Notes under the pieces: generated by a model
The model's input: only the letters and a program-made list of their open reading frames with translations
The model's database searches: none
What the model was told of the DNA's origin: nothing
Program-made: the position numbers and the translations under genes
Assembly: GCF_003336805.1 (NCBI RefSeq)
Contig: NZ_QFWJ01000013.1
Location: 1 to 64,000, forward strand
Length of the DNA stretch: 64,000 nt
Direction of reading: 5' to 3'
Origin: Marinospirillum perlucidum
GTDB lineage: Bacteria; Pseudomonadota; Gammaproteobacteria; Pseudomonadales; Halomonadaceae
Shown: positions 1 through 64,000 of the stretch, in pieces
How the letters are laid out: every line of letters begins with the position of its first letter
Position numbering within the stretch: the stretch's first letter is position 1

Positions 1-127
1 AGGATGTGGGTGGCTACCTGATGGACTACTACAACCGGCAACGACCTCATGCATTCAACGACGGTATTTCGCCCGTTGCAGCTGAGGAAAACCTTAAAAC
101 ACTGTCCGGGATTAGTTGACCACTACA
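1..127 (+). mobile_element. Right end of an IS3-family insertion sequence (partial)
   Basis: The window opens inside an insertion sequence. The transposase reading frame stops at 117-119, and the next bases read CCACTACA, ending in the 5'-CA-3' dinucleotide typical of IS3-family right ends. The terminal inverted repeat probably overlaps the 3' end of the transposase gene. The left end lies outside the window, so target-site duplication cannot be checked. The element ends about 31 bp upstream of the next gene's ATG. Confidence 0.7.
3..119 (+). CDS. IS3-family transposase OrfB, C-terminal fragment
   Basis: This is the last 38 codons of a transposase whose start lies before the window. The tail contains YLMDYYNRQRPHAF followed by GISPVAAEE. 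The 'YN..RPH' element with a downstream 'P' block is the usual end of the integrase core (rve, DDE) of IS3-family OrfB proteins. The enzyme catalyses cut-and-paste/circle transposition. Whether the full gene is intact cannot be judged here. Confidence 0.8.
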   Translation, partial: DVGGYLMDYYNRQRPHAFNDGISPVAAEENLKTLSGIS

Positions 128-158
128 TGCCACTCATTTGACAACAACAGGAAGCCTT

Positions 159-1202
159 ATGCCTCAGGAATTAAGCCTGCAATTGGTCGACACCCATGCA
201 GGGGGTGATGTCAGCCGGATCGTAACAGGCGGGATCGATCCTCTGCCGGGGAAAACGGTTCGTCAGCAGATGGAATATTTACGTGATGATATGGATGGTT
301 TGCGCCGTCTGTTGCTGGAAGAACCCTACGGGATTCCGGAGATGTCGGTGGATCTGATTGTTCCGGCAACTGATCCCAAGGCGGAATGGGGTTATATCAT
401 CATGGAGGTGATGGGCTATCCCATCTATTCCGGCTCCAATACCATCTGTACGGCGACAGCCTTGCTGGAGGCAGGATTTATCCCCAAGCAGGAGGGCACC
501 CAGAAGTTCAATCTGGAAGCCCCGGCTGGACTGGTTCAGATAGAAGCCCGGGTGCATGACGGGGTGGTGGAAGCCATCACCTGTGAAGGCCTGCCCAGTT
601 ACATTCATACCTACAAGGCCAAAATCGATGTGCCTGGCATCGGTGAGGTCACCTACAGTGTTGCCTACAGTGGTGGCTTTTATGCTCTGGTAGAAGCTGA
701 AGACCTGGGGTTTGTATTGGAAGCCTCGGAAGAAAGACGCTTGGCTAAAACGGCCCATGCCATTGTTGAAGCCATCCAGGCCGAGCGGGGCTTTTCCCAT
801 TACACCCTGGGGGATGTGGGGCCTCTGCCCTTTCTGCACTTTATGGGGCCGGTCGAACAGGTCAGCCGCCATTCCTTCCGCTCGCGTTCAGCCACCTATG
901 TGCATCCAGGGGTGATTTGCCGCAGCACCACAGGTACTGGGACTTCAGCACGTCTGGCTCTGATGCAGTATGAAGGCAAGATTGAACCGGGTGATCAGCT
1001 GGAAACCGTTTCGCTGAGAAATACCGGCTTTATTGGTACCTACACTGGCCTGGGCAACGAAAACGGCCAGGCAGTGGTGGAAAACAAGATAACCGGCAAG
1101 GGTTACCTGCTGGCGCGTTCCGACATCATCGTCAACTGCAACGATGCCATGACTTCCTGTGATGGGCTTTTGCCGATACTGACCAGTAGTCATCCAGAGT
1201 GA
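159..1202 (+). CDS. Proline racemase/hydroxyproline epimerase family protein with Ser/Thr catalytic positions
   Basis: The 347-residue product has the two-lobed fold signatures of the proline racemase superfamily (proline racemase, 4-hydroxyproline epimerase, trans-3-hydroxyproline dehydratase). It opens with VDTHAGGDVSRIVTGG. The first catalytic block reads YSGSNTIC, where the usual Cys (MCGH) is Ser91. The second reads ICRSTTGTGTSA, where the usual DRSPCGTGTSA Cys is Thr258 and the Asp is Cys254. The start is ATG 159, with AGGAAG 5 bp upstream; an in-frame TTG at 138 has no better support. Substrate is uncertain: known pairs in the family are Cys/Cys, Ser/Cys and Cys/Thr, so this Ser/Thr pair may mark an uncharacterised dehydratase-like activity. 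No proline-catabolic neighbours are present, and an IS end sits just upstream. Confidence 0.8.
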   Translation: MPQELSLQLVDTHAGGDVSRIVTGGIDPLPGKTVRQQMEYLRDDMDGLRRLLLEEPYGIPEMSVDLIVPATDPKAEWGYIIMEVMGYPIYSGSNTICTATALLEAGFIPKQEGTQKFNLEAPAGLVQIEARVHDGVVEAITCEGLPSYIHTYKAKIDVPGIGEVTYSVAYSGGFYALVEAEDLGFVLEASEERRLAKTAHAIVEAIQAERGFSHYTLGDVGPLPFLHFMGPVEQVSRHSFRSRSATYVHPGVICRSTTGTGTSARLALMQYEGKIEPGDQLETVSLRNTGFIGTYTGLGNENGQAVVENKITGKGYLLARSDIIVNCNDAMTSCDGLLPILTSSHPE

Positions 1203-1251
1203 GGGTGGCTAAGTTTGGCCTTGAATAAAACAAGGCGTCAGACTTTAAATG

Positions 1252-1293
1252 AAAAAAGCCAGTTTAGCGATTCTGCTGAACTGGCTTTTTTTC
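1252..1293. terminator. Bidirectional rho-independent terminator
   Basis: A stem of AAAGCCAGTT (left) pairs with AACTGGCTTT (right) around a short loop, preceded by an A run and followed by a T run. It can therefore end transcripts from the racemase-family gene on the plus strand and from the lipoprotein gene on the minus strand. Confidence 0.8.
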
Positions 1294-1308
1294 ATCGAAT
1301 TTGTCTTG

Positions 1309-2181
1309 CTAATTAATGCCGATCTCGCCCTGAACCTCATCGCTATAGTCAATTTCCTGCAGGGGGAGGTCGCTGCTGCTGATCAGGCCATCAAAAAAGA
1401 GGCGGTAATTGATGGCGGTTCGGTCGACCAGAGCGGAATAGCCGCTACGCCCCAGGCTGGAAAAGCTGATATCCAAAGGGATTTGTAATTGGCGGCTGCT
1501 TTGGCTGGGAAAGCTGGAGCCAGGGTTTAGGCGGGTATCGAGGATATTTGTTCCACTCAGTTCCAAGCCAGCATTCAGGCGCTCGATATCCACGCTAAAG
1601 ATATTGGGGTTGGTGATTTCCAGTGTGGCCACCAGGCGGGCTGCGGTAAAGGTGAGGTGATCCACTTTCAAGTCGGCCAGCCTAATTTCGGGTCGTTGGG
1701 GCAATGGAAGCTGACCTGAGGTTTCCCAGGCAAGGCGCTTGCCGGGAAGCAGCGGGAGATCGACTACCAGCCCTCCGCTAAGCTGGTAATCCAGTCGATT
1801 ACTGTTTTTTAAATCGGCCAGGGTAGCCACGGCTGCAGGCAGGTTGACATCAACAACAAAGGTCAGGGTTTCAGTTTTCTTGCTACCCAGGGAAAAACCT
1901 TGATTCTGTTCACCCTGAGCCAGAGAGTGTCCCTGAACGGTCAGCGAGTAATCCAGTGCACCGACTGGCAGGCTAAACTGGTTGGGGTTGAAAACCTCGA
2001 TATCCACTTCCAGACGAGCTTCTTCCAGGTTTAAAGCCACAAGACGCTGATCAACCACCTTTACTTCCGGGGTTTCAGGTTCATAAAAGCTACTCAAGAA
2101 GCTGCAGCCGGATAGCGTCAGGATCAGGAGGAGTCCAGCAAGCAAGCGATACCCTGAAGCCAGTTTTTTTGATTTAAGCAT
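1309..2181 (-). CDS. LEA type 2 (WHy-domain) family lipoprotein
   Basis: This 290-residue protein has a lipoprotein signal peptide: a charged N terminus, a hydrophobic stretch of leucines and the lipobox LSGC at about residues 23-26. Two successive LEA2/WHy-like beta domains follow (about 40-150 and 165-285), each with an internal 'E(I/V)xNPNxFxxxx' element (FNPNQFSLPV and TNPNIFSVDI). Such bacterial lipoproteins are thought to sit on the outer membrane and bind or protect partners; the function is unknown. The gene lies 56 bp downstream of ppsR on the same strand and may be cotranscribed. Confidence 0.8.
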   Translation of the reverse strand: MLKSKKLASGYRLLAGLLLILTLSGCSFLSSFYEPETPEVKVVDQRLVALNLEEARLEVDIEVFNPNQFSLPVGALDYSLTVQGHSLAQGEQNQGFSLGSKKTETLTFVVDVNLPAAVATLADLKNSNRLDYQLSGGLVVDLPLLPGKRLAWETSGQLPLPQRPEIRLADLKVDHLTFTAARLVATLEITNPNIFSVDIERLNAGLELSGTNILDTRLNPGSSFPSQSSRQLQIPLDISFSSLGRSGYSALVDRTAINYRLFFDGLISSSDLPLQEIDYSDEVQGEIGIN

Positions 2182-2237
2182 TGATAATTCCCTCTTATTT
2201 AAAGTCCTGTTGTTGGTCCTGTCCGACTTGCTCCGCC

Positions 2238-3068
2238 TTACCTGGGCGAAAAGCGTCGTTCAATCCCGGCCTGGGATAGAATTCGGGTGGAGATTTCCTC
2301 GATGGAATGGTGAGTGGAATCAATATAGTCAATATTATGACGGCGGTAGAGGTTTTCCACGTCTTCCACTTCCTGACGGCACTGCTTCAGGGAGGAATAG
2401 CGGCTATTGGGGCGGCGCTCGTGGCGAATGGAGGCCAGACGTTCCGGTTCGATGGTCAGGCCGAAGATCTTATGGCGATAGGGGCGCAGGGCCTTGGGCA
2501 GCTCGCTGTCGAGCATATCATCTTCGGTAATAGGGTAGTTGGCCGCACGAACACCAAACTGCAGCGCCATATAGATACAGGTGGGGGTTTTGCCGCAGCG
2601 GGAAACACCTACCAGTATCAGATCGGCCTTGTCATAGTGGTGGGTTCGGGCACCGTCGTCATTATCCAGGGCGTAATGAACCGAATCGATCCGCGCCTTA
2701 TAGGTATTTTCCTTTTCCTTGGTCAGCGCATGGGTCTTACCGACCGAATAGCTGGAATGGGCGCCCAGTTCATCTTCCAGGGGCGCCAGGAAGGTGGAAA
2801 AGACGTCGATGTTCATGGCGTTGCTATGACTGATGATGCTGCGGATCGATTGATCCACGATAGTATCGATCAGCAGGGGGCGAGCGCCGTCTTCTTCGGC
2901 AGTACGGTTTATCAGCTCAACCAGTTGATGTGCTTTTTCTGCCGTGTTGATATAAGGCTGGGTTATCAGCTCGAACTGAATGCTTTCAAATTGGGCCAGC
3001 AGGCTGCGGCCAAGGGCTTCAGCGGTAATCCCGGTGCCGTCGGAAATGAAAAAGGCGGTACGCTTCAT
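2238..3068 (-). CDS. ppsR: Phosphoenolpyruvate synthase regulatory protein (DUF299 kinase/pyrophosphorylase)
   Basis: The 276-residue cytosolic protein begins [17 protein letters not shown], the family signature, and has the ADP-binding P-loop GVSRCGKT near residue 155. PpsR is a bifunctional enzyme: it inactivates PEP synthase by ADP-dependent threonine phosphorylation and reactivates it by phosphate-dependent dephosphorylation. The gene is divergent from ppsA (129 bp apart), the standard arrangement, which supports PpsA rather than pyruvate phosphate dikinase as its target. Confidence 0.95.
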
Positions 3069-3196
3069 GCTATCCCCTAAAATCGTGTATTATCTGTGCA
3101 AAATGAACCGCGTAGGCTTTGCCCTTCAGCTTCTTATTCTGCTGTTTTTAATGGGCAAAGTCATCTGCAGATAACCAGTTTAAACGGAGGCCTGTC

Positions 3197-5596
3197 TTGA
3201 GCAAGACCGCAGCGGGTGCAAATAACGAGCATATTCTTTGGTTTGACCATCTGGGCATGCAGGATGTGGAGCGAGTCGGGGGCAAGAATGCTTCCCTCGG
3301 CGAGATGATCAGTAATCTGGCTTCAGCCGGAGTGCAGGTGCCAGGTGGTTTTGCCACGACAGCGACAGCCTATCGTGAATTTCTGCAACATGATGGTCTG
3401 GCAGACCGGATCAACAAGGCCCTGGATGAGCTGGATGTTGATGACGTTCGTGCTCTGGCTACCACCGGCGCACAGATTCGCCAGTGGGTAATTGATACTC
3501 CCTTCCCCGAGCCTCTGGAAAATGCCCTGCGGGAAGCTTATGAGCACCTGGAAAAGCAACACCCTCATTTGAAGGTGGCGGTGCGTTCATCAGCTACTGC
3601 AGAAGACCTGCCGGATGCCTCCTTTGCCGGTCAGCAGGAAACCTTTTTGAATATCGAAGGGTTTGCTCAGGTCAAGCAGGCGGTTCACGAGGTTTTTGCT
3701 TCCCTGTTCAACGACCGTGCGATCTCCTACCGGGTTCACCAGGGTTTTGACCATTCGCTGGTTGCTTTGTCCGCCGGTATTCAGAAGATGGTGCGTTCGG
3801 AAACCGGCGCTTCCGGGGTCATGTTTACCCTGGATACCGAATCTGGCTTCCGTGAAGCCGTCTTTGTTACCAGTGCCTATGGCCTGGGCGAGACGGTGGT
3901 TCAGGGTTCGGTCAACCCGGATGAATTCTATGTGCACAAACCCACGCTGGAAGCCGGGCGTCCGGCCATTCTGCGCCGTAACCTTGGTAGCAAGCTGATC
4001 AAGATGGTTTACGGCGAGGAATCCTCGGCCGGCAAATCCGTCAAGACGGTGGAAGTGGATCTGGAAGATCGCCAGCGCTTCTCGTTGGAAGACGAAGAAA
4101 TCATGAATCTGGCCCGCCAGGCCATGATTATCGAGAAACACTACCAGCGTCCCATGGACATTGAATGGGCCAAGGATGGTGATGATGGTCAGCTGTATAT
4201 CGTTCAGGCGCGTCCGGAGACCGTTAAAAGTCGTGATGGCAATAACGTCATGGAGCGTTTTCTGCTGAAAGAGCAGGGCGAAATCCTGATTGAAGGCCGT
4301 GCCATCGGTCAGCGTATCGGTGCTGGCAAGGTAAGAATCGTCACCGGACCTGACGAAATGGACAAGGTTCAGGCAGGTGATGTGCTGGTAACCGACATGA
4401 CGGACCCGGATTGGGAGCCGGTCATGAAGAAGGCCTCAGCCATCATTACCAATCGTGGTGGGCGCACCTGCCACGCCGCCATCATTGCCCGCGAACTGGG
4501 TATTCCTGCGGTTGTAGGTTGTGGTGATGCCACCGAAGAACTTCAGGAAGGGGCCGAGGTTACGGTTTCTTGTGCTGAAGGGGACACAGGTTTTGTTTAT
4601 GCCGGTATTCTGGATTATGAACTCCTGACCAACAGCATCGATGCCATGCCCGAACTGCCGTTCAAGATCATGATGAACGTGGGTAACCCGGATCGTGCCT
4701 TTGGTTTTGCTTCTCTGCCCAATGAAGGGGTAGGGCTGGCGCGTCTGGAATTTATCATCAACCGCATGATCGGGGTGCATCCCAAGGCTCTGCTGGAATT
4801 TGACAGCCTGCCTTCCGATCTGCAGAAGAACATTCGCAGTCGCACCGTGGGCTATTCCGATCCGGTTGAATTCTACGTGGAAAAACTGGTGGAAGGGATT
4901 GCCAGCCTGGCTGCTGCCTTCTGGCCCAAGCGGGTGATCGTGCGCTTGTCCGACTTTAAATCCAATGAGTATGAAAACCTGATTGGTGGCAAGCAGTATG
5001 AACCGGCTGAAGAAAACCCCATGCTGGGTTTCCGCGGGGCTTCACGCTACATCTCCGAGAAGTTCCAGGATTGTTTTGAGCTGGAATGCCGCGCTTTGAA
5101 GAAGGTCCGTGATGTCATGGGCCTGAATAACGTGGAAATCATGGTGCCCTTTGTACGCACGCCGGGCGAAGCCAAGGGCGTTTCCGAACTCTTGGCGGCT
5201 AACGGCCTGGTGCGCGGCGAGAACCACCTCAAGCTGATCATGATGTGTGAGCTGCCGGCCAATGCGCTGCTGGCCGAGGAATTCCTGGAGTACTTTGATG
5301 GTTTCTCCATCGGTTCCAACGACCTGACTCAGCTGACACTGGGGCTGGATCGGGATTCCGGCATCGTCGCCCACCTGTTTGATGAGCGTAATCCGGCAGT
5401 GAAGCGCCTCTTGTCCATGGCCATTGAAGCCTGTAAGAAGCAGGGTAAATACGTGGGTATTTGTGGCCAGGGACCTTCTGACCACCCCGATCTGGCGCGC
5501 TGGTTGATGGATCAGGGTATCGATTCGGTATCCCTGAATCCGGATGCTGTGCTGGATACCTGGTTCAGTTTGGCCAACGAAACGCCAGAAGACTGA
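3197..5596 (+). CDS. ppsA: Phosphoenolpyruvate synthase
   Basis: The 799-residue enzyme converts pyruvate and ATP to PEP, AMP and phosphate in gluconeogenesis. The N-terminal ATP-grasp domain contains [11 protein letters not shown] near residue 30 and the [19 protein letters not shown] block. The swivelling phosphohistidine domain has GGRTCHAA with the phosphocarrier His at residue 426. The C-terminal PEP-binding TIM barrel contains [19 protein letters not shown]. The preferred start is TTG at 3197, with ACGGAGG 6 bp upstream. The Thr just before the catalytic His is the expected site of PpsR control. A terminator follows. Confidence 0.96.
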
Positions 5597-5630
5597 TAAA
5601 GCGTCTGACCGGCTCATTTAGTCGAAAATA

Positions 5631-5667
5631 GCGGCCTGTTTGCAACTTTTGTAGACAGGCCGTTTTT
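5631..5667 (+). terminator. Rho-independent terminator of ppsA
   Basis: The arms CGGCCTGT (5631-5638) and ACAGGCCG (5654-5661) pair exactly and are followed by six T. The hairpin lies 35 bp after the ppsA stop. Confidence 0.85.
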
Positions 5668-5787
5668 TGTCTTCTTTTTACAAAACACCTCATACTTATA
5701 ACGAACAGACAGGATTTCAGCCCACTGCTAGCATCAGGAGCCGTTGGTTGATTTAACGAGTTATCAAGACAATTCAAGGAGCAAGCA

Positions 5788-6279
5788 ATGCAATACGTAA
5801 CCCCTGATCTTTGTGATGCTTATCCGGATCTGGTTGAAGTCGTCGAGCCGATGTTCGTCAACCTGGGTGGCCGGGATTCTTTTGGTGGTGAAATCGTCAC
5901 CATCAAGTGTTTTGAAGACAATTCCCTGGTCAAGGAAGAAGTCGACAAGCCTGGCGCAGGCAAGGTCATGGTTGTGGATGCCGGTGGTTCTTTCCGCTGC
6001 GCCATGCTGGGCGACATGCTTGCCGAAAAAGCGGTTAAAAATGGCTGGGAAGGCGTCATCATGTACGGCTGTATCCGCGATGTGGATATCATCAATGAGC
6101 TGGATATCGGTGTTCAGGCGCTGGGTACCCATCCACGCAAATCCGAAAAGAAGGGCGTGGGTGAATACCAGGTGCCGGTTTCCTTTGGTGGCGTGACTTT
6201 TGTCACCGGTGACTATGTCTATGCGGATAACAACGGTATTATTGTTTCTCCCGAACCCCTGAAAATGCCTGAAGAGTAA
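5788..6279 (+). CDS. rraA: Ribonuclease E activity regulator RraA
   Basis: The 163-residue protein matches RraA, which binds RNase E and the degradosome and lowers mRNA decay. Visible family blocks are [17 protein letters not shown] at the start, [19 protein letters not shown] in the middle and [20 protein letters not shown]. The ring-forming fold was once mis-called MenG methyltransferase. A good SD (AAGGAG) precedes the ATG. The stop lies three bases before the ggt start, so rraA, ggt and maf probably form one transcript. Confidence 0.93.
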
Positions 6280-6282
6280 ACG

Positions 6283-8106
6283 ATGTTCACTGGCCTGACC
6301 CCCAAACTGGTTGCCACTGGTTTTGTTGCAGGATTACTGCTGACCAGTGGTTGTAGTCTTACACCCAGTGCGGGGCAGGCTGGACCCACTTCAGAGCTGC
6401 GTCAGCCTGAGATCGCCTCAGCTTTTCGCCAACAACAGGAAAATCTGAGCTTTGAGCACCAGGCGGTTGCAGCAGCCAATCCTCTGGCAGCCAAAGCCGG
6501 TCAGGAAATCCTGCAGGCTGGTGGTAATGCTCTGGATGCTGCCATTGCCACCCAACTGGTTCTGGGGCTGGTAGAACCTCAATCCAGTGGTCTGGGTGGT
6601 GGTGGATTCCTGCTCTACTGGGATGGCCAGCAGGTGGTAGCCTGGGAAGGGCGGGAAACAGCCCCTGCAGCCGCCACACCGGAATTATTTCTGGATGCTG
6701 AGGGCGAACCCCTGGAGTTTCTGCAGGCGGTCGGCAGTGGAGCGGCCGTAGGTGTGCCCGGCCTCCTGGCCATGCTCGAAGCCGCGCACCGTGAACAGGG
6801 GCAACTTGCCTGGGCACGTCTTTTTGAGCCGGCAATTCGTCTGGCTGAAGACGGCTTTGCCGTAAGCAGACGTCTGCACCATCTACTCAGCGAAGATCCT
6901 CTCTTGGCTGCTAATTCGGCGGCCAGAAATTTTTACTACCTGGATAATGGCGAGGCCCTACCAGTCGGTCATCGCCTCAAAAACCCGGCACTGGCTGCGA
7001 TCTATCGGCAAGTCGCCCAAGGCGGGAGTGAGGTTTTTTATCAGGGCAGTGTGGCCCGTTCGATCCAGCGGGCTGTTGTTAACCAGCCAGGACAACCCGG
7101 ACAGCTGTCTTTAGCTGATCTGGCCAACTATCAGCCCAACTCGGGTTCGGCTCTCTGCTCCAGCTGGCAAGTTTACCTGGTTTGCGGGGCACCACCGCCT
7201 TCTTCGGGTCAACTGACCCTGATGCAGATCTTGGGGATACTGGAACACCTGGATGCGGATCAATTGGCTGATCCCGAAGGTTTTTATTCCCCCCAGGGTC
7301 TGCATTTGTATATTGAGGCTTCACGATTGGCCTTTGCCGACCGCGCTCTTTATATTGCTGATCCTGCTTATGTTGAAGCGCCCGGCGGTGACTGGTCGAA
7401 TCTACTACGACCTGCCTATTTGCAGGAAAGGGCCCGGCAAATTCAACCGCTTGCTGAAGACCGCGCCAGGGCCGGTCAGCCAGCTCCGGTGGAAACCACC
7501 TGGGCACCGCAACCTGAGCAGCCGGAATATGGCACCAGCCATATCAGTGTGATTGATGCCGAGGGTCAGGCCGTGGCCATGACTTCCTCCATCGAGCAGG
7601 CTTTTGGCAGCCGCATCCTGGTGGATGGAGGAACGGGGCTGCCAGGTGGTTTTCTACTCAATAATCAGCTGACTGACTTTTCCTTTCGACCCAGCGATGA
7701 CCAGGGGCGTCTGATTGCCAATCGGGTTGAGCCGGGCAAGCGTCCTCGTTCGAGCATGAGTCCCACCCTGGTTTTTGATGCCCATACAGGTGAATTGCGG
7801 GCGAGCCTGGGTTCCCCCGGTGGGGCTGCGATCATCCATTTTACCGCCAAAACCCTGTTGGGGATGCTGCAATGGCAGCTGACACCCCAGGAAGCCATTA
7901 ACCTGCCCAATTTGGCCAATTTCAATAGTGTGACCCTGCTGGAAAAGGGACGTTTTGAGGATTATGTGCGTCTGGGTCTGGAAGCTCGTGGGCAGGAGGT
8001 GATTGCAAGAGACCTCACCAGCGGTATCCAGGCTTTACTGATCACCCCTTCAGGTATCCAGGGTGGCGCTGATCCGCGTCGTGAAGGCTGGGTCGCCGGA
8101 GACTGA
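6283..8106 (+). CDS. ggt: Gamma-glutamyltransferase, predicted lipoprotein
   Basis: The 607-residue product belongs to the Ntn-hydrolase family that transfers or hydrolyses gamma-glutamyl groups of glutathione in the periplasm. The nucleophile for self-cleavage is Thr418 in YGTSHISVID, splitting the chain into large and small subunits. Downstream come the oxyanion and substrate block RPRSSMSPTLVF and GSPGGAAII. Unlike soluble periplasmic GGT, the N terminus ends in the lipobox LLTSGC (residues 19-24), so the enzyme is probably membrane-anchored. It lies between rraA (3 bp) and maf (6 bp). Confidence 0.92.
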   Translation: MFTGLTPKLVATGFVAGLLLTSGCSLTPSAGQAGPTSELRQPEIASAFRQQQENLSFEHQAVAAANPLAAKAGQEILQAGGNALDAAIATQLVLGLVEPQSSGLGGGGFLLYWDGQQVVAWEGRETAPAAATPELFLDAEGEPLEFLQAVGSGAAVGVPGLLAMLEAAHREQGQLAWARLFEPAIRLAEDGFAVSRRLHHLLSEDPLLAANSAARNFYYLDNGEALPVGHRLKNPALAAIYRQVAQGGSEVFYQGSVARSIQRAVVNQPGQPGQLSLADLANYQPNSGSALCSSWQVYLVCGAPPPSSGQLTLMQILGILEHLDADQLADPEGFYSPQGLHLYIEASRLAFADRALYIADPAYVEAPGGDWSNLLRPAYLQERARQIQPLAEDRARAGQPAPVETTWAPQPEQPEYGTSHISVIDAEGQAVAMTSSIEQAFGSRILVDGGTGLPGGFLLNNQLTDFSFRPSDDQGRLIANRVEPGKRPRSSMSPTLVFDAHTGELRASLGSPGGAAIIHFTAKTLLGMLQWQLTPQEAINLPNLANFNSVTLLEKGRFEDYVRLGLEARGQEVIARDLTSGIQALLITPSGIQGGADPRREGWVAGD

Positions 8107-8112
8107 TTCAAG

Positions 8113-8718
8113 ATGCAAACACCACCTCTATTACAACACCTGGTTCTGGCTTCGGCTTCACCGCGTCGCAAGGAACTGCTCTACCAACTCCAACCAGGAC
8201 TACAGCTGACGATCCAGCCCGCTGCGATCGATGAAAGCCTGGTGGGGCAGGAAGCTGGCGAAGATCTGGTTCGACGCCTGGCCATCGCCAAGGCGCATCG
8301 AATTGCTTCCAGTCTGGATTCAAGCCTCGCTGGCTATCCTGTCCTGGCTGCCGATACTGAAGTCGTACTGGACGGTCGGCCCCTAGGTAAGCCAGGCAGT
8401 CGCGAGGCGGCGGTTGAGCTCCTGTCACGCCTTTCCGGTCGCTTTCATGAGGTGAAAACAGGGATGGCTTTGGTTAAGGGGTCTACCTGGCTGGATGCAG
8501 TGGTTACCACTCGGGTTTTTTTCCGTGAGTTGAGCCGGGATGAGATCCAGGCCTATGTAGCCACGGGAGAACCGGACGACAAGGCCGGGGGCTATGGTAT
8601 CCAAGGCCGAGGAGCGGCTTTGGTAGAAAAAATCGAGGGCAGCTATTCCAATGTCGTGGGGCTGCCTCTGGAAACCCTGACGCAATTATTGGCTCAGCTG
8701 GGCTATCGGGTGTTCTGA
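8113..8718 (+). CDS. maf: Maf-family nucleoside triphosphate pyrophosphatase (YhdE-type)
   Basis: The 201-residue protein begins with the Maf signature LVLASASPRRKELL and has the conserved ADTEVVLDGRPLGKP and DDKAGGYGIQGRGA blocks. Maf proteins hydrolyse dTTP, UTP or modified nucleotides to monophosphates. The KAGGYGIQG motif favours the YhdE (dTTP/UTP) subgroup over YceF, by family knowledge. It starts 6 bp after the ggt stop, so it is probably cotranscribed. Confidence 0.9.
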   Translation: MQTPPLLQHLVLASASPRRKELLYQLQPGLQLTIQPAAIDESLVGQEAGEDLVRRLAIAKAHRIASSLDSSLAGYPVLAADTEVVLDGRPLGKPGSREAAVELLSRLSGRFHEVKTGMALVKGSTWLDAVVTTRVFFRELSRDEIQAYVATGEPDDKAGGYGIQGRGAALVEKIEGSYSNVVGLPLETLTQLLAQLGYRVF

Positions 8719-8724
8719 GCACTG

Positions 8725-8742
8725 GAAGCCCCTCAGGGCTTC
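8725..8742. other. Short hairpin between convergent genes
   Basis: GAAGCCC (8725-8731) and GGGCTTC (8736-8742) pair perfectly around CTCA. Neither side has a T run, so termination is possible but weak. It lies between the stops of maf (plus strand) and the hydroxyacid dehydrogenase (minus strand). Confidence 0.4.
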
Positions 8743-8766
8743 ACAGAGGGTTGAGAAAGCTTGGGT

Positions 8767-9945
8767 TCAGTGATTACGTCCCAGCAGCAGATAATCCTTA
8801 CTGAGTTGATTCAGCTGAGTGCAACCGAGCAATGCCAGGGTACGGTCAGCTTCGCTGTAGAGGATCTCCAGGGCTCTTTCTGCACCCTTTTGACCACCGG
8901 CAGCCAAGCCATAAAGTGCCGCACGGCCACTGGTTACCAGATCTGCGCCCAGGCAGCGGGCTTTGATGATATCACTACCGCGGCGCAGGCCACCGTCAAC
9001 AACCAGCAGAAAATCCTGGCCCACGGCCTGGCGGATTTCCGGCAATACATCCAGGGGGCTGGGTGCAGAATCCAACTGACGTCCACCGTGATTGGAAATA
9101 ATCAGACCATCTACGCCCAGAGCCTTGGCTTGAAGCGCATCTTCGCTGGCCAGGATGCCCTTGAGGATCAGCTTGCCGGGCCAGACCTGACGTAACCAGC
9201 GAATATCCTCCCAGTTCAGTGAGGGGTCCATTTCCTGGGTGAGAAAGCTGGCTGCATTCTTGGCACTGGCTTTTTCCGGGGGCAGAAAATCACCCAGATT
9301 GCAGAATTTGGGCATCCCCTGGGGAACCAGAATATCCCAGATCCAGCCAGGGCGAGTTGCCAGATGCACCAGATTGCGCAGATTTAGCTTCATGGGTGCG
9401 CGGTAATTGCGCTTATCCCATTCGCGATTGCCAATGATGGAGGTATCTGTGGTTAATACCAGGGCTTCACAGCCGGCTTTTTCGGCTCTTTCGATAATAC
9501 CCTTGAGATTATCCCGGTTTTTGAACAGATACAGATGCATCCAATGGCGCACCCCGGTTTCGGCAATACGCTCCAGAGAAACCGTGGAAACCATGCTCTG
9601 AATAAAGGGGATACCGGCTTTTTTCGCCGCCAAGGCCAGCTTGAGATCGCCTTCATGGGAAAGAAGCCCATTAAAGCCGGTCGGGGCGATAACCAGGGGC
9701 TGTTGGATCTCTTGTCCGTAAACCTCGGTGCTCAGGCTACGCTGGGTGATATCAACTAGGGTTCTGGGACGAAAAGTGATTTCCTGGTAAGCCTGGCGGT
9801 TGCGTTGCAGTGTGATTTCATCATCCGAGCCGCCCTCCAGGTATTCCATGCAGAAATTGGGCAATTTTTTGGCTGCACGGGCTTTCAAATCCGCAAGATT
9901 CTGAGCTTTATTGAGATCGCGTCCCGTATAAAAATAACGTAGCAA
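8767..9945 (-). CDS. FMN-dependent alpha-hydroxy acid dehydrogenase (L-lactate/mandelate dehydrogenase type)
   Basis: The 392-residue TIM-barrel flavoenzyme oxidises L-2-hydroxy acids. The active-site block SNHGGRQLD carries the catalytic His and Arg, and VVDGGLRRGSDIIKA with SGRAALYGLAAGG forms the FMN phosphate site. The N-terminal FRPRTLVDI block is also typical. LTTDTSIIGNREWDKRNY and the SAPSPLDVLPE stretch look nearer to mandelate/lactate dehydrogenases of the membrane-bound quinone-linked kind than to lactate oxidase; the exact substrate is not fixed by sequence. The start is TTG, with AGGA 8 bp upstream. Confidence 0.87.
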   Translation of the reverse strand: MLRYFYTGRDLNKAQNLADLKARAAKKLPNFCMEYLEGGSDDEITLQRNRQAYQEITFRPRTLVDITQRSLSTEVYGQEIQQPLVIAPTGFNGLLSHEGDLKLALAAKKAGIPFIQSMVSTVSLERIAETGVRHWMHLYLFKNRDNLKGIIERAEKAGCEALVLTTDTSIIGNREWDKRNYRAPMKLNLRNLVHLATRPGWIWDILVPQGMPKFCNLGDFLPPEKASAKNAASFLTQEMDPSLNWEDIRWLRQVWPGKLILKGILASEDALQAKALGVDGLIISNHGGRQLDSAPSPLDVLPEIRQAVGQDFLLVVDGGLRRGSDIIKARCLGADLVTSGRAALYGLAAGGQKGAERALEILYSEADRTLALLGCTQLNQLSKDYLLLGRNH

Positions 9946-10114
9946 GGTAAACTTCCTTTTGCTGGTTAGACGGTGAAGGGCAAGTAGGCGACAATCTTAA
10001 CCCTAGTGACTCCCGAGAAGAAACTCTGTGTATCATATATTTCACAGTTTTTTGTGGGGTGGAAATGTCCCTGGATATTTGTATTTATGGTCGTTACGTA
10101 AAAGAGGATTTACT

Positions 10115-10693
10115 TTGAAGACTTTGGCTGAAGTCGTGGAAACAGAAGTCATCATTAAAAAATCCCGTTTTCTGGGGCGGGTCGAGCCCATTAACAGTCA
10201 GGAAGAAGCGAAGGAGAAATTGGCAAAACTCCATGCTCAGCATCCTGATGCCCGCCATATCTGCTACTGCATGCTGGTTGCAGGGCAGGTCAGTCAGTCG
10301 GATGATGGCGAGCCTTCAGGAACGGCTGCGGCACCTATGCTAAGGGTCTTGCAACATAAGCAGCTGGATCAGGTGTTAGCGAGCGTAGTGCGTTATTTTG
10401 GTGGCATTAAACTGGGAGCCGGTGGTCTGGTCAGGGCTTATAGCCAGGCAGTCAGTGACCCCCTGAACACCGCTGAACTGATTACTCTGCGCGAATTGAG
10501 CCAGGTTCAATTAGCCATGGATTATGAGTTCCAGTCCTTGGTGCGCCATCAGGCTGAACAAGCTGGCTTAAACCTGGAGGTGGATTATCAGCAGCAACTC
10601 CAGGTCAGGCTTGAAGGTGAAGAGGAGACCCTAAAAGCAGTGGTAAGCCGTTTGATGGAAGCCTCTAGTGGTCGGATGACCCTGCTGAAATAA
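10115..10693 (+). CDS. yigZ: YigZ/IMPACT family protein
   Basis: The N-terminal UPF0029 domain holds DARHICYCMLV, SDDGEPSGTAAAPML and VRYFGGIKLGAGGLVRAYS. A DUF1949 domain follows at the C terminus. The family, related to eukaryotic IMPACT, is linked to translation stress, but the bacterial role is not established. The start chosen is TTG at 10115 (product MKTLAEVVETEVIIKKSRF, 192 residues), preceded by AGAGGA at 7 bp. An in-frame GTG at 10028 would add 29 unfamiliar residues without a clear SD. Confidence 0.88.
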   Translation: MKTLAEVVETEVIIKKSRFLGRVEPINSQEEAKEKLAKLHAQHPDARHICYCMLVAGQVSQSDDGEPSGTAAAPMLRVLQHKQLDQVLASVVRYFGGIKLGAGGLVRAYSQAVSDPLNTAELITLRELSQVQLAMDYEFQSLVRHQAEQAGLNLEVDYQQQLQVRLEGEEETLKAVVSRLMEASSGRMTLLK

Positions 10694-10789
10694 GCTTTAT
10701 ACCGTTATCTTTAGTTGTTGGCAAAGTAAAAAATAAATCGATTCGCAGGACCTGAGTTTTGATCGTTTACTAGAGCTCTTTTTGAGAAA

Positions 10790-11344
10790 TTACCTTGCCT
10801 GAAAGGGCTGTTTGCTCAGGAAGAGGGTTATTTCACCCAGGGTCAGGCCCCATTTATTCATTTGGGTACGGTTAATCACCAGGCCGTCTTCTTGCAGATA
10901 CATCCAGTCATCCATCGTAAATACCCAGATAGCTTCATCAATTTCTACTTCCAGTCGATACTCCATGTGAAATACATTGCCAGCCTGACAGGCTTCGGCT
11001 TGCCCCCGAACATCCATGGCTCGCCCGACGTAGCAGTTTTCATTCAGGGGTTCAAATGTCCAGCGGCGCTGATCCTGACGTCCATCATGGTAAATAAAAT
11101 CTTCATCCAGTATCAGGGTCTCACCCTCTAGATGCCCTTGGATTTTGACTTGAAACTGACGGGTAACGCGGCCTGTATAGTCCTGTACTTGACCCCAGCC
11201 CCAGGTTTCACCGACAAAGAAGTCTTCGATCCTCAACTGGGGTGTTTCCTTGGCATAATCCTGAAGCTTGGCTGATCCACAGCCACTGAGAAGAAGCATC
11301 AGTGAAAGGAAAGCAATGACTGAAAAATTGCATTTACTCTTCAT
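10790..11344 (-). CDS. DUF3833-family lipoprotein
   Basis: The 184-residue product has a signal peptide with the lipobox LLSGC (about residues 18-22). A compact beta-rich domain with FFVGETWGWGQVQDYTGRV and WTFEPLNENCYVGRA matches the DUF3833 pattern as I remember it. Such proteins are predicted outer-membrane lipoproteins of unknown function, often near lipid or fatty-acid genes. Here it is flanked by unrelated genes on the opposite strand. Confidence 0.75.
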   Translation of the reverse strand: MKSKCNFSVIAFLSLMLLLSGCGSAKLQDYAKETPQLRIEDFFVGETWGWGQVQDYTGRVTRQFQVKIQGHLEGETLILDEDFIYHDGRQDQRRWTFEPLNENCYVGRAMDVRGQAEACQAGNVFHMEYRLEVEIDEAIWVFTMDDWMYLQEDGLVINRTQMNKWGLTLGEITLFLSKQPFQAR

Positions 11345-11484
11345 GGTTGCACCTAATAGCTATACCTAACTTATATTAATTTAATACAAGCTTTTTAGTC
11401 TGTCTAATTTGATTGTCAGGCTGGTCTTGACCTGCTACCAGTGGTACAAGGAAATTAAATCCAGCGAAGGAATACCTGTCTTCG

Positions 11485-12651
11485 ATGTCATCAGATCAGT
11501 TTTATATGCAGCTACCGGCCTTACAGCATTTTGCGGAAGTTCTCGATGCCAGCTCCTACCAAGAGCTTCCCGAAGATTGGCTGCTGGTCATTACAGATGT
11601 GCAGGGTTCAACATCTGCTATCGCAGAAGGGCGTTACCAGGATATTAATGCACTGGGTGGATGCACCGTAGCTGCTGTTCTAAACGCCGTGAAACCTCTG
11701 GATATTCCTTATATCTTTGGCGGTGACGGAGCTAGTTTCTGCATCCCGCCTTCTTGTGAACAGCAGGTGCGCCAGGCATTGCTGGGTTGTGTGCAGCTTG
11801 CTGAAGAATCCATGAATCTGAAGTTGAGGGCTGGTTTGGTACCCTACAGGGACATCAAAGCCAGCAGCCCTTTGCTGGTATGCCGCTATCACCGTGCCGG
11901 AAAACTGCACCAGGCAATTTTTGCCGATGAAGGCCTGCAAAGGGCGGATTATCTTTTAAAACGTGATAAGACTTACCATGTTCAGTCAGGCGAGGGCCCT
12001 GCTGCTGCCGATTTTACTGGTTTTGAGTGCCGTTGGCAGCGCGTCCCCAGTCCTCGAGAGGTGACTGTCAGCCTTTTGGTGGAGGTGTTGGCTCCTAGCC
12101 TGGAAGAAAAGCTGGAGTGCTATCGGGATTTGTTGGAAAGAATGCAGAAACTCTTTGGCGATGAGCAGACTCAGCAGCCACTGAGTATTGCCGGGGTTCG
12201 CCTTTCCTTTGACCGAGATAAGCTGATATCAGAAGCGCGAGCCCGGCGTTTTGGTCAATCCGGTTCGTTTGCTCTGGGGCTGGAGGTCTGGAAATTACGT
12301 CTGATCAACCTGATCGGCTGGTTATTGATGAGTCTAAAAATACGTCTGGGTAGGGCGCATTGGGGGGATTATAAAAAGGATTTGCTCCTGCGTTCCGATT
12401 TCCGCAAATTTGACGGGGTTTTCCGCTCGGTTTTTGCAGCAGATAACAAGGCGCTTAAGACTTTCCAGGCATGGTTGGATCAGGAACAGCTGGCCGGTCG
12501 TCTTAATTATGGTATGCATACCAGTAATGCAGCACAATTAACCTGTCTGGTCAGTCAGGCGGGAATTGAACATGTACACTTTGTTGATGGTTGCGATGGG
12601 GGATATGCCCTGGCTGCTGCCCAGTTAAAGCAGCAGCAGAGCAAAAACTAA
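11485..12651 (+). CDS. DUF3095-family protein, nucleotidyl-cyclase-like motifs
   Basis: The 388-residue cytosolic protein matches the uncharacterised DUF3095 family. Near the N terminus, WLLVITDVQGSTSAIAEGRY followed by YIFGGDGASFCIP resembles the metal-binding Asp elements of class III nucleotidyl cyclases (beta1 'D-x-x-G-S-T' and the 'GGDG' turn). A hydrophobic stretch (LINLIGWLLMSLKI) near residue 275 is probably a buried helix. The ATG follows 'TTCG' with a weak SD. It overlaps nothing and converges with the YdcH-like gene, with stops 4 bp apart. Confidence 0.75.
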   Translation: MSSDQFYMQLPALQHFAEVLDASSYQELPEDWLLVITDVQGSTSAIAEGRYQDINALGGCTVAAVLNAVKPLDIPYIFGGDGASFCIPPSCEQQVRQALLGCVQLAEESMNLKLRAGLVPYRDIKASSPLLVCRYHRAGKLHQAIFADEGLQRADYLLKRDKTYHVQSGEGPAAADFTGFECRWQRVPSPREVTVSLLVEVLAPSLEEKLECYRDLLERMQKLFGDEQTQQPLSIAGVRLSFDRDKLISEARARRFGQSGSFALGLEVWKLRLINLIGWLLMSLKIRLGRAHWGDYKKDLLLRSDFRKFDGVFRSVFAADNKALKTFQAWLDQEQLAGRLNYGMHTSNAAQLTCLVSQAGIEHVHFVDGCDGGYALAAAQLKQQQSKN

Positions 12652-12655
12652 TGGG

Positions 12656-12892
12656 TTAGGCCTTCAGCAGTGCATAAAGCTCGTCTTTCAGGCGCAGGCG
12701 CTCTTTTTTGAGATCTTCCATGCTTTCATCGGCAACCGGGGATCCCTGCTTTTCCAGAGCCTCGATTCGGGTCGTGGCCTGGTCATATTCATCAAACAGT
12801 TTGCGAAAGTGTGCATCCTTTATTTTGAGCTCGTGAATACGTTCTTTGTATTCAGGAAATTCGTGAGCTAAATCATGATGTTCCAGTCCCAT
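12656..12892 (-). CDS. YdcH (DUF465) family small protein
   Basis: The 78-residue, highly charged helical protein carries the YdcH pattern FPEYKERIHELKIKDAHF, then KLFDEYDQATTRIEALE and LKKERLRLKDELYALL. It is predicted to form a helical hairpin or coiled coil. The family is widespread in proteobacteria, with no defined function. The SD AGAGG precedes its ATG. Confidence 0.85.
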   Translation of the reverse strand: MGLEHHDLAHEFPEYKERIHELKIKDAHFRKLFDEYDQATTRIEALEKQGSPVADESMEDLKKERLRLKDELYALLKA

Positions 12893-13061
12893 AACAACCT
12901 CTTTGATTGATCCATGTAGGCTTCCAACATTAACCCTCCAGGTCGGGCAGGGTCAATCAGTAAACGCTTTTCCAGACATTTTACGAGAGGACAGGCAGGG
13001 ATTGAAAACCGGAAGAGTTTGGAAAGCCTCAGGCCTTGGGTCGGGGAGATTTCTTCAGGCA

Positions 13062-13098
13062 CAAAAAAAGGGTTTAGCTTTATGGGCTAAACCCTTTT
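13062..13098 (-). terminator. Terminator after tRNA-Pro
   Basis: On the minus strand, AAAAGGGTTTAGC pairs with GCTAAACCCTTTT and is followed by a run of T (plus-strand A run at 13063-13069). It lies just past the CCA end of the tRNA-Pro gene. Confidence 0.85.
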
Positions 13099-13104
13099 GT
13101 TTGT

Positions 13105-13181
13105 TGGTCGGAGCGACTGGATTCGAACCAGCGACCCCTTGCACCCCATGCAAGTGCGCTACCAAGCTGCGCCACGCTCCG
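13105..13181 (-). tRNA. tRNA-Pro (GGG)
   Basis: Read on the minus strand, the 77-nt gene folds into a full cloverleaf. The acceptor is CGGAGCG/CGCTCCG, the anticodon stem CTTGC/GCAAG, the 7-nt loop ATGGGGT has anticodon GGG, and the T arm contains GGTTCGAATCC. A discriminator A and an encoded CCA complete the 3' end. It would read CCC and CCU codons. Confidence 0.96.
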
Positions 13182-13248
13182 TCAAAATTGCTGCTTCTTT
13201 TGGAAGCCGTCTTGTGGCCTACGGGGGTTTGCCCTCAAGACGCTGCGC

Positions 13249-13277
13249 ATTATAAGCAGCTTTTTTGGATTTGAAAA
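13249..13277 (-). promoter_or_regulatory. Sigma-70 promoter of tRNA-Pro
   Basis: The -10 element is a perfect TATAAT (minus strand, 13254-13249). The -35 TTTTCA lies 17 bp upstream (13277-13272), and a G+C-rich stretch follows the -10. It sits between ihfA and the tRNA and would start transcription about 60 bp before the mature tRNA. Confidence 0.65.
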
Positions 13278-13306
13278 CCCCTTAGTGAACAAAAGTTTAG
13301 GTTTTT

Positions 13307-13600
13307 TTAGCCTTTATAGGCCTCGACCCTACTTTTGAGCTTTTGACCCGCCTTGAAGGTCACTACACGACGAGCGGAAATGGGGATTTCTTCGCCTGTT
13401 TTGGGGTTGCGACCAGGTCTTTCGCGTTTATCGCGCAGGTCAAAATTTCCGAATCCGGAAATCTTGACCTGTTCGTTTTCCTTCAGGCAATTGCGGATTT
13501 CGCTAAAGAATAGTTCGACCATCTCTTTAGCATCCCGTTTGCTAAGACCCAGATCCTCAATCAGCTTTTCAGCCATCTCTGCTTTGGTAAGGGCACCCAC
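13307..13600 (-). CDS. ihfA: Integration host factor subunit alpha
   Basis: The 97-residue DNA-bending protein has the HU/IHF fold and the beta-arm signature [20 protein letters not shown], with the intercalating Pro region. It begins [21 protein letters not shown], typical of the alpha subunit. It pairs with IhfB (not in this window) to bend DNA at recombination, replication and promoter sites. Its place 73 bp after pheT at the end of the thrS-pheT operon is conserved in enteric and related bacteria. Confidence 0.96.
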
Positions 13601-13673
13601 TCTTCAGCTCCTTTTTCTGGTTGACCGCTCTTTTTATTATCAAGCTCAGAAAACCAGTACAAGGAGCTGTGAA

Positions 13674-16064
13674 TTAGCTCCTTAATTCCGCAGCAAAGCT
13701 TTGTGAAAAAGCTGTAACTATCTGGTCAACCTGAGCATTTATCTCTTCATCCGTTAGAGTGCGTGAAGGATGTTGCCAGGTCAAGCCTAGAGCAAGACTC
13801 TTTTTGCCTTCAGCAACCCCTTTTCCTTGATATACATCAAAAAGAGTGACTTTTTGCAGCCATTCGCCACCCTGATTTTCAGCTTCCTGGAGAAGCTCAC
13901 CAACGGCTTGATGTTGATCCACAATTACTGCCAGGTCACGTCGCATTTCAGGGAAGCGGGACAGCGACTTGAAGCGAGGGATTTCACCGGCTTGAAGGCT
14001 TTCCAGACGTACTTCAAAGACGTAAGCCTGATTGCGCAGGTCCAATTGCTTGGCAACCTGGGGGTGGAGGGCTCCAACCCAGCCCACGGCTAGCCATTGA
14101 CCGTCTTGCTGCTGACGTAACACCTCGGCTGTTTGACCTGGATGTAAGGCTGGATGCTGGGCAGGGCGGAATTGCCAGCTGCCCGGAGCAGCATTCAGGG
14201 CCAGGAGGGCTTCCAGATCCCCCTTGATATCATAGAAATCGACGCTTTCACCCTGGCTATGCCAGCTCTCTGGCAGGCGTGAACCACTGATCAGGCCTGC
14301 CAGCAGGGGTTCCTGGACCAGTCCTTGATCAGTCGGCAGGAAACGCAGGCCGCTTTCAAATAGACGTACTCGTGACTGTTGGCGTTTCTGGTTATGGCTC
14401 AGCGCCTTGGTCAGGCCGGGTAGCAAGCTGGTGCGCATCACCGAGAGTTCGGTAGAAATCGGGTTAGCCAGGGCCAGAGGAGTGACCTCAGGATCAAAGA
14501 CACGAGACCATTTGGGGTCGATAAAGCTATAGGTCACCGCTTCCTGATAACCGCGTGCCACCAGTGTAGAGCGTAATTGACGCAGGCTGATATGGCTTTC
14601 AGGCTGGCTTTGCAGCAAGAGTGATGCCTTGGGCGCTTTCACCGGAAGCTGATCATAGCCATAGACACGCGCTACTTCTTCAATCAGGTCTACTTCCAGG
14701 CTGATGTCAAAGCGGTAACTGGGTACCTTGACCAGCCAGGCTTCACCCTGATCGGTGACTTCCAGTCCCAGGCGGCTAAGAATATCTTCAACTTCCGAAT
14801 CAGCCAGACGTACGGCCAGTAGTTGTTCCAGACGCTTCTTGCGCAGCGTGACATCCGGACGCTGGGGCAGGTGGTTTTCTTCCACAGCTTCAACAACTGG
14901 ACCCGGCTGGCCGCCAGTAATCTCCAGCAGCAGTTCGGTTGCCCGCTCCATGGCTCTTTCCTGCAACTGGAAATCCACGCCCCGCTCAAAACGGTGGGAG
15001 GCATCAGTATGCAGGCCATAGTCACGGGCTTTACCAGCCAGGGCCAGAGGGTCAAAGAAGGCAACTTCAAGCAAGATGTCTTGAGTTTCCGGTGTACAAC
15101 CGGAATCCTCACCGCCCATGATACCGGCCAGGGCCAAAGCTTTTTTCTCGTCAGCGATCACCAGGGTATCTTCGCTTAGAGCCAGTTCTGCGCCATCCAG
15201 AAGGGTAAGCTTTTCATCCTTAGTGGCCATACGAACCTGAATGCCACCATCCAGGCGAGCCAAATCAAAGGCGTGCAGTGGTTGTCCCAGTTCCAGCATG
15301 ACATAGTTGGTGACATCAACGACTGGGTCAAGGCTACGGATGCCGCTACGACGCAGCTTTTCCTTCATCCAGATGGGGGTGGCAGCCTGGATATTGACCC
15401 CCTTGATTACACGTCCCAGGTATTTGGGGCAGGCTTGAGGGGCTTGCAGAGTGATCTCGATGCTGTCATCAATATCAGCCGGAACGCGTTTGAAAATAGG
15501 CGGGTTGACTCGTGTGCGGTTGAGCACACCCACTTCACGCGCCATACCGGCAATCGACAGGCAATCACTGCGGTTGGGTGTCAGGTCGACATCGAACAGC
15601 ATGTCGTTGAGATTCAGATAAAAGCGCAGGTCCTGCCCAAGAGTGGCATCTTCAGGTAGTTCCATGATGCCTTCATGGTTGTCAGACAGGCCCAGTTCTT
15701 TTTCCGAGCTCAACATGCCTTGGGATTCAACCTGGCGTAGTTTGGCCTTTTTGATCTTGAAGTCACCGGGCAGAACAGCACCGATACGGGCAAAAGCGGT
15801 TTTCAGACCGGTACGCGCATTGGGCGCACCACAAACCACCTGGTGTTCCTGTTCACCGTCACTGACGGTACAAACCTGAAGTTTGTCGGCATTGGGGTGG
15901 GGTTCGGCCTTGATGATTTCACCGACAACCACGCCACTGAATTCACCGGCAGCAGGCTGGCATTCATCCACTTCCAGGCCGGCCAGAGAAAGCTGCATTT
16001 CCAGGCCATCGCTGTCCAGCGCTGGATTAACCCATTCACGCAGCCAGAGTTCACTGAATTTCAT
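13674..16064 (-). CDS. pheT: Phenylalanyl-tRNA synthetase beta subunit
   Basis: The 796-residue beta chain of the (alpha-beta)2 enzyme carries, in order, an EMAP/OB tRNA-binding domain (about 40-150; VVVGEIIKAEPHPNADKLQVC), the B3/B4 editing domain (about 210-360), the B5 DNA-binding-like domain (about 400-475), a catalytic-like core domain, and the C-terminal FDX-ACB anticodon-binding domain with FPEMRRDLAVIVD near residue 710. Length is normal. It follows pheS by 35 bp, with translation presumably coupled for equal subunits. Confidence 0.97.
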   Translation of the reverse strand: MKFSELWLREWVNPALDSDGLEMQLSLAGLEVDECQPAAGEFSGVVVGEIIKAEPHPNADKLQVCTVSDGEQEHQVVCGAPNARTGLKTAFARIGAVLPGDFKIKKAKLRQVESQGMLSSEKELGLSDNHEGIMELPEDATLGQDLRFYLNLNDMLFDVDLTPNRSDCLSIAGMAREVGVLNRTRVNPPIFKRVPADIDDSIEITLQAPQACPKYLGRVIKGVNIQAATPIWMKEKLRRSGIRSLDPVVDVTNYVMLELGQPLHAFDLARLDGGIQVRMATKDEKLTLLDGAELALSEDTLVIADEKKALALAGIMGGEDSGCTPETQDILLEVAFFDPLALAGKARDYGLHTDASHRFERGVDFQLQERAMERATELLLEITGGQPGPVVEAVEENHLPQRPDVTLRKKRLEQLLAVRLADSEVEDILSRLGLEVTDQGEAWLVKVPSYRFDISLEVDLIEEVARVYGYDQLPVKAPKASLLLQSQPESHISLRQLRSTLVARGYQEAVTYSFIDPKWSRVFDPEVTPLALANPISTELSVMRTSLLPGLTKALSHNQKRQQSRVRLFESGLRFLPTDQGLVQEPLLAGLISGSRLPESWHSQGESVDFYDIKGDLEALLALNAAPGSWQFRPAQHPALHPGQTAEVLRQQQDGQWLAVGWVGALHPQVAKQLDLRNQAYVFEVRLESLQAGEIPRFKSLSRFPEMRRDLAVIVDQHQAVGELLQEAENQGGEWLQKVTLFDVYQGKGVAEGKKSLALGLTWQHPSRTLTDEEINAQVDQIVTAFSQSFAAELRS

Positions 16065-16099
16065 GATTAATAAATCCTGTTGATTGGTAGTCTGGAAGA

Positions 16100-17146
<1,047 letters not shown>

Positions 17147-17157
17147 TTATGGCAAAT

Positions 17158-17221
17158 AAAAAGGGGAAGAGCTGTGCCCTTCCCCCGTTATTCGGTTTGC
17201 CGACATTAAAGCCGCAAACCG
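17158..17221 (-). promoter_or_regulatory. Tandem hairpins with a T run between rplT and pheS (possible attenuator)
   Basis: On the minus strand, a first hairpin CGGTTTGC/GCAAACCG (17221-17193) is followed by GGGGAAG/CTTCCCC (arms 17185-17179 and 17169-17163) and a T run at 17162-17158. It has the form of an intrinsic terminator inside the operon, so a fraction of transcripts should end before pheST. No Phe-rich leader peptide like pheM of E. coli is visible in the 106-bp gap, so if it regulates, the mechanism differs. Confidence 0.6.
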
Positions 17222-17240
17222 TCAGCTGTCGCTGGAAAAC

Positions 17241-17597
17241 TTAGGCCAGGGCGGCTTTGGATTTCTCAACGATGGCTGCAAAGGTAGCCTGGTCGTGAAC
17301 AGCGATGTCAGCCAGAACCTTACGGTCAATGGCGATATCGGCTTTTTTCAGGCCGGAAATGAAGCGGCTGTAGGACATGCCATTGAGGCGTGCAGCAGCG
17401 TTGATACGCTGGATCCACAGAGCACGGAACTGACGCTTACGAACACGACGGTCACGGTAGGCGTACTGGCCCGCCTTGATTACCGCCTGTTTGGCAACAC
17501 GAAATACACGGCTACGGGCTCCATAGTAACCCTTAGCCAGCTTAAGAACTTTCTTGTGACGACGACGCGCCTGAACACCACGCTTTACGCGAGCCAT
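17241..17597 (-). CDS. rplT: 50S ribosomal protein L20
   Basis: The 118-residue basic protein is full length. It begins [24 protein letters not shown], the long N-terminal rRNA-threading helix, and contains [22 protein letters not shown]20 is needed for early 50S assembly and in E. coli represses its own operon by binding mRNA. It follows rpmI by 40 bp. Confidence 0.97.
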
Positions 17598-17637
17598 GAA
17601 ACTTACTCCTGACAGATTCGATTAAATTAAAAAAACC

Positions 17638-17832
17638 TTAGACGCTAGGCAGCATGCGCTTGATCATCGGCACATCGGAAGCAGCAATCTGCTTCATGCC
17701 GCGCAATTGACGCTTACGCTTAGGAGACTTTTTGGTCAGGATGTGGCTGCGGAAAGACTGCTTGTGCTTGAAGCCTTTAGCAGTGGGCTTGAAACGCTTA
17801 CGCGCTCCGCTATTCGATTTGATCTTAGGCAT
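17638..17832 (-). CDS. rpmI: 50S ribosomal protein L35
   Basis: The 64-residue protein [17 protein letters not shown] to KRMLPSV is standard L35. The ATG at 17832 is preceded by GGAGTATTTAGTA; a start five codons upstream is possible but would be atypical. It lies between infC and rplT in the conserved order. Confidence 0.97.
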
Positions 17833-17916
17833 TACTAAATACTCCACAAGTGCATCTTGCGATGCGTTTCAAGGGATTGGGCATGATCCAGGCCCGAAAA
17901 TTGACCTGTACTAGAC

Positions 17917-17946
17917 AACAGCAGGCCGGTTGTACCGACCTGTTAT
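17917..17946 (-). promoter_or_regulatory. Stem-loop between infC and rpmI
   Basis: CAGGTCGGT (minus strand, 17942-17934) pairs with ACCGGCCTG (17930-17922), with one G-U pair, around a 3-nt loop; flanking AACAG/CTGTT bases may extend it. It has no T run. The position matches the region where L20 represses rpmI-rplT in E. coli, but I cannot show an L20 site here. Confidence 0.4.
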
Positions 17947-17968
17947 TGCTGCTAGTAAAAGCAGGGGA

Positions 17969-18514
17969 TCATTTCTTCTTGGGTGCCATCATCATTACCA
18001 TCTGACGTCCCTCGAGGCGAGGGCGAGATTCGATGACAACGGCATCTCCGAGTTCTTCTTCAACCCGCTGGAAAAGGCGTAGACCTATATCCTGGTGCGC
18101 CATTTCGCGACCACGGAATCGAAGCGTCATTTTAACCTTGTTTCCCTCATCAAGGAAGCGTTTCAGATTGCGAAATTTAATCTGGAAATCGCCTTCTTCA
18201 GTATTGGGACGGAATTTGACCTCTTTAACCTGAATCTGTTTCTGCTTTTTCTTCTGGGCATTTTTGGCTTTTTTCTGTTCAAACAGAAACTTGCCATAGT
18301 CCATGATCTTGCAGACGATGGGGTCTGCTTCAGAGATCTTAACCAGATCCAGTTCGGCCTCAGCGGCTTTATCCAGGGCTTCCTGGAGAGGAACAACACC
18401 AATTTGTTCGCCGTCGCTTGCGATAAGACGAACTTCGTCAGCCTGAATGTTCTCGTTGATTGGGGGCAGGTTCTTTTTGGGGTCCCGCCCTCTCATTGGA
18501 TTAGCGCGCTTGAT
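17969..18514 (-). CDS. infC: Translation initiation factor IF-3, probable AUC start
   Basis: IF-3 keeps 30S subunits free and proofreads initiator tRNA and start codon. The N-domain block [23 protein letters not shown], the linker with [13 protein letters not shown] and the C-domain [13 protein letters not shown] are all present. The only ATG near the start (18496) has no SD. The in-frame AUC at 18514 lies 8 bp after GGAG (18526-18523), giving [15 protein letters not shown] and 181 residues, close to the E. coli length of 180. IF-3 genes characteristically use AUU or AUC starts so that IF-3 represses its own translation. AUA at 18520 is less well spaced. Confidence 0.9.
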
Positions 18515-18603
18515 TGCTATATCTCCATATTGTTTTCAGTTGATCACAGGGGTCAGGCGGTTTCCTGACACCCTGCTGCCTTGCTTCAGTCAGGGTTGCC
18601 GGA

Positions 18604-20496
18604 TCACTTTTCCAGCAGTTTGGCCTGAAGTTGAGCCAGATCATAGCTACCCAAGTCTTCGCCATGGCGTGTTCTTAAGGCAACACTACCTGACTCGACT
18701 TCCTTATCGCCAACAACCAGCAGATAAGGAACCTTGGCTAGGGTATGTTCTCGGATTTTAAAGCCTATTTTCTCATTTCTCAAGTCGGTTTCCACCCGGA
18801 TACCACTTGCATGCAGCTTTTCAGCCAATTCCTTGACGTAGTCAGCCTGTTTATCCGTGATATTGAGAATAACAGCCTGAACCGGAGCCAACCAAGCGGG
18901 GAGGTCGCCGGCGTAGTGCTCGATCAGGATGCCGATGAAACGTTCAAAAGAGCCCAGGATCGCCCGGTGCAGCATTACCGGTGTTTTACGGCTGCCATCT
19001 TCAGCAACATAATGGGCGTTGAGGCGTCCTGGGAGTACGAAGTCCAGCTGCAGCGTACCACACTGCCAGACACGGCCCAGGCAATCTCTCAAGGAGAATT
19101 CGATTTTAGGGCCGTAGAAGGCGCCTTCACCAGGCTGTAGATCCCAGTCCTTGCCGATCTTGTTGAGGGCGTGCTCCAGGGCGTGTTCTGCCTTGTCCCA
19201 GAGTTCATCTTCACCGATACGGCTTTCCGGACGGGTGGAGAGCTTGAGTTCCACATCTTCAAAGCCAAAGGCCTTGTAGACATCCAGGGTCAGTTGGATA
19301 AAGCGACTGGCTTCATCTTCCATCTGATCTTCAGTACAGAAGATATGGGCATCATCCTGGGTAAAGCCGCGTACACGCATCAAGCCGTGCAGGGAGCCGG
19401 ATGGCTCATTGCGGTGACAGGAGCCGAACTCGGCCATGCGCAGTGGCAGATCACGGTAGCTTTTTAGGCCCTGGTTAAAGATCTGCAGGTGGCAGGGGCA
19501 GTTCATGGGCTTGATGGCATAGTCACGATGCTCGGAAACCGTGGTGAACATGTTGCTGTGGTAATGCTCCCAATGCCCGGAACGCTCCCAGAGAACCCGG
19601 TCAACTACCTGGGGGGTTTTGACTTCTTCATAGCCGTTATCACGCAGGATACGACGCATGAAGCCTTCCAGGTTCTGATAAAGGGTCCAGCCGTTGGCAT
19701 GCCAGAAAACCATGCCCGGGGCCTCATCCTGGATATGGAAAAGGTCCATGCGCTTGGCCAATTTACGGTGATCGCGTTTTTCGGCTTCTTCCAGGCGGTG
19801 CAGGTAAGCCTTGAGTTCTTTCTTGTCACCCCAGCAGGTGCCATAGATGCGCTGCAGCATCTTGTTATTGGAGTCCCCGCGCCAGTAGGCACCGGAAACC
19901 CGCATGAGTTTAAAGGCCTTGATCTTGCCGGTGCTGGGTACATGAGGGCCGCGACAGAGATCGGTAAAATTGCCCTGACGATAGAGCGAGAGTTCTTCAT
20001 GGGCCGGAATATCACGAATAATCTCGGCCTTGTAGATTTCACCCTGTTCCTCGAAGAAGGGGATGGCTTCTTCGCGGGTCATGACCAGGCGTTCAACAGG
20101 GATATCCTGCTTGGCCAGTTTGTCCATCTGTTTTTCGATGGCCTGGAGATCTTCAGGGGTGAAGGCTTCGTCCACATCAAAATCATAGTAGAAGCCATCT
20201 TCGATGGTCGGGCCAATCGTGACTTGTGCCTCGGGGAAAAGATCTTTGACCGCCATGGCCATCAAGTGGGCGCAGGAGTGGCGTAGAATTTCCAGGCCTT
20301 CCTGATCGCGGGAGGTCACTATGGCAAGCTTGCAGTCCTGGTCTAAAAGATAGCTGGTGTCTACCAGGGTGCCGTCCACTTTGCCGGCCAGCGCCGCTTT
20401 GGCGAGGCCAGCGCCTATGGATTCAGCAACTTGGTGGACAGTAACCGACTGATCGTAGCTACGTTGACTTCCATCGGGGAGAGTAATGACAGGCAT
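18604..20496 (-). CDS. thrS: Threonyl-tRNA synthetase
   Basis: The 630-residue class II enzyme has an N-terminal TGS domain ([20 protein letters not shown]), the editing domain with the zinc-type [16 protein letters not shown] block (about 90-200), the catalytic core with [25 protein letters not shown] and [14 protein letters not shown], and a C-terminal anticodon-binding domain (about 530-630). It is the first gene of the operon. Its 5' leader carries two anticodon-like hairpins, described separately, that should mediate translational autorepression by ThrRS. Confidence 0.97.
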
Positions 20497-20503
20497 AATC
20501 TTT

Positions 20504-20619
20504 TCCTGAGCAGTGGTGTCCCTTACGAGAGGACACTTGGTTCAACTGGCTTGCTTTCTTTCTGGCAGAGGTGGCCACCAAACGAAGGTGACACTTTCCC
20601 CCAGCAGGCAGAAAGCAAG
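20504..20619 (-). promoter_or_regulatory. thrS mRNA leader operator mimicking tRNA-Thr anticodon arms
   Basis: Read on the minus strand. Distal arm (20619-20550): a 10-bp stem CTTGCTTTCT/AGAAAGCAAG closes an inner hairpin CACC/GGTG with the 7-nt loop UUCGUUU. Proximal arm (20536-20516): GUGUCCU/GGGACAC closes the 7-nt loop CUCGUAA. In both loops CGU occupies anticodon positions 34-36, with U at 33. The SD AGGA (20507-20504) follows the proximal arm by 8 nt and the ATG is 7 nt further on. This matches domains 4, 2 and 1 of the E. coli thrS operator, where ThrRS binds the two mimics and blocks ribosome entry. Confidence 0.8.
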
Positions 20620-20638
20620 TTTAAAAACGCGAAATGAT

Positions 20639-20660
20639 GACAGGCGACTGAGCGCCTGTC
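20639..20660 (-). terminator. Hairpin after purN (possible weak terminator)
   Basis: GACAGGCG and CGCCTGTC form a perfect 8-bp stem with a 6-nt loop, 18 bp beyond the purN stop on the minus strand. The nearest T run (GCGTTTTTAA) begins about 10 nt after the stem, so termination is plausible but not textbook. It would insulate thrS from purMN transcription. Confidence 0.45.
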
Positions 20661-20678
20661 CAGAAAAGTCATCTGATT

Positions 20679-21356
20679 TCAGGCTTCTTCCTGGTATAAA
20701 ACACCAGATTTAGGCAGCGGTTGGCCATCCAGTTCAGGCTGGTTGCCTTGCAGTTGTAAACGTCCTTGCAAAAACCAGCGAACCACGATGGGGTAGAGCA
20801 GATGCTCCTTGACCTGGACACGGCGCGCCAGGCTGGTTTCGTCGTCATCCACTTCAACCGGGACTCTGGCCTGAATAATCAGCGGGCCGCCATCCAGCTC
20901 TTCGGTTACAAAATGGATGCTGACACCATGTTCGCCATCACCGGCTTCCAAAACCCGACGATGGGTATGCAACCCCTTGTATTTGGGCAGCAGGGAAGGG
21001 TGGATATTGAGCAGCTTACCATGATAACGAATCACGAAATCAGGCGAGAGAATGCGCATAAATCCAGCGAGTACCACCAGGTCCGGCTGGTAGTCGTTCA
21101 GGAGCCGCAAAAGCGCCTGATCGTACTCCTGCCGGTTTTTATAGCTGGAAGCTGGCAGAACTTCCGTGGCAATACCTGCCTGTTGAGCCCGCTCAAGGCC
21201 ATAGGCATCAGGTTGATCACTAATGACCGCAGCGATCTGCCCGCCCAGCCCGGTTTCACTTGCCTGAGCATCGATCAAAGCCTGAAGGTTGCTGCCGTTA
21301 CCGGAAATCAGAACTACAACACGCCTTTCTTCTGCCGGTTCACCGCCATGCATCAT
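20679..21356 (-). CDS. purN: Phosphoribosylglycinamide formyltransferase (GART 1)
   Basis: The 225-residue enzyme transfers a formyl group from 10-formyl-THF to GAR, step 3 of purine synthesis. [18 protein letters not shown] is the N-terminal phosphoribosyl-binding loop. [16 protein letters not shown] contains the catalytic Asn-His block and [15 protein letters not shown] the catalytic Asp region. Its start overlaps the purM stop by 4 bp (ATGA), so translation is coupled. Confidence 0.96.
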
Positions 21357-22411
21357 TCTTTCAGCCCCTTGATTTCCACTGCCTCTTCGTTGGAAGCGCG
21401 CTGGCTGATAACCCCCAGCTCAAAGACTGTCTCACCTTCCTCTTCAAGGGATTGGCGGATACTGGCTGCCTGATCGGCTGCAACTGCCAGAACCATGCCC
21501 AGACCGCAGTTGAGGGTGCGGTACATCTCTTTTTCAGGGACTTGACCCACGTCCTGCATCCAGTCAAAAACTGCTGGACGTTGATAATTGGTGAGATCCA
21601 GGTCGGCTTTGCAGTCATCCGGCAGAACTCGGGGGATGTTTTCGTAAAGACCGCCACCGGTGATATGCGAGAGGGCGTGAATGGCCGCGCCCGCCTTGAT
21701 CAGTTTCAGCAGGGGTTTGACATAAATTCGTGTGGGCTCCATCAAAGCCTGGCCCAGTTTCTTGCCGTCACTCAGCTGCATATCCAAAGAATCACCGCTG
21801 ACTTCAAGCAGCTTGCGAATCAGGGAGTAGCCATTGGAGTGGGGGCCGGAGGAAGCCAGTCCCAGGAGGACATCGCCAGCGGCAACCTTGCTACCGTCCA
21901 GTACTTCGGATTTTTCCACGACACCGACACAAAAGCCGGCCAGATCATAGTCGTCACCGTCATACATACCGGGCATTTCTGCAGTTTCACCGCCTACCAG
22001 GGCACAGCCAGCCTGACTGCAGCCTTCACCGATGCCGGTGACCACATCAGCAGCCACATCAACATTCAGCTTGCCGGTGGCATAGTAATCGAGAAAGAAA
22101 AGGGGTTCGGCACCACAGACAATCAGGTCATTAACACACATGGCAACCAGATCGATGCCGATGGTGTCATGTTGTCCTAGATCCATGGCCAGGCGGAGCT
22201 TGGTGCCTACCCCGTCGGTACCGGATACCAGCAGGGGCTCTCGGTAGCCGCTGGGAAGCTGGCACAGAGCGCCAAAGCCACCCAGTCCACCCAGAACTTC
22301 AGGGCGACTGGTGCGCTTGGCAACACCTTTGATGCGCTCTACCAAGGCGTTTCCGGCATCAATATCGACACCGGCATCTTTGTAAGTGATCGGGGTTTTG
22401 CTACGGCTCAT
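21353..22411 (-). CDS. purM: Phosphoribosylformylglycinamidine cyclo-ligase (AIR synthetase)
   Basis: The 352-residue ATP-dependent enzyme closes the imidazole ring of AIR, step 5 of purine synthesis. [20 protein letters not shown] starts the family profile; [13 protein letters not shown] and [10 protein letters not shown] are the ATP-binding blocks, and [19 protein letters not shown] lies in the C-terminal half. It is the first gene of purMN and is divergent from the DUF2066-hda pair, the usual gammaproteobacterial arrangement. Confidence 0.97.
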
Positions 22412-22560
22412 GAAATGTCCTGCATTAGAAAAAACGGTCAGTAAAAATGGGCAAGGCCAAAAAACTTGCGTATTCTAGCACCCTGAAGCTTCAGGCTCTA
22501 CGAACTCGACCTGTCTGAGGTAAAATTGTTGCCGATTTAGATAATTGCACTGAACAACGG

Positions 22561-23820
22561 ATGAGCAAGGTGAAATTAATCAAGTTTCCATTATTGACTG
22601 CAAGCTGGCTGCTAGTGATCTTTATTGCATTGGGTCAGCCTCTCCATGCCGACCGTATCGATGGCCTCTATAGCCTGGATGCCTTGGTCAAGGACACCCG
22701 CGATTCAACCCGTGCTGAAGCTGCTCGCGACCTGCTCAAGCAACTTCTGGTCAGGGTTTCCGGTACTCGCCGAGTTCTGGAGCAATTTCCCCCGGACGGT
22801 TTTGCCGATTCGCCCGAGGATTACGAAGATAACGAAGCTTTTTCACTCTGGCAGCAGTTATCCAATGCTCAACGCTGGGTGAGCCAGTACAGCTATGAGT
22901 CAACCAGCGAATTGATTGAACTGGAATCCGGAGAGCAAACTCAGGCCTATCGCTTACAGTTGGAATTTGATCCGGAAAGTGTCAAGAACCTCCTCCAGCA
23001 GATGCAGGCACCTGTGTGGGGCGTTAGTCGCCCCAAAACGCTTTTCCTCATTGCTTTGGAAGGTCGTCAGGGGCGCTATCTGGTTACACCCAGAACCAAT
23101 CGCCCTTTGACCAACCTGTTAACAGAGCTGGGAGAGGAGCGGGGCCTACCCTTGATGACTCCTGATGAGCCAGCATCCCAACTGCCCGAGGGGCTGCTGT
23201 CTGATATTTGGGGCGGCTTTTATCCCGAGGTATTGCAGGCCAGCCAGGCCTATCAACCCGATGCTGTGGCCATCGGTCGAATTTATCCAGCTTCGGGCCG
23301 ATGGATGGTCAGCTGGCAGCTGCATACCGGGGTGGATCGAGTCAGTCAGCGATCCCAGGCGCGCACGCTCGGGGAAGCCTTGCGCAGCGGCGTTGATTTT
23401 GCCACCGAGTCTTTATCTCAGCGTTATGCCAGTTCTCCGGATCAGGGTGCAGGGCGTTATCGTCTAGCCCTGTCCAATATCCGCGAAGTAGAGGATTTCT
23501 CCAGGCTGCTGGACTATCTCAATCGCCTTTCCGTTGTGGACCAAGTGGATCTGCTCAAGGTCAGTAAGGATCAGTTACTGATAGCAGTTGATCTGCGTGG
23601 CGGCATGGATCAATTAAAGGCTAATTTGCGCCTGGATGGCCGCCTGACGGAAACCTCCTTTTTCAGTCTGCAGGAGACCGGACCTTCACAAGACTTTTCC
23701 GGCAGACAAGGCAGCAATCCTTCCCCAGGACCAGGAGCACAAGAGGATGTTGTTGCTGAAGAAGAGGAAAGACCCTTTTTTCGCCAGGTTGATGCCTGGT
23801 TCCAGTGGCAGCAGGACTAA
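22561..23820 (+). CDS. DUF2066-family exported protein
   Basis: The 419-residue protein starts with a signal peptide (basic MSKVKLIKF, hydrophobic core, likely cleavage after LHA near residue 30). The mature part opens with DGLYSLDALVKDTRDSTRAEAARDLLKQLLVRVSGTRRVL in family style, and residues about 265-355 look like a second alpha/beta domain. The tail (about 375-405) is acidic and low in complexity. The family is found between purM and hda in many gammaproteobacteria and has no known function; it probably acts in the periplasm. Confidence 0.8.
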   Translation: MSKVKLIKFPLLTASWLLVIFIALGQPLHADRIDGLYSLDALVKDTRDSTRAEAARDLLKQLLVRVSGTRRVLEQFPPDGFADSPEDYEDNEAFSLWQQLSNAQRWVSQYSYESTSELIELESGEQTQAYRLQLEFDPESVKNLLQQMQAPVWGVSRPKTLFLIALEGRQGRYLVTPRTNRPLTNLLTELGEERGLPLMTPDEPASQLPEGLLSDIWGGFYPEVLQASQAYQPDAVAIGRIYPASGRWMVSWQLHTGVDRVSQRSQARTLGEALRSGVDFATESLSQRYASSPDQGAGRYRLALSNIREVEDFSRLLDYLNRLSVVDQVDLLKVSKDQLLIAVDLRGGMDQLKANLRLDGRLTETSFFSLQETGPSQDFSGRQGSNPSPGPGAQEDVVAEEEERPFFRQVDAWFQWQQD

Positions 23821-23828
23821 GACTCGTT

Positions 23829-24524
23829 ATGGTCACGCCAGTACAGCTTTCTCTGGGCGTTAACCTGCAGGATACGGCCCACTTTTCCAACTTTCACCTG
23901 GGAAAGAATCCGGCTATTGCAAGCCATCTGCCAAAAATGCTGGACGAGCCGGGATTTCGCTATGTCTTTCTCTGGGGTAAACAGGACTCCGGCAAGAGCC
24001 ATCTACTCCAGGCCAGCTACCACCTGGCCAAGAGCCAAGGGCGTGAAGCTGCTTATTTGGCGCTCCAGGACCTTGCCGGAGGTCACCCGGATCAACTCAG
24101 CGAGCTGGATCAGGATCTGGTTTGTCTGGATGATCTCGATGCGGTTGCAGGTATCGACCTCTGGGAAGAAGCCCTGTTTCATATGTATAACCGCTTGCGC
24201 GATCAGGGTAAGATGCTGTTAATTACAGCAACTTCCGCGCCCGCTCACCTTCCGGTAAACTTGCCGGATCTGGCATCCCGTCTGGCCTGGGGCTTGACCT
24301 ATCAACTTCAGACCCTGGAAGATGATGACAAGCTGGCTGCCTTGCAACTGCGAGCCAGTAAGAGAGGGCTGCAAATGCCCGATGAAGTCGCGCGTTATAT
24401 TTTGCATCGTAGTCCGCGGCGTTTGAGTGGTCTTTTTGCCACTTTGGACGTTCTTGATGAAGCCAGCCTGAAAGAGCAGAGGAAATTAACAATTCCTTTT
24501 GTGCGCCAGGCTTTAAAGTGGTAA
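23829..24524 (+). CDS. hda: DnaA regulatory inactivator Hda
   Basis: This DnaA-related AAA+ protein (231 residues from ATG 23829) joins the sliding clamp to stimulate ATP hydrolysis by DnaA after initiation. The clamp-binding motif QLSLGV lies at residues 5-10. The P-loop is GKQDSGKSH, Walker B is LVCLDDLDAV, and the sensor 2 region is HRSPRRLSGLFATLDVLD. A GTG at 23805 would add eight residues and overlap the DUF2066 gene; the ATG puts the clamp motif at the N terminus as in known Hda. Confidence 0.93.
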   Translation: MVTPVQLSLGVNLQDTAHFSNFHLGKNPAIASHLPKMLDEPGFRYVFLWGKQDSGKSHLLQASYHLAKSQGREAAYLALQDLAGGHPDQLSELDQDLVCLDDLDAVAGIDLWEEALFHMYNRLRDQGKMLLITATSAPAHLPVNLPDLASRLAWGLTYQLQTLEDDDKLAALQLRASKRGLQMPDEVARYILHRSPRRLSGLFATLDVLDEASLKEQRKLTIPFVRQALKW

Positions 24525-24641
24525 TTTGAAGCCGTGCACCAGCGGTAGACCCTTGCTTATCAGCTTCAGTTGAACTATAAATTGAGAGGGTTCAAAGGTT
24601 AGCCTGGGCACCGAATAATCAAGCAGCAGAAGGAAAGCATC

Positions 24642-25568
24642 TTGGCTAAGATTTCTGAAAAAGAAATTGCTCATATCTTGCAGCATTCATTGGATCTGGT
24701 ACTGGTACTGGACCCTCAGGATCGCAGTCTGCTTTTCATTAATGATCATGGTGCCAACTGGCTGGGTCATACACCTGATGAGCTGATGAATGCCGGACCT
24801 TTCACCTTTCTGCCGGAATTAACTGACGGTGAACTGGAAGGCCTGCTGGAAAACCTGCAATTCGTTGAACAGGGCGAGGGGATGACCCTGGTTACACCTG
24901 TTCGTCGTAATCTCGGCTCGGATCACGACTTTGAATTTCGCCTGCAACTCCTCGAGTATGAAGGTCGTTCCTATGTGGTGGCTAATGGCCGTGATATTGC
25001 TGAACGGGTTGCGGTTACTGACCAGGTTCACAATCTGCTGGCTGATGCCCAGATCGAATCCCGTCAGGACAAGACAACCCACCTGTATCAGCGGGATGCC
25101 TTCCTGCAAATCTTCCGTGAACTCCTGGATCAAGTCGGCCCCAATGGCCTGCGCTTGACGTTGGTAGCTGTGGATATGAAGAATCTGCACGAAATCAACG
25201 AGCAGTTTGGTCAGAGTATTGGAGATCGGGTGCTCAAGAACATGGGCAGCCTTCTGCACCACTGTGCCGGAACCGATGATATCTGCGCCCGTTTCAGCGG
25301 CCGCAAGCTGTGCATTCTCCTGCCTAACAAGGGTCAGCAGGATGGCTTGGTACTGGCTGAAAAAATCAGCCGTGCTCTGGGCAAGGTTAAATATGCCGAA
25401 TTCCCCACGCTTCGCATCCATTCCAGCGCAGCGGTTGCCGAGCTTCCGGAACCAGGTGAGCCAGAATTACTGCTCGATAAGGTCATCAGCAAGATGCGTG
25501 AGCTCAAGAATCCTGAAGTGGCGCATGAGGTCCACCGTCTGGGCTTGGTTAGCCTCCAGCTCCCCTAA
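24642..25568 (+). CDS. PAS domain protein with degenerate GGDEF domain
   Basis: The 308-residue cytosolic protein has an N-terminal PAS domain (about 8-125; ILQHSLDLVLVLDPQDRSLLFIN, ending in VVANGRDIAERV) and a C-terminal GGDEF-type domain (about 140-295; TTHLYQRDAFLQIF, LTLVAVDMKNLHEINEQFGQ). The signature position reads RFSGRKLCILLP, SGRKL instead of GGDEF, and lacks the metal-binding acidic pair. Diguanylate cyclase activity is therefore unlikely; it may bind c-di-GMP or GTP, or act through protein contacts. The start is TTG 24642, with AGGA 7 bp upstream. Confidence 0.85.
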   Translation: MAKISEKEIAHILQHSLDLVLVLDPQDRSLLFINDHGANWLGHTPDELMNAGPFTFLPELTDGELEGLLENLQFVEQGEGMTLVTPVRRNLGSDHDFEFRLQLLEYEGRSYVVANGRDIAERVAVTDQVHNLLADAQIESRQDKTTHLYQRDAFLQIFRELLDQVGPNGLRLTLVAVDMKNLHEINEQFGQSIGDRVLKNMGSLLHHCAGTDDICARFSGRKLCILLPNKGQQDGLVLAEKISRALGKVKYAEFPTLRIHSSAAVAELPEPGEPELLLDKVISKMRELKNPEVAHEVHRLGLVSLQLP

Positions 25569-25682
25569 AACACCTTGCTGCGACAAAATGACCGTTCAAT
25601 CACGACCTAAGTAGCAACGCTTTGCAGTTGGAATAACCTGTGTAGGCTATAAAATAGAGACTTCAATTCCTACGGAGTCATC

Positions 25683-26837
25683 ATGTTTCATAGCCAGGTT
25701 ATTCAAGCCACCTCTACCCCCTCCTTTGCCACTGCGATTCAAGAAGAATTTCTGCTGGTTGACCTGGAAACCCTTGATGTCATCGTTGAACAGCCGCCCG
25801 AGCTGGTCGCCCGTTTAAGAAGCGAGTTGGGTGAAAGAGTTCGCCCCGAATTTTTAGGCGCACAAATCAGAACCGCAACCCGTTTTCATGAAGATCTGGT
25901 CAGTTTGCGCAAAGAAGCCTGGCAACTCAGACGCCAATTGGCTGCCTTGGCTGCCGATTTTGGCCTGGCACCCATGGCCGCCGGCACCCATCCCTTTGCG
26001 GACTGGCACCGCCAGAGACAAACACATGATGGCCAGCAGCATGGCATGGTGATGGAGTTGCGGGATCTTTCTCGTCGCCTGTTGACCTGTGGTATGCAGG
26101 TTAAGGTAATGGTCGAAGATCCGGATCTACGGATCGACCTGATGAACCAGGTTTCTTATTTTGTCCCCCATATTCTGGCACTCTCCACCAGTTCACCCTT
26201 CTGGTTGGGTGCCAATACCGGTCTAAAAAGCTATCGCATCAGTGCTTTTTCCGAGCTACCCCGCACCGGCTTACCGGATCTGTTTGACTCCTGGGCCGAC
26301 TTTGAAGCTCACACCAATGTTTTGGTGAAATCAGGCCTGATTGAGGACATCTCCAGCCTCTGGTGGGATTTACGCCCTTCAAGCCGTGATGAGGCCTTGG
26401 AAATGCGCGTTGCCGATGCCTGTACCCGGGTGGATGATTCTGTTTCCATCGCCGCTCTTTATCGCTGTCTGTTGCGGTATCTCTACCGTCTGCGCCAGAA
26501 GAATCAACGCTGGCGGAGTTATGCCAGGATGCTGATCAATGAAAACCGCTGGCGGGCCCAGTGTTATGGCACGGATTCCGGCCTCGTAGACCTGGGAACC
26601 GGAGAAATCCGTCCCTACAAACAGCTGCTGACGGAGTTGCTGGAGATGCTGAGGGATGATGCCAAGGCTCTGGGCTGTCTGGAGGAACTGGAAACCTGTG
26701 CCAAAATCCTCAATCGCGGCACCAGCGCTCATCTTCAGATAGGCGCTCATGCCCGGGCTCTGCGTTCAGGGCGCAGTGAAGACCAGGCATGGCTTGAAGT
26801 GGTCAGTCTGCTTCTGGATATGACCCAGGCCGATTAA
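25683..26837 (+). CDS. YbdK-type carboxylate-amine ligase (glutamate-cysteine ligase 2 family)
   Basis: The 384-residue protein has the fold of glutamate-cysteine ligases. AIQEEFLLVDLETLDVI (usually 'GvEeEf') binds metal. LAPMAAGTHPFADW, HGMVMEL, LSTSSPFWLGANTGLKSYR and SLWWDLRPSSRDEALEMRVAD with its acidic pair are family blocks. YbdK has only weak gamma-glutamylcysteine synthetase activity in E. coli, so the natural substrate is unknown. It converges on the DUF2069 gene with a 4-bp overlap of stops. Confidence 0.88.
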   Translation: MFHSQVIQATSTPSFATAIQEEFLLVDLETLDVIVEQPPELVARLRSELGERVRPEFLGAQIRTATRFHEDLVSLRKEAWQLRRQLAALAADFGLAPMAAGTHPFADWHRQRQTHDGQQHGMVMELRDLSRRLLTCGMQVKVMVEDPDLRIDLMNQVSYFVPHILALSTSSPFWLGANTGLKSYRISAFSELPRTGLPDLFDSWADFEAHTNVLVKSGLIEDISSLWWDLRPSSRDEALEMRVADACTRVDDSVSIAALYRCLLRYLYRLRQKNQRWRSYARMLINENRWRAQCYGTDSGLVDLGTGEIRPYKQLLTELLEMLRDDAKALGCLEELETCAKILNRGTSAHLQIGAHARALRSGRSEDQAWLEVVSLLLDMTQAD

Positions 26838-27235
26838 TCCAGTACAGCGCCTCGTAGCTGCATGCTGCGCCAGCGCCCATAGAGCATGGCTGCGGTAAAA
26901 AGGAGCAGGGAGAGCAGGGCCTGGGCAAATCCCAGTCCGGCTTTCTCGGGTAAAAAGGCTGAGGTGACCCCCTGCATGAAGTAAAGAAGGCTGATAAAGC
27001 ACAGCCAGGCATGAGGGCGAGGCTGCTTGAGCAGGATTGAAGGCAGGAAGACCAGAAGAGGCAGCCAGACAACGGCTAGAATCACCGCCATACGAGCACC
27101 TTCCGGTGGCGGGTTAACCACCAGCCCGAGCAGGAGTACAGCCAGGAGCCCAAAATAACTGCTGAGTGTAACCAGTCTGCTGATCAGTAGCTTCTTTTCC
27201 AATTCACGACGGGGCAGGGGTTTTGCTGGTTTCAA
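26834..27235 (-). CDS. DUF2069 family membrane protein
   Basis: The 133-residue protein has a basic N terminus (KPLPRRELEKK) and four predicted transmembrane helices (about residues 20-40, 47-65, 73-93 and 100-118). This is the DUF2069 pattern. Its position downstream of arsC and wrbA on the same strand is conserved in many gammaproteobacteria. Function is unknown. Confidence 0.8.
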   Translation of the reverse strand: MKPAKPLPRRELEKKLLISRLVTLSSYFGLLAVLLLGLVVNPPPEGARMAVILAVVWLPLLVFLPSILLKQPRPHAWLCFISLLYFMQGVTSAFLPEKAGLGFAQALLSLLLFTAAMLYGRWRSMQLRGAVLD

Positions 27236-27284
27236 GGTTCGGCCTTATTGATATTGATTCGATCTAATGGTCAGGAAGTGGCCC

Positions 27285-28246
<962 letters not shown>

Positions 28247-28322
28247 GAATTGGTGCCTTTCTGGGGTCGGTGATAAACTGCAGTTATTCTAACTGCCTGC
28301 CTGCTTGTAAGGAACCTTGCCC

Positions 28323-29576
28323 ATGCAAAGAATTGCTCGTCTTTTCCAAACACTGCAGTCTTTTGCCTTTGCCCGGGTAATTGTGGATGTATTCCAGCGC
28401 TTTTTGAAAGATGACTGTCCACGCAATGCTGCCGCGCTAACCTACACTTCGCTTTTTGCTGTTGTCCCCCTGCTGACTGTGACCTATTCCATGCTGGCAG
28501 CTTTGCCGGTTTTTCGCGGGGTAGGGGAGCAGTTACAGGGCATGCTGTTTGATCATTTTGTGCCAGCTACGGGCCAGGTAGTGAAAGATTATATGGGTGA
28601 TTTTGCCCAGCAAGCCCGACAATTAACGCTGGTCGGTGTTATTTTTCTGATCATTACCGCCACCTTGATGATCATTAATATCGAAAAGGCCTTTAATGCC
28701 ATCTGGCGGGTGGAAAAGCCCCGTCGTGGCCTTCAGGCATTCTTGATCTACTGGACCGTTCTGACCCTCGGCCCCTTATTACTGGGCGCGGGTCTGGTGC
28801 TGAGTTCTTATCTCACTTCTCTGCCCCTGCTGGAAAAAGTTGCTGACCCCATCGGTGGCGGTGCACTTTTATGGAACTACCTGCCGTTTATCTTCAGTAC
28901 TCTGGCTTTTACTCTCTTGTACTGGGCTGTTCCTCATTGTCACGTTCGCTTTCGCCATGCCGCGTCGGGTGGTTTGGCCATGGCCCTGTTATTTGAAATA
29001 GCCAAGGCTGGTTTTTCCTGGTTTGTCACCAGTTTTCCCAGCTATGAGCTGGTTTATGGCGCTTTTGCAGCCTTCCCTCTCTTCCTGCTGTGGATGTATG
29101 TGTCCTGGCTGTTAATACTTCTTTGTGCTGAATGGGTGGCTATGCAGGGCCTACCTGAAGAGGAATCCCAGATTGAAACCCTTGAACCGGGGTTACAGCT
29201 CCTGCGAGTACTACAAGTACTCTGGCAGGCCTTTGCCCAGGCAGAAGGCGTTGATGAAAACCGCCTGAGGAGTCTGGCGGGTAGTCAGAATGCCAGTCTC
29301 TGGCAGGAAAGATTGCAGTGGTTGCAGTCGCATCACTGGATTGTTTTTGATGTCGAGCGGGAGGTCTGGTTACCGGGACGGGATTTTTCAAGAATCAGCT
29401 TTGCCGATTGGCTGGAACAACTGCCCTGGCGCTTGCCTCCTCTGGCTTTTTGGCCTGAGCAGCTATTGGAACTGAAGGATTTAACCCTGGCACAACAAGA
29501 GGTTGAAGCTCAGCAGCGCCAAGTTTTTTCTAAGCCGGTTAGCCATTTTCTGGAAACTCAAGAGGATTCAAAATGA
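28323..29576 (+). CDS. YihY family inner membrane protein
   Basis: The 417-residue protein (ATG 28323, AAGGA 9 bp upstream) belongs to the YihY/BrkB family. About six transmembrane helices span residues 30-270, with family motifs DDCPRNAAALTYTSLFAVVPLL and FEIAKAGFSWFV and a conserved NYLPFIFSTLAFTLLYWAVP. The long cytosolic C-terminal region (about 280-417) has a winged-helix-like segment. The family was misnamed ribonuclease BN; its function is unknown. The stop overlaps the next small gene by 4 bp. Confidence 0.88.
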   Translation: MQRIARLFQTLQSFAFARVIVDVFQRFLKDDCPRNAAALTYTSLFAVVPLLTVTYSMLAALPVFRGVGEQLQGMLFDHFVPATGQVVKDYMGDFAQQARQLTLVGVIFLIITATLMIINIEKAFNAIWRVEKPRRGLQAFLIYWTVLTLGPLLLGAGLVLSSYLTSLPLLEKVADPIGGGALLWNYLPFIFSTLAFTLLYWAVPHCHVRFRHAASGGLAMALLFEIAKAGFSWFVTSFPSYELVYGAFAAFPLFLLWMYVSWLLILLCAEWVAMQGLPEEESQIETLEPGLQLLRVLQVLWQAFAQAEGVDENRLRSLAGSQNASLWQERLQWLQSHHWIVFDVEREVWLPGRDFSRISFADWLEQLPWRLPPLAFWPEQLLELKDLTLAQQEVEAQQRQVFSKPVSHFLETQEDSK

Positions 29577-29773
29577 AACGTTTTCTAAGTGTTGCCCTGA
29601 TACTGATTGGAGCCCTGCTGTTGTATTGGGGGTATGATCTGCATCAGCGGGTTGATAGCCAACTGATTCAAGGCATCACCGGGGAAACCCCGGATCAGGT
29701 TTGGCAATATTACGTTACCGGAGCCGTGGCTTTGGTGCTAGGGGGCTATGGCCTAGTAAAATTTCGCGGCTGA
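29573..29773 (+). CDS. DUF3185 family small membrane protein
   Basis: The 66-residue product has two predicted transmembrane helices (about 3-22 and 44-62) around a polar loop with TGETPDQVWQYY. This fits the DUF3185 family. Its start overlaps the yihY-like stop (ATGA), so the two are translationally coupled. Confidence 0.75.
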   Translation: MKRFLSVALILIGALLLYWGYDLHQRVDSQLIQGITGETPDQVWQYYVTGAVALVLGGYGLVKFRG

Positions 29774-29776
29774 GGC

Positions 29777-29804
29777 TTGACACCTCGAGAGGAGGCTCTA
29801 TAAT
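29777..29804 (+). promoter_or_regulatory. Consensus sigma-70 promoter of tRNA-Ala
   Basis: A perfect TTGACA (29777-29782) and a perfect TATAAT (29799-29804) are separated by 16 bp, right after the DUF3185 stop. An 8-bp inverted repeat GAGGAGGC (29789-29796) / GCCTCCTC (29809-29816) surrounds the -10 box. Confidence 0.88.
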
Positions 29805-29824
29805 GCAAGCCTCCTCAGAGACGT

Positions 29825-29900
<76 letters not shown>

Positions 29901-29957
29901 ATTCTTTCTTTTCCTTCTATTTTTTGCTGCGACACCTCCTTGTGTCTTGTTTAGCTT

Positions 29958-30767
29958 TTAATCACTGAAAGAGATTTCCGGGCCGGATGCATCCTGATCC
30001 TTATCGGCCATCTGTTCCTGTATCTTTCCGGCCACCTCGGCAAAGATGCGAGCCACCTGACCTTCAGGATCAGCCTCAACACTGGGGTGCCCCTGATCTA
30101 CCTGCTCCCTGATCGCCAGAGACAAAGGCAGTTGCCCCAAGAGCTGAGTAGCATATTCTTTGGCAATACGATCACCACCGCCTTCACCAAAAACCGGCTC
30201 GCTGTGACCACAGTTGGAGCAGGTATGCAGGCTCATGTTCTCGATGACTCCCAGTACCGGCACTTTGACCTGGCGAAACATCTCGATGCCGCGTTTGGCA
30301 TCCAGAAGCGCGATATCCTGGGGGGTGGTCACGATCACGGCACCGTCAACCGCTACTTTCTGGGCCAGGGTCAGCTGGATATCGCCGGTTCCCGGTGGCA
30401 TATCGATAAACAGATAGTCCAGATCCTTCCAGCGGGTTTGATTCAGCAGCTGCTGGAAAGCACCCGAGGCCATGGGGCCACGCCAGATCATGGGCGTTTT
30501 CTGATCCACCAGAAAGGCCATGGACATCAACTGAATTCCCTTGGTTTCCAGAGGATCAAAGGTTTTTCCATCGTCTGAAGCAGGTTGCTGGTCATCGCCG
30601 ACGGCAAACATCTGGGCCTGACTGGGACCATAAATATCGGCATCCAGCACACCGACTCGCTTGCCTTGCGCAGCCATGGCCAGTGCCAGATTGGCCGTGA
30701 CCGTGCTTTTACCGACGCCACCTTTACCTGAAGCTACAGCGATAATATGCTTAACGCCTTCAGTCAC
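29958..30767 (-). CDS. apbC: Iron-sulfur cluster carrier ATPase ApbC/Mrp
   Basis: The 269-residue P-loop ATPase carries Fe-S clusters to apoproteins in the cytosol. The deviant Walker [10 protein letters not shown] is at residues 14-22. [19 protein letters not shown] and the cluster-binding CSNC (about residue 184) complete the Mrp profile. E. coli Mrp has an extra N-terminal MIP18-like domain of about 90 residues that is absent here. The start is GTG with AGGAG 7 bp upstream, so the short form is real rather than a start error. Confidence 0.92.
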
Positions 30768-30871
30768 TTGGTTTCTCCTGCTTTGGAATTGAAAGACTCA
30801 TCTTAGCTTTGATCATTTCTTCTGGCAAAGCACCTGCAGGTGAGACCTGCTGCGAGCAAGGAAATTCAGCC

Positions 30872-31978
30872 ATGCGGGTCGAGAAAAAACAATTTGTTGT
30901 AGAGGACTTCACCACCTTCACCGGCAAGACGCTTCCTGAAGTCAAATTCGGCTGGGAATCCTGGGGCCAGTTGAATGAACGTCGAGATAACGCCATTCTG
31001 GTGACCCACTATTTTTCCGGGTCCAGTCATGCAGCCGGTTATTACAGTGAAGAAGATAAACTGCCCGGCTACTGGGATCATCTGATCGGTCCGGGCAAGC
31101 CCCTGGATACCGACCGTTTTTTTATCTTCAGCTGTGACACCCTGGTGAATCAAGAGCCCTTTAATCCTCAGGTGATTACTACGGGTCCGGCCTCCATCAA
31201 TCCCGATACGGGTAAACTCTGGGGTCTGGATTTTCCTGTAGTAACGATTGCCGATTTCGTAGCTGCCCAGAAAGCCCTGCTGGATTCCTTGGGTATCGAC
31301 AAGCTGCATGCAGTGATCGGGCCTTCCATGGGGTCCTTACAGGCATTGCAGTGGGCGGTTGACTTTCCTGGCCGGGTTGAGCGCATGGTTTCTGTCATCG
31401 GAATGGGTGAAGCCGATGCCTGGACGTGTATGGGACTGCAGCAATGGGCTGAACCCATTCTGGCTGATCCCAACTGGAACCAGGGGGACTACTATGAGGC
31501 CGAGCCTCCCTTGCAGGGTGTTCTGCAGACCCTGATGCAGATTAATCACCAGGCATTAAGCCCGGAGTTAATTAACCGGACTTTTTTTCAGCATCATCCT
31601 CTGGAGCCAGGGCCGCTGGACTCCATCCGTGAAGACTACCGGATGATCCAGCGCTTTCGCGCAGACTGCCTGGAAAGAGCCAAGCTGGCTGACGGCAATC
31701 ATCTTCTCTATCTGGTCAGGGCCAACCAGACTTTTTTGGCGGGGCAGGGCAAGACCCTGGACGCAGGCCTGGAGAAAATCCAGGCCAAGTGCCTCTTTCT
31801 ACCGGCAACTGCGGATCAGCTGCTGCCACCGCGCCTGGCGTTAAAAGTTCACCAGCAATTGCTGGTCCAGGGTAAAAGCAGTCAGTATCAGGAAATCCAG
31901 GGCTCCTGGGGGCACCTGGATGGTATCTACAGCATTTCCACTCAGGCTGAAACACTGCGCCGCTTTCTGGAGGAATAA
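30872..31978 (+). CDS. MetX-like alpha/beta hydrolase (homoserine acetyltransferase family)
   Basis: The 368-residue protein (ATG 30872, AAGGA 9 bp upstream) has the alpha/beta hydrolase fold of the MetX family. The nucleophile elbow is GPSMGSLQALQWA. The catalytic Asp is probably in LPATADQLLPP and the His in GSWGHLDG. True MetX has GGSMGGMQ and SDWLFP/YGHD-type motifs, so the activity may not be homoserine O-acetylation. It is followed 3 bp later by the DUF815 gene, and no methionine gene is adjacent. Confidence 0.75.
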   Translation: MRVEKKQFVVEDFTTFTGKTLPEVKFGWESWGQLNERRDNAILVTHYFSGSSHAAGYYSEEDKLPGYWDHLIGPGKPLDTDRFFIFSCDTLVNQEPFNPQVITTGPASINPDTGKLWGLDFPVVTIADFVAAQKALLDSLGIDKLHAVIGPSMGSLQALQWAVDFPGRVERMVSVIGMGEADAWTCMGLQQWAEPILADPNWNQGDYYEAEPPLQGVLQTLMQINHQALSPELINRTFFQHHPLEPGPLDSIREDYRMIQRFRADCLERAKLADGNHLLYLVRANQTFLAGQGKTLDAGLEKIQAKCLFLPATADQLLPPRLALKVHQQLLVQGKSSQYQEIQGSWGHLDGIYSISTQAETLRRFLEE

Positions 31979-31981
31979 AAC

Positions 31982-32752
31982 TTGCTGAAAGTAAAAGAAA
32001 TTGATTGGCAAAAAGCCTATGGGGGCGTCTGGCGGACCCGAGGTGAGTATTTAAAGCCGCTCTATCAAATGCAAGCCTTGCCACTCGATCGACTTCTGGG
32101 TATCGAGCGCCAGAAACAGCAGCTACTGGAAAATACCCGTCGTTTTCTCGCTGATCAGCCCTGCAATCATGCGCTGCTTTGGGGGAGTCGGGGCACCGGC
32201 AAAAGCAGCCTGATTAAAAGCCTGCTCAAGGAATATCATGCCCAAGGCCTGCGTGCTCTGGAAATTCCGCGTGAGAGCCTGGACTGGCTACCGGAAATCA
32301 GTGACCAGTTGGAAGAGCTGCCTTATCACTTTCTGATTTTTTGTGATGATCTCAGCTTTGAGTCAGGCGATTCTGGCTACAAAGCGCTTAAAACCCTGCT
32401 GGAAGGCTCGCTGGAAACACCACCGGCCAATATCCGGGTCTATGCCACCAGCAATCGTCGCCATCTTCTCCCGGAAAGCCATCAGGACAATGCCGGTGTT
32501 CAGGTTGGCGTTGGCGGTGAACTGCATCCCGGTGATGCCGTGGAAGAAAAAATCTCTCTGGCCGATCGTTTTGGCCTCAGTCTTTCCTTTTATCAAGGCG
32601 ATCTGGATCACTACCTGACTCTAGTGGATAGCTATTTTCCCGATTTTCAGGGAGATCGTGATCAGTTGAGGGCTGATGCCACCCTGTTTGCCCGGATGCG
32701 AGCCTCCTACAGTGGGCGTACTGCTCTGCAATTTTACAACAGTCGCATCTAG
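31982..32752 (+). CDS. DUF815-family AAA ATPase
   Basis: The 256-residue protein has Walker A GSRGTGKSS near residue 69, Walker B FLIFCDDLSF near residue 120, and IRVYATSNRRHLLPE as a sensor 1-like segment with the HLLPE motif typical of DUF815. LADRFGLSLSFY is a second family block. Function is unknown. The start is TTG 31982, with GGAGGA 7 bp upstream. It is coupled closely to the MetX-like gene and converges with the UmuD-like gene (4-bp overlap). Confidence 0.85.
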   Translation: MLKVKEIDWQKAYGGVWRTRGEYLKPLYQMQALPLDRLLGIERQKQQLLENTRRFLADQPCNHALLWGSRGTGKSSLIKSLLKEYHAQGLRALEIPRESLDWLPEISDQLEELPYHFLIFCDDLSFESGDSGYKALKTLLEGSLETPPANIRVYATSNRRHLLPESHQDNAGVQVGVGGELHPGDAVEEKISLADRFGLSLSFYQGDLDHYLTLVDSYFPDFQGDRDQLRADATLFARMRASYSGRTALQFYNSRI

Positions 32753-33180
32753 GGCTGGTGCAACACCCAGGTAACCACGCCCCAGAAGATCTGGCTAGTA
32801 TCCAGATCAGTGATTTCCACTGGCTGATAGCTCTGGCCGGGGTTTTCTGCCAGCAACCAGGCTGCCTGGGCTACTTTATGCAGGCGACGAACCACCAATT
32901 CTCCAAAAAGCAGGGCAACGACTACCTGCTCATGACGAGGGTTCAAGGAAGAATCCACCACCAGCAGGTCACCATCATGAATGCCTGCTCCTTGCATGGC
33001 ATCACCACTGACCCGACAAAAATAGGTGGCAGAAGGGCGACGCACCAGATGGCGATCCAGGGACAGGGCCTGGCCAGAAAAATCCTGTGCCGGACTGGGA
33101 AATCCACTGGCATTTCTACTTGGCGCTGCAGCCCTGGGCGTGTCGGCAACACCAGCTGCAAACATTTCCTCAATATCCAT
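32749..33180 (-). CDS. UmuD-like protein lacking the Ser-Lys catalytic dyad
   Basis: The 143-residue protein (ATG 33180, GAGG 5 bp upstream) follows UmuD closely: the cleavage region ASGFPSPAQDF, then RRPSATYFCRVSGDAM, GIHDGDLLVVDSSL and WGVVTWVLHQP. In UmuD and LexA the nucleophile is the Ser of GDSM; here it is Ala61 (codon GCC). The general-base Lys of the VKKL/VKRL motif is Arg98 (VVRRL, codon CGT). Self-cleavage should be impossible, though dimerisation or binding could persist. No umuC or dinB is adjacent. Confidence 0.85.
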   Translation of the reverse strand: MDIEEMFAAGVADTPRAAAPSRNASGFPSPAQDFSGQALSLDRHLVRRPSATYFCRVSGDAMQGAGIHDGDLLVVDSSLNPRHEQVVVALLFGELVVRRLHKVAQAAWLLAENPGQSYQPVEITDLDTSQIFWGVVTWVLHQP

Positions 33181-33233
33181 GACCACCTCGGCAGAAAACT
33201 AGAATTGATCCAGCTATTTTAGCTGTATAAATA

Positions 33234-33626
33234 TCAGTATTCCAGCTTCCAGGGCATTTTTTGCAGGCAGTAATGGCTGAGAGCAAATTGAGTTTCCAGC
33301 ATTCGGGCCAGATAAAAGGAGAGCTCCCCGGCCGCGGTCACCTGATAGATTTCACCCTGCTCGGAGAGCAATAATTGTTGCTTCTCAACCAGGGTCTGCA
33401 TCTCCTTATGGTCTTTGCTGGCAGGCTGGTAGCCTTGGCTGAGCGCCATGAAGAGGGTCTCGGCATTGTCTGAAAGCCGGTAACGCTCACGACCCAGGTC
33501 TTCCAGATAAAAGCCCAGGCAACGCCCGTCAAAAGCCAGGGACATGGTTGTTTCCAGGTAAATCAGGTCTTCACTGATCGGGTGGGACTGAAATCCGAAA
33601 CTGATTGGCAGCTCGTCCAGATTCAT
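33234..33626 (-). CDS. Unrecognised protein, possibly DUF1828-like
   Basis: The 130-residue acidic soluble protein shows LYFLxD-type features: SLAFDGRCLGFYLEDLG followed by RYRLSDNAETLFMALSQGY, then a helical half with VEKQQLLLSEQGEIYQV. The 'LSDnaeT' block after two beta strands recalls DUF1828, but this is a weak resemblance from memory. Its start overlaps the stop of the upstream 192-residue gene by 4 bp, so the two are coupled. The UmuD-like gene follows 54 bp downstream on the same strand. Confidence 0.6.
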   Translation of the reverse strand: MNLDELPISFGFQSHPISEDLIYLETTMSLAFDGRCLGFYLEDLGRERYRLSDNAETLFMALSQGYQPASKDHKEMQTLVEKQQLLLSEQGEIYQVTAAGELSFYLARMLETQFALSHYCLQKMPWKLEY

Positions 33627-34201
33627 AGCAAGCGGTCTCCAGCTGCGGGTAAATCCAGTTCCGGTGCTTCGAGTAAATTGGCCAGCAACAGGAAATCCTC
33701 CCAGAGATCGGCCAGCTCACTGGCTGGCAGCGCCTCGGCAAAATCCTTCAGCATTCCCGGGGCGGGGCGATGCAAGTGGGGGTGGCCTACCAGACGCTCG
33801 TCTTCAGGCAGGTGTAGCGATTTATTCAAATGCGAGCCCGCCATACCGCTATCTACACCCAGCAGGCGCTGGTGGTTATAAGTGAGGGACAGACTCAAGG
33901 CCGCAGGCAGTCCCTGGAGAATGGAGGGCTTGTAATAGCATTCAACAGCCAGCTCATGAGAATGCTCATCTTCCGGGTGCAGCCGGTTATAGCTGTAATA
34001 GGCTTCTGGAAACCCCTTGGTGGAAAGCTTTTTCCATGCCAACTCGGGGACGGCTTCATCCCAGGTCTTGGCTTCATAAATCAAAGCTTCCGCTGCATCC
34101 AGCGTTAAAGGAGGGGTAGCGCTTGGCAAGAGGTGACTCCTCAGTGGCCCAGGGTTCAAAAACAGGTGGGCTATCTTCTCAAAGACCCGGAGCAGCCGCA
34201 A
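33623..34201 (-). CDS. Unrecognised 192-residue protein
   Basis: I do not recognise this protein. It is predicted soluble, rich in Leu, Ala, Pro and His, with AYYSYNRLHPEDEHSHELAV and HLPEDERLVGHPHLHRPAPG; several His-rich turns could bind metal, but this is a guess. The start is TTG 34201, with AAGG 5 bp upstream. It lies downstream of the tRNA-Leu terminator and is coupled to the 130-residue gene by a 4-bp overlap. Confidence 0.65.
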   Translation of the reverse strand: MRLLRVFEKIAHLFLNPGPLRSHLLPSATPPLTLDAAEALIYEAKTWDEAVPELAWKKLSTKGFPEAYYSYNRLHPEDEHSHELAVECYYKPSILQGLPAALSLSLTYNHQRLLGVDSGMAGSHLNKSLHLPEDERLVGHPHLHRPAPGMLKDFAEALPASELADLWEDFLLLANLLEAPELDLPAAGDRLL

Positions 34202-34316
34202 TATGACCTTGCCAGCCGATGATTAAAAATCGGCTGTATCCCATGCAACAGGAGCATTTATCAATGCAAAAGAGCACCCGTTATGCCCATTAAGCGCTAG
34301 GTCATTTAGAGTCTGC

Positions 34317-34343
34317 AAAAAAACTAAATCCACTCGCGGTGGA
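34317..34343 (-). terminator. Terminator of the tRNA-Gly-Cys-Leu cluster
   Basis: On the minus strand, TCCAC (34343-34339) pairs with GTGGA (34333-34329) around CGCGA, followed by TTTAGTTTTTTT. It lies about 60 bp after the CCA end of tRNA-Leu. The stem is short but the T run is strong. Confidence 0.65.
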
Positions 34344-34404
34344 CACTTGGCAATGATCAGGGTAACTGGAGATTTTCTAAAAGGGGATAAGACATTGAGA
34401 TTCT

Positions 34405-34491
34405 TGGTGCCCGGAGCCGGACTTGAACCGGCACAGCCATAAGGCCGAGGGATTTTAAATCCCTTGTGTCTACCAATTCCACCACCCGGGC
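34405..34491 (-). tRNA. tRNA-Leu (TAA)
   Basis: The 87-nt class II tRNA on the minus strand has acceptor GCCCGGG/TCCGGGC-type pairing, anticodon stem AGGGA/TCCCT with loop TTTAAAA (anticodon TAA), a long variable arm (CGGCCTTATGGCTG) and T loop GGTTCAAGTCC. CCA is encoded. It reads UUA codons. Confidence 0.95.
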
Positions 34492-34534
34492 TGATCTGGG
34501 CAAATAAGGGGGGAACATTTTTCGAAGAGAAAAA

Positions 34535-34608
34535 TGGAGGCTGGGGTCGGAATCGAACCGGCGTCCACGGATTTGCAATCCGCTGCATAACCACTCTGCC
34601 ACCCAGCC
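34535..34608 (-). tRNA. tRNA-Cys (GCA)
   Basis: The 74-nt gene on the minus strand has acceptor GGCTGGG/CCCAGCC, loop TTGCAAA with anticodon GCA, the cysteine discriminator U73, and encoded CCA. It is the single Cys tRNA seen in the window. Confidence 0.96.
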
Positions 34609-34619
34609 TTTTAGTTGCT

Positions 34620-34694
34620 TGGAGCGGGAAACGAGATTCGAACTCGCGACCCCAACCTTGGCAAGGTTGTGCTCTACCACTGAGCTATTCCCGC
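34620..34694 (-). tRNA. tRNA-Gly (GCC)
   Basis: The 75-nt gene on the minus strand has acceptor GCGGGAA/TTCCCGC, anticodon stem CAACC/GGTTG with loop TTGCCAA (anticodon GCC), discriminator U and encoded CCA. It is first in the order Gly-Cys-Leu downstream of pgsA, the same order as glyW-cysT-leuZ in E. coli. Confidence 0.96.
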
Positions 34695-34708
34695 GCAACT
34701 GGAGGCAC

Positions 34709-34736
34709 ATTATAGGGAGATTTTTTTGGGTGTCAA
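34709..34736 (-). promoter_or_regulatory. Consensus sigma-70 promoter of the tRNA-Gly-Cys-Leu cluster
   Basis: On the minus strand a perfect TTGACA (34736-34731) and a perfect TATAAT (34714-34709) are separated by 16 bp and placed 14 bp before tRNA-Gly. The three tRNAs therefore have their own strong promoter besides any readthrough from pgsA. Confidence 0.88.
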
Positions 34737-34784
34737 TGCTTTTTCCAGATTCATTTTAAGTTTTTTTACTTTGCAGGCAATAAC

Positions 34785-35345
34785 TTAGGCTTGCTTCTCT
34801 TCTTTAGGCAGTAGATGAGGCCGAGCTGCCTGCAAATAGAGATACATGGACCAAAGAGTCAGAATCGCGGCCAGGTAGAGGAGCCCGAGTCCCAACCAGG
34901 ACAGTAGCTCGCCTGGAGGCCCGATCAGCAGCAGGAAGATGGAGACCATCTGGAAGGTGGTTTTGACCTTGCCGATCCAGCTGACAGCCACGCTGGCACT
35001 TTCACCGACTTCAGCCATCCATTCACGCAGGGCGGAAATCACAATTTCCCGACCGATAATCACCAGGGCGGGAAAAGTCATCAGCCAGCTGGAATGGGCT
35101 TCAATCAGCACGCCCAGGGCAACAGCAACCATGAGTTTGTCTGCGACCGGGTCAAGAAATGCACCAAAGGGTGTCATCTGGTTCCAGCGGCGGGCCAGGT
35201 AGCCATCCAACCAGTCGGTCAAGGCTGCAGCCCCGAAGAGAAGAGCACAAATCCAGTATTTGCTTTCCAGAGGCAGATAATAGATGACCACGAGGAGAGG
35301 AATAACCAGGATTCGCAGCAGAGTCAGAAAGGTAGGAAAGTTCAT
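34785..35345 (-). CDS. pgsA: CDP-diacylglycerol-glycerol-3-phosphate 3-phosphatidyltransferase
   Basis: The 186-residue inner-membrane enzyme makes phosphatidylglycerophosphate, the first committed step to phosphatidylglycerol and cardiolipin. The CDP-alcohol phosphotransferase motif is complete: DWLDGYLARR followed by FGAFLDPVADK. Four or more transmembrane helices are evident. The ATG at 35345 (MNFPTFLTLLRIL) is the family start; upstream in-frame residues in the uvrC end region are not part of it. uvrC ends 25 bp upstream. Confidence 0.95.
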   Translation of the reverse strand: MNFPTFLTLLRILVIPLLVVIYYLPLESKYWICALLFGAAALTDWLDGYLARRWNQMTPFGAFLDPVADKLMVAVALGVLIEAHSSWLMTFPALVIIGREIVISALREWMAEVGESASVAVSWIGKVKTTFQMVSIFLLLIGPPGELLSWLGLGLLYLAAILTLWSMYLYLQAARPHLLPKEEKQA

Positions 35346-35370
35346 TAATCGTCTTCTTTGGCTGTTGGAC

Positions 35371-37221
35371 TTAATGGGGATGAAGGGTAGCATGAATTTC
35401 TTCGGCCAGGGCACGATTAATGCCTTCAACCTGGCATAAAGCCTCGATGCTGGCCTCGGCCACGGCCTTGCGCCCACCAAAGTGGCGCAGCAGGGCCTGG
35501 CGTCTTTTACTGCCCACGCCTTTAATCCCTTCCAGGAAGGAGGTTTTGCGGGCCTTGTCGCGTCTTTGCCGGTGTCCAGTAATGGCAAAACGATGGGATT
35601 CATCGCGAATATGCTGAATCAAATGCAGGGCCGGACGATGGCCCGGAAGATCCATGCCCCGGTCGGGGGTTTCGATAAACAGGGTTTCCAGGCCGGGCTT
35701 ACGGGTGGTGCCCTTGGCCACCCCCAGCAGCTGCAAGCCGGTGATATCCAGTTCTTTGAGCAGCTCCCTGGCGGCGTTCAGCTGGCCCTTGCCACCATCC
35801 ACGATCAGCACATCCGGCAGGGGTACCTCACCTTTTTTGATGCGTTGGTAACGGCGGCGCAAGGCCTGGGCCATGGCCGCATAATCATCGCCGGCGGCTA
35901 CTCCTTCGATATTAAAGCGACGATAATCCTGTTTACGCGGCCCTTCGGTATCAAATACCACGCAGGAGGCGACCGTTGCTTCTCCTTGGCTATGGCTGAT
36001 ATCAAAGCATTCCAGGCGGGTGATGGGCTCTTCCAGTTGTAGAACCGTCTGCAAATCCTCCAGGCGCTTCTGCTGTTGTTCCGTCTTGTTACGCTGGCTC
36101 ACCAATTGCTGCTGGGCATTGGTCTGTGCCAGTTCCAGCCAGCGAGCCCTTTGGGTTCTTACCCGGTGGGCCAGCCTCGGCTTGACGCCAAATTTGTCCT
36201 GCAGAGCTTCTTGTAGGGTTTCCGCCTCTTCCAGTTCATGACTGAGGAGGATTTCCGGGGCCGGCGGCAGGGAAGTTCGAGTGAGAAAATACTGGGCAAC
36301 AAAAGCGGTGAGTGTGCTTTCATCACTGGCATCCAGCGGGTTTTCAAAATTAAAGTGTCGGGTTCCGATCAGTCGCCCCTGGCGAACCTGCAGAAGGCTG
36401 ATGCTGGAACGTCCCTCGGAGGCAACCAGGGCAAAGACATCGACATCACCCACGCCGGTATCCACGTCCTGCTGGATTTGTAACTGCCTCAGTTGCTGAA
36501 TCTGATCGCGGAAGTGGGCGGCCTGCTCGAAATCCAGTTCCGCTGCGGCCGCTTCCATTTTTTCAGCCAGGCGATCGGTTACCTCCTGGCTTTTACCTTC
36601 CAGCAGGAGGCGCGCATGCTTTAAATCTTCCTGGTAAGCCAGGGCAGAGATTTCTCCGGTACAGGGAGCCGAGCAGCGTTTGATTTGATACTGAAGGCAA
36701 GGACGGCTGCGATTGCTAAAGGTAGTGTCATCGCATTGGCGGATCTGGAACACCTTATAAAGCAGTTGCAGCGTCTCGCGCACGCTGTTGGCGCTGGGGT
36801 AGGGGCCGAACCATTCCCCCGCTCCCCGCTGGTGACGCGCCCGCTTGATGGTCAAGGCGGGCCAGTCATGATCGGAGAAATGCAAAAAAGGGTAGGATTT
36901 GTCATCCCGAAGCAGGATATTAAACGGTGGTTTCAGTGCCTTGATCAGGTTTTGTTCCAGCAGCAGCGCTTCCGTCTCGCTACGGGTCACCGTCACCTCG
37001 ATATTGGCGATTCGGCTGACCAGGGCCTGGGTTTTTATCGGCAGCTGATTACTGCGAAAATAACTGCTCAGCCGGTTTTTGAGGTTACGCGCCTTGCCGA
37101 CATAGAGAATCTTGCCGTCAGCTGCATACATCTGGTAGATCCCCGGCGCGCGGGTTACCTGAGCGAGAAAGCTTTTACTGTCAAACAACCCGTCTGGGGA
37201 AGACTCGGCGGTGTCTGTCAT
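35371..37221 (-). CDS. uvrC: Excinuclease ABC subunit C
   Basis: The 616-residue nuclease makes both incisions in nucleotide excision repair. The N-terminal GIY-YIG domain (about 22-100: APGIYQMYAADGKILYVGKA), the UVR domain (about 203-238), the RNase H-like C-terminal nuclease (ECFDISHSQGEATVASCVVF; DVLIVDGGKGQLNAA) and tandem HhH motifs (LEGIKGVGSKRRQALLRHFGG) are in the usual order. It follows uvrY by 15 bp, a conserved pairing. Confidence 0.97.
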   Translation of the reverse strand: MTDTAESSPDGLFDSKSFLAQVTRAPGIYQMYAADGKILYVGKARNLKNRLSSYFRSNQLPIKTQALVSRIANIEVTVTRSETEALLLEQNLIKALKPPFNILLRDDKSYPFLHFSDHDWPALTIKRARHQRGAGEWFGPYPSANSVRETLQLLYKVFQIRQCDDTTFSNRSRPCLQYQIKRCSAPCTGEISALAYQEDLKHARLLLEGKSQEVTDRLAEKMEAAAAELDFEQAAHFRDQIQQLRQLQIQQDVDTGVGDVDVFALVASEGRSSISLLQVRQGRLIGTRHFNFENPLDASDESTLTAFVAQYFLTRTSLPPAPEILLSHELEEAETLQEALQDKFGVKPRLAHRVRTQRARWLELAQTNAQQQLVSQRNKTEQQQKRLEDLQTVLQLEEPITRLECFDISHSQGEATVASCVVFDTEGPRKQDYRRFNIEGVAAGDDYAAMAQALRRRYQRIKKGEVPLPDVLIVDGGKGQLNAARELLKELDITGLQLLGVAKGTTRKPGLETLFIETPDRGMDLPGHRPALHLIQHIRDESHRFAITGHRQRRDKARKTSFLEGIKGVGSKRRQALLRHFGGRKAVAEASIEALCQVEGINRALAEEIHATLHPH

Positions 37222-37236
37222 GATGGCTCTGAATTT

Positions 37237-37878
37237 TTAATCGGTAACATCAACGAGCTTATGCCTAAGGGCCAGGTGGGTCAGTTCAACATCGTTGCGG
37301 ACTTCCAGTTTTTCGAAAATCCGGTAGCGATAGGTGTTGATGGTACGTGGGCTGACAAAGAGGCTATCGGCAATTTCCTGCACCTTCTGGCAGCTGACTA
37401 TCATCATGGCCACCTGCATTTCCCGATCCGACAACTGGCTGAAGGGGTTGGCATTTTTCTTTTCCGGATCCCGGGCAATCAGGCTACTGGCTACAGTGGG
37501 GTCAACGTAATGCTGGCCTGCAGAAACCAGGCGTATGGCGCGGACCACTTCTTCAAAGCTGGAGCCCTTGGTTAAATAGCCCTTGGCCCCGGCTTGTAAC
37601 AGCATCTGGACAAAGGTGTCATCGCCACTGGCTGTCAGCCCAATGACTTCGGTTTCCGGATTGACCTTGCAGATTTTTCGTGTGGCTTCGATACCGCCGA
37701 TACCTGGCATTTTTACATCCATCAGCACGATATCCGGCTTCAGGTCGCGTGTTTGCTGAATGGCATCCTCGCCATCCGTTGCCTGGCCGATAACGTCTAT
37801 GCCTTCGGCATCTTCCAGCATGCGTTCGATGCCGGTTCTGATTAGATCATGGTCATCAACGATAAGAACTCGTATCAC
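37237..37878 (-). CDS. uvrY: UvrY/GacA-type response regulator
   Basis: The 213-residue regulator has a receiver domain (1-120) with the acidic pair DDHD and phosphoacceptor Asp54 in PDIVLMDVKMPG, and a LuxR-type HTH (about 145-205; FSQLSDREMQVAMMIVSCQKVQEIADSLFVSPRTINTYRYRIF in shape). GacA-type regulators control CsrB-like small RNAs and hence carbon storage and motility. Unlike the usual case, where BarA/GacS is unlinked, a histidine kinase gene ends 60 bp upstream on the same strand and may be its partner. Confidence 0.9.
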   Translation of the reverse strand: MIRVLIVDDHDLIRTGIERMLEDAEGIDVIGQATDGEDAIQQTRDLKPDIVLMDVKMPGIGGIEATRKICKVNPETEVIGLTASGDDTFVQMLLQAGAKGYLTKGSSFEEVVRAIRLVSAGQHYVDPTVASSLIARDPEKKNANPFSQLSDREMQVAMMIVSCQKVQEIADSLFVSPRTINTYRYRIFEKLEVRNDVELTHLALRHKLVDVTD

Positions 37879-37937
37879 GGGGCTTCACCTCAAAAGCAGC
37901 CAACCTGCAGACTGCAAGAATAACAAAAATTCGCTGA

Positions 37938-39668
37938 TTATTGTGAGGTCTTTACCGCTCGCCGCACCGGGGCAACGAAGGTCAGGGTGAAGCAGCTTCC
38001 CTGGCCGGGGGTGGATTGCAGAGCGAGGTGTCCTTGCAGCTGCTCGCTGAGTTCACTGCTGATCGCCAGCCCCAGCCCCAGGCTGGTAGCGGGGCTTTTC
38101 TGCTGGTTATTCAGACGATGGAAGGGTTGGAAAATCTTTTTCTGATCTGTTTCAGCAATGCCTGGTCCGGTATCGGCCACACTCATCTGGATTTCCACTT
38201 CCTGGTTGCCGGGTAGCAAGCGAGCTTTCAACCCCAGGGTTACACTGCCACTTTCAGTGAATTTAACTGCATTTTCGATCAAATTGCTCGCCAGTTGGAG
38301 CAAAAGGGTCAGATTGGCCTGGACTTCCCGACTCCTGAGCTGAGGGGCGGGCAAAAAGTGGAGTTTCAGCCCCTTGTGGTCAGCCGAGCGGGTAAAACTG
38401 CGTAAAAGCATCTCCAGAGACTCATTGATATCTTGCCAATGAAGAGCTTCTGTCTGGTCTTTGACCGGATGGTTGCCCTGGCGGGCCCTGGCAATCAGGT
38501 ATTTGAGCAGATTCAGTAATTGCTGGGCAGAAGCATCAGCCACTCGGGCTTGTTGGCGCTGCTCAGGGTCGAGCCGCCCTTCCTGCAAGAGAGCCAGCAT
38601 GCCAATGATGCCATTCAAGGGGGTACGTATTTCATGGCCCAGAAGGCTGAGAAAACGGGTATCTACCTGTCCTGGTTGGTATTTGCGTTCTTCCTGCAAA
38701 TACCCCAGACGGGGAGCCAGCCACCAGATCACCAGAGAAAGCGGGATCAACAACAAAAACACTCCGAGAAATTGTTGGCCGAAGACCTGATAGCGGCTGG
38801 TGTAATCCTCTTCCACCAGCAGACAGAGTTGATGCTGGGGTAGCCAGCGGGCGGTGCCTCGTACTCTGACACCGCGGTGATCCAGATAAACGCCCTGCAA
38901 GGGGCGATTCTGCAAACAGGCATGCACCCCTCGGGTATGCGTTGGCCGGGGATAGGTGAAGTCTGCCGCTTCGTCGGGGTTCGGCGGGGTTATAAAGAAG
39001 TTGTATTTATTCACCAGGTAGCTACGAATTTGCGTCTGGCTGGATGAGTCTCCAGCAGCCATCAAGCGATTCAGTTTGCTTAAATCAGCCCTGGCTGCAA
39101 TTACGCCGATCTTGAATTCCTGGGAGCCATCCGGTTGTTGCAAATGCAGGGGACGAGCCAGGGTCATGGCTGCCGACCTGAGGGTGACCGAATGATAGAT
39201 ATTCTGAATATAAGCCGTATGCTGGCCCTGGATAAAATAGCGGCGGGAGGCCTTGTTTTTACCCAGCTGTTCAGGATCACTGGAGTAGACCACCTGGCCG
39301 GCTGAATCCAGCATGAACACCTCGAGGAAAGGGCCAAAAGGGCTCAGGTAACTTTCCAGAGTCTCGTTAAGAAAATGATGTTGGTTAAAAACACTACTGG
39401 GATCCGGGGTCAGGTCATAGGGCTGGGTGACTGCTGCAGTGATCTTGGGCAGACGTGCCAGACGCAAGAGCGCCACATCCATCTGCTGAATCCAGTTCTG
39501 CAGTGCTTCTTCCTTGTAGTCAGCGAGGTTCTCCAGGCGCTGAGTCACCTCTTTTTCATATTGTCCCAGGCTGAAGAGGAAAAAAGGCAGGCTGACGAGT
39601 AATGCCAGAACCCAGACCCCTACGAGCAGGTGCAAGGCTTGTTGGCGGGATGGGGAGGTGGCCGGCAT
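37938..39668 (-). CDS. Membrane sensor histidine kinase
   Basis: The 576-residue kinase has transmembrane helices at about 12-34 and 299-318 enclosing a roughly 260-residue periplasmic sensor of Cache-like layout. The cytosolic HisKA domain carries the phospho-His344 in LLGHEIRTPLNGIIGML. The HATPase domain has the N box ENAVKF and G boxes DTGPGIAETD and GLGLAIS. It lacks the HAMP, receiver and Hpt domains of BarA/GacS. Its ATG overlaps the binding-protein stop by one base (TGATG), implying coupled synthesis and probably a shared sensing task. Confidence 0.88.
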   Translation of the reverse strand: MPATSPSRQQALHLLVGVWVLALLVSLPFFLFSLGQYEKEVTQRLENLADYKEEALQNWIQQMDVALLRLARLPKITAAVTQPYDLTPDPSSVFNQHHFLNETLESYLSPFGPFLEVFMLDSAGQVVYSSDPEQLGKNKASRRYFIQGQHTAYIQNIYHSVTLRSAAMTLARPLHLQQPDGSQEFKIGVIAARADLSKLNRLMAAGDSSSQTQIRSYLVNKYNFFITPPNPDEAADFTYPRPTHTRGVHACLQNRPLQGVYLDHRGVRVRGTARWLPQHQLCLLVEEDYTSRYQVFGQQFLGVFLLLIPLSLVIWWLAPRLGYLQEERKYQPGQVDTRFLSLLGHEIRTPLNGIIGMLALLQEGRLDPEQRQQARVADASAQQLLNLLKYLIARARQGNHPVKDQTEALHWQDINESLEMLLRSFTRSADHKGLKLHFLPAPQLRSREVQANLTLLLQLASNLIENAVKFTESGSVTLGLKARLLPGNQEVEIQMSVADTGPGIAETDQKKIFQPFHRLNNQQKSPATSLGLGLAISSELSEQLQGHLALQSTPGQGSCFTLTFVAPVRRAVKTSQ

Positions 39669-40663
39669 CAGTTATTGATATCCAGAAACTGGTTGGTAAA
39701 GGCCCGGTGGATATCAAAGGGTCTGGCGATCAATCCCTGGCGTAATAGATCTTCATAGAGGCGCTGCCAGTCATTGGCCTGCATCCAGCCCAGGGGCCCC
39801 AGGCCGGTATGAATCAGTGGTGCGGCCTGGTGCAGGAGATACTCCTGGTGGCCGGGGTGCTGATAGTCCTCATGCATATAGGGTTTGATTGCTGCCAGTG
39901 CCTGGTCAGGATGCTCGATCATATAGCGCCATCCCTTGAGGCTGGCTTGCACAAAAGCCTGGGTTGCCTGGGGTCGGGATTCAATCATGGACTGGGTGGT
40001 GATCAGGGTGTCGCCGTAGGTATCGACACCATAATCCTGGGGCAGCAGCAACTGATAATCGATGCCTCGTTGATCGAGGATATAGGTTTCATCCATGATG
40101 TAGATGGGGATGACATCGACTTCTTCCTGCAAAAAGGCATCCAGGGTCGAGGTTACGGGTACTCGCTCAATAACATCCTGTGGAAGGCCATTTTCAGCCA
40201 GGAGTGCGTTCATGAGGGTGGTGGTACCATCCGGCAGGCTGCCGACTCTTTTGCCCTGCAAATCAGCAGGGCTTTCCATATGCAGCTCACCTCTGGCTGC
40301 AAAAGCGATGGGGCTAATCCGAAAGATGGCAGCCAGGGCCACCAGCTCCTGACCATCGCCGCGGGCCTGAAGTACCTGATCAGGGCTATCGATTCCCAGA
40401 TCGGCTTCGCCTTCTACCAACTGCTGGCGTACTGATTTCTGTGTCTGGTAGGGCAGAAAATCAACCTGGATGCCTTCTTCAGCGTAGTAGCCCAATTCCT
40501 CAGCCAGAAAGAAACCGGCAAACTGCGGGTTGGGTACCCAAACGAGCGCGACTTTTAACGGCCTGGCAGCAGATGGCTCAGCCGTTGTCTGCAGATGACT
40601 GGAAATCCAGCCTCCGACTAGAAGCATAAAGACTAAAAGAAGCAGCAGTTGGGGTAATCGCAT
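39668..40663 (-). CDS. NMT1/THI5-like periplasmic substrate-binding protein
   Basis: The 331-residue protein has an N-terminal signal peptide or anchor (LLLLLVFMLLVGGWI) and the SsuA/THI5-like fold: VALVWVPNPQFAGFFLAEELGYYAEEGI in shape, GEADLGIDSPDQVLQARGDG and LQGKRVGSLPDGTT. THI5-like proteins bind thiamine pyrimidine precursors, and relatives bind sulfonates. No permease or ATPase gene is adjacent; instead a histidine kinase follows with a 1-base overlap, so it may present a ligand to the kinase rather than feed an ABC transporter. Confidence 0.85.
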   Translation of the reverse strand: MRLPQLLLLLVFMLLVGGWISSHLQTTAEPSAARPLKVALVWVPNPQFAGFFLAEELGYYAEEGIQVDFLPYQTQKSVRQQLVEGEADLGIDSPDQVLQARGDGQELVALAAIFRISPIAFAARGELHMESPADLQGKRVGSLPDGTTTLMNALLAENGLPQDVIERVPVTSTLDAFLQEEVDVIPIYIMDETYILDQRGIDYQLLLPQDYGVDTYGDTLITTQSMIESRPQATQAFVQASLKGWRYMIEHPDQALAAIKPYMHEDYQHPGHQEYLLHQAAPLIHTGLGPLGWMQANDWQRLYEDLLRQGLIARPFDIHRAFTNQFLDINN

Positions 40664-40749
40664 TGCAGAAGTTTAACAGGAAGTGGGTGACCCTGAGAGA
40701 GGTAATCGTTAGAATGCATGCTTTTGAACAAGCATAGTGTAATTCTTTC

Positions 40750-42099
40750 ATGTCCTTGAACTCTAGTTCTGCCGTTTCTTCTCCCCGTGTTGGTTTTGTC
40801 AGTCTGGGTTGCCCCAAAGCTTTGGTTGATTCCGAGCGTATTCTGACCCAATTAAGAGGTGAAGGCTACGATCTGGTTGCCAGCTATGAAGATGCTGATC
40901 TGGTCGTCGTCAACACCTGCGGTTTCATTGATGCGGCCAAAGCCGAATCCCTGCAAGCCATTGGAGAGGCCCTGCACGAGAACGGCAAGGTGATTGTTAC
41001 CGGTTGCATGGGGGTGGATGAAAGCGCCATCCGTGAACTCCATCCCCAGGTTCTAGCGGTGACCGGTCCCCAGCAATATGAAGAAGTGGTCCAGGCTGTG
41101 CATGAACATCTGCCTCCCCAGGTGGATCATGACCCCTATATTGATCTGCTTCCTCCCCAGGGCATCAAGCTGACACCACGGCATTACTCCTATTTGAAGA
41201 TCTCTGAAGGCTGCAATCATCGTTGCAGCTTCTGTATTATTCCTTCTTTGCGGGGGGATCTGGTTTCCCGCCCGATCGGGGAAGTCCTGGGCGAGGCTGA
41301 GCGTCTGGTGAATGCAGGCGTGGAAGAATTACTGGTTATTTCCCAGGATACCAGTGCCTATGGGGTGGATCTGAAATACCGTACCGGTTTTCACCAGGGA
41401 CGCCCGGTCAAGACCCGCATGAAAGAACTCTGTGAAGAATTGGGCCAGTTGGGGCGCTGGATTCGCCTGCACTATGTTTATCCTTATCCGCATGTCAATG
41501 ACATCCTGCCACTGATGGCTGAAGGCAAGATCCTGCCTTATCTGGATATTCCCTTCCAGCATGCCCATCCCGAAGTGCTCAAGGCCATGAAAAGGCCTGC
41601 TGCCAGTGAAAAAACACTGGAACGGATACGTAGCTGGCGGGAAGTCTGCCCGGATATCACCCTGCGCTCCACCTTTATTGTCGGTTTTCCCGGTGAAACA
41701 GAAGCGCATTTTGACTACCTGCTGGATTTTCTTGATGAAGCCCAGTTGGATCGGGTCGGCTGTTTTACCTATTCCGCCGTGGATGGGGCCACAGCCAATG
41801 ATTTGCCCGGTGCGGTTCCCGAAGAGGTGAAAGAAGAACGTCTGGCTCGGTTCATGCAAAAACAGGCAGAAATCAGTGCCGCCAAATTGCAACAGAAAAT
41901 CGGCAAGCGCCTGGAAGTCATGATCGATGAAGTGGGTGATGATGGCGCTGCTGCGCGAACCCAGGGCGATGCCCCGGAAATTGATGGCCAGCTCTTCCTG
42001 CTGGGCGAGACCCAGCTCAAGCCGGGTCAGCGGGTAGAGGTTGAGGTGACCGAGGCCGATGAGCACGACCTCTGGGGACGGTTGATTCAGGGACGGTAA
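40750..42099 (+). CDS. rimO: Ribosomal protein S12 methylthiotransferase RimO
   Basis: The 449-residue radical-SAM enzyme methylthiolates Asp of ribosomal protein S12. The N-terminal MTTase domain has three cluster cysteines in [25 protein letters not shown] and VTGCMG. The radical SAM motif is CNHRCSFC (near residue 160), and a C-terminal TRAM domain lies at about 380-447. [10 protein letters not shown] separates RimO from MiaB. Its 3' end overlaps the convergent tetR-type gene by 13 bp. Confidence 0.95.
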
Positions 42100-42701
42100 A
42101 GCTTAAGAATTTTCTCGATACAGTAATCGATATGCTTCTGCATTTCTTCAGGGCTGGGGCTTTCCCCGGTCATGATGAACTTGGGACGGAAATAGGCATT
42201 GAGTGCACCCTGGATAAGAAGCGCGGCCTGATTGGCATCATCTATCACCAGGTTGCCGGCTGCATGCTGCCGAGTTAAGAATTCGACCAGCAATTTACGG
42301 TCTTTTTCCATACCTGCCTGAAAGAACATCTTGCCCAGATTAGGGAAGTGCAGGGCTTCAGCTACCATCATGCGAAAAAGCGCAGTGTCTTCAATGGATA
42401 GCAGATCAGAGATCAAGCCTTGGGCATAAGCGTGGAAGACAGCTTCCACCCGGTCACTGCTGATATCTTCTGAACGCATCTGCTCGTTTTCGCAGGTGCA
42501 CAGGAGATTGACCACCTCCTCGAAAAGGGCGTCCTTGTTGCCAAAATAATTGTAGAGGGTTTGTTTGGCGACACCGGCTTCACAGGCGATCGTTTCCATG
42601 CTGGCATTTTGGTAGCCTTTTTGCAGAAACGCCTCGGAAGCGGCCTGAATAATTTGCTGACGCTTGTCTTGGCAAGTTTTGGTGGTACTTTGTTTTTTCA
42701 C
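42087..42701 (-). CDS. TetR family transcriptional regulator
   Basis: The 204-residue protein has an N-terminal HTH (about 12-60; [19 protein letters not shown] and [17 protein letters not shown]) and a helical ligand domain with the TetR_C-like tail [18 protein letters not shown]. The start is GTG at 42701, with GAGGA 10 bp upstream. ACTAGT repeats just upstream may be its operator. The divergent neighbour is the DUF599 membrane protein gene, a possible target. The ligand is unknown. Confidence 0.88.
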
Positions 42702-42706
42702 TGCGG

Positions 42707-42725
42707 ACTAGTCCTCAAAACTAGT
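42707..42725. promoter_or_regulatory. ACTAGT-N7-ACTAGT, candidate TetR operator
   Basis: Two self-complementary ACTAGT hexamers (42707-42712 and 42720-42725) are 13 bp apart and form a 19-bp inverted repeat overlapping the SD region of the TetR-type gene. Size and position suit TetR autorepression, but this is inference. Confidence 0.45.
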
Positions 42726-42807
42726 GAATACCCAGATTGGTTAAAGGGTTAGTGTAACAAACAAGCGTCCTCGCAGGGAGGGCGCAGATCAGTAACGAGG
42801 TGTTTTC

Positions 42808-43623
42808 ATGCTGGACCTGGTGTCAGAGCGCTTGCTCTTGGCCTTTAACTGGCTGGATTGGCTGGCTTTAACCTGGTTTGTTCTCTGTTGGGCCTGGTAT
42901 TACGAGTATTCACGCCGTCGTCAGCGCAGCAAGCGTTGCCTGGCTGGTGTGATGCACAGTTATCGTTATGACTGGATGACCCGTCTTTTAACCCGTGAAG
43001 CTCGTATTGCCGATGCCACTATCATGACCCATCTGGAACGCAATGGCGCCTTTTTTGCTTCCAGTGCTTTATTGATCCTGGCGGCCCTCTTTGGCTTGAT
43101 GGGGGCGACGGATCGTGCCCTGGTGGTGCTGGCCGACCTGCCTTTTGCCGGTATTGAACCCACCCGCCTGGGGCTGGAGATCAAGCTGCTTCTGTTGATT
43201 GCCCTGTTTATCTACGCCTTTTTCACCTTTACCTGGTCAATGCGCCAATACAATTTCTGCGCCATTCTGATTGGCAGTGCCCCCACACCCAACGAGAAGG
43301 ACGCCACGCCGGGGGCAAGAAAAATGTTTGCAGTCCAAGCTGCCAATGTTATCGATCTGGCTGCCAACCAGTTCAATTATGGTCTGAGGGCTTATTACTT
43401 TGGCCTGGCGCTTCTGGGCTGGTTTCTCCATCCACTGGCTTTTATCGTGGCTACAGCAGGGGTGGTCGGCGTCCTTTATCGCCGTGAATTTCATTCCAAG
43501 ACACTTAAGGCCCTGGCTGCAGGGCGCGATCTGGATTTGACCTTCCGCGGCATCCTGCAAAAGGATGAACTCAATAGCGAGCCACCCAGCAATCAAGGTA
43601 AGCCTGACAAACAAGGCAACTAA
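42808..43623 (+). CDS. DUF599 family membrane protein
   Basis: The 271-residue protein has four predicted transmembrane helices (about 14-33, 78-98, 118-142 and 195-225) and family features such as DWLALTWFVLCWAWYYEY and DATIMTHLERNGAFFASSAL. Function is unknown. The C-terminal tail is polar (NSEPPSNQGKPDKQGN). It starts 107 bp from the divergent TetR-type regulator. Confidence 0.8.
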   Translation: MLDLVSERLLLAFNWLDWLALTWFVLCWAWYYEYSRRRQRSKRCLAGVMHSYRYDWMTRLLTREARIADATIMTHLERNGAFFASSALLILAALFGLMGATDRALVVLADLPFAGIEPTRLGLEIKLLLLIALFIYAFFTFTWSMRQYNFCAILIGSAPTPNEKDATPGARKMFAVQAANVIDLAANQFNYGLRAYYFGLALLGWFLHPLAFIVATAGVVGVLYRREFHSKTLKALAAGRDLDLTFRGILQKDELNSEPPSNQGKPDKQGN

Positions 43624-43718
43624 GCGGAGCCGGGAGTAGCGTCATTTGTGCGCCTTCCCGGCAGCACGTAGAATAGGCAAACTTTTTTCGTGAAAACAAA
43701 AACCTCCAGAGAGCAGCC

Positions 43719-44171
43719 ATGAGCCGGGAAGTGGATACACTAATGGCAGAAGCCGATCATCTTTGCCATCGACGCGGGTTACGATTAACGCCTACCCGTC
43801 GCCGGGTTCTGGAGTTGATTGTCGAAAGCCCCGGCGGGGCCAAGGCCTATGATCTGCTGGATGCGCTGACGGCTGAAAACCCATCGGCCAGGCCTCCGAC
43901 CATTTACCGGGCCATAGATTTTCTACTCAATAACGGCCTGATCCATCGGATTGAATCCCTGAATGCCTATGTCAGCTGTACCTGTCCGGAACATGCCCAA
44001 GCCTACCAGTTGTTGATTTGTCAGGATTGCGGCCAAGTGCAGGAACTCCACGAACAAACCCTGGATGAACGCCTGGAAACAGCAGCCCAAAACCAGGGTT
44101 TCAAAGTCATTAGAAAAACTATCGAAGTGCAGGGAATCTGCCATACTTGTCAGCAAAAACAAGCCAGTTAA
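43719..44171 (+). CDS. zur: Fur-family regulator, Zur-like
   Basis: The 150-residue protein has an N-terminal winged helix (LTPTRRRVLELIVESPGGAKAYDLL in shape, then RPPTIYRAIDFLLNNGLIHRIES). The C-terminal metal domain has two CxxC pairs, CQDC and CHTC, that hold structural zinc. The opening (EADHLCHRRGLRLTPTRRRVL) with its extra Cys and the CTCPEHAQAYQLLIC stretch fit Zur better than Fur. Zur represses zinc uptake genes; no znuABC is in the window. The dihydroorotase gene follows 16 bp downstream; zinc-regulated paralogues of zinc enzymes are known, so the link may be functional. Confidence 0.8.
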   Translation: MSREVDTLMAEADHLCHRRGLRLTPTRRRVLELIVESPGGAKAYDLLDALTAENPSARPPTIYRAIDFLLNNGLIHRIESLNAYVSCTCPEHAQAYQLLICQDCGQVQELHEQTLDERLETAAQNQGFKVIRKTIEVQGICHTCQQKQAS

Positions 44172-44187
44172 TTTCGGAGCGACCACC

Positions 44188-45522
44188 ATGCATGATCTTT
44201 TGATCACCCAGGCCACCCTGGTCAATGAAGGCCGGGTTCACCAGGCGGATGTTGCCATTAAAGACCAGCGTATCGCCAAAATCGCTAGTGACCTTTCTGC
44301 CGAAAAGGCCGCTCGGGTTATCGATGCCAAGGGGTTGCATCTACTGCCCGGCATGATTGACGACCAGGTGCATTTCCGGGAGCCGGGCTTAACCCACAAG
44401 GGCGATATTGCCACGGAATCAGCAGCAGCTGTTGCCGGCGGCATCACCACCTACATGGAAATGCCCAACGTCAATCCCCTGACCATTAATCGTCAGGCAT
44501 TGGAAGACAAGTACACCCGCGCTGCCGGTCGCTCTCGCGCTAACTTTGCTTTTTATCTGGGGGCCAGTAATGACAACCTGGATGAAATCAAGAATCTGGA
44601 TCCCCAGGCAGCCTGTGGTATCAAGGTGTTCATGGGCGCTTCAACCGGCAATATGCTGGTCGATAAGCCAGAAATTCTTGAAGGTATTTTCGCTTCAGCT
44701 CCCATTCTGGTGGCAACCCACTGCGAAGACACCCCGATGATCCAGGCCAATGAAGATGCGGCCCGGGAAAAATACGGGGAAGAGGTGCCCTTTACCGAGC
44801 ATCCCGCCATTCGCTCGGAAGAAGCCTGCTGGAAATCCTCCTCCTATGCTGTGGAGCTGGCTAAAAAACACGGCACCCGACTGCACGTTTTACATATCAC
44901 CACCGCCAGAGAACTGGAACTCTTTGAACCGGGTGAAATGCGTGGCAAACAGATCACTGCCGAAGCCTGTGTCCACCACCTCTGGTTCAGTGAAGAGGAC
45001 TATCCCAGATTGGGAGCTCAGATTAAATGCAATCCGGCCATTAAGCGTAAAAAGGACCGAGATACTATCCTTCAGGCAGTCAAGGAAGGGCGCATTGATA
45101 TTATCGCGACGGATCATGCCCCACATACCTGGGAAGAAAAGCAAAGAAGCTACTTCAAGGCTCCGGCAGGCCTGCCCTTGGTCCAGCATGCGCTACCCAG
45201 TCTTCTGGATCACTACCATGCCGGCCGCTTATCTCTGGAAACGATCGCACAGAAGGCCAGTCACAATCCGGCGGAAGCCTATCAGGTCAAGGATCGCGGC
45301 TATATTCGCGAAGGCTATTTTGCTGATCTGGTTCTGGTCGATCTTCAAGGCGAATCCCTGGTCGATAAAGCCAGTCTCTTTTACAAGTGTGGTTGGTCAC
45401 CCTTTGAAGGTCACCTCTTTCAAAGCCGAATTTCAGCCACCCTGGTTAACGGCCAGATCGCTTATGAAAACGGGCAGTTGAGTGATGGCATCTTTGGCCA
45501 GCGCCTAACGTTTGACCGCTAA
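44188..45522 (+). CDS. pyrC: Dihydroorotase (class I type)
   Basis: The 444-residue amidohydrolase closes carbamoyl aspartate to dihydroorotate in pyrimidine synthesis. The first metal site reads IDDQVHFREPG, with Gln where many members have the first His of HxH. The metal-bridging Lys is probably in ACGIKVFMG. His ligands lie in ATHCEDT and LHVLHITTA, and the catalytic Asp in DIIATDHAPHT. The ATG at 44188 has GGAG 8 bp upstream. It lies 16 bp after the Zur-like gene and is probably cotranscribed. Confidence 0.9.
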   Translation: MHDLLITQATLVNEGRVHQADVAIKDQRIAKIASDLSAEKAARVIDAKGLHLLPGMIDDQVHFREPGLTHKGDIATESAAAVAGGITTYMEMPNVNPLTINRQALEDKYTRAAGRSRANFAFYLGASNDNLDEIKNLDPQAACGIKVFMGASTGNMLVDKPEILEGIFASAPILVATHCEDTPMIQANEDAAREKYGEEVPFTEHPAIRSEEACWKSSSYAVELAKKHGTRLHVLHITTARELELFEPGEMRGKQITAEACVHHLWFSEEDYPRLGAQIKCNPAIKRKKDRDTILQAVKEGRIDIIATDHAPHTWEEKQRSYFKAPAGLPLVQHALPSLLDHYHAGRLSLETIAQKASHNPAEAYQVKDRGYIREGYFADLVLVDLQGESLVDKASLFYKCGWSPFEGHLFQSRISATLVNGQIAYENGQLSDGIFGQRLTFDR

Positions 45523-45531
45523 GGACAGAAG

Positions 45532-45555
45532 CCGGCTGGAATTCAGCCGGTTTTT
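45532..45555 (+). terminator. Rho-independent terminator after dihydroorotase gene
   Basis: CCGGCTG (45532-45538) pairs with CAGCCGG (45544-45550) around GAATT, followed by five T. The stem lies about 10 bp past the stop. Confidence 0.8.
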
Positions 45556-45581
45556 GCTCTGCAAACAATCAAGAAGGTTTT

Positions 45582-46025
45582 ATGGCTTCAAGTAACAGCT
45601 TTTGGAAAGAATTGGAAAAAGCACCCCGTGGCACTCATGAGAGCCTGAAAGCAACCCTCGACCAGTTGGCTTTTAATGATCAGGGTTTGATTGCGGCCAT
45701 CGCCCAGCAGGAGGATAGCGGCGAAGTGCTCATGCAGGCCTGGATGAATCGTGAATCCCTGGAAATCACCTTGAAGGAAGGGCGGGCCTGTTATTGGTCA
45801 CGTTCTCGCGGGAAACTCTGGCGCAAGGGTGAAAGTTCCGGTCAGGTGCAACTTCTCAAGGCTGTGCGAGTGGATTGTGATGGTGATGCTCTGCTGCTTC
45901 TGGTTGATCAGCAGGGGCCTGCTTGTCATACCGGGCGTCGCAGCTGCTTTTATATGGATTTAAAACCGGAAGGGCTAGAGGTCATCAAGGATGTGGATGT
46001 GGATCCTGCCAGCCTCTACGGCTAG
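45582..46025 (+). CDS. hisI: Phosphoribosyl-AMP cyclohydrolase
   Basis: The 147-residue zinc enzyme opens the ring of PR-AMP in histidine synthesis. The family blocks are VLMQAWMNRESLEITLKEGRACYWSRSR in shape, LWRKGESSGQVQ, VDCDGDALLLLVDQ with metal-binding Asp residues, and GPACHTGRRSCFY with the zinc Cys. It stands alone, not fused to HisE. The yidD gene follows 6 bp later. Confidence 0.95.
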   Translation: MASSNSFWKELEKAPRGTHESLKATLDQLAFNDQGLIAAIAQQEDSGEVLMQAWMNRESLEITLKEGRACYWSRSRGKLWRKGESSGQVQLLKAVRVDCDGDALLLLVDQQGPACHTGRRSCFYMDLKPEGLEVIKDVDVDPASLYG

Positions 46026-46031
46026 ATCCTT

Positions 46032-46334
46032 ATGTTAACCCCGAAGGTTAGAAATGGCCTGCTTTGGCCATTAAGGCTGCTGGGCCAGTTGCTGAAAAAG
46101 CTGCTGATCGGGCTGGTGCGTTTTTACCAGTACTTTATCAGCCCACTAAAACCGCCCAGCTGCCGTTTTTATCCCACCTGCTCGCATTATGCCGAAGAGG
46201 CTTTGAGAATCCATGGGCCGATCAAGGGCTTGTGGCTCAGCATCAAGCGGGTAGGGCGCTGCCATCCTTTTCATCCGGGCGGGATTGATCTGGTTCCGGA
46301 AAAACAGGATAAGAACCAAGACGAAAATACCTGA
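46032..46334 (+). CDS. yidD: Membrane protein insertion efficiency factor YidD
   Basis: The 100-residue protein has the YidD signature [31 protein letters not shown] followed by [19 protein letters not shown], with an amphipathic N terminus for membrane contact. YidD helps YidC-dependent insertion. In most gammaproteobacteria it lies in rpmH-rnpA-yidD-yidC; here it is next to hisI instead, so it is displaced or a second copy. Confidence 0.92.
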
Positions 46335-46339
46335 ACACT

Positions 46340-46537
46340 TTATTTTTCCGGCATTTCTTCCAGTTTCTTGATGAGAATATCGGCACAGCGAACAGCACTG
46401 TCGGCCATCACATCGGCACTGGCGTCATGGATAAAGTTTTTATCACTGGTGGATGCCAGCCCCTGCATGATCATCGCTGCAATCTGTTCTCTTTTGCTCA
46501 GGCCGGAGCCTGCACCTGCCAAAGATTCGTAGCTCAT
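46340..46537 (-). CDS. Small protein resembling phage-encoded ORFs
   Basis: This 65-residue helical protein is not firmly recognised. The pattern KREQIAAMIMQGLAS, then AVRCADILIKKLEE resembles small proteins of unknown function seen in prophages (K-R-E...M-Q-G-L...A-x-x-x-A-D-x-L-I), as I remember them. The SD AGGAG lies 10 bp before the ATG. It is downstream of sufE on the same strand, and its stop faces yidD at 5 bp. Confidence 0.55.
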   Translation of the reverse strand: MSYESLAGAGSGLSKREQIAAMIMQGLASTSDKNFIHDASADVMADSAVRCADILIKKLEEMPEK

Positions 46538-46600
46538 ATCAAGTCAACTCCTGTATTGAATATTGAAGGAAGCAGCCGGGGCTAGTGCAGCCCCAGACGA

Positions 46601-47008
46601 TTAGCTGGCCTTGGCCAGGGCAAAAATCCTCTCCAGCATAGCATGCAAACCATTGCTGCGGGTGGGGCTCAGATGCTGATCCAGACCCAGTTCCTTGAGA
46701 AAATCCGGAGGTGTATCCAGGATTTCCTGAGGCGTACGATCGCTGTAAATGCGCAGCAAGAGAGCAATCAAGCCGGAGACAATAGCGGCATCACTGATGG
46801 CATGCAGATGAATGCGTCCTTCCTTGATTTCCGGGCGTATCCAGACCTGGGATTGGCAGCCTTCAATCTTGTATTCCGGGGTTTTCCACTCATCCGGATA
46901 GTCAGGCAAGGCTTTGCCCAGATCGATAATATATTGGTAACGATCCATCCAGTCATCAAACATCTCAAATTCTTCCAGCAGTTCCTGCTGAGCTTCTTGT
47001 GCTGACAC
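46601..47008 (-). CDS. sufE: SufE-type cysteine desulfuration protein
   Basis: The 135-residue protein accepts persulfide sulfur from a cysteine desulfurase. The active-site Cys is in YKIEGCQSQVWI (near residue 50), and FDDWMDRYQYIIDLGKALPDYP and SRSNGL/SPTRSNGLHAMLERI are SufE landmarks. The partner could be SufS or CsdA, neither in the window. Its start lies 12 bp after the upstream membrane-protein gene. Confidence 0.92.
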   Translation of the reverse strand: MSAQEAQQELLEEFEMFDDWMDRYQYIIDLGKALPDYPDEWKTPEYKIEGCQSQVWIRPEIKEGRIHLHAISDAAIVSGLIALLLRIYSDRTPQEILDTPPDFLKELGLDQHLSPTRSNGLHAMLERIFALAKAS

Positions 47009-47019
47009 TTGTTTAGCTC

Positions 47020-47433
47020 CTAAAAAGGCGATTCTTCTTCATTCAGCGGGCGAACTTCCAGGCGCTCACTGTTGGCAATTCGAATATGCTGGCCATGACG
47101 GGTGGTAAAGGCCTTTTCCTGAAGGTCTTTTTTGTAGACCTCGTAAACATCATCCTGTCCGGAAACCGGGTTGACGACCCGAACTTCCAAAAGGGTGTGC
47201 TTGTCCTGCCAGTCATAATAGGCATAACCACCACTGGCCAGAAGGGCGACGGCCACCACCAGAAAGACGAATACCTTGGCAAAACGCACCCGGTCAGGGT
47301 GTTCCAGCTGACCGGCCAAGGGTTGCTGGGGAGCTCTTTGTTGGTGGTTTGACTCCTGCTGTCTTAATTGTTTCTTCCAGTAGAAGTAGGTCACGGCCAA
47401 AACCAGGCCAGTGATCAAAATTTTTCCCAGCAT
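47020..47433 (-). CDS. Hypothetical membrane protein
   Basis: The 137-residue protein is not recognised. It has an N-terminal helix (about 3-19), a Gln-rich polar linker (LRQQESNHQQRAPQQ), a second hydrophobic helix (about 52-72, FAKVFVFLVVAVALLASGGYAYY in shape) and a C-terminal soluble domain of about 60 residues. It is immediately upstream of sufE and probably cotranscribed. Confidence 0.7.
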   Translation of the reverse strand: MLGKILITGLVLAVTYFYWKKQLRQQESNHQQRAPQQPLAGQLEHPDRVRFAKVFVFLVVAVALLASGGYAYYDWQDKHTLLEVRVVNPVSGQDDVYEVYKKDLQEKAFTTRHGQHIRIANSERLEVRPLNEEESPF

Positions 47434-47487
47434 CCGCGCTTATCTCTCAAGTCTGCAGGCCTATAAAGATGGCCAGTCTAGCAGATT

Positions 47488-48684
47488 TTAGTCCTGCTGG
47501 CTGTCCGTCCAGGGAGCCTGCCAAGCCTGCTTGTCATTTTCTTTTTGCCAGGCTTCCTCTTCCTCGTGCATATAGATACGAGTAGTCGCCAGGCTGGCAT
47601 GACGAGCATTTCTGGCCAGAAAACGCAGCTCCACCCCGGCATCAGCCTGGTGCGTAATCGAGGTATGCCGAAACCAGTGGGTTGAGGTTTTGGCCAGGCG
47701 TTCTGCGATTTCCGGCTGTTTTCCCGCAAAGGCACGGCTGGCCTCATCAGTCAGATCCTTCATGGTGCGGTAAATCATGTTGGCAGAGATACCCTTATTG
47801 CCTTGCAGATCGCGTATAACCGGACTGGAATCTTCCTGTGAGGGCAGGGGTGAACAACCCAGAAACTCGCGGTAGCGTTTCAGTGCAGCAATCAGTGCTT
47901 TGCTCACCGGGATTTCAGCATACTTCTGGCCCTTGCCCTCCACGGCCCACCACCAGTGGCCGCGACGTTGAAAGAAATCATTCATACGCGCATTGGCCAC
48001 TTCATGCACACGAGGCGCCAGGAGGTACAAAAAAGCCAGTAGAAGCCGCCAGCGCTCCAGCTGACGTTGCCGTTTGACGCTGTCTGCAGGCTGGTGTTGC
48101 AAAAAATCCACCAATGCTTCCCAGGTTTCCTGATCCAGGTGCCTCTCTCTGACCTGACGAGCCTCCTGGCGAATTTCCTTTTGTCGAACCAGCGCCAAAG
48201 GATTGCCTGCCAGATAGCCAGCCGAATGCAGATAATGAAAAAGCCCCTTGAGGATGCGTAAGGCATGTTGCTGGCTGCTGCGACTTAACCCGCCTTTAAA
48301 GGGTTTCCAGTCAGCACTATGGCGCGGTGCCCGGCCATGGCCACACCAACGGGCTGTAGGCTGTGGGTCCTGCAGAAAGCGTTGATAGTCAGCCAGATCA
48401 TCCCGGTTAAGGCTGGAGAAAGCCTTGCCCTTTTCTATCCAGCACCAGAGCAAGAGGCGCTCCGCTTCTTTTCTATAGGTTCTGAACGTCTGTGGCTGTT
48501 CCTGGTATTCCAATAGCCAGGACTGCACAGCCTCCAGGTCGGTCTGGGCAGCCAACTGACAGGGAACATTTAATGCGGGCCGGTTGCTGCCATAACGGCC
48601 TGACAATTCCTCGGGCAATTCCGGTAAACGCTCCAGTGGCACCAAGGGCAAAGCCTGGGTGGTTGGCTTGATCTGCGTGGCCAT
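47488..48684 (-). CDS. Tyrosine recombinase (phage-integrase family)
   Basis: The 398-residue protein (ATG 48684, AGGA 6 bp upstream; an ATG 18 bp earlier lacks an SD) has an N-terminal SAM-like core-binding domain (about 55-170) and a C-terminal catalytic domain (about 190-385). The catalytic set is visible: Arg in LLAPRVHEV, Lys in GKGQKYAEIPV, HWFRHTS with His and Arg, ARHASLATTRIYMH with His and the nucleophilic Tyr. It is divergent from a KfrA-like gene, with palindromes between. No tRNA or prophage genes flank it. Confidence 0.9.
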   Translation of the reverse strand: MATQIKPTTQALPLVPLERLPELPEELSGRYGSNRPALNVPCQLAAQTDLEAVQSWLLEYQEQPQTFRTYRKEAERLLLWCWIEKGKAFSSLNRDDLADYQRFLQDPQPTARWCGHGRAPRHSADWKPFKGGLSRSSQQHALRILKGLFHYLHSAGYLAGNPLALVRQKEIRQEARQVRERHLDQETWEALVDFLQHQPADSVKRQRQLERWRLLLAFLYLLAPRVHEVANARMNDFFQRRGHWWWAVEGKGQKYAEIPVSKALIAALKRYREFLGCSPLPSQEDSSPVIRDLQGNKGISANMIYRTMKDLTDEASRAFAGKQPEIAERLAKTSTHWFRHTSITHQADAGVELRFLARNARHASLATTRIYMHEEEEAWQKENDKQAWQAPWTDSQQD

Positions 48685-48745
48685 ATTGGTTCCTGAAAGC
48701 ATGGGTTTGTCTGCATTTTATCTGTAACGGAGCTGCCTTTCCAGC

Positions 48746-48773
48746 ATTCATGATAATTACGGTTATCATGAAT
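48746..48773. repeat. Perfect 11-bp inverted repeat between integrase and kfrA-like genes
   Basis: ATTCATGATAA (48746-48756) and TTATCATGAAT (48763-48773) are exact inverted copies separated by TTACGG. It lies about 60 bp upstream of the integrase start. It could be an operator for the KfrA-like protein or a recombinase binding/core site. Confidence 0.85.
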
Positions 48774-48787
48774 AGAGCAGCTATATC

Positions 48788-48822
48788 GTATTATATTTTA
48801 CTTTTTACGTAAAACGTAATAT
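48788..48822. repeat. AT-rich imperfect palindrome upstream of kfrA-like gene
   Basis: A 14-nt left arm (48788-48801, GTATTATATTTTAC) matches the complement of a right arm (48809-48822) at 11 positions. The centre includes the perfect 12-bp palindrome TTTTACGTAAAA (48803-48814). KfrA-type proteins are known to bind AT-rich palindromes near their own promoter, so this is a candidate autoregulatory operator. Confidence 0.65.
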
Positions 48823-48902
48823 TATCCTTAAAAACTTGAGCCAAGGCTTCAAAGCCTAGATAACACCAAGGTTCCTCCCCCGATAAATCCAGGAGATGCA
48901 TC

Positions 48903-49931
48903 ATGGCCAGAAAAGGTGTCGAATATGCTGAGGTGGTTGCCACGATCCAACAGCTGCATCGTCAAGGTGAAAACCCGACTGTTCAGAGGATTCGTGAACA
49001 CCTGGGGCGTGGTAGCTTTACCACTCTCAGCGAGCATCTGCGTACTTGGCGTGAAGAGCAGCGACAAGCAGGCCCTTTGCAACATGAAGGCAAGGAACAG
49101 CCACCGGAAGCCTTGCTGGAGCTGACACAACAGCTATGGCAACAGGCTTGTAATCAGGCAGAAGAAAAATTGCAGCAATATCGTCAGGCCGCAGATGAAC
49201 AGATACGCCAGGCGCTGGAAGAAAAGCATCAGGCCCTAGAAAAAGTACAGCTGAGTGAAGAGCGCAATCATCTCCTGACATCTCAAAATGCTCAGCTACA
49301 GGAAGAAAAGCATCAGCAAACTGTGGCCAGAACGCGTCTGGAAGAAGAAAATCGCCATCAGGAAAAGAAAATCGAATCCCTGAGCCAGGAACACCAGCTT
49401 CTGGAACAGGAGTTAAATGCCGGCAAGTTGTTGTTGGCTCAGCGTCAGGAAGAACATCAGGCAGAGATAGAGCGCCTGCATCAGGAGTATCAAACCAGCC
49501 TGGAAAAAGAGCAGGAACGCAATGAAGCCCATCAGCAGCGCTGGATGCAGGAAGTGGATCTGGCCCGCCAGGAGGCTCGGGAACTTAAAAGCGAAATGGC
49601 TGCTAAACAGCAAACCTGGCAGGAAGAAACCAAGGAGCTGCATGCACAGCTAAAACAATACCAAGGCAAGCTGGAAGCAAGCAGCCAGCAAAGGCTTCAA
49701 CTTGAAGAAAAAACTCGGGACCAACAAACCCGACTGCACGACCTGGAAGTGACTCAACAGGAACTGATGCAGAAAAATGAAGCCGTCTTGCTAGAAACCC
49801 AAGCCAAGCAGGCTGAGCTGGTGGATCTTAAAAAACAGCTGGAAGAAAAAGGCCAGCAATTAAGACTGGCCCGAAAAGAATTGGAGAAAGCCAGGGCAAA
49901 GCGCAGCTCTCCCCTGATCATGACACCCTAA
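48903..49931 (+). CDS. KfrA-like coiled-coil DNA-binding protein
   Basis: The 342-residue protein has an N-terminal KfrA-type DNA-binding domain (about 1-60; VVATIQQLHRQGENPTVQRI and LGRGSFTTLSEHLRTWR). A very long Glu/Gln/Lys-rich coiled coil follows (about 65-335). KfrA on IncP plasmids binds operators and forms filaments that aid stable inheritance. Here the gene is chromosomal and divergent from a tyrosine recombinase. The ATG has AGGAG 7 bp upstream. Its end overlaps the convergent usp gene by 4 bp. Confidence 0.85.
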   Translation: MARKGVEYAEVVATIQQLHRQGENPTVQRIREHLGRGSFTTLSEHLRTWREEQRQAGPLQHEGKEQPPEALLELTQQLWQQACNQAEEKLQQYRQAADEQIRQALEEKHQALEKVQLSEERNHLLTSQNAQLQEEKHQQTVARTRLEEENRHQEKKIESLSQEHQLLEQELNAGKLLLAQRQEEHQAEIERLHQEYQTSLEKEQERNEAHQQRWMQEVDLARQEARELKSEMAAKQQTWQEETKELHAQLKQYQGKLEASSQQRLQLEEKTRDQQTRLHDLEVTQQELMQKNEAVLLETQAKQAELVDLKKQLEEKGQQLRLARKELEKARAKRSSPLIMTP

Positions 49932-50374
49932 GTCTGGTGATCACGAATAACCATCACCGAGATTTCTGCCCTTTCCACCACCCGTGCAGCCGTAGAGCCG
50001 AGGAAAAAGCGCTCAACTGCTTTAGGGCTATGACTGGGGATGACGATCAGATCAGCCCCTACCCTTTTGGCCTCCTGCAAAATCTGCTTGTAAGGCTTGC
50101 CTTCAACAGCATGAAGCTTGACTTGAAGGCCGTCGGGAATAAAAGGCTCTACCAGGTCGGTGAGCTGCTGATAGACTTCCTTGAGCAGCTGGTCCAAATC
50201 CTTTTGCGGGAAATAGCTGGCCACGACCGGCGACCCAAACCCGGGCAAGACACTGAGCACATGCAGGCAACTGTCATGGGTTTTAGCCAGATCAACAGCT
50301 GCTTGAATCGCCTTTTTCGATTCCTGGCCTTCGCTGATATCCAGCGGTAATAAAATCTGCTTAAACATAATCAT
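49928..50374 (-). CDS. Universal stress protein (UspA family, TeaD-like)
   Basis: The 148-residue protein begins FKQILLPLDISEGQESKKAI and has a C-terminal nucleotide-binding region GADLIVIPSHSPKAVERFFLGSTAARVV; the usual GSHGxxG reads PSHSPKA, so ATP binding may be altered. Its ATG overlaps the TRAP permease stop (TGATG), so it belongs to that operon. In Halomonas the Usp TeaD is encoded with the TeaABC TRAP transporter and tunes uptake, which suggests a similar role. An ATG two codons later (50368) is also possible. Confidence 0.88.
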   Translation of the reverse strand: MIMFKQILLPLDISEGQESKKAIQAAVDLAKTHDSCLHVLSVLPGFGSPVVASYFPQKDLDQLLKEVYQQLTDLVEPFIPDGLQVKLHAVEGKPYKQILQEAKRVGADLIVIPSHSPKAVERFFLGSTAARVVERAEISVMVIRDHQT

Positions 50375-52992
50375 CAGGCCTCGCTGGACATTTTGGGGGT
50401 TTCTTCTTCACGTCTGGCACGGGCTTTCTGCAACCAGCCAATCAGACCCAAAAGCAGGAGCGGAGGCAAGAGCATCCATTCCTTCGCCGGTCTTTCCCGG
50501 TCTCTTTCTACACCGGTGATCTCCCAGCCAAAATCGATACCCAGTGCCTGGGCAGGTGAATCCCAGGTGACCATATCGACAATAACTTCCGTTTCAGTGA
50601 CCTGCAGCATCAAGCCAGCTTCTTCCAGTCTTGCCTGCCCCTCCCCGGCATCACCCAGAGGCAAGCGAACCACCTTACTGACTTCACGTCCATCCAGGCT
50701 TTCACCTTCCACCCAGATACGCAGCCCCTGATCTTCAGGTACCCGCTCCGCTGCTTCCAGTATCTGGGTTGCAGGCAAGCGATCTACCGGTGGATACACC
50801 ATATCCCACCAGAAACCGGGCCTGAAAAGCGTAAAGGCTATCAGTAACATGGCCAGAGTTTCCCACCAGCGATTGCGGGTCAGCCAGAAATTCTGGGTGG
50901 CTGCAGCAAAGACCAGCATGGCCAGGGTGGCTCCAAATACCACGGTTATAAAGTGGAACCAGTTGGTGATATCAATCAGCAAGAGGTTGGTATTGAAGAT
51001 AAACATAAAGGGCAAAATGGCCGTACGTATGTCGTAGGTAAAACCCTGGACACCGGTTTTAATCGGATCAGCCTTGGCGACAGCAGCCGCTGCATAGGCG
51101 GCCAAGCCCACCGGCGGAGTATCATCGGCCAGAATGCCAAAATAGAAGACAAACAGATGAACAGCGATCAAGGGAACCAGAAGACCGTTCTGCGCCCCCA
51201 GCTCTACAATCACCGGCGCCATCAAGGTGGATACCACGATATAGTTGGCTGTGGTCGGTAGGCCCATCCCCAGAATCAGGCTGATTACGGCAGTGAAAAA
51301 CAGGATCAACATCAGGCTGCCGCCAGAGATGAACTCCACAAAGTCCGTCATCACCAGACCTATGCCTGTCAGGGTCACCGTACCCACCACAATACCCGCT
51401 GCGGCCGTGGCCACCCCGATAGCAATCATGTTACGCGCCCCGGCAATCAAGCCCTCGTAAAGGTCTACCAAGCCATCACGAAAGGCTTTTTTGGGCTCCA
51501 GCAACTGCTTCTGGTTACGACGATTACGGAACCAGGCTTGTAGAGGCCGGTGGGTTACCACGATAAAAATCATGAAGATGGTGGCCCAAAAAGCAGCAAC
51601 GCCAGGTGAAAAGCGTTCAACAGCCAGACACCAGACCAGAATGACGACGGGCAGCAGAAAATAAAGGCCGGATTTGACCGTTGGCCCCACCTCCGGCAAT
51701 TCCATAACAGGGCTTTCTGGATCATCCATGCTCAGTTCGGGATATTTGCAGGCATAAGCCACCAGTGCAAAATAAACCAACAGAGTCAGAAGCAGCACGA
51801 CGGCCAACGCCCAACTGCCAAAAATCAGTTTGATCCAGCCTATGCCATAGTAAACCGCCAGGGACAGGATACAGATCCCCAGAATCGTGCCCACAAAACT
51901 GGTCAGACTATGCAAAAGTGTGGGTTTATAACGCCGTGGAATCCCTTCCATTCTGGCCTTACTGGCTTCCAGATGAACGATATAAATCAGGGCGATATAA
52001 GAGATTAATGCCGGCAGGATGGCATGCTTGATTACATCCAGATAGGGAATACCGACATATTCCACCATCAAAAAGGCCGCTGCCCCCATAATTGGCGGTG
52101 TCAGCTGACCATTGGTTGAGGAGGCTACCTCAACAGCACCTGCTTTGGTGGGCGGAAAACCGACTCGCTTCATCAGCGGAATGGTAAAGGTGCCGGTAGT
52201 AACCACATTGGCAATGGAAGAACCGGAAATAATGCCAGACATGCCCGAAGCCACAACAGCGGCCTTGGCTGGCCCACCTTTCATGTGACCTAAAAGAGAA
52301 AAGGCGACCTTGATAAAATAATTGCCCGCCCCTGCTTTTTCCAGAAGCGCACCAAAAAGTACAAACAAGAAGACAAAACTGACGGATACGCCGACAGCCA
52401 CCCCAAACACCCCTTCGGAAGTCAGCCATTGATGGGATAACAAGCGTTCCAGACTGGCGCCCTGATGAGAAATCACATCAGGAAAATAGGGGCCAAAATA
52501 GGTGTAAATCAGAAAAACACCGGCCACCACCATCAAAGGGGGGCCTAATGCACGCCGGGTGGCTTCCAGCAAAAGCACCATACCCATACCGGCAAAGACC
52601 AGATCGGTGGTAATGGGTATGCCTGGACGAGTGGCCAGGGCCTCATAGGCAAAAACCAGATAGAGGGCAGAAGCCGAGCCGGCCAGTGCGAACAACCAGT
52701 CATGCCAGGGAATACGGTTTTGCGGTGAATGTTTGAAGGCCGGATAGGCCAGAAAAGCCAGAAAGATGGCAAAAGCCAGATGAATAGGTCTGGCAAACGA
52801 TGAGCTGATCAATGAAAAGGGTGATGCATACCATAGCTGAAACAAGGACCAGCAAAGAGCAACCAGTAAAACCAACTTGCCCGCCAGCCCGGCTGGATGG
52901 CGGGCACCGCTTTCCGCTTCTACCAGCTTGCTGGCATCCTGCTCAGCAGATTCGTCGATACTGATGTCTTTCCTGTTATTGTTTTCAGTCAT
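50374..52992 (-). CDS. TRAP transporter fused permease (4TM + 12TM, TAXI type)
   Basis: The 872-residue protein joins the small DctQ-like and large DctM-like subunits. About four helices lie in residues 30-170, followed by the DctM domain with ASGMSGIISGSSIANVVTTG and STNGQLTPPIMGAAAFLMVEY. A second half contains GMGLPTTANYIVVSTLMAP and FGILADDTPPVGLAAYAAA, and a C-terminal DUF3394-like soluble part precedes a last helix near residue 850. The ATG at 52992 has AGAGGA 7 bp upstream. It works with the TAXI binding protein upstream in sodium-coupled uptake of an unknown, probably carboxylate or amino-acid-like, solute. Confidence 0.92.
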   Translation of the reverse strand: MTENNNRKDISIDESAEQDASKLVEAESGARHPAGLAGKLVLLVALCWSLFQLWYASPFSLISSSFARPIHLAFAIFLAFLAYPAFKHSPQNRIPWHDWLFALAGSASALYLVFAYEALATRPGIPITTDLVFAGMGMVLLLEATRRALGPPLMVVAGVFLIYTYFGPYFPDVISHQGASLERLLSHQWLTSEGVFGVAVGVSVSFVFLFVLFGALLEKAGAGNYFIKVAFSLLGHMKGGPAKAAVVASGMSGIISGSSIANVVTTGTFTIPLMKRVGFPPTKAGAVEVASSTNGQLTPPIMGAAAFLMVEYVGIPYLDVIKHAILPALISYIALIYIVHLEASKARMEGIPRRYKPTLLHSLTSFVGTILGICILSLAVYYGIGWIKLIFGSWALAVVLLLTLLVYFALVAYACKYPELSMDDPESPVMELPEVGPTVKSGLYFLLPVVILVWCLAVERFSPGVAAFWATIFMIFIVVTHRPLQAWFRNRRNQKQLLEPKKAFRDGLVDLYEGLIAGARNMIAIGVATAAAGIVVGTVTLTGIGLVMTDFVEFISGGSLMLILFFTAVISLILGMGLPTTANYIVVSTLMAPVIVELGAQNGLLVPLIAVHLFVFYFGILADDTPPVGLAAYAAAAVAKADPIKTGVQGFTYDIRTAILPFMFIFNTNLLLIDITNWFHFITVVFGATLAMLVFAAATQNFWLTRNRWWETLAMLLIAFTLFRPGFWWDMVYPPVDRLPATQILEAAERVPEDQGLRIWVEGESLDGREVSKVVRLPLGDAGEGQARLEEAGLMLQVTETEVIVDMVTWDSPAQALGIDFGWEITGVERDRERPAKEWMLLPPLLLLGLIGWLQKARARREEETPKMSSEA

Positions 52993-53011
52993 CCTGATGT
53001 CCTCTACCAAA

Positions 53012-53048
53012 TAAAAATGCCAGCTAAACCGGACCGGCTAGCTGGCAT
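53012..53048 (-). terminator. Terminator/attenuator between TAXI binding-protein and permease genes
   Basis: ATGCCAGCTA and TAGCTGGCAT form a perfect 10-bp stem (minus strand 53048-53039 and 53026-53017), followed by TTTTTATTT. Placed inside the operon, it should let more binding protein than permease be made, as is common in transporter operons. Confidence 0.82.
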
Positions 53049-53075
53049 TCATAGCAAAAACGCAAACCTAACTGA

Positions 53076-54059
53076 TCAGTCGATCAGGCCAGCTTCACGA
53101 TAGTAACGCTCTGCACCGGGATGCAGGGGCGCAGATAGACCGGCACGGACCATGTCTTCTTTTTCCAGACCCGCAAAGGCTGGATGCAGACGGGTGAAGG
53201 TATCAAAGTTATCAAAAACAGCCTTCACCAGCTGATAGACCTGCTCATCCGGTGTTTCTGCAGTGGTGACCAGAGTTGCGGCAACACCAAAGGTTTCAAC
53301 GGGATCCGGGTTACCCGCATATTCACCGCCAGGGATAGTAGCACGGCGATAGTAGGGGTATTCTGCCAGAAGTTCATCGACGTAATCACCACGGACATTG
53401 ACCAGACGGCTGTCACAGCTGCTGGTTGCTTCCTTGATGGAACCACTAGGGTGGCCTACCACGTAAATCATGGCGTCAATGCGATTGTCGCAGAGAGCGC
53501 TGGACATTTCTGCCGCTCTAAGATCAGCTGCCTGGGCGTAGATATCCATGCTTTGGCCACGCAATTCCTGCAACTGCTCAACCGTTGAACGCTGGCCGGA
53601 ACCGGGATTGCCTACGTTGACGCGCTTGCCTTCCAGATCATCAAATTCGGTGGCATTAGCATCCGCGCGGGCAACTACGGTAAAGGCTTCAGGGTGAATA
53701 GAGAAAACGGCACGCAGATCCTCATAAGCACCTGCATCTTCAAACTGGGCTTCACCACGGTAAGCATTGTACTGAACATCAGACTGGGCCACCCCAAAAT
53801 CCAGTTCGCCAGCCCGGATGGTGTTCACGTTATAAGCTGAACCCCCGGTACTCTCAACCGAGCAGCGGATACCGTGTTCGCTACGATTACGGTTGACCAG
53901 TCTGCAGATAGCGCCACCAGTTGGATAATAAACACCCGTGACACCACCGGTCCCTATAGTGATAAAGCTTTCATTGGCAAGAACCTGGGAGCTGGCAGTG
54001 GCCAGTCCCAAGCCGGCTGTGACAGCGGCCGCTGCCAGTGATGTTTTAAGCCTTGACAT
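53076..54059 (-). CDS. TAXI-family TRAP transporter solute-binding protein
   Basis: The 327-residue periplasmic protein has a signal peptide (MSRLKTSLAAAAVTAGLGLATASSQVLA in form, cleavage after VLA). The mature part opens ITIGTGGVTGVYYPTGGAICRLVN, the TAXI signature, and has ELDFGVAQSDVQYNAYRG and VNVGNPGSGQRSTVEQL. Members bind glutamate, glutamine or 2-oxoglutarate-like ligands, but specificity cannot be read here. It is the first gene of taxi-permease-usp, with a strong promoter upstream. Confidence 0.93.
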   Translation of the reverse strand: MSRLKTSLAAAAVTAGLGLATASSQVLANESFITIGTGGVTGVYYPTGGAICRLVNRNRSEHGIRCSVESTGGSAYNVNTIRAGELDFGVAQSDVQYNAYRGEAQFEDAGAYEDLRAVFSIHPEAFTVVARADANATEFDDLEGKRVNVGNPGSGQRSTVEQLQELRGQSMDIYAQAADLRAAEMSSALCDNRIDAMIYVVGHPSGSIKEATSSCDSRLVNVRGDYVDELLAEYPYYRRATIPGGEYAGNPDPVETFGVAATLVTTAETPDEQVYQLVKAVFDNFDTFTRLHPAFAGLEKEDMVRAGLSAPLHPGAERYYREAGLID

Positions 54060-54107
54060 GCTTTTTCTCCTAAGCTGCTCTTTTTCGATTTTGTTGCTGC
54101 GTATCTA

Positions 54108-54136
54108 AATCTAGGTAGTTGTTCAGCTGTTGTCAA
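54108..54136 (-). promoter_or_regulatory. Sigma-70 promoter of the TAXI-TRAP operon
   Basis: On the minus strand, a perfect -35 TTGACA (54136-54131) and -10 TAGATT (54113-54108) are separated by 17 bp. Transcription would start about 40 bp before the ATG of the binding-protein gene. Confidence 0.7.
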
Positions 54137-54150
54137 AGCTTTATAGAGGA

Positions 54151-54759
54151 TTATTTGTAATAGGCGTTTTCGTTGTCACTGTGGTCGGTAACATCACGAA
54201 CACCTTTCAATTCTGGCAAACGCTCGAGCAATGTCTTTTCAACACCGTCTTTCAGAGTTAAATCCACTGCTGAGCAACCCTGACAACCACCGCCAAACTG
54301 CAGAACCGCAATCTGATCGTCTGTCAGCTCGATCAGTTTAATCTCACCCCCGTGTGCAGCCAGGCCCGGATTGATATCGCTATAGAGTACATAGTTGATT
54401 TGATCGGCCAGCGGGCTATCCTTGCTGACCTTGGGCATCTTGGCATTGGGTGCCTTGATGGTCAGTTGACCGCCCATGCGATCAGGATTGAAATCGACAA
54501 CAGCTTCTTCCAGGAAAGGAATGCTGTTCTTTTCCAGAAAGACTTTGATTTTTTCCAGTTCAACCACTTCATCACTGGCTTCTTCTTCGCCAGGACGGCA
54601 GTAGGCCAGGCAGGTCTCAGCATAGGGTGTGCCCGGTTGGGTGATAAAAACGCGGACACCCATACCTTCAACATCCTGCTTGCTCAGCAGTTCGGCCAGA
54701 TAGTTTTCTGCAGATTCGGTAATCTCCAGCGGTTTATTGGGTGCTTCGACTTCGCTCAT
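54151..54759 (-). CDS. nfuA: Fe-S biogenesis protein NfuA
   Basis: The 202-residue protein has an N-terminal degenerate A-type carrier domain (about 1-95; [15 protein letters not shown]) and a C-terminal Nfu domain (about 105-190; [17 protein letters not shown]) with the cluster-ligating pair in [12 protein letters not shown]. It carries [4Fe-4S] clusters under oxidative stress or iron limitation. The ATG at 54759 has GGAAG upstream; a GTG five codons earlier is less likely. It is divergent from metH. Confidence 0.95.
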
Positions 54760-54880
54760 ATACTTTTCTTCCACCTAAGTAAGGAAATTTTCTTAGCTTC
54801 ATCTTAGTCAATGCAGGCGTGAAGAACAATACCTTAGTTTTTTGATAGGTCTTTTTATCTGACTCCATCCCTGTGTTTTT

Positions 54881-54888
54881 GCTAGAAT
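54881..54888 (+). promoter_or_regulatory. Extended -10 promoter upstream of metH
   Basis: TGCTAGAAT gives an extended -10 (TGn plus TAGAAT at 54883-54888). The region 17 bp upstream (TGACTC) is a weak -35. The leader would be only about 30 nt, leaving no room for a cobalamin riboswitch. Confidence 0.5.
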
Positions 54889-54922
54889 GTTGCAAATTTT
54901 TCTGTTGGAGCAGTCAACCTTG

Positions 54923-57900
54923 ATGAACACCCCGACCCCAGCGCGTCTGGACCAACTTTACAAAGCCCTTGAGCAACGCCTGGTGATTCTTGATGGCGGT
55001 ATGGGCACCCTGATTCAGAACCAGAAACTCAGCGAAGAAGAATACCGTGGCAGCCGCTTTGCAGACTGGCATCAGGAGGTCAAGGGGAATAATGATCTAT
55101 TGGTGCTGACCCAGCCCGAGTTGATCAAGGAGCTGCATGGCCAATACCTGGCCGCCGGTGCGGATATCATCGAAACCAATACCTTCAACTCCACTCGCCT
55201 GTCCCAGGCTGATTATGATATGCAGGAGTTGACCCAGGAACTGAATGAAGCCGGTGCCCGAGTAGCCCGTGAAGCGGCCGACGCCTATTCCACGCCGGAC
55301 AAACCGCGTTTTGTAGCCGGCGTGGTAGGACCGACCAGTCGTACCGCTTCTATTTCTCCCGATGTTAATGATCCCGGTTATCGCAACATCACTTTCGATC
55401 AACTGGTCGAAAACTATATGGAAGCCACCGAAGCCCTGATTCGTGGCGGTGCCGATCTCATCCTGTTGGAAACCATTTTCGACACCCTGAATGCCAAGGC
55501 AGCTGTCTTTGCCGTGCAGGAAGTTTTTGAGCGCCAGGGCTATGCCCTGCCCATCATGATTTCCGGCACCATTACCGATGCGTCCGGCCGCACTCTTTCC
55601 GGCCAAACCACCGAGGCCTTCTGGAACAGCCTGCGCCATGCCAAACCCCTCTCCATCGGTTTGAACTGCGCTCTGGGGGCGGAAGACCTGCGCCCCTACA
55701 TTGAAGAGCTGTCACGGATTGCAGACACTCATGTCTCTGCCCACCCGAATGCCGGTCTGCCCAATGAATTTGGCGAATACGACCAGACGCCCGAGGAAAT
55801 GGCCGCCATCCTGCGCGAATTTGCCCAGTCCGGCCTGATGAACATCATCGGTGGCTGTTGTGGCTCCACGCCTGAGCACATCCAGGCCATTGCCGAGGCC
55901 GTAGCCGACTGCCCTCCCCGTAAAATCCCTGCAATCAGCAAGGCCTGCCGTCTTTCCGGGCTGGAACCCTTCAATATTCACCCGGACTCCCTGTTTGTAA
56001 ATGTCGGCGAAAGAACCAATGTCACGGGTTCAGCACGCTTTAAACGCCTTATCCTGGAAGAGGATTACACCACGGCCCTGGAAGTGGCCCTGGAACAGGT
56101 GGAAAACGGTGCTCAGGTCATCGATATCAACATGGATGAGGGGATGCTGGATTCCGAGGCCGCCATGGTCCGCTTCCTCAATCTGATTGCCGGGGAGCCG
56201 GATATATCCCGGGTGCCCATCATGCTGGATTCTTCCAAGTGGCCGATTCTGGAAGCAGGCCTAAAATGTGTTCAGGGCAAACCCATCGTCAATTCCATTT
56301 CCATGAAGGAAGGTGAAGCCGCTTTTCGTGAGCAGGCGCGCCTGTGCATGCGTTATGGTGCTGCGATTATCGTCATGGCTTTTGATGAAAAAGGCCAGGC
56401 CGATACCTTTGAGCGCAAGATTGAAATCTGTGAAAGAGCCTATCGCCTTCTCGTCGATGAAATCGGTTTTCCAGCCGAAGATATCATTTTTGACCCCAAT
56501 ATCTTTGCCGTGGCTACGGGGATCGAAGAGCACAATAACTATGGTGTGGATTTTATCCAGGCCACCGAATGGATTCACCAGAATTTACCCCACGCCTTGA
56601 TTTCCGGCGGGGTATCCAATGTGTCCTTCTCCTTCCGCGGTAACAACCCGGTTCGTGAAGCCATCCACTCGGTCTTTCTCTACCATGCGATCAAGGTTGG
56701 TATGAGCATGGGCATCGTCAACGCCGGTCAGCTGGCCGTCTATGATGATCTGCCCGAAGAGCTCCGCGAAGCCGTTGAGGATGTGGTGCTTAACCGCCGG
56801 GACGATTCCACTGAGCGACTTCTGGATATTGCCGAGAAATACCGGGGTGATGGCAAGTCAGCCGAGAAAAAAGAAGACCTGGAATGGCGTAGCCTCCCGG
56901 TCAATGAAAGAATCGCCCACTCCCTGGTCAAGGGGATTACGGCTTACATCGATGAGGATGTCGAGGAAGCCAGACAGGCAGCCGAGCGTCCTATCCATGT
57001 GATCGAAGGCCCGTTGATGGATGGCATGAACATCGTGGGAGACCTCTTTGGCGAAGGCAAGATGTTCTTACCCCAGGTGGTCAAGTCCGCCCGGGTCATG
57101 AAGCAGGCCGTTGCCCTACTCATTCCCTATATCGAAGCGGAAAAATCCGGTGAAGTTCAGACCAAGGGCAAAATCCTCATGGCCACGGTTAAAGGGGATG
57201 TCCATGATATCGGCAAGAATATTGTCGGGGTGGTGCTTCAGTGTAATAACTATGAAGTCATCGACCTGGGTGTGATGGTTCCTGCAGAAAAAATTCTCAA
57301 GGTCGCCAAAGAAGAAAAAGTCGATATTATCGGCCTCTCCGGTTTGATTACCCCTTCTCTGGATGAAATGGTTCAGGTAGCCAAGGAGATGCAGCGCCAG
57401 GGCTTCCAGATTCCTCTGATGATCGGTGGTGCGACCACCTCCAAGGCCCATACTGCCGTTAAAATTGACCCCCAGTATGATGAAGCCGTGGTTTATGTCA
57501 GCGATGCATCCCGAGCCGTCGGTGTCGCCAGCAACCTGCTATCCCAAGAACTCAAGCCCGGTTTCATGGCCAAAATCAAGGAAGACTATGATGCGGTGCG
57601 TGAGCGCCAGGGTAAGCGCAAGACCAAGGCCGCCAGCTGTGACTATGCCCAGGCCGTTGCCAAAAAACCGGTGATAGATTTCACCCAGGAAGCACCGGTC
57701 AAACCCAAACAGACGGGCTTGCAGGTTTTTGATGACTACCCTCTGAGCGAGTTGGTCGAGCGAATCGACTGGACACCCTTCTTTATCAGCTGGAATCTGG
57801 TAGGCAAATATCCGGCCATTTTTGAGGACAAGATCGTCGGCGAAGAAGCCAAAAAACTCTTTGCCGATGCCCAGGAAATGCTGGCTGAACTGATTGAAGG

Positions 57901-58621
57901 CAAGCAACTCAAGGCCAAGGCGGTCCTGGGAATCTGGCCCGCCAATAGTGTTGATGATGATGCCCTGGAAATTTATGCCGATGAAGAGCGCACCCAGGTG
58001 ATCAAACGCCTGACCCACCTGCGTCAACAGACTCCGGATAAAAACGGCCATTGCAAGTCGCTGGCAGACTGGATCGCGCCCAAGACTTCCGGGGTGGCGG
58101 ACTGGGTCGGAGGCTTTGCGGTCACCGCCGGGATAGGTGCTGAAGAGCTGGCCAAGGAATATGAAGCACAAAATGATGATTACCGCGCCATCATGGTCAA
58201 GGCTCTGGCCGACCGCCTGGCAGAAGCTTTTGCCGAACGCCTCCACGAAAGACTGCGCAAGGAGTTTTGGGGTTATGCTGCTGATGAGAAGCTGGATAAC
58301 AACCAGCTGATCAAGGAAGCCTATCAGGGAATTCGTCCAGCACCTGGCTATCCGGCCTGTCCGGATCATACCGAGAAGGAACACCTCTTTGATCTCCTTC
58401 AGGCTACTGAAAACACGGGGCTGAAACTGACCGAAAGCTTTGCCATGTACCCGACAGCAGCAGTATCCGGTTGGTATTTTGCGCATCCGCGCAGCCAGTA
58501 TTTCAATCTGGGCAAAATCACCCGCGATCAGGTTGAAGCCGCCGCTGAAAGTAAAAAAATGGCAGTTAAGGAACTGGAACGCTGGCTTATGCCTGTTCTG
58601 GGCTATGATCCGGATCGCTAG
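54923..58621 (+). CDS. metH: Cobalamin-dependent methionine synthase
   Basis: The enzyme (1232 residues from ATG 54923) transfers methyl from methyl-THF through B12 to homocysteine. Domains in order are: homocysteine-binding (about 10-325; zinc Cys in NCALG and GGCCGST), pterin-binding (about 355-615; [18 protein letters not shown]), B12 cap (about 650-740), B12-binding (about 745-885; [14 protein letters not shown] with the axial His) and the C-terminal activation domain (about 900-1225; [12 protein letters not shown]). TTG at 54920 is better spaced from GGAG than the ATG, so the exact start is open by one codon. Confidence 0.97.
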
Positions 58622-58630
58622 GCAGCGGGT

Positions 58631-59956
58631 ATGCTGAGCCTGGAGCGCACGCGTAAAATTCTGACTCTGGCCCTCCCGATCATGGGGGGGATGCTGAGTC
58701 AGAGTTTGCTGAATCTGGTCGATGCTGCGCTAGTGGGAAGCCTGGGTGAAAAGGTGCTGGCTGGTGTCGGGGTGGGTGGTTACGCCATTTTTATGCTAAC
58801 CGCCCTGATTATGGGGCTGTCTTCCGGCGTCCAGTCCCAGGTAGCCAGACGCCATGGTGCGCGTCTTTATTCAACACGAGCCCTTCCCCTCAATGCAGCC
58901 ATCCTCCTGGCTCTTCTGTTGACCCTGCCTTTAAGTTTTCTGGCCTGGCAGTATGCCCTGCCCCTGGTGGGCCTGATCAACCAGGATCAAGCAGTTCAGC
59001 AGGTGGCTGCCGAGTATTTTGGCTGGCGAAGCCTGGCTCTTTTACCGGTTGCCCTCACCCTCTGTTTTAGAGGTTATTGGCAGGGCATTCATCAATCCGG
59101 CATCTATCTGCGCATCATTCTTTTCACCCATGCCCTGAATATTCTTCTCAGCATCTGGCTGATACATGGCGGGCTGGGGGTTCCAGCTCTGGGGGCCACC
59201 GGTGCGGCTCTGGGCTCCAGCCTTTCGGTAACCTGCGGAGCTCTGGTCTGGGGCTGGTTAACCTGGAAAAAAGCCTGCCCCAGTGGTTTTTTCTTTCAGC
59301 CAACCTCACTCAATCTTTTATGGCGAACCCTGCGACTGGCAGCACCCAATTCTCTGCAACAGTTTCTTTTTGCCATGAGCTATGCGGTTCTCTTCTGGTT
59401 TTTGGGGCAGATCAGCACCCCCAGCGTAGCTGTCGGCCATGTGCTTGTTCACCTCTCTCTCCTGTTGATCCTGCCTGGGGTGGGCCTGGGTATGGCGGCC
59501 ATGACGCTGGTGGGCTCCAGCCTGGGCGAAGAAGCCGGCGATGAGGCTCATCGCTGGGGCTGGCATGCCGTACGCCTGGCAGCCGTCACCCTGGCCTTTC
59601 TGGGGCTTCCCATGCTGGTGTTCCCTGAAGAAATACTCAGCCTGTTTCTTTATGATGCCCATCTGATTGAGCTGGGGCGGGTTCCCCTGATGCTGACCGG
59701 CATCATGATCACTTTGGATTCAGCAGCCATTGTCTTCAACCAGGCTTTGCAGGGTGCCGGTGCCCAGCGCCAGGTCATGCAAATCAGTCTTTCCCTGCAG
59801 TGGCTGGTCTTTCTCCCTGCCGCCTGGTTTGTCGGTATCTATTGGGAAGGTGGACTTTTAGGTATCTGGTACGCCCAACTAGGCTATCGAATTCTTAACT
59901 CCTGTGTGTTTGCCTGGATCTGGCAACAAAGACGCTGGCAGGAACTGGAAGTTTAG
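58631..59956 (+). CDS. MATE family efflux transporter
   Basis: The 441-residue inner-membrane protein has about twelve transmembrane helices in two homologous halves. LALPIMGGMLSQSLLNLVDAALVGSLG and GLSSGVQSQVARRHGA are MATE/DinF-type N-terminal blocks. RLAAPNSLQQFLFAMSY begins the second half. It exports cationic drugs or metabolites against Na+ or H+; the substrate is not predictable. It starts 9 bp after metH and may be cotranscribed. Confidence 0.9.
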   Translation: MLSLERTRKILTLALPIMGGMLSQSLLNLVDAALVGSLGEKVLAGVGVGGYAIFMLTALIMGLSSGVQSQVARRHGARLYSTRALPLNAAILLALLLTLPLSFLAWQYALPLVGLINQDQAVQQVAAEYFGWRSLALLPVALTLCFRGYWQGIHQSGIYLRIILFTHALNILLSIWLIHGGLGVPALGATGAALGSSLSVTCGALVWGWLTWKKACPSGFFFQPTSLNLLWRTLRLAAPNSLQQFLFAMSYAVLFWFLGQISTPSVAVGHVLVHLSLLLILPGVGLGMAAMTLVGSSLGEEAGDEAHRWGWHAVRLAAVTLAFLGLPMLVFPEEILSLFLYDAHLIELGRVPLMLTGIMITLDSAAIVFNQALQGAGAQRQVMQISLSLQWLVFLPAAWFVGIYWEGGLLGIWYAQLGYRILNSCVFAWIWQQRRWQELEV

Positions 59957-60125
59957 AAGCGGCTGGTAATCACTTGATGCTGGTTTCAAAGGAAGGCCAC
60001 CCAAGACCTGGTTAGGCCGCAACTTCTTTCATGTGCCCTGCCCGGACTGAGCCTCGATGACTTTTTAGCCCTTGGCGGCCCCAGAACATCAAGAAAACCC
60101 TAGCCAACCCAGGCCCTGCAGCATT

Positions 60126-60155
60126 AAAAAACCCGGCCTAAGCCGGGTTTAAAAA
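60126..60155. terminator. Bidirectional terminator between MATE and pomB genes
   Basis: AAACCCGGC (60129-60137) pairs with GCCGGGTTT (60142-60150) around CTAA, with A-rich bases on both flanks. On the minus strand the stem is followed by TTTTTAATG, so it best serves pomB; on the plus strand the tail is TTTAAAAAGG. The 220-bp gap around it holds no gene that I can see. Confidence 0.8.
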
Positions 60156-60176
60156 GGTTTTATTAAGCTCAAACAT

Positions 60177-60980
60177 TTAGCGATAGGTGGGAACCTGCTG
60201 GATACCCTGGAAAACTTCACGCTCCTCGGTAATATCCCTTTCCATCAACAGAATTTCCACCCGACGGTTTTTGGTTCGACCTTCAGGAGTCGCATTGGTG
60301 GCAATAGGACGCGCATCACCATTACCCACGACATAGAGGTATTCCTCATTCATATCGCTCATCCAGGTCAGCTCGTGGGCAACCGAAGTGGCACGAGCGG
60401 CTGATAACTCCCAGTTAGAGCGATAACGGTCTGTGTTGATGGGTACATTATCGGTATGCCCACCTACAACGACATACATTTCATACTCGGAAATCAAATC
60501 TCCGACTCGCTGGATGATGGGGACCATCTGGGGTTCCAGCCAGTCACTGGCAGAGCCAAAGGCAGCATCGTCGGGGAAGCGAATGATAATGTGATCCTCA
60601 TCCCTTTCCACAATCATCAGGCCACGTTCGATTTCATCGGTGAAATTGGTTTCCAGACGGTTGCCGATGGCATCCAGCTGGTCTTCTGAGCCGGTCTCTT
60701 CCGTAGTGGGAGGTTCAGGCTTGATAGGTTCGATAATGTTTTCGGTCCGGGGCGGATTGTCCACGGGAATCAGGTTCAGGGGGTTCATCATCTGAAAACC
60801 GAAAGCATCCTGCAGAGCCATGGAAATAGCGCGGTAGCGTTCCTGCTCCATGGTCGAGAAAGAAAGAATCAGAACGAAAAACACCAAAAGTAGTGTCATC
60901 ATGTCGGCAAAGGTCACCATCCATTTGGGAACCGGTGCGTCTTCAACCTTCTTTTTTTTCGGTTTCTGGCTCTGATTCAT
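60177..60980 (-). CDS. pomB: Flagellar stator protein PomB/MotB
   Basis: The 267-residue protein has one transmembrane helix (about 20-42) with the ion-binding Asp in VTFADMMTLLLVFFVLI, a plug/linker region, and a C-terminal OmpA-like peptidoglycan-binding domain (about 130-250; VVVGGHTDNVPINTDRYRSNWELSAARA in shape). It anchors the stator to the cell wall. Together with pomA, 21 bp upstream, it forms the motor's ion channel. The pairing with a PomA-type MotA suggests sodium coupling, which is inference. Confidence 0.9.
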   Translation of the reverse strand: MNQSQKPKKKKVEDAPVPKWMVTFADMMTLLLVFFVLILSFSTMEQERYRAISMALQDAFGFQMMNPLNLIPVDNPPRTENIIEPIKPEPPTTEETGSEDQLDAIGNRLETNFTDEIERGLMIVERDEDHIIIRFPDDAAFGSASDWLEPQMVPIIQRVGDLISEYEMYVVVGGHTDNVPINTDRYRSNWELSAARATSVAHELTWMSDMNEEYLYVVGNGDARPIATNATPEGRTKNRRVEILLMERDITEEREVFQGIQQVPTYR

Positions 60981-61001
60981 AGCAGGGAGCTGTCCTTATG
61001 C

Positions 61002-61778
61002 CTATTCGACTTCTTCATTCATGTTAACTGTACCGCGCTGGTACTCAGGCAGGTAGGTTTCCAGCAATTCGTCCAGAACCTGCGGGTTCATGCCGTTATA
61101 GATACCCATAACCGAATCAATAATCAGCTCCATGTTGTTATTGAGTTCATCGCCTTTAAGAGCCAGCTTGTCAGCAATGGGCAGGAAAACCAGCTGGGCC
61201 ATCAAAGAGCCGTAGAAAGTTGTCAAAAGGGCAACGGCCATACCTGGCCCCAAGGCTGTAGGATCATCCAGGTTATTCAACATGGCAACCAGACCCACCA
61301 GGGTGCCGATCATACCAAAGGCCGGTGCCAGGTCACCAAAGGCACGAAAAACCTTCTCACCGATCGATTTGCGATCGATGGTCAGAGACATTTCTTTGAA
61401 GAGAACTTCCTGGATAAATTCCGGTGCACTGCCATCCACACACATTTGCACCCCTTTCTGGAAGAAGGGGTTATCGATGGGCTCATCTTCCAGACCGAGA
61501 AGACCATTACGGCGTGCGATACGCGAAAGTCGGTTGGCCAGGGCGATAATTTCGCGGGGGTTATCATTGCGCTCGAAGAAGGCGGTCGCAAAACCTTCCT
61601 TGATCCCGATCAGGTAACTTTGAACGCGGAATTTGATCAGGGCTGCAGAAAAGGTCCCCCCCATAACCAGGAGAATACCCGGCAGGTTGAAGAAAAGACC
61701 CAAGTCCGCACTGGTGATGATAGCCAAAACGACAAGCGTCAGACCCAAAACCAAACCAAGTAATGTAGCAAGATCCAT
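61002..61778 (-). CDS. pomA: Flagellar stator protein PomA/MotA
   Basis: The 258-residue protein has four predicted transmembrane helices (about 5-25, 30-50, 150-170 and 185-205) and a cytosolic loop contacting FliG. MDLATLLGLVLGLTLVVLAI, LPGILLVMGGTFSAALIKF and GDLAPAFGMIGTLVGLVAML resemble sodium-type PomA more than proton-type MotA of E. coli (295 residues). It is the first gene of pomAB. No other flagellar gene is in the window. Confidence 0.9.
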   Translation of the reverse strand: MDLATLLGLVLGLTLVVLAIITSADLGLFFNLPGILLVMGGTFSAALIKFRVQSYLIGIKEGFATAFFERNDNPREIIALANRLSRIARRNGLLGLEDEPIDNPFFQKGVQMCVDGSAPEFIQEVLFKEMSLTIDRKSIGEKVFRAFGDLAPAFGMIGTLVGLVAMLNNLDDPTALGPGMAVALLTTFYGSLMAQLVFLPIADKLALKGDELNNNMELIIDSVMGIYNGMNPQVLDELLETYLPEYQRGTVNMNEEVE

Positions 61779-62071
61779 ATTGCGATCCTTAATGAATACA
61801 GCATTAATCTAGGGGTTTATCTACCCAAGGGATAGGCACCGACCCGGATATGATAGCAGCCTTGACGCGTTTGCACAGCCATAGACCCCAGCCTTTTGTA
61901 TTTCAAAGTACCGAGAAGAGAACCAAAACGCAAAAAATGGTATTTTTTTGCAATTATCAAGCACCTAATCGGCAGGAGTTCCTCTTTTTAAACTGTTTTT
62001 TTGCTGCTTGCCAGTTTTTAATGTAAAGTTTCTTGCTGTATAAGCAATCACTAATGATGAGGAGTATCAAC

Positions 62072-62530
62072 ATGCTTAAAAAGAGTTTGACACTGGTTGC
62101 AGCGGGAATTTTTGCGACCAGTGCCCTGGCCAATGACCTCTTTGCCCCTGAAGACGCTGTCGAGTATCGTCAGGCACTTTATCAAGTAATGGCCGCCCAA
62201 ATGAGTGTGATGGGTGGTATGGCCAAAGGTGAGCTGGCATTTGACCGTGAGGAATTCCGAACCCGTGTTGGCAATCTGGGCAAGGTGGCGCCAATGGTTC
62301 CTGAAACCTACTTCCCCGCCACGAGCGAGGTGGAAGACAGCCGCCTGAGCTCTGAAGCCTGGGAGGATATGGAAGGATTCCAGGAAAAAGGCCAGGCCTT
62401 TGGTCAGGCTCTGCAGCAGTTGACTCAGGCAGCCACCGCTGAAGATTTTGATTTGGCAGCAGCTCGCTCGCAGGTGGGTAATCTGGGCAAGACCTGTCGT
62501 GGTTGCCATGATGATTATCGTGAAGACTGA
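62072..62530 (+). CDS. Cytochrome c' (c-556 type)
   Basis: The 152-residue periplasmic protein (ATG 62072, GGAG 7 bp upstream) has a signal peptide ending in SALA (about residue 20). A four-helix-bundle region follows, with the haem site CRGCH near the C terminus (about residues 142-146), the class II cytochrome c layout. Such proteins bind NO or shuttle electrons. It faces a cytochrome b561 gene with stops about 50 bp apart, a frequent partner in other genomes. Confidence 0.92.
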   Translation: MLKKSLTLVAAGIFATSALANDLFAPEDAVEYRQALYQVMAAQMSVMGGMAKGELAFDREEFRTRVGNLGKVAPMVPETYFPATSEVEDSRLSSEAWEDMEGFQEKGQAFGQALQQLTQAATAEDFDLAAARSQVGNLGKTCRGCHDDYRED

Positions 62531-62556
62531 TTATTAAAAAAACCGCAAGAAGCGAT

Positions 62557-62586
62557 AAAGAGGCCTTAAAGGCCTCTTTTTTTATA
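62557..62586. terminator. Terminator between cytochrome c' and b561 genes
   Basis: AAAGAGGCC (62557-62565) pairs with GGCCTCTTT (62571-62579) around TTAAA, followed by further T. It ends the cytochrome c' transcript and overlaps the stop of the convergent b561 gene. Confidence 0.85.
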
Positions 62587-63250
62587 GCCCGTTAAAAATC
62601 CAATAAACAGGCAGGACTGCCAGAACCACGGCAATCAGAAAACGCAGCCAGGGAAAAGCCTGATTCTTCCTATCCAGGTCTGCTGCCTGAGGATCAGCCG
62701 GCTTGCTACCCACAAGCATGGCCTTCACCAGATTATCACCTTTTAAGCGATAAACCAGAATGGCCATCAGATGGATCACGATCAAAGCCAGCAAGAGATT
62801 AAAAAAACGATGGTGCCAAGTGGTCATCCATTCGGACACAGCGGCGGGCACCAGGGAATAGAGGGGACCAGGAAAGAGAAAATCATCAATAAACAGTCCT
62901 GTGGTCAATTGTAGTCCCATCACCAGCAGCAACAAAACCACCATAGCGCCCCCCAGGGGATTGTGGCCCAGGTAGCTTGCCTTTCGACCCTTTAAAAAGC
63001 CTGTAAGATAAGTCCACATAGCGCCGGGGCTACGCACAAAGCATCCGAAGCGAGCATAGGGTGTTCCCACAAAACCCCAGATCACCCGGTAAATCAGTAG
63101 ACCCATCAAGACCTGAGCAAAAAGCTGATGGATTTGAGGGTCCAGGCGGGTATACCAGAGTGCAAAAATTATGACAGGCAACGACCAATGAAATACCCTT
63201 ATCGACCAGTCCCAGACTTTGATATTCTCAACCCTATCCTGATCTTGCAT
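62582..63250 (-). CDS. Cytochrome b561 family protein (Ni/Fe-hydrogenase b-type)
   Basis: The 222-residue membrane protein has four main transmembrane helices plus a C-terminal one (about 200-220). Haem-ligating His residues are expected in VFHWSLPVIIF (helix 1), HNPLGGAMVVLLLLVMGLQ (helix 2-3) and WHHRFFNLLLALIVIHLMAIL (helix 4). RVIWGFVGTPYARF is a family block. It passes electrons from quinol to periplasmic acceptors such as the adjacent cytochrome c'. Confidence 0.88.
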   Translation of the reverse strand: MQDQDRVENIKVWDWSIRVFHWSLPVIIFALWYTRLDPQIHQLFAQVLMGLLIYRVIWGFVGTPYARFGCFVRSPGAMWTYLTGFLKGRKASYLGHNPLGGAMVVLLLLVMGLQLTTGLFIDDFLFPGPLYSLVPAAVSEWMTTWHHRFFNLLLALIVIHLMAILVYRLKGDNLVKAMLVGSKPADPQAADLDRKNQAFPWLRFLIAVVLAVLPVYWIFNGL

Positions 63251-63307
63251 TTATAAGCTACTCCTAATTAATCCTGATCAGTCACTTTACACCAAGAGGA
63301 CATGAAG

Positions 63308-63955
63308 ATGAACCGTGACCTGGCTGCCATGCGTCGCAACTACTCCAAGGACCCTTTAAGCGAAGAAAAAGCCGGAGACTGCCCCTTTGCCCTTTTTAAT
63401 CATTGGCTGGCTGATGCCATGGACAGTGAAACCCTAGACCCCAATGCCATGACGCTGGCAACGGTTGATGCCCAGGGACAACCCAAGGCCAGAATTCTGT
63501 TGTTAAAGGGTTTCTCCAAGGAAAAAGGCTGGGTTTTCTACACCAATTATGCCAGCGACAAGGGCCGGGAGTTAGAGGACAACCCCAACTGCAGCCTGCT
63601 TTTCTGGTGGGAAAATCTGGAGCGTCAGGTACGAATTGAAGGTCGGGTGCAGAAACTACCGGAACAAGACTCCGATGCCTATTACACCAGCCGCCCTAGA
63701 GACAGCCAGATCGGCGCCTGGGTTTCCGAACAAAGCCAGGTGATTTCCGGCCGTGAAGTGCTGGAAGATAAACTGGCTGTGCTGGAAGAGCAATACGAGG
63801 GTATAGAAACCCTCCCCCGCCCTCCTCACTGGGGCGGCTACCAACTGTTGCCCACCCAGGTGGAGTTCTGGCAAGGACAACCCAGCCGTCTGCATGACCG
63901 CCTGCGCTTCCGGCTGGAAAAAGGTGAATGGATCAAGGAAAGACTTTCACCCTGA
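63308..63955 (+). CDS. pdxH: Pyridoxamine 5'-phosphate oxidase
   Basis: The 215-residue FMN enzyme oxidises PNP or PMP to pyridoxal phosphate. The blocks MTLATVDAQGQPKARILLLKGF (shape), FYTNYASDKGRELEDNP, WWENLERQVRIEGRV, SRPRDSQIGAWVSEQSQ and the C-terminal RLHDRLRFRLEKGEWIKERLSP are all present. The ATG at 63308 has GAGGA 7 bp upstream; the ATG six bases earlier sits too close to that SD. The remaining 45 bases of the window show no feature. Confidence 0.96.
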   Translation: MNRDLAAMRRNYSKDPLSEEKAGDCPFALFNHWLADAMDSETLDPNAMTLATVDAQGQPKARILLLKGFSKEKGWVFYTNYASDKGRELEDNPNCSLLFWWENLERQVRIEGRVQKLPEQDSDAYYTSRPRDSQIGAWVSEQSQVISGREVLEDKLAVLEEQYEGIETLPRPPHWGGYQLLPTQVEFWQGQPSRLHDRLRFRLEKGEWIKERLSP

Positions 63956-64000
63956 TCTACCCACCTCTCAGCGCCATTAGTCGACCGGATTCTGCAGACG

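Follow-up and report, generated by a model that had tools for sequence, protein, structure and literature searches.

The leader of thrS in the window (the whole 64,000-nucleotide stretch analysed here) is very probably a translational operator that works like the one in Escherichia coli, through which threonyl-tRNA synthetase (ThrRS) would repress its own translation. We favour this reading because the visible parts of such an operator are present, except for its U-rich linker. tRNA mimicry has a textbook example in the E. coli thrS operator, which has four domains, with anticodon mimics in domains 2 and 4. The window leader contains two hairpins with anticodon-like loops, of which the one closest to the start codon belongs to a widely conserved element and the other to a genus-level structure.

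The thrS leader and its two hairpins

The gene order on the minus strand is purN, a 182-nt gap, thrS and infC; thrS starts with the ATG at 20496 and its leader reads leftwards. The product matches NCBIfam TIGR00418 (747 bits) and aligns with E. coli ThrRS (1QF6) over residues 1–627, nearly the whole length. The C-terminal region is kept, and the residue aligned with E. coli R609, a contact in structure papers, is still an arginine (R608). Towards thrS, the gap holds a hairpin at the purN end, a distal arm, a 13-nt linker, a proximal hairpin, CACUG, CAGGA and the AUG, with the following features:

18604..20496, minus strand: thrS, threonyl-tRNA synthetase (630 aa), the gene under control; its product is the presumed repressor
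20504..20508, minus strand: Shine–Dalgarno (SD)-like CAGGA between hairpin and AUG, assigned from sequence
20511..20515, minus strand: CACUG tail, adjoining the proximal stem on its 3′ side
20516..20536, minus strand: proximal anticodon-mimic hairpin (domain 2 type), GUGUCCU-CUCGUAA-GGGACAC, 7 bp with a 7-nt loop
20523–20529, minus strand: proximal loop CUCGUAA, with U33
20525..20527, minus strand: proximal anticodon mimic CGU, positions 34–36
20537..20549, minus strand: linker between the arms, CCAGUUGAACCAA, 13 nt
20550..20619, minus strand: distal arm (domain 4-like) from predicted folds; 10-bp outer helix CUUGCUUUCU/AGAAAGCAAG, internal loops, inner hairpin
20574..20592, minus strand: distal inner hairpin GUCACC-UUCGUUU-GGUGGC
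20580–20586, minus strand: distal loop UUCGUUU, with U33 and the mimic CGU at 20582–20584
20634..20662, minus strand: promoter-like TGGACA-17-CATCAT, a weak candidate (9 of 12 in a consensus scan only)

The first-pass annotation had described two 7-nt loops with U33 and CGU upstream of thrS, and both are there. It had also placed the proximal hairpin just before the SD, which agrees with the positions (20516–20536 against CAGGA at 20504–20508): the stem ends 7 nt upstream of CAGGA. A CA dinucleotide lies just 5′ of the same stem (20538–20539) and might pair with the CACUG tail, giving one C-G and one A-U pair at the base, around a 1 × 3 internal loop.

The predicted minimum-energy fold of the leader contains both hairpins (z −3.05 and −2.09), and predicted pair probabilities are near 1 throughout them with two exceptions: the U-G that closes the proximal loop has 0.48, and the distal hairpin has 0.77 at its outermost pair. 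These two are exactly the hairpins with a 7-nt loop and at least six pairs in the 182-nt purN–thrS gap. A single mimic hairpin is unremarkable on its own, because 13 occur on the two strands of the whole window among 460 7-nt-loop hairpins with stems of at least six pairs. Dinucleotide shuffles of the gap contained at least one NUNGUNN hairpin in 48 of 5,000 cases and two in none (0/5,000), and a chance origin of the pair was rejected on this count.

Transcription from the promoter-like sequence might begin just 5′ of the distal arm. This sequence overlaps the purN-end hairpin (20639–20661), which is GC-rich, reads GGACAGGCG...CGCCUGUC, is accompanied by only a weak U run and may mark the end of purN transcription just ahead of the thrS leader.

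Conservation of the proximal hairpin

We located thrS in all 58 related genomes, a set to which the window's own belongs, in E. coli K-12 and at 80 loci of named genomes, and drew further leaders from class-level genomes. Among the first 142 leaders placed, 84 had at least five of seven stem pairs, an NNNGUNN loop and CACT; 56 of these, gap-free and excluding the window's genus and E. coli, form alignment A1, whose rows were thinned by hand to one per genus. All seven stem pairs show two-sided changes in A1. Two-sided change cells number 31 compared with 4.0 in shuffles, none of 500 shuffles reaches that value, and sliding the pairing partner abolishes the signal; the cells are not independent events, and the percentage of paired positions is biased upward by the preselection at five or more pairs.

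Because A1 rows were chosen partly by pairing, we added a test blind to the stem, selecting leaders by NNNGUNN followed by seven bases and CACTG. By this rule, 81 of 140 distinct protein-found leaders qualify. Of their 567 pairs 540 form, whereas swapping the arms between leaders leaves a mean of 481.8 (s.d. 3.9, maximum 495, n = 1,000). At least six pairs form in 80 of the 81, the exception being L023, with a non-matching 5′ arm. The compensatory stem changes that the first-pass annotation expected in relatives are therefore borne out for this hairpin, with the two tests in agreement. It had anticipated good covariation for both arms; the evidence is strong and wide for the proximal one and thin for the distal one, where it comes from five of the eight genus members.

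A covariance model built from A1 (R1; its E-values are rough, owing to a short calibration) recovers the window leader with 33.3 bits (E 2.7 × 10−7). It also recovers the known thrS operator of E. coli K-12 with 37.7 bits, though E. coli was absent from training. Matches occur in 50 of the 58 related genomes (which supply 30 of the 56 training rows) and in 132 of 370 sampled class genomes, with none in the other 238. In a draw from the whole phylum, 60 of 299 genomes match, and the label of each of the 60 places it in the same class or nearer. At the named loci, 35 of 80 match (26 of them training rows) and 45 do not; there is no match at any of the 16 betaproteobacterial loci or at three Legionella loci (L069, L078 and L092). 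The 60 best-match loci from related and class genomes (L147–L206) all lie upstream of thrS. For 57 of them the distance to the gene was computed, and is 151 nt at L190 and at most 32 nt at the rest; for L181, L182 and L192 the placement was read from the sequence record.

By eye, four of the eight related genomes without an R1 match keep a diverged NGU hairpin (L014, L016, L025 and L139), one has a broken 5′ arm (L023), two have no hairpin that we could see (L115 and L120) and the leader of one could not be placed (L141). L023 belongs to G026, a member of the window's family, and shares an identical 200-nt leader with Halomonas sp. NO4 (L056), in keeping with the 'Oceanospirillales' named in the first-pass annotation, which was about right. 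In this leader the loop, 3′ arm and CACUG are intact and the 5′ arm has lost its pairing; far upstream stands a CCCTGGTATGGATCA stretch, as though moved by rearrangement.

Two further groups of leaders depart from the common form. Five loci of Methylophaga and Piscirickettsiaceae type (L037, L042, L045, L057 and L109) have UGU in a diverged hairpin that reads GGCC-(C)UUUGUAU(C)-GGCC, or a close variant of it, and bears a CACAACCA tail; R1 misses these hairpins, which are possibly a variant family. Paralogous thrS copies in four genomes (L142–L145, from G018, G052, G053 and G047) encode proteins 55–58% identical to the window ThrRS, and no such hairpin was found in their four leaders.

The loop obeys a simple rule. 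When the hairpin is located from stem and tail only, ignoring the loop, it is found in 106 of 170 distinct leaders, 105 with a 7-nt loop and one (L123) with an 8-nt loop, and G35-U36 is present in 105 of the 105 seven-base loops. Restricted to protein-found leaders, the count is 77 of 77 (the 78th leader has the 8-nt loop), with U33 in 72. The first-pass annotation had read the loops as conserved CGU: conservation holds, and the rule is N-G-U, position 34 being G in 37 of the 77, C in 30, A in 7 and U in 3. In an enlarged set G35-U36 occurs in 205 of 205 leaders, many of which were found with R1 and hence are not independent. In the CACTG frame, the dinucleotide at 35–36 is GU in 83 leaders, AU in 3, and CG, GG, UA and UU in one each. 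ThrRS reads G35 and U36 of tRNA-Thr anticodons and ignores base 34. Fixed G35-U36 with a free base 34 is what would be expected if the partner of the RNA reads in the same way, and the comparison shows natural leaders to follow, at the level of their sequences, the same G35-U36 rule as tRNA-Thr.

The flanks of the stem recur as well. CCACTG is present in 193 of 205 located leaders, a share biased upward since the tail belonged to the locating rule, and CAA, CAT or CAC lies 5′ of the stem in 165 of 180. An outer helix below the CACUG tail exceeded permutation at one offset (23 of 180 versus 12.4 permuted; 0/300), with no other single offset clearly above it, and we do not claim a fixed class-wide outer helix.

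The proximal hairpin has the features of the domain 2 type: its position at the SD, a match to R1, a loop with U33 and G35-U36, and a compensatory stem. We take it to be a conserved element of the same family as the proximal hairpin of the E. coli operator.

The distal arm and further candidate mimics

The core of the distal hairpin, GUGUC(A/G)CC-NNNGUNN-GG(U/C)GGCC, is found once each in G000–G004, five of the eight genus members, always at thrS, and in none of G005–G007. Over 201 family genomes it is present in the five genus members and in G437, whose match was discarded as it lies in a 3-kb locus without thrS. Within the five, base 34, other loop bases and the outer stems vary while G35-U36 stays: G004 has a compensatory change from A-U to G-C, G003 has UGU for CGU, and the outer helix is CUUGCUUUCU/AGAAAGCAAG in the window and GGAUCGAUCC/GGAUCGAUCC in G003. 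Covariation in so small and thin a sample is suggestive. The inner hairpin is predicted to form with a probability near 1 in G000 and G001, 0.7–0.99 in G004, 0.7–0.85 in G002 and about 0.3 in G003; fold length matters little, G004 excepted. It is part of the minimum-energy fold in G000, G001 and G004, at one of three lengths in G002, and not in G003.

The sister species G005–G007 (L008–L010) lack the distal mimic and keep the proximal hairpin intact. In these, a similar upstream GGGAAA runs straight into GAACCAA, as if the distal mimic had been deleted. Because three of eight genus members are without it, the distal arm is not essential everywhere. We found no alignable relative of it outside the genus. 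The arm had been proposed to be E. coli domain 4 rebuilt; a second arm with an NGU loop is indeed present, but as judged from these comparisons it is a genus-level structure and not an alignable copy of domain 4.

Candidate additional mimics recur in the class. Among hairpins that precede the proximal one in the leader, GU occupies positions 35–36 in 19 of 69 with 7-nt loops, compared with a mean of 3.3 for each of the other 15 dinucleotides. A further mimic lies within 120 nt in 17 of 190 leaders, of which a few are expected by chance, by a 7-nt-loop rule that E. coli domain 4, with its 8-nt loop, escapes. Under a stricter rule, 93 leaders gave 11 GU loops, whereas 200 shuffles averaged 0.34 and never exceeded 3. 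Inspection gave three candidate mimics each in L027 (G043), L214 (G090), L040 and L296, and two in L117, L282, L225, L229 and L193. Those of L214 read CGU, GGU and CGU in a row, so that differing NGU triplets stand in one leader. Some of these candidates have a loop-closing mismatch, the predicted fold shrinks a mimic loop to five bases in L040 and L296, and the loops of L225 and L229 have G33 in both copies.

Proposed mechanism, rival readings and known systems

In the mechanism we propose, the leader RNA would offer two imitations of the anticodon arm of tRNA-Thr. A free ThrRS dimer would bind both through its anticodon-binding domains, probably one per subunit, and ThrRS on the proximal hairpin would keep the 30S subunit from the start site. 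When uncharged tRNA-Thr rises, it would compete for ThrRS, the operator would be freed and more ThrRS would be made. The mechanism was established in E. coli, for which three papers (PMC11088916, PMC9976931 and PMC3858243) describe ThrRS binding two anticodon-like leader hairpins and excluding the 30S subunit, and a swap of the anticodon-like bases to those of methionine that brings the leader under MetRS control. Domain 4 is given as the second mimic recognized by ThrRS in PMC11088916, and PMC3858243 describes a U-rich element. In the E. coli operator a U-rich, single-stranded linker, domain 3, belongs to a bipartite ribosome site.

The window leader resembles this operator in its SD-proximal hairpin of 7 bp and 7 nt, with an NGU loop and a CACUG tail directly upstream of the thrS SD; base 34 is 33 nt from the AUG in E. 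coli and 31 nt in the window. Each also has another arm, longer and more distal, whose loop likewise contains NGU, and the two positions 34 lie 63 nt apart in E. coli and 57 nt apart in the window. The linker is 31 nt and U-rich in E. coli, whereas that of the window (CCAGUUGAACCAA) has 13 nt and is not U-rich. The distal arms are unrelated in sequence, the 7-nt UUCGUUU of the window facing an 8-nt loop with UGU in the predicted E. coli fold. We therefore take the window leader to be like the E. coli operator in its working, with the second site locally rebuilt; we do not class it as an exact copy because the U-rich linker was not found.

It is unlikely that regulation falls to the proximal hairpin alone, with the distal arm serving structure or mRNA stability and its CGU loop left as a relic or adding little. 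The loss of the distal mimic next to an intact proximal hairpin in G005–G007 is what such a division would predict, as is the distal inner hairpin of G003, predicted to form about 30% of the time, and so is the rarity of further mimics (just 17 of 190 leaders, by a count blind to E. coli domain 4). Against it, G35-U36 of the distal loop is kept in five of eight genus members while base 34, the loop and the outer stems change, distal hairpins of the class as a whole show an excess of GU loops, and the role reported for E. coli domain 4 in PMC11088916 is that of a second mimic recognized by ThrRS.

We consider it very improbable that the anticodon triplets are incidental and that the role of the hairpins lies in ribosome standby, in RNA stability or in binding another protein. 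The proximal hairpin adjoins the SD, where structure can directly affect initiation, and anticodon mimicry does not explain the widely recurring CACUG tail (its share being biased by the locating rule); yet any of the four bases may stand at position 34 beside an invariant G35-U36, and the strong R1 matches sit ahead of thrS. Of the weaker extra matches, seven were fetched (21–27 bits; L207–L210, L213, L217 and L218), and none holds thrS. Three of the seven, from the search of the relatives, have E < 0.01, where about 0.6 would nominally be expected in 58 genomes by these rough E-values, and the three sit within or opposite coding frames. Other genes under the same control were looked for among them and rejected: of the extras in G015, G051, G042 and G001 (21–24 bits, L207–L210), the first three lie within or opposite an ordinary coding frame, that of G324 (26.8 bits, L213) lies between two open reading frames both ending towards it, and those of G181 and G361 (L217 and L218) likewise lack thrS.

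Least credible is a T-box or a peptide-coding attenuator sensing threonine. A T-box recognizes uncharged tRNA by a specifier that resembles a codon and acts by antitermination, and Bacillus thrS is controlled by T-box leaders; this precedent speaks for such a leader. In the window, however, tRNA is the only Rfam family at gathering score, and nothing credible, a T-box included, appears at relaxed score; neither the window leader nor the E. coli operator is credibly matched. The relaxed matches (SNORA48, Pinc and sR17) reach at most about one third of their gathering scores and were taken as chance. There is no terminator-like site in 20400–20900, and the two minus-strand open reading frames of at least 20 aa lying mostly in the gap (49 and 40 aa) contain one and two threonines and no threonine run. 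T-box leaders of Gram-positive thrS put the same gene under threonine tRNA supply, but a T-box RNA binds the tRNA, whereas the window RNA is an imitation of the anticodon to which the enzyme would bind. We know of no relation between the window RNA and the anticodon-like elements in yeast synthetase mRNAs. Those elements are eukaryotic, unlike the window; for AspRS, HisRS and ThrRS–RPC10, the synthetase is reported to recognize an anticodon-like loop in its own mRNA or in a different one (PMC9976931, PMC6542539 and PMC9956033). PMC3997798 mentions the thrS leader of B. subtilis.

Conserved autoregulation by ThrRS, as the first-pass annotation read it, is thus supported by the leader comparison. 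We found no survey of the thrS operator outside E. coli in the open-licence literature (most subscription papers fall outside it), and the spread of related switches with one to three mimics over many gammaproteobacteria is not described in Rfam or in the literature searched. The comparison yields R1 as a ready model for thrS operators. The two-site (dimer) question becomes directly testable on leaders that naturally hold one, two or three candidate mimics, and G005–G007 offer a natural one-site comparison, between sister species with and without the distal arm. We give roughly even weight to a broader proposal: the thrS operator would be an old gammaproteobacterial element, most fixed in its tRNA-Thr identity bases and CA...CACUG, in which the number of mimics (one to three) evolves freely. 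Mimics would be gained by tandem duplication of the domain 2 hairpin with its tail (L027, L040 and L117) or through an unrelated arm (the window's genus, E. coli and L013), and their loss in sister species would resemble a deletion; their number would then tune the cooperativity with which ThrRS senses its own excess.
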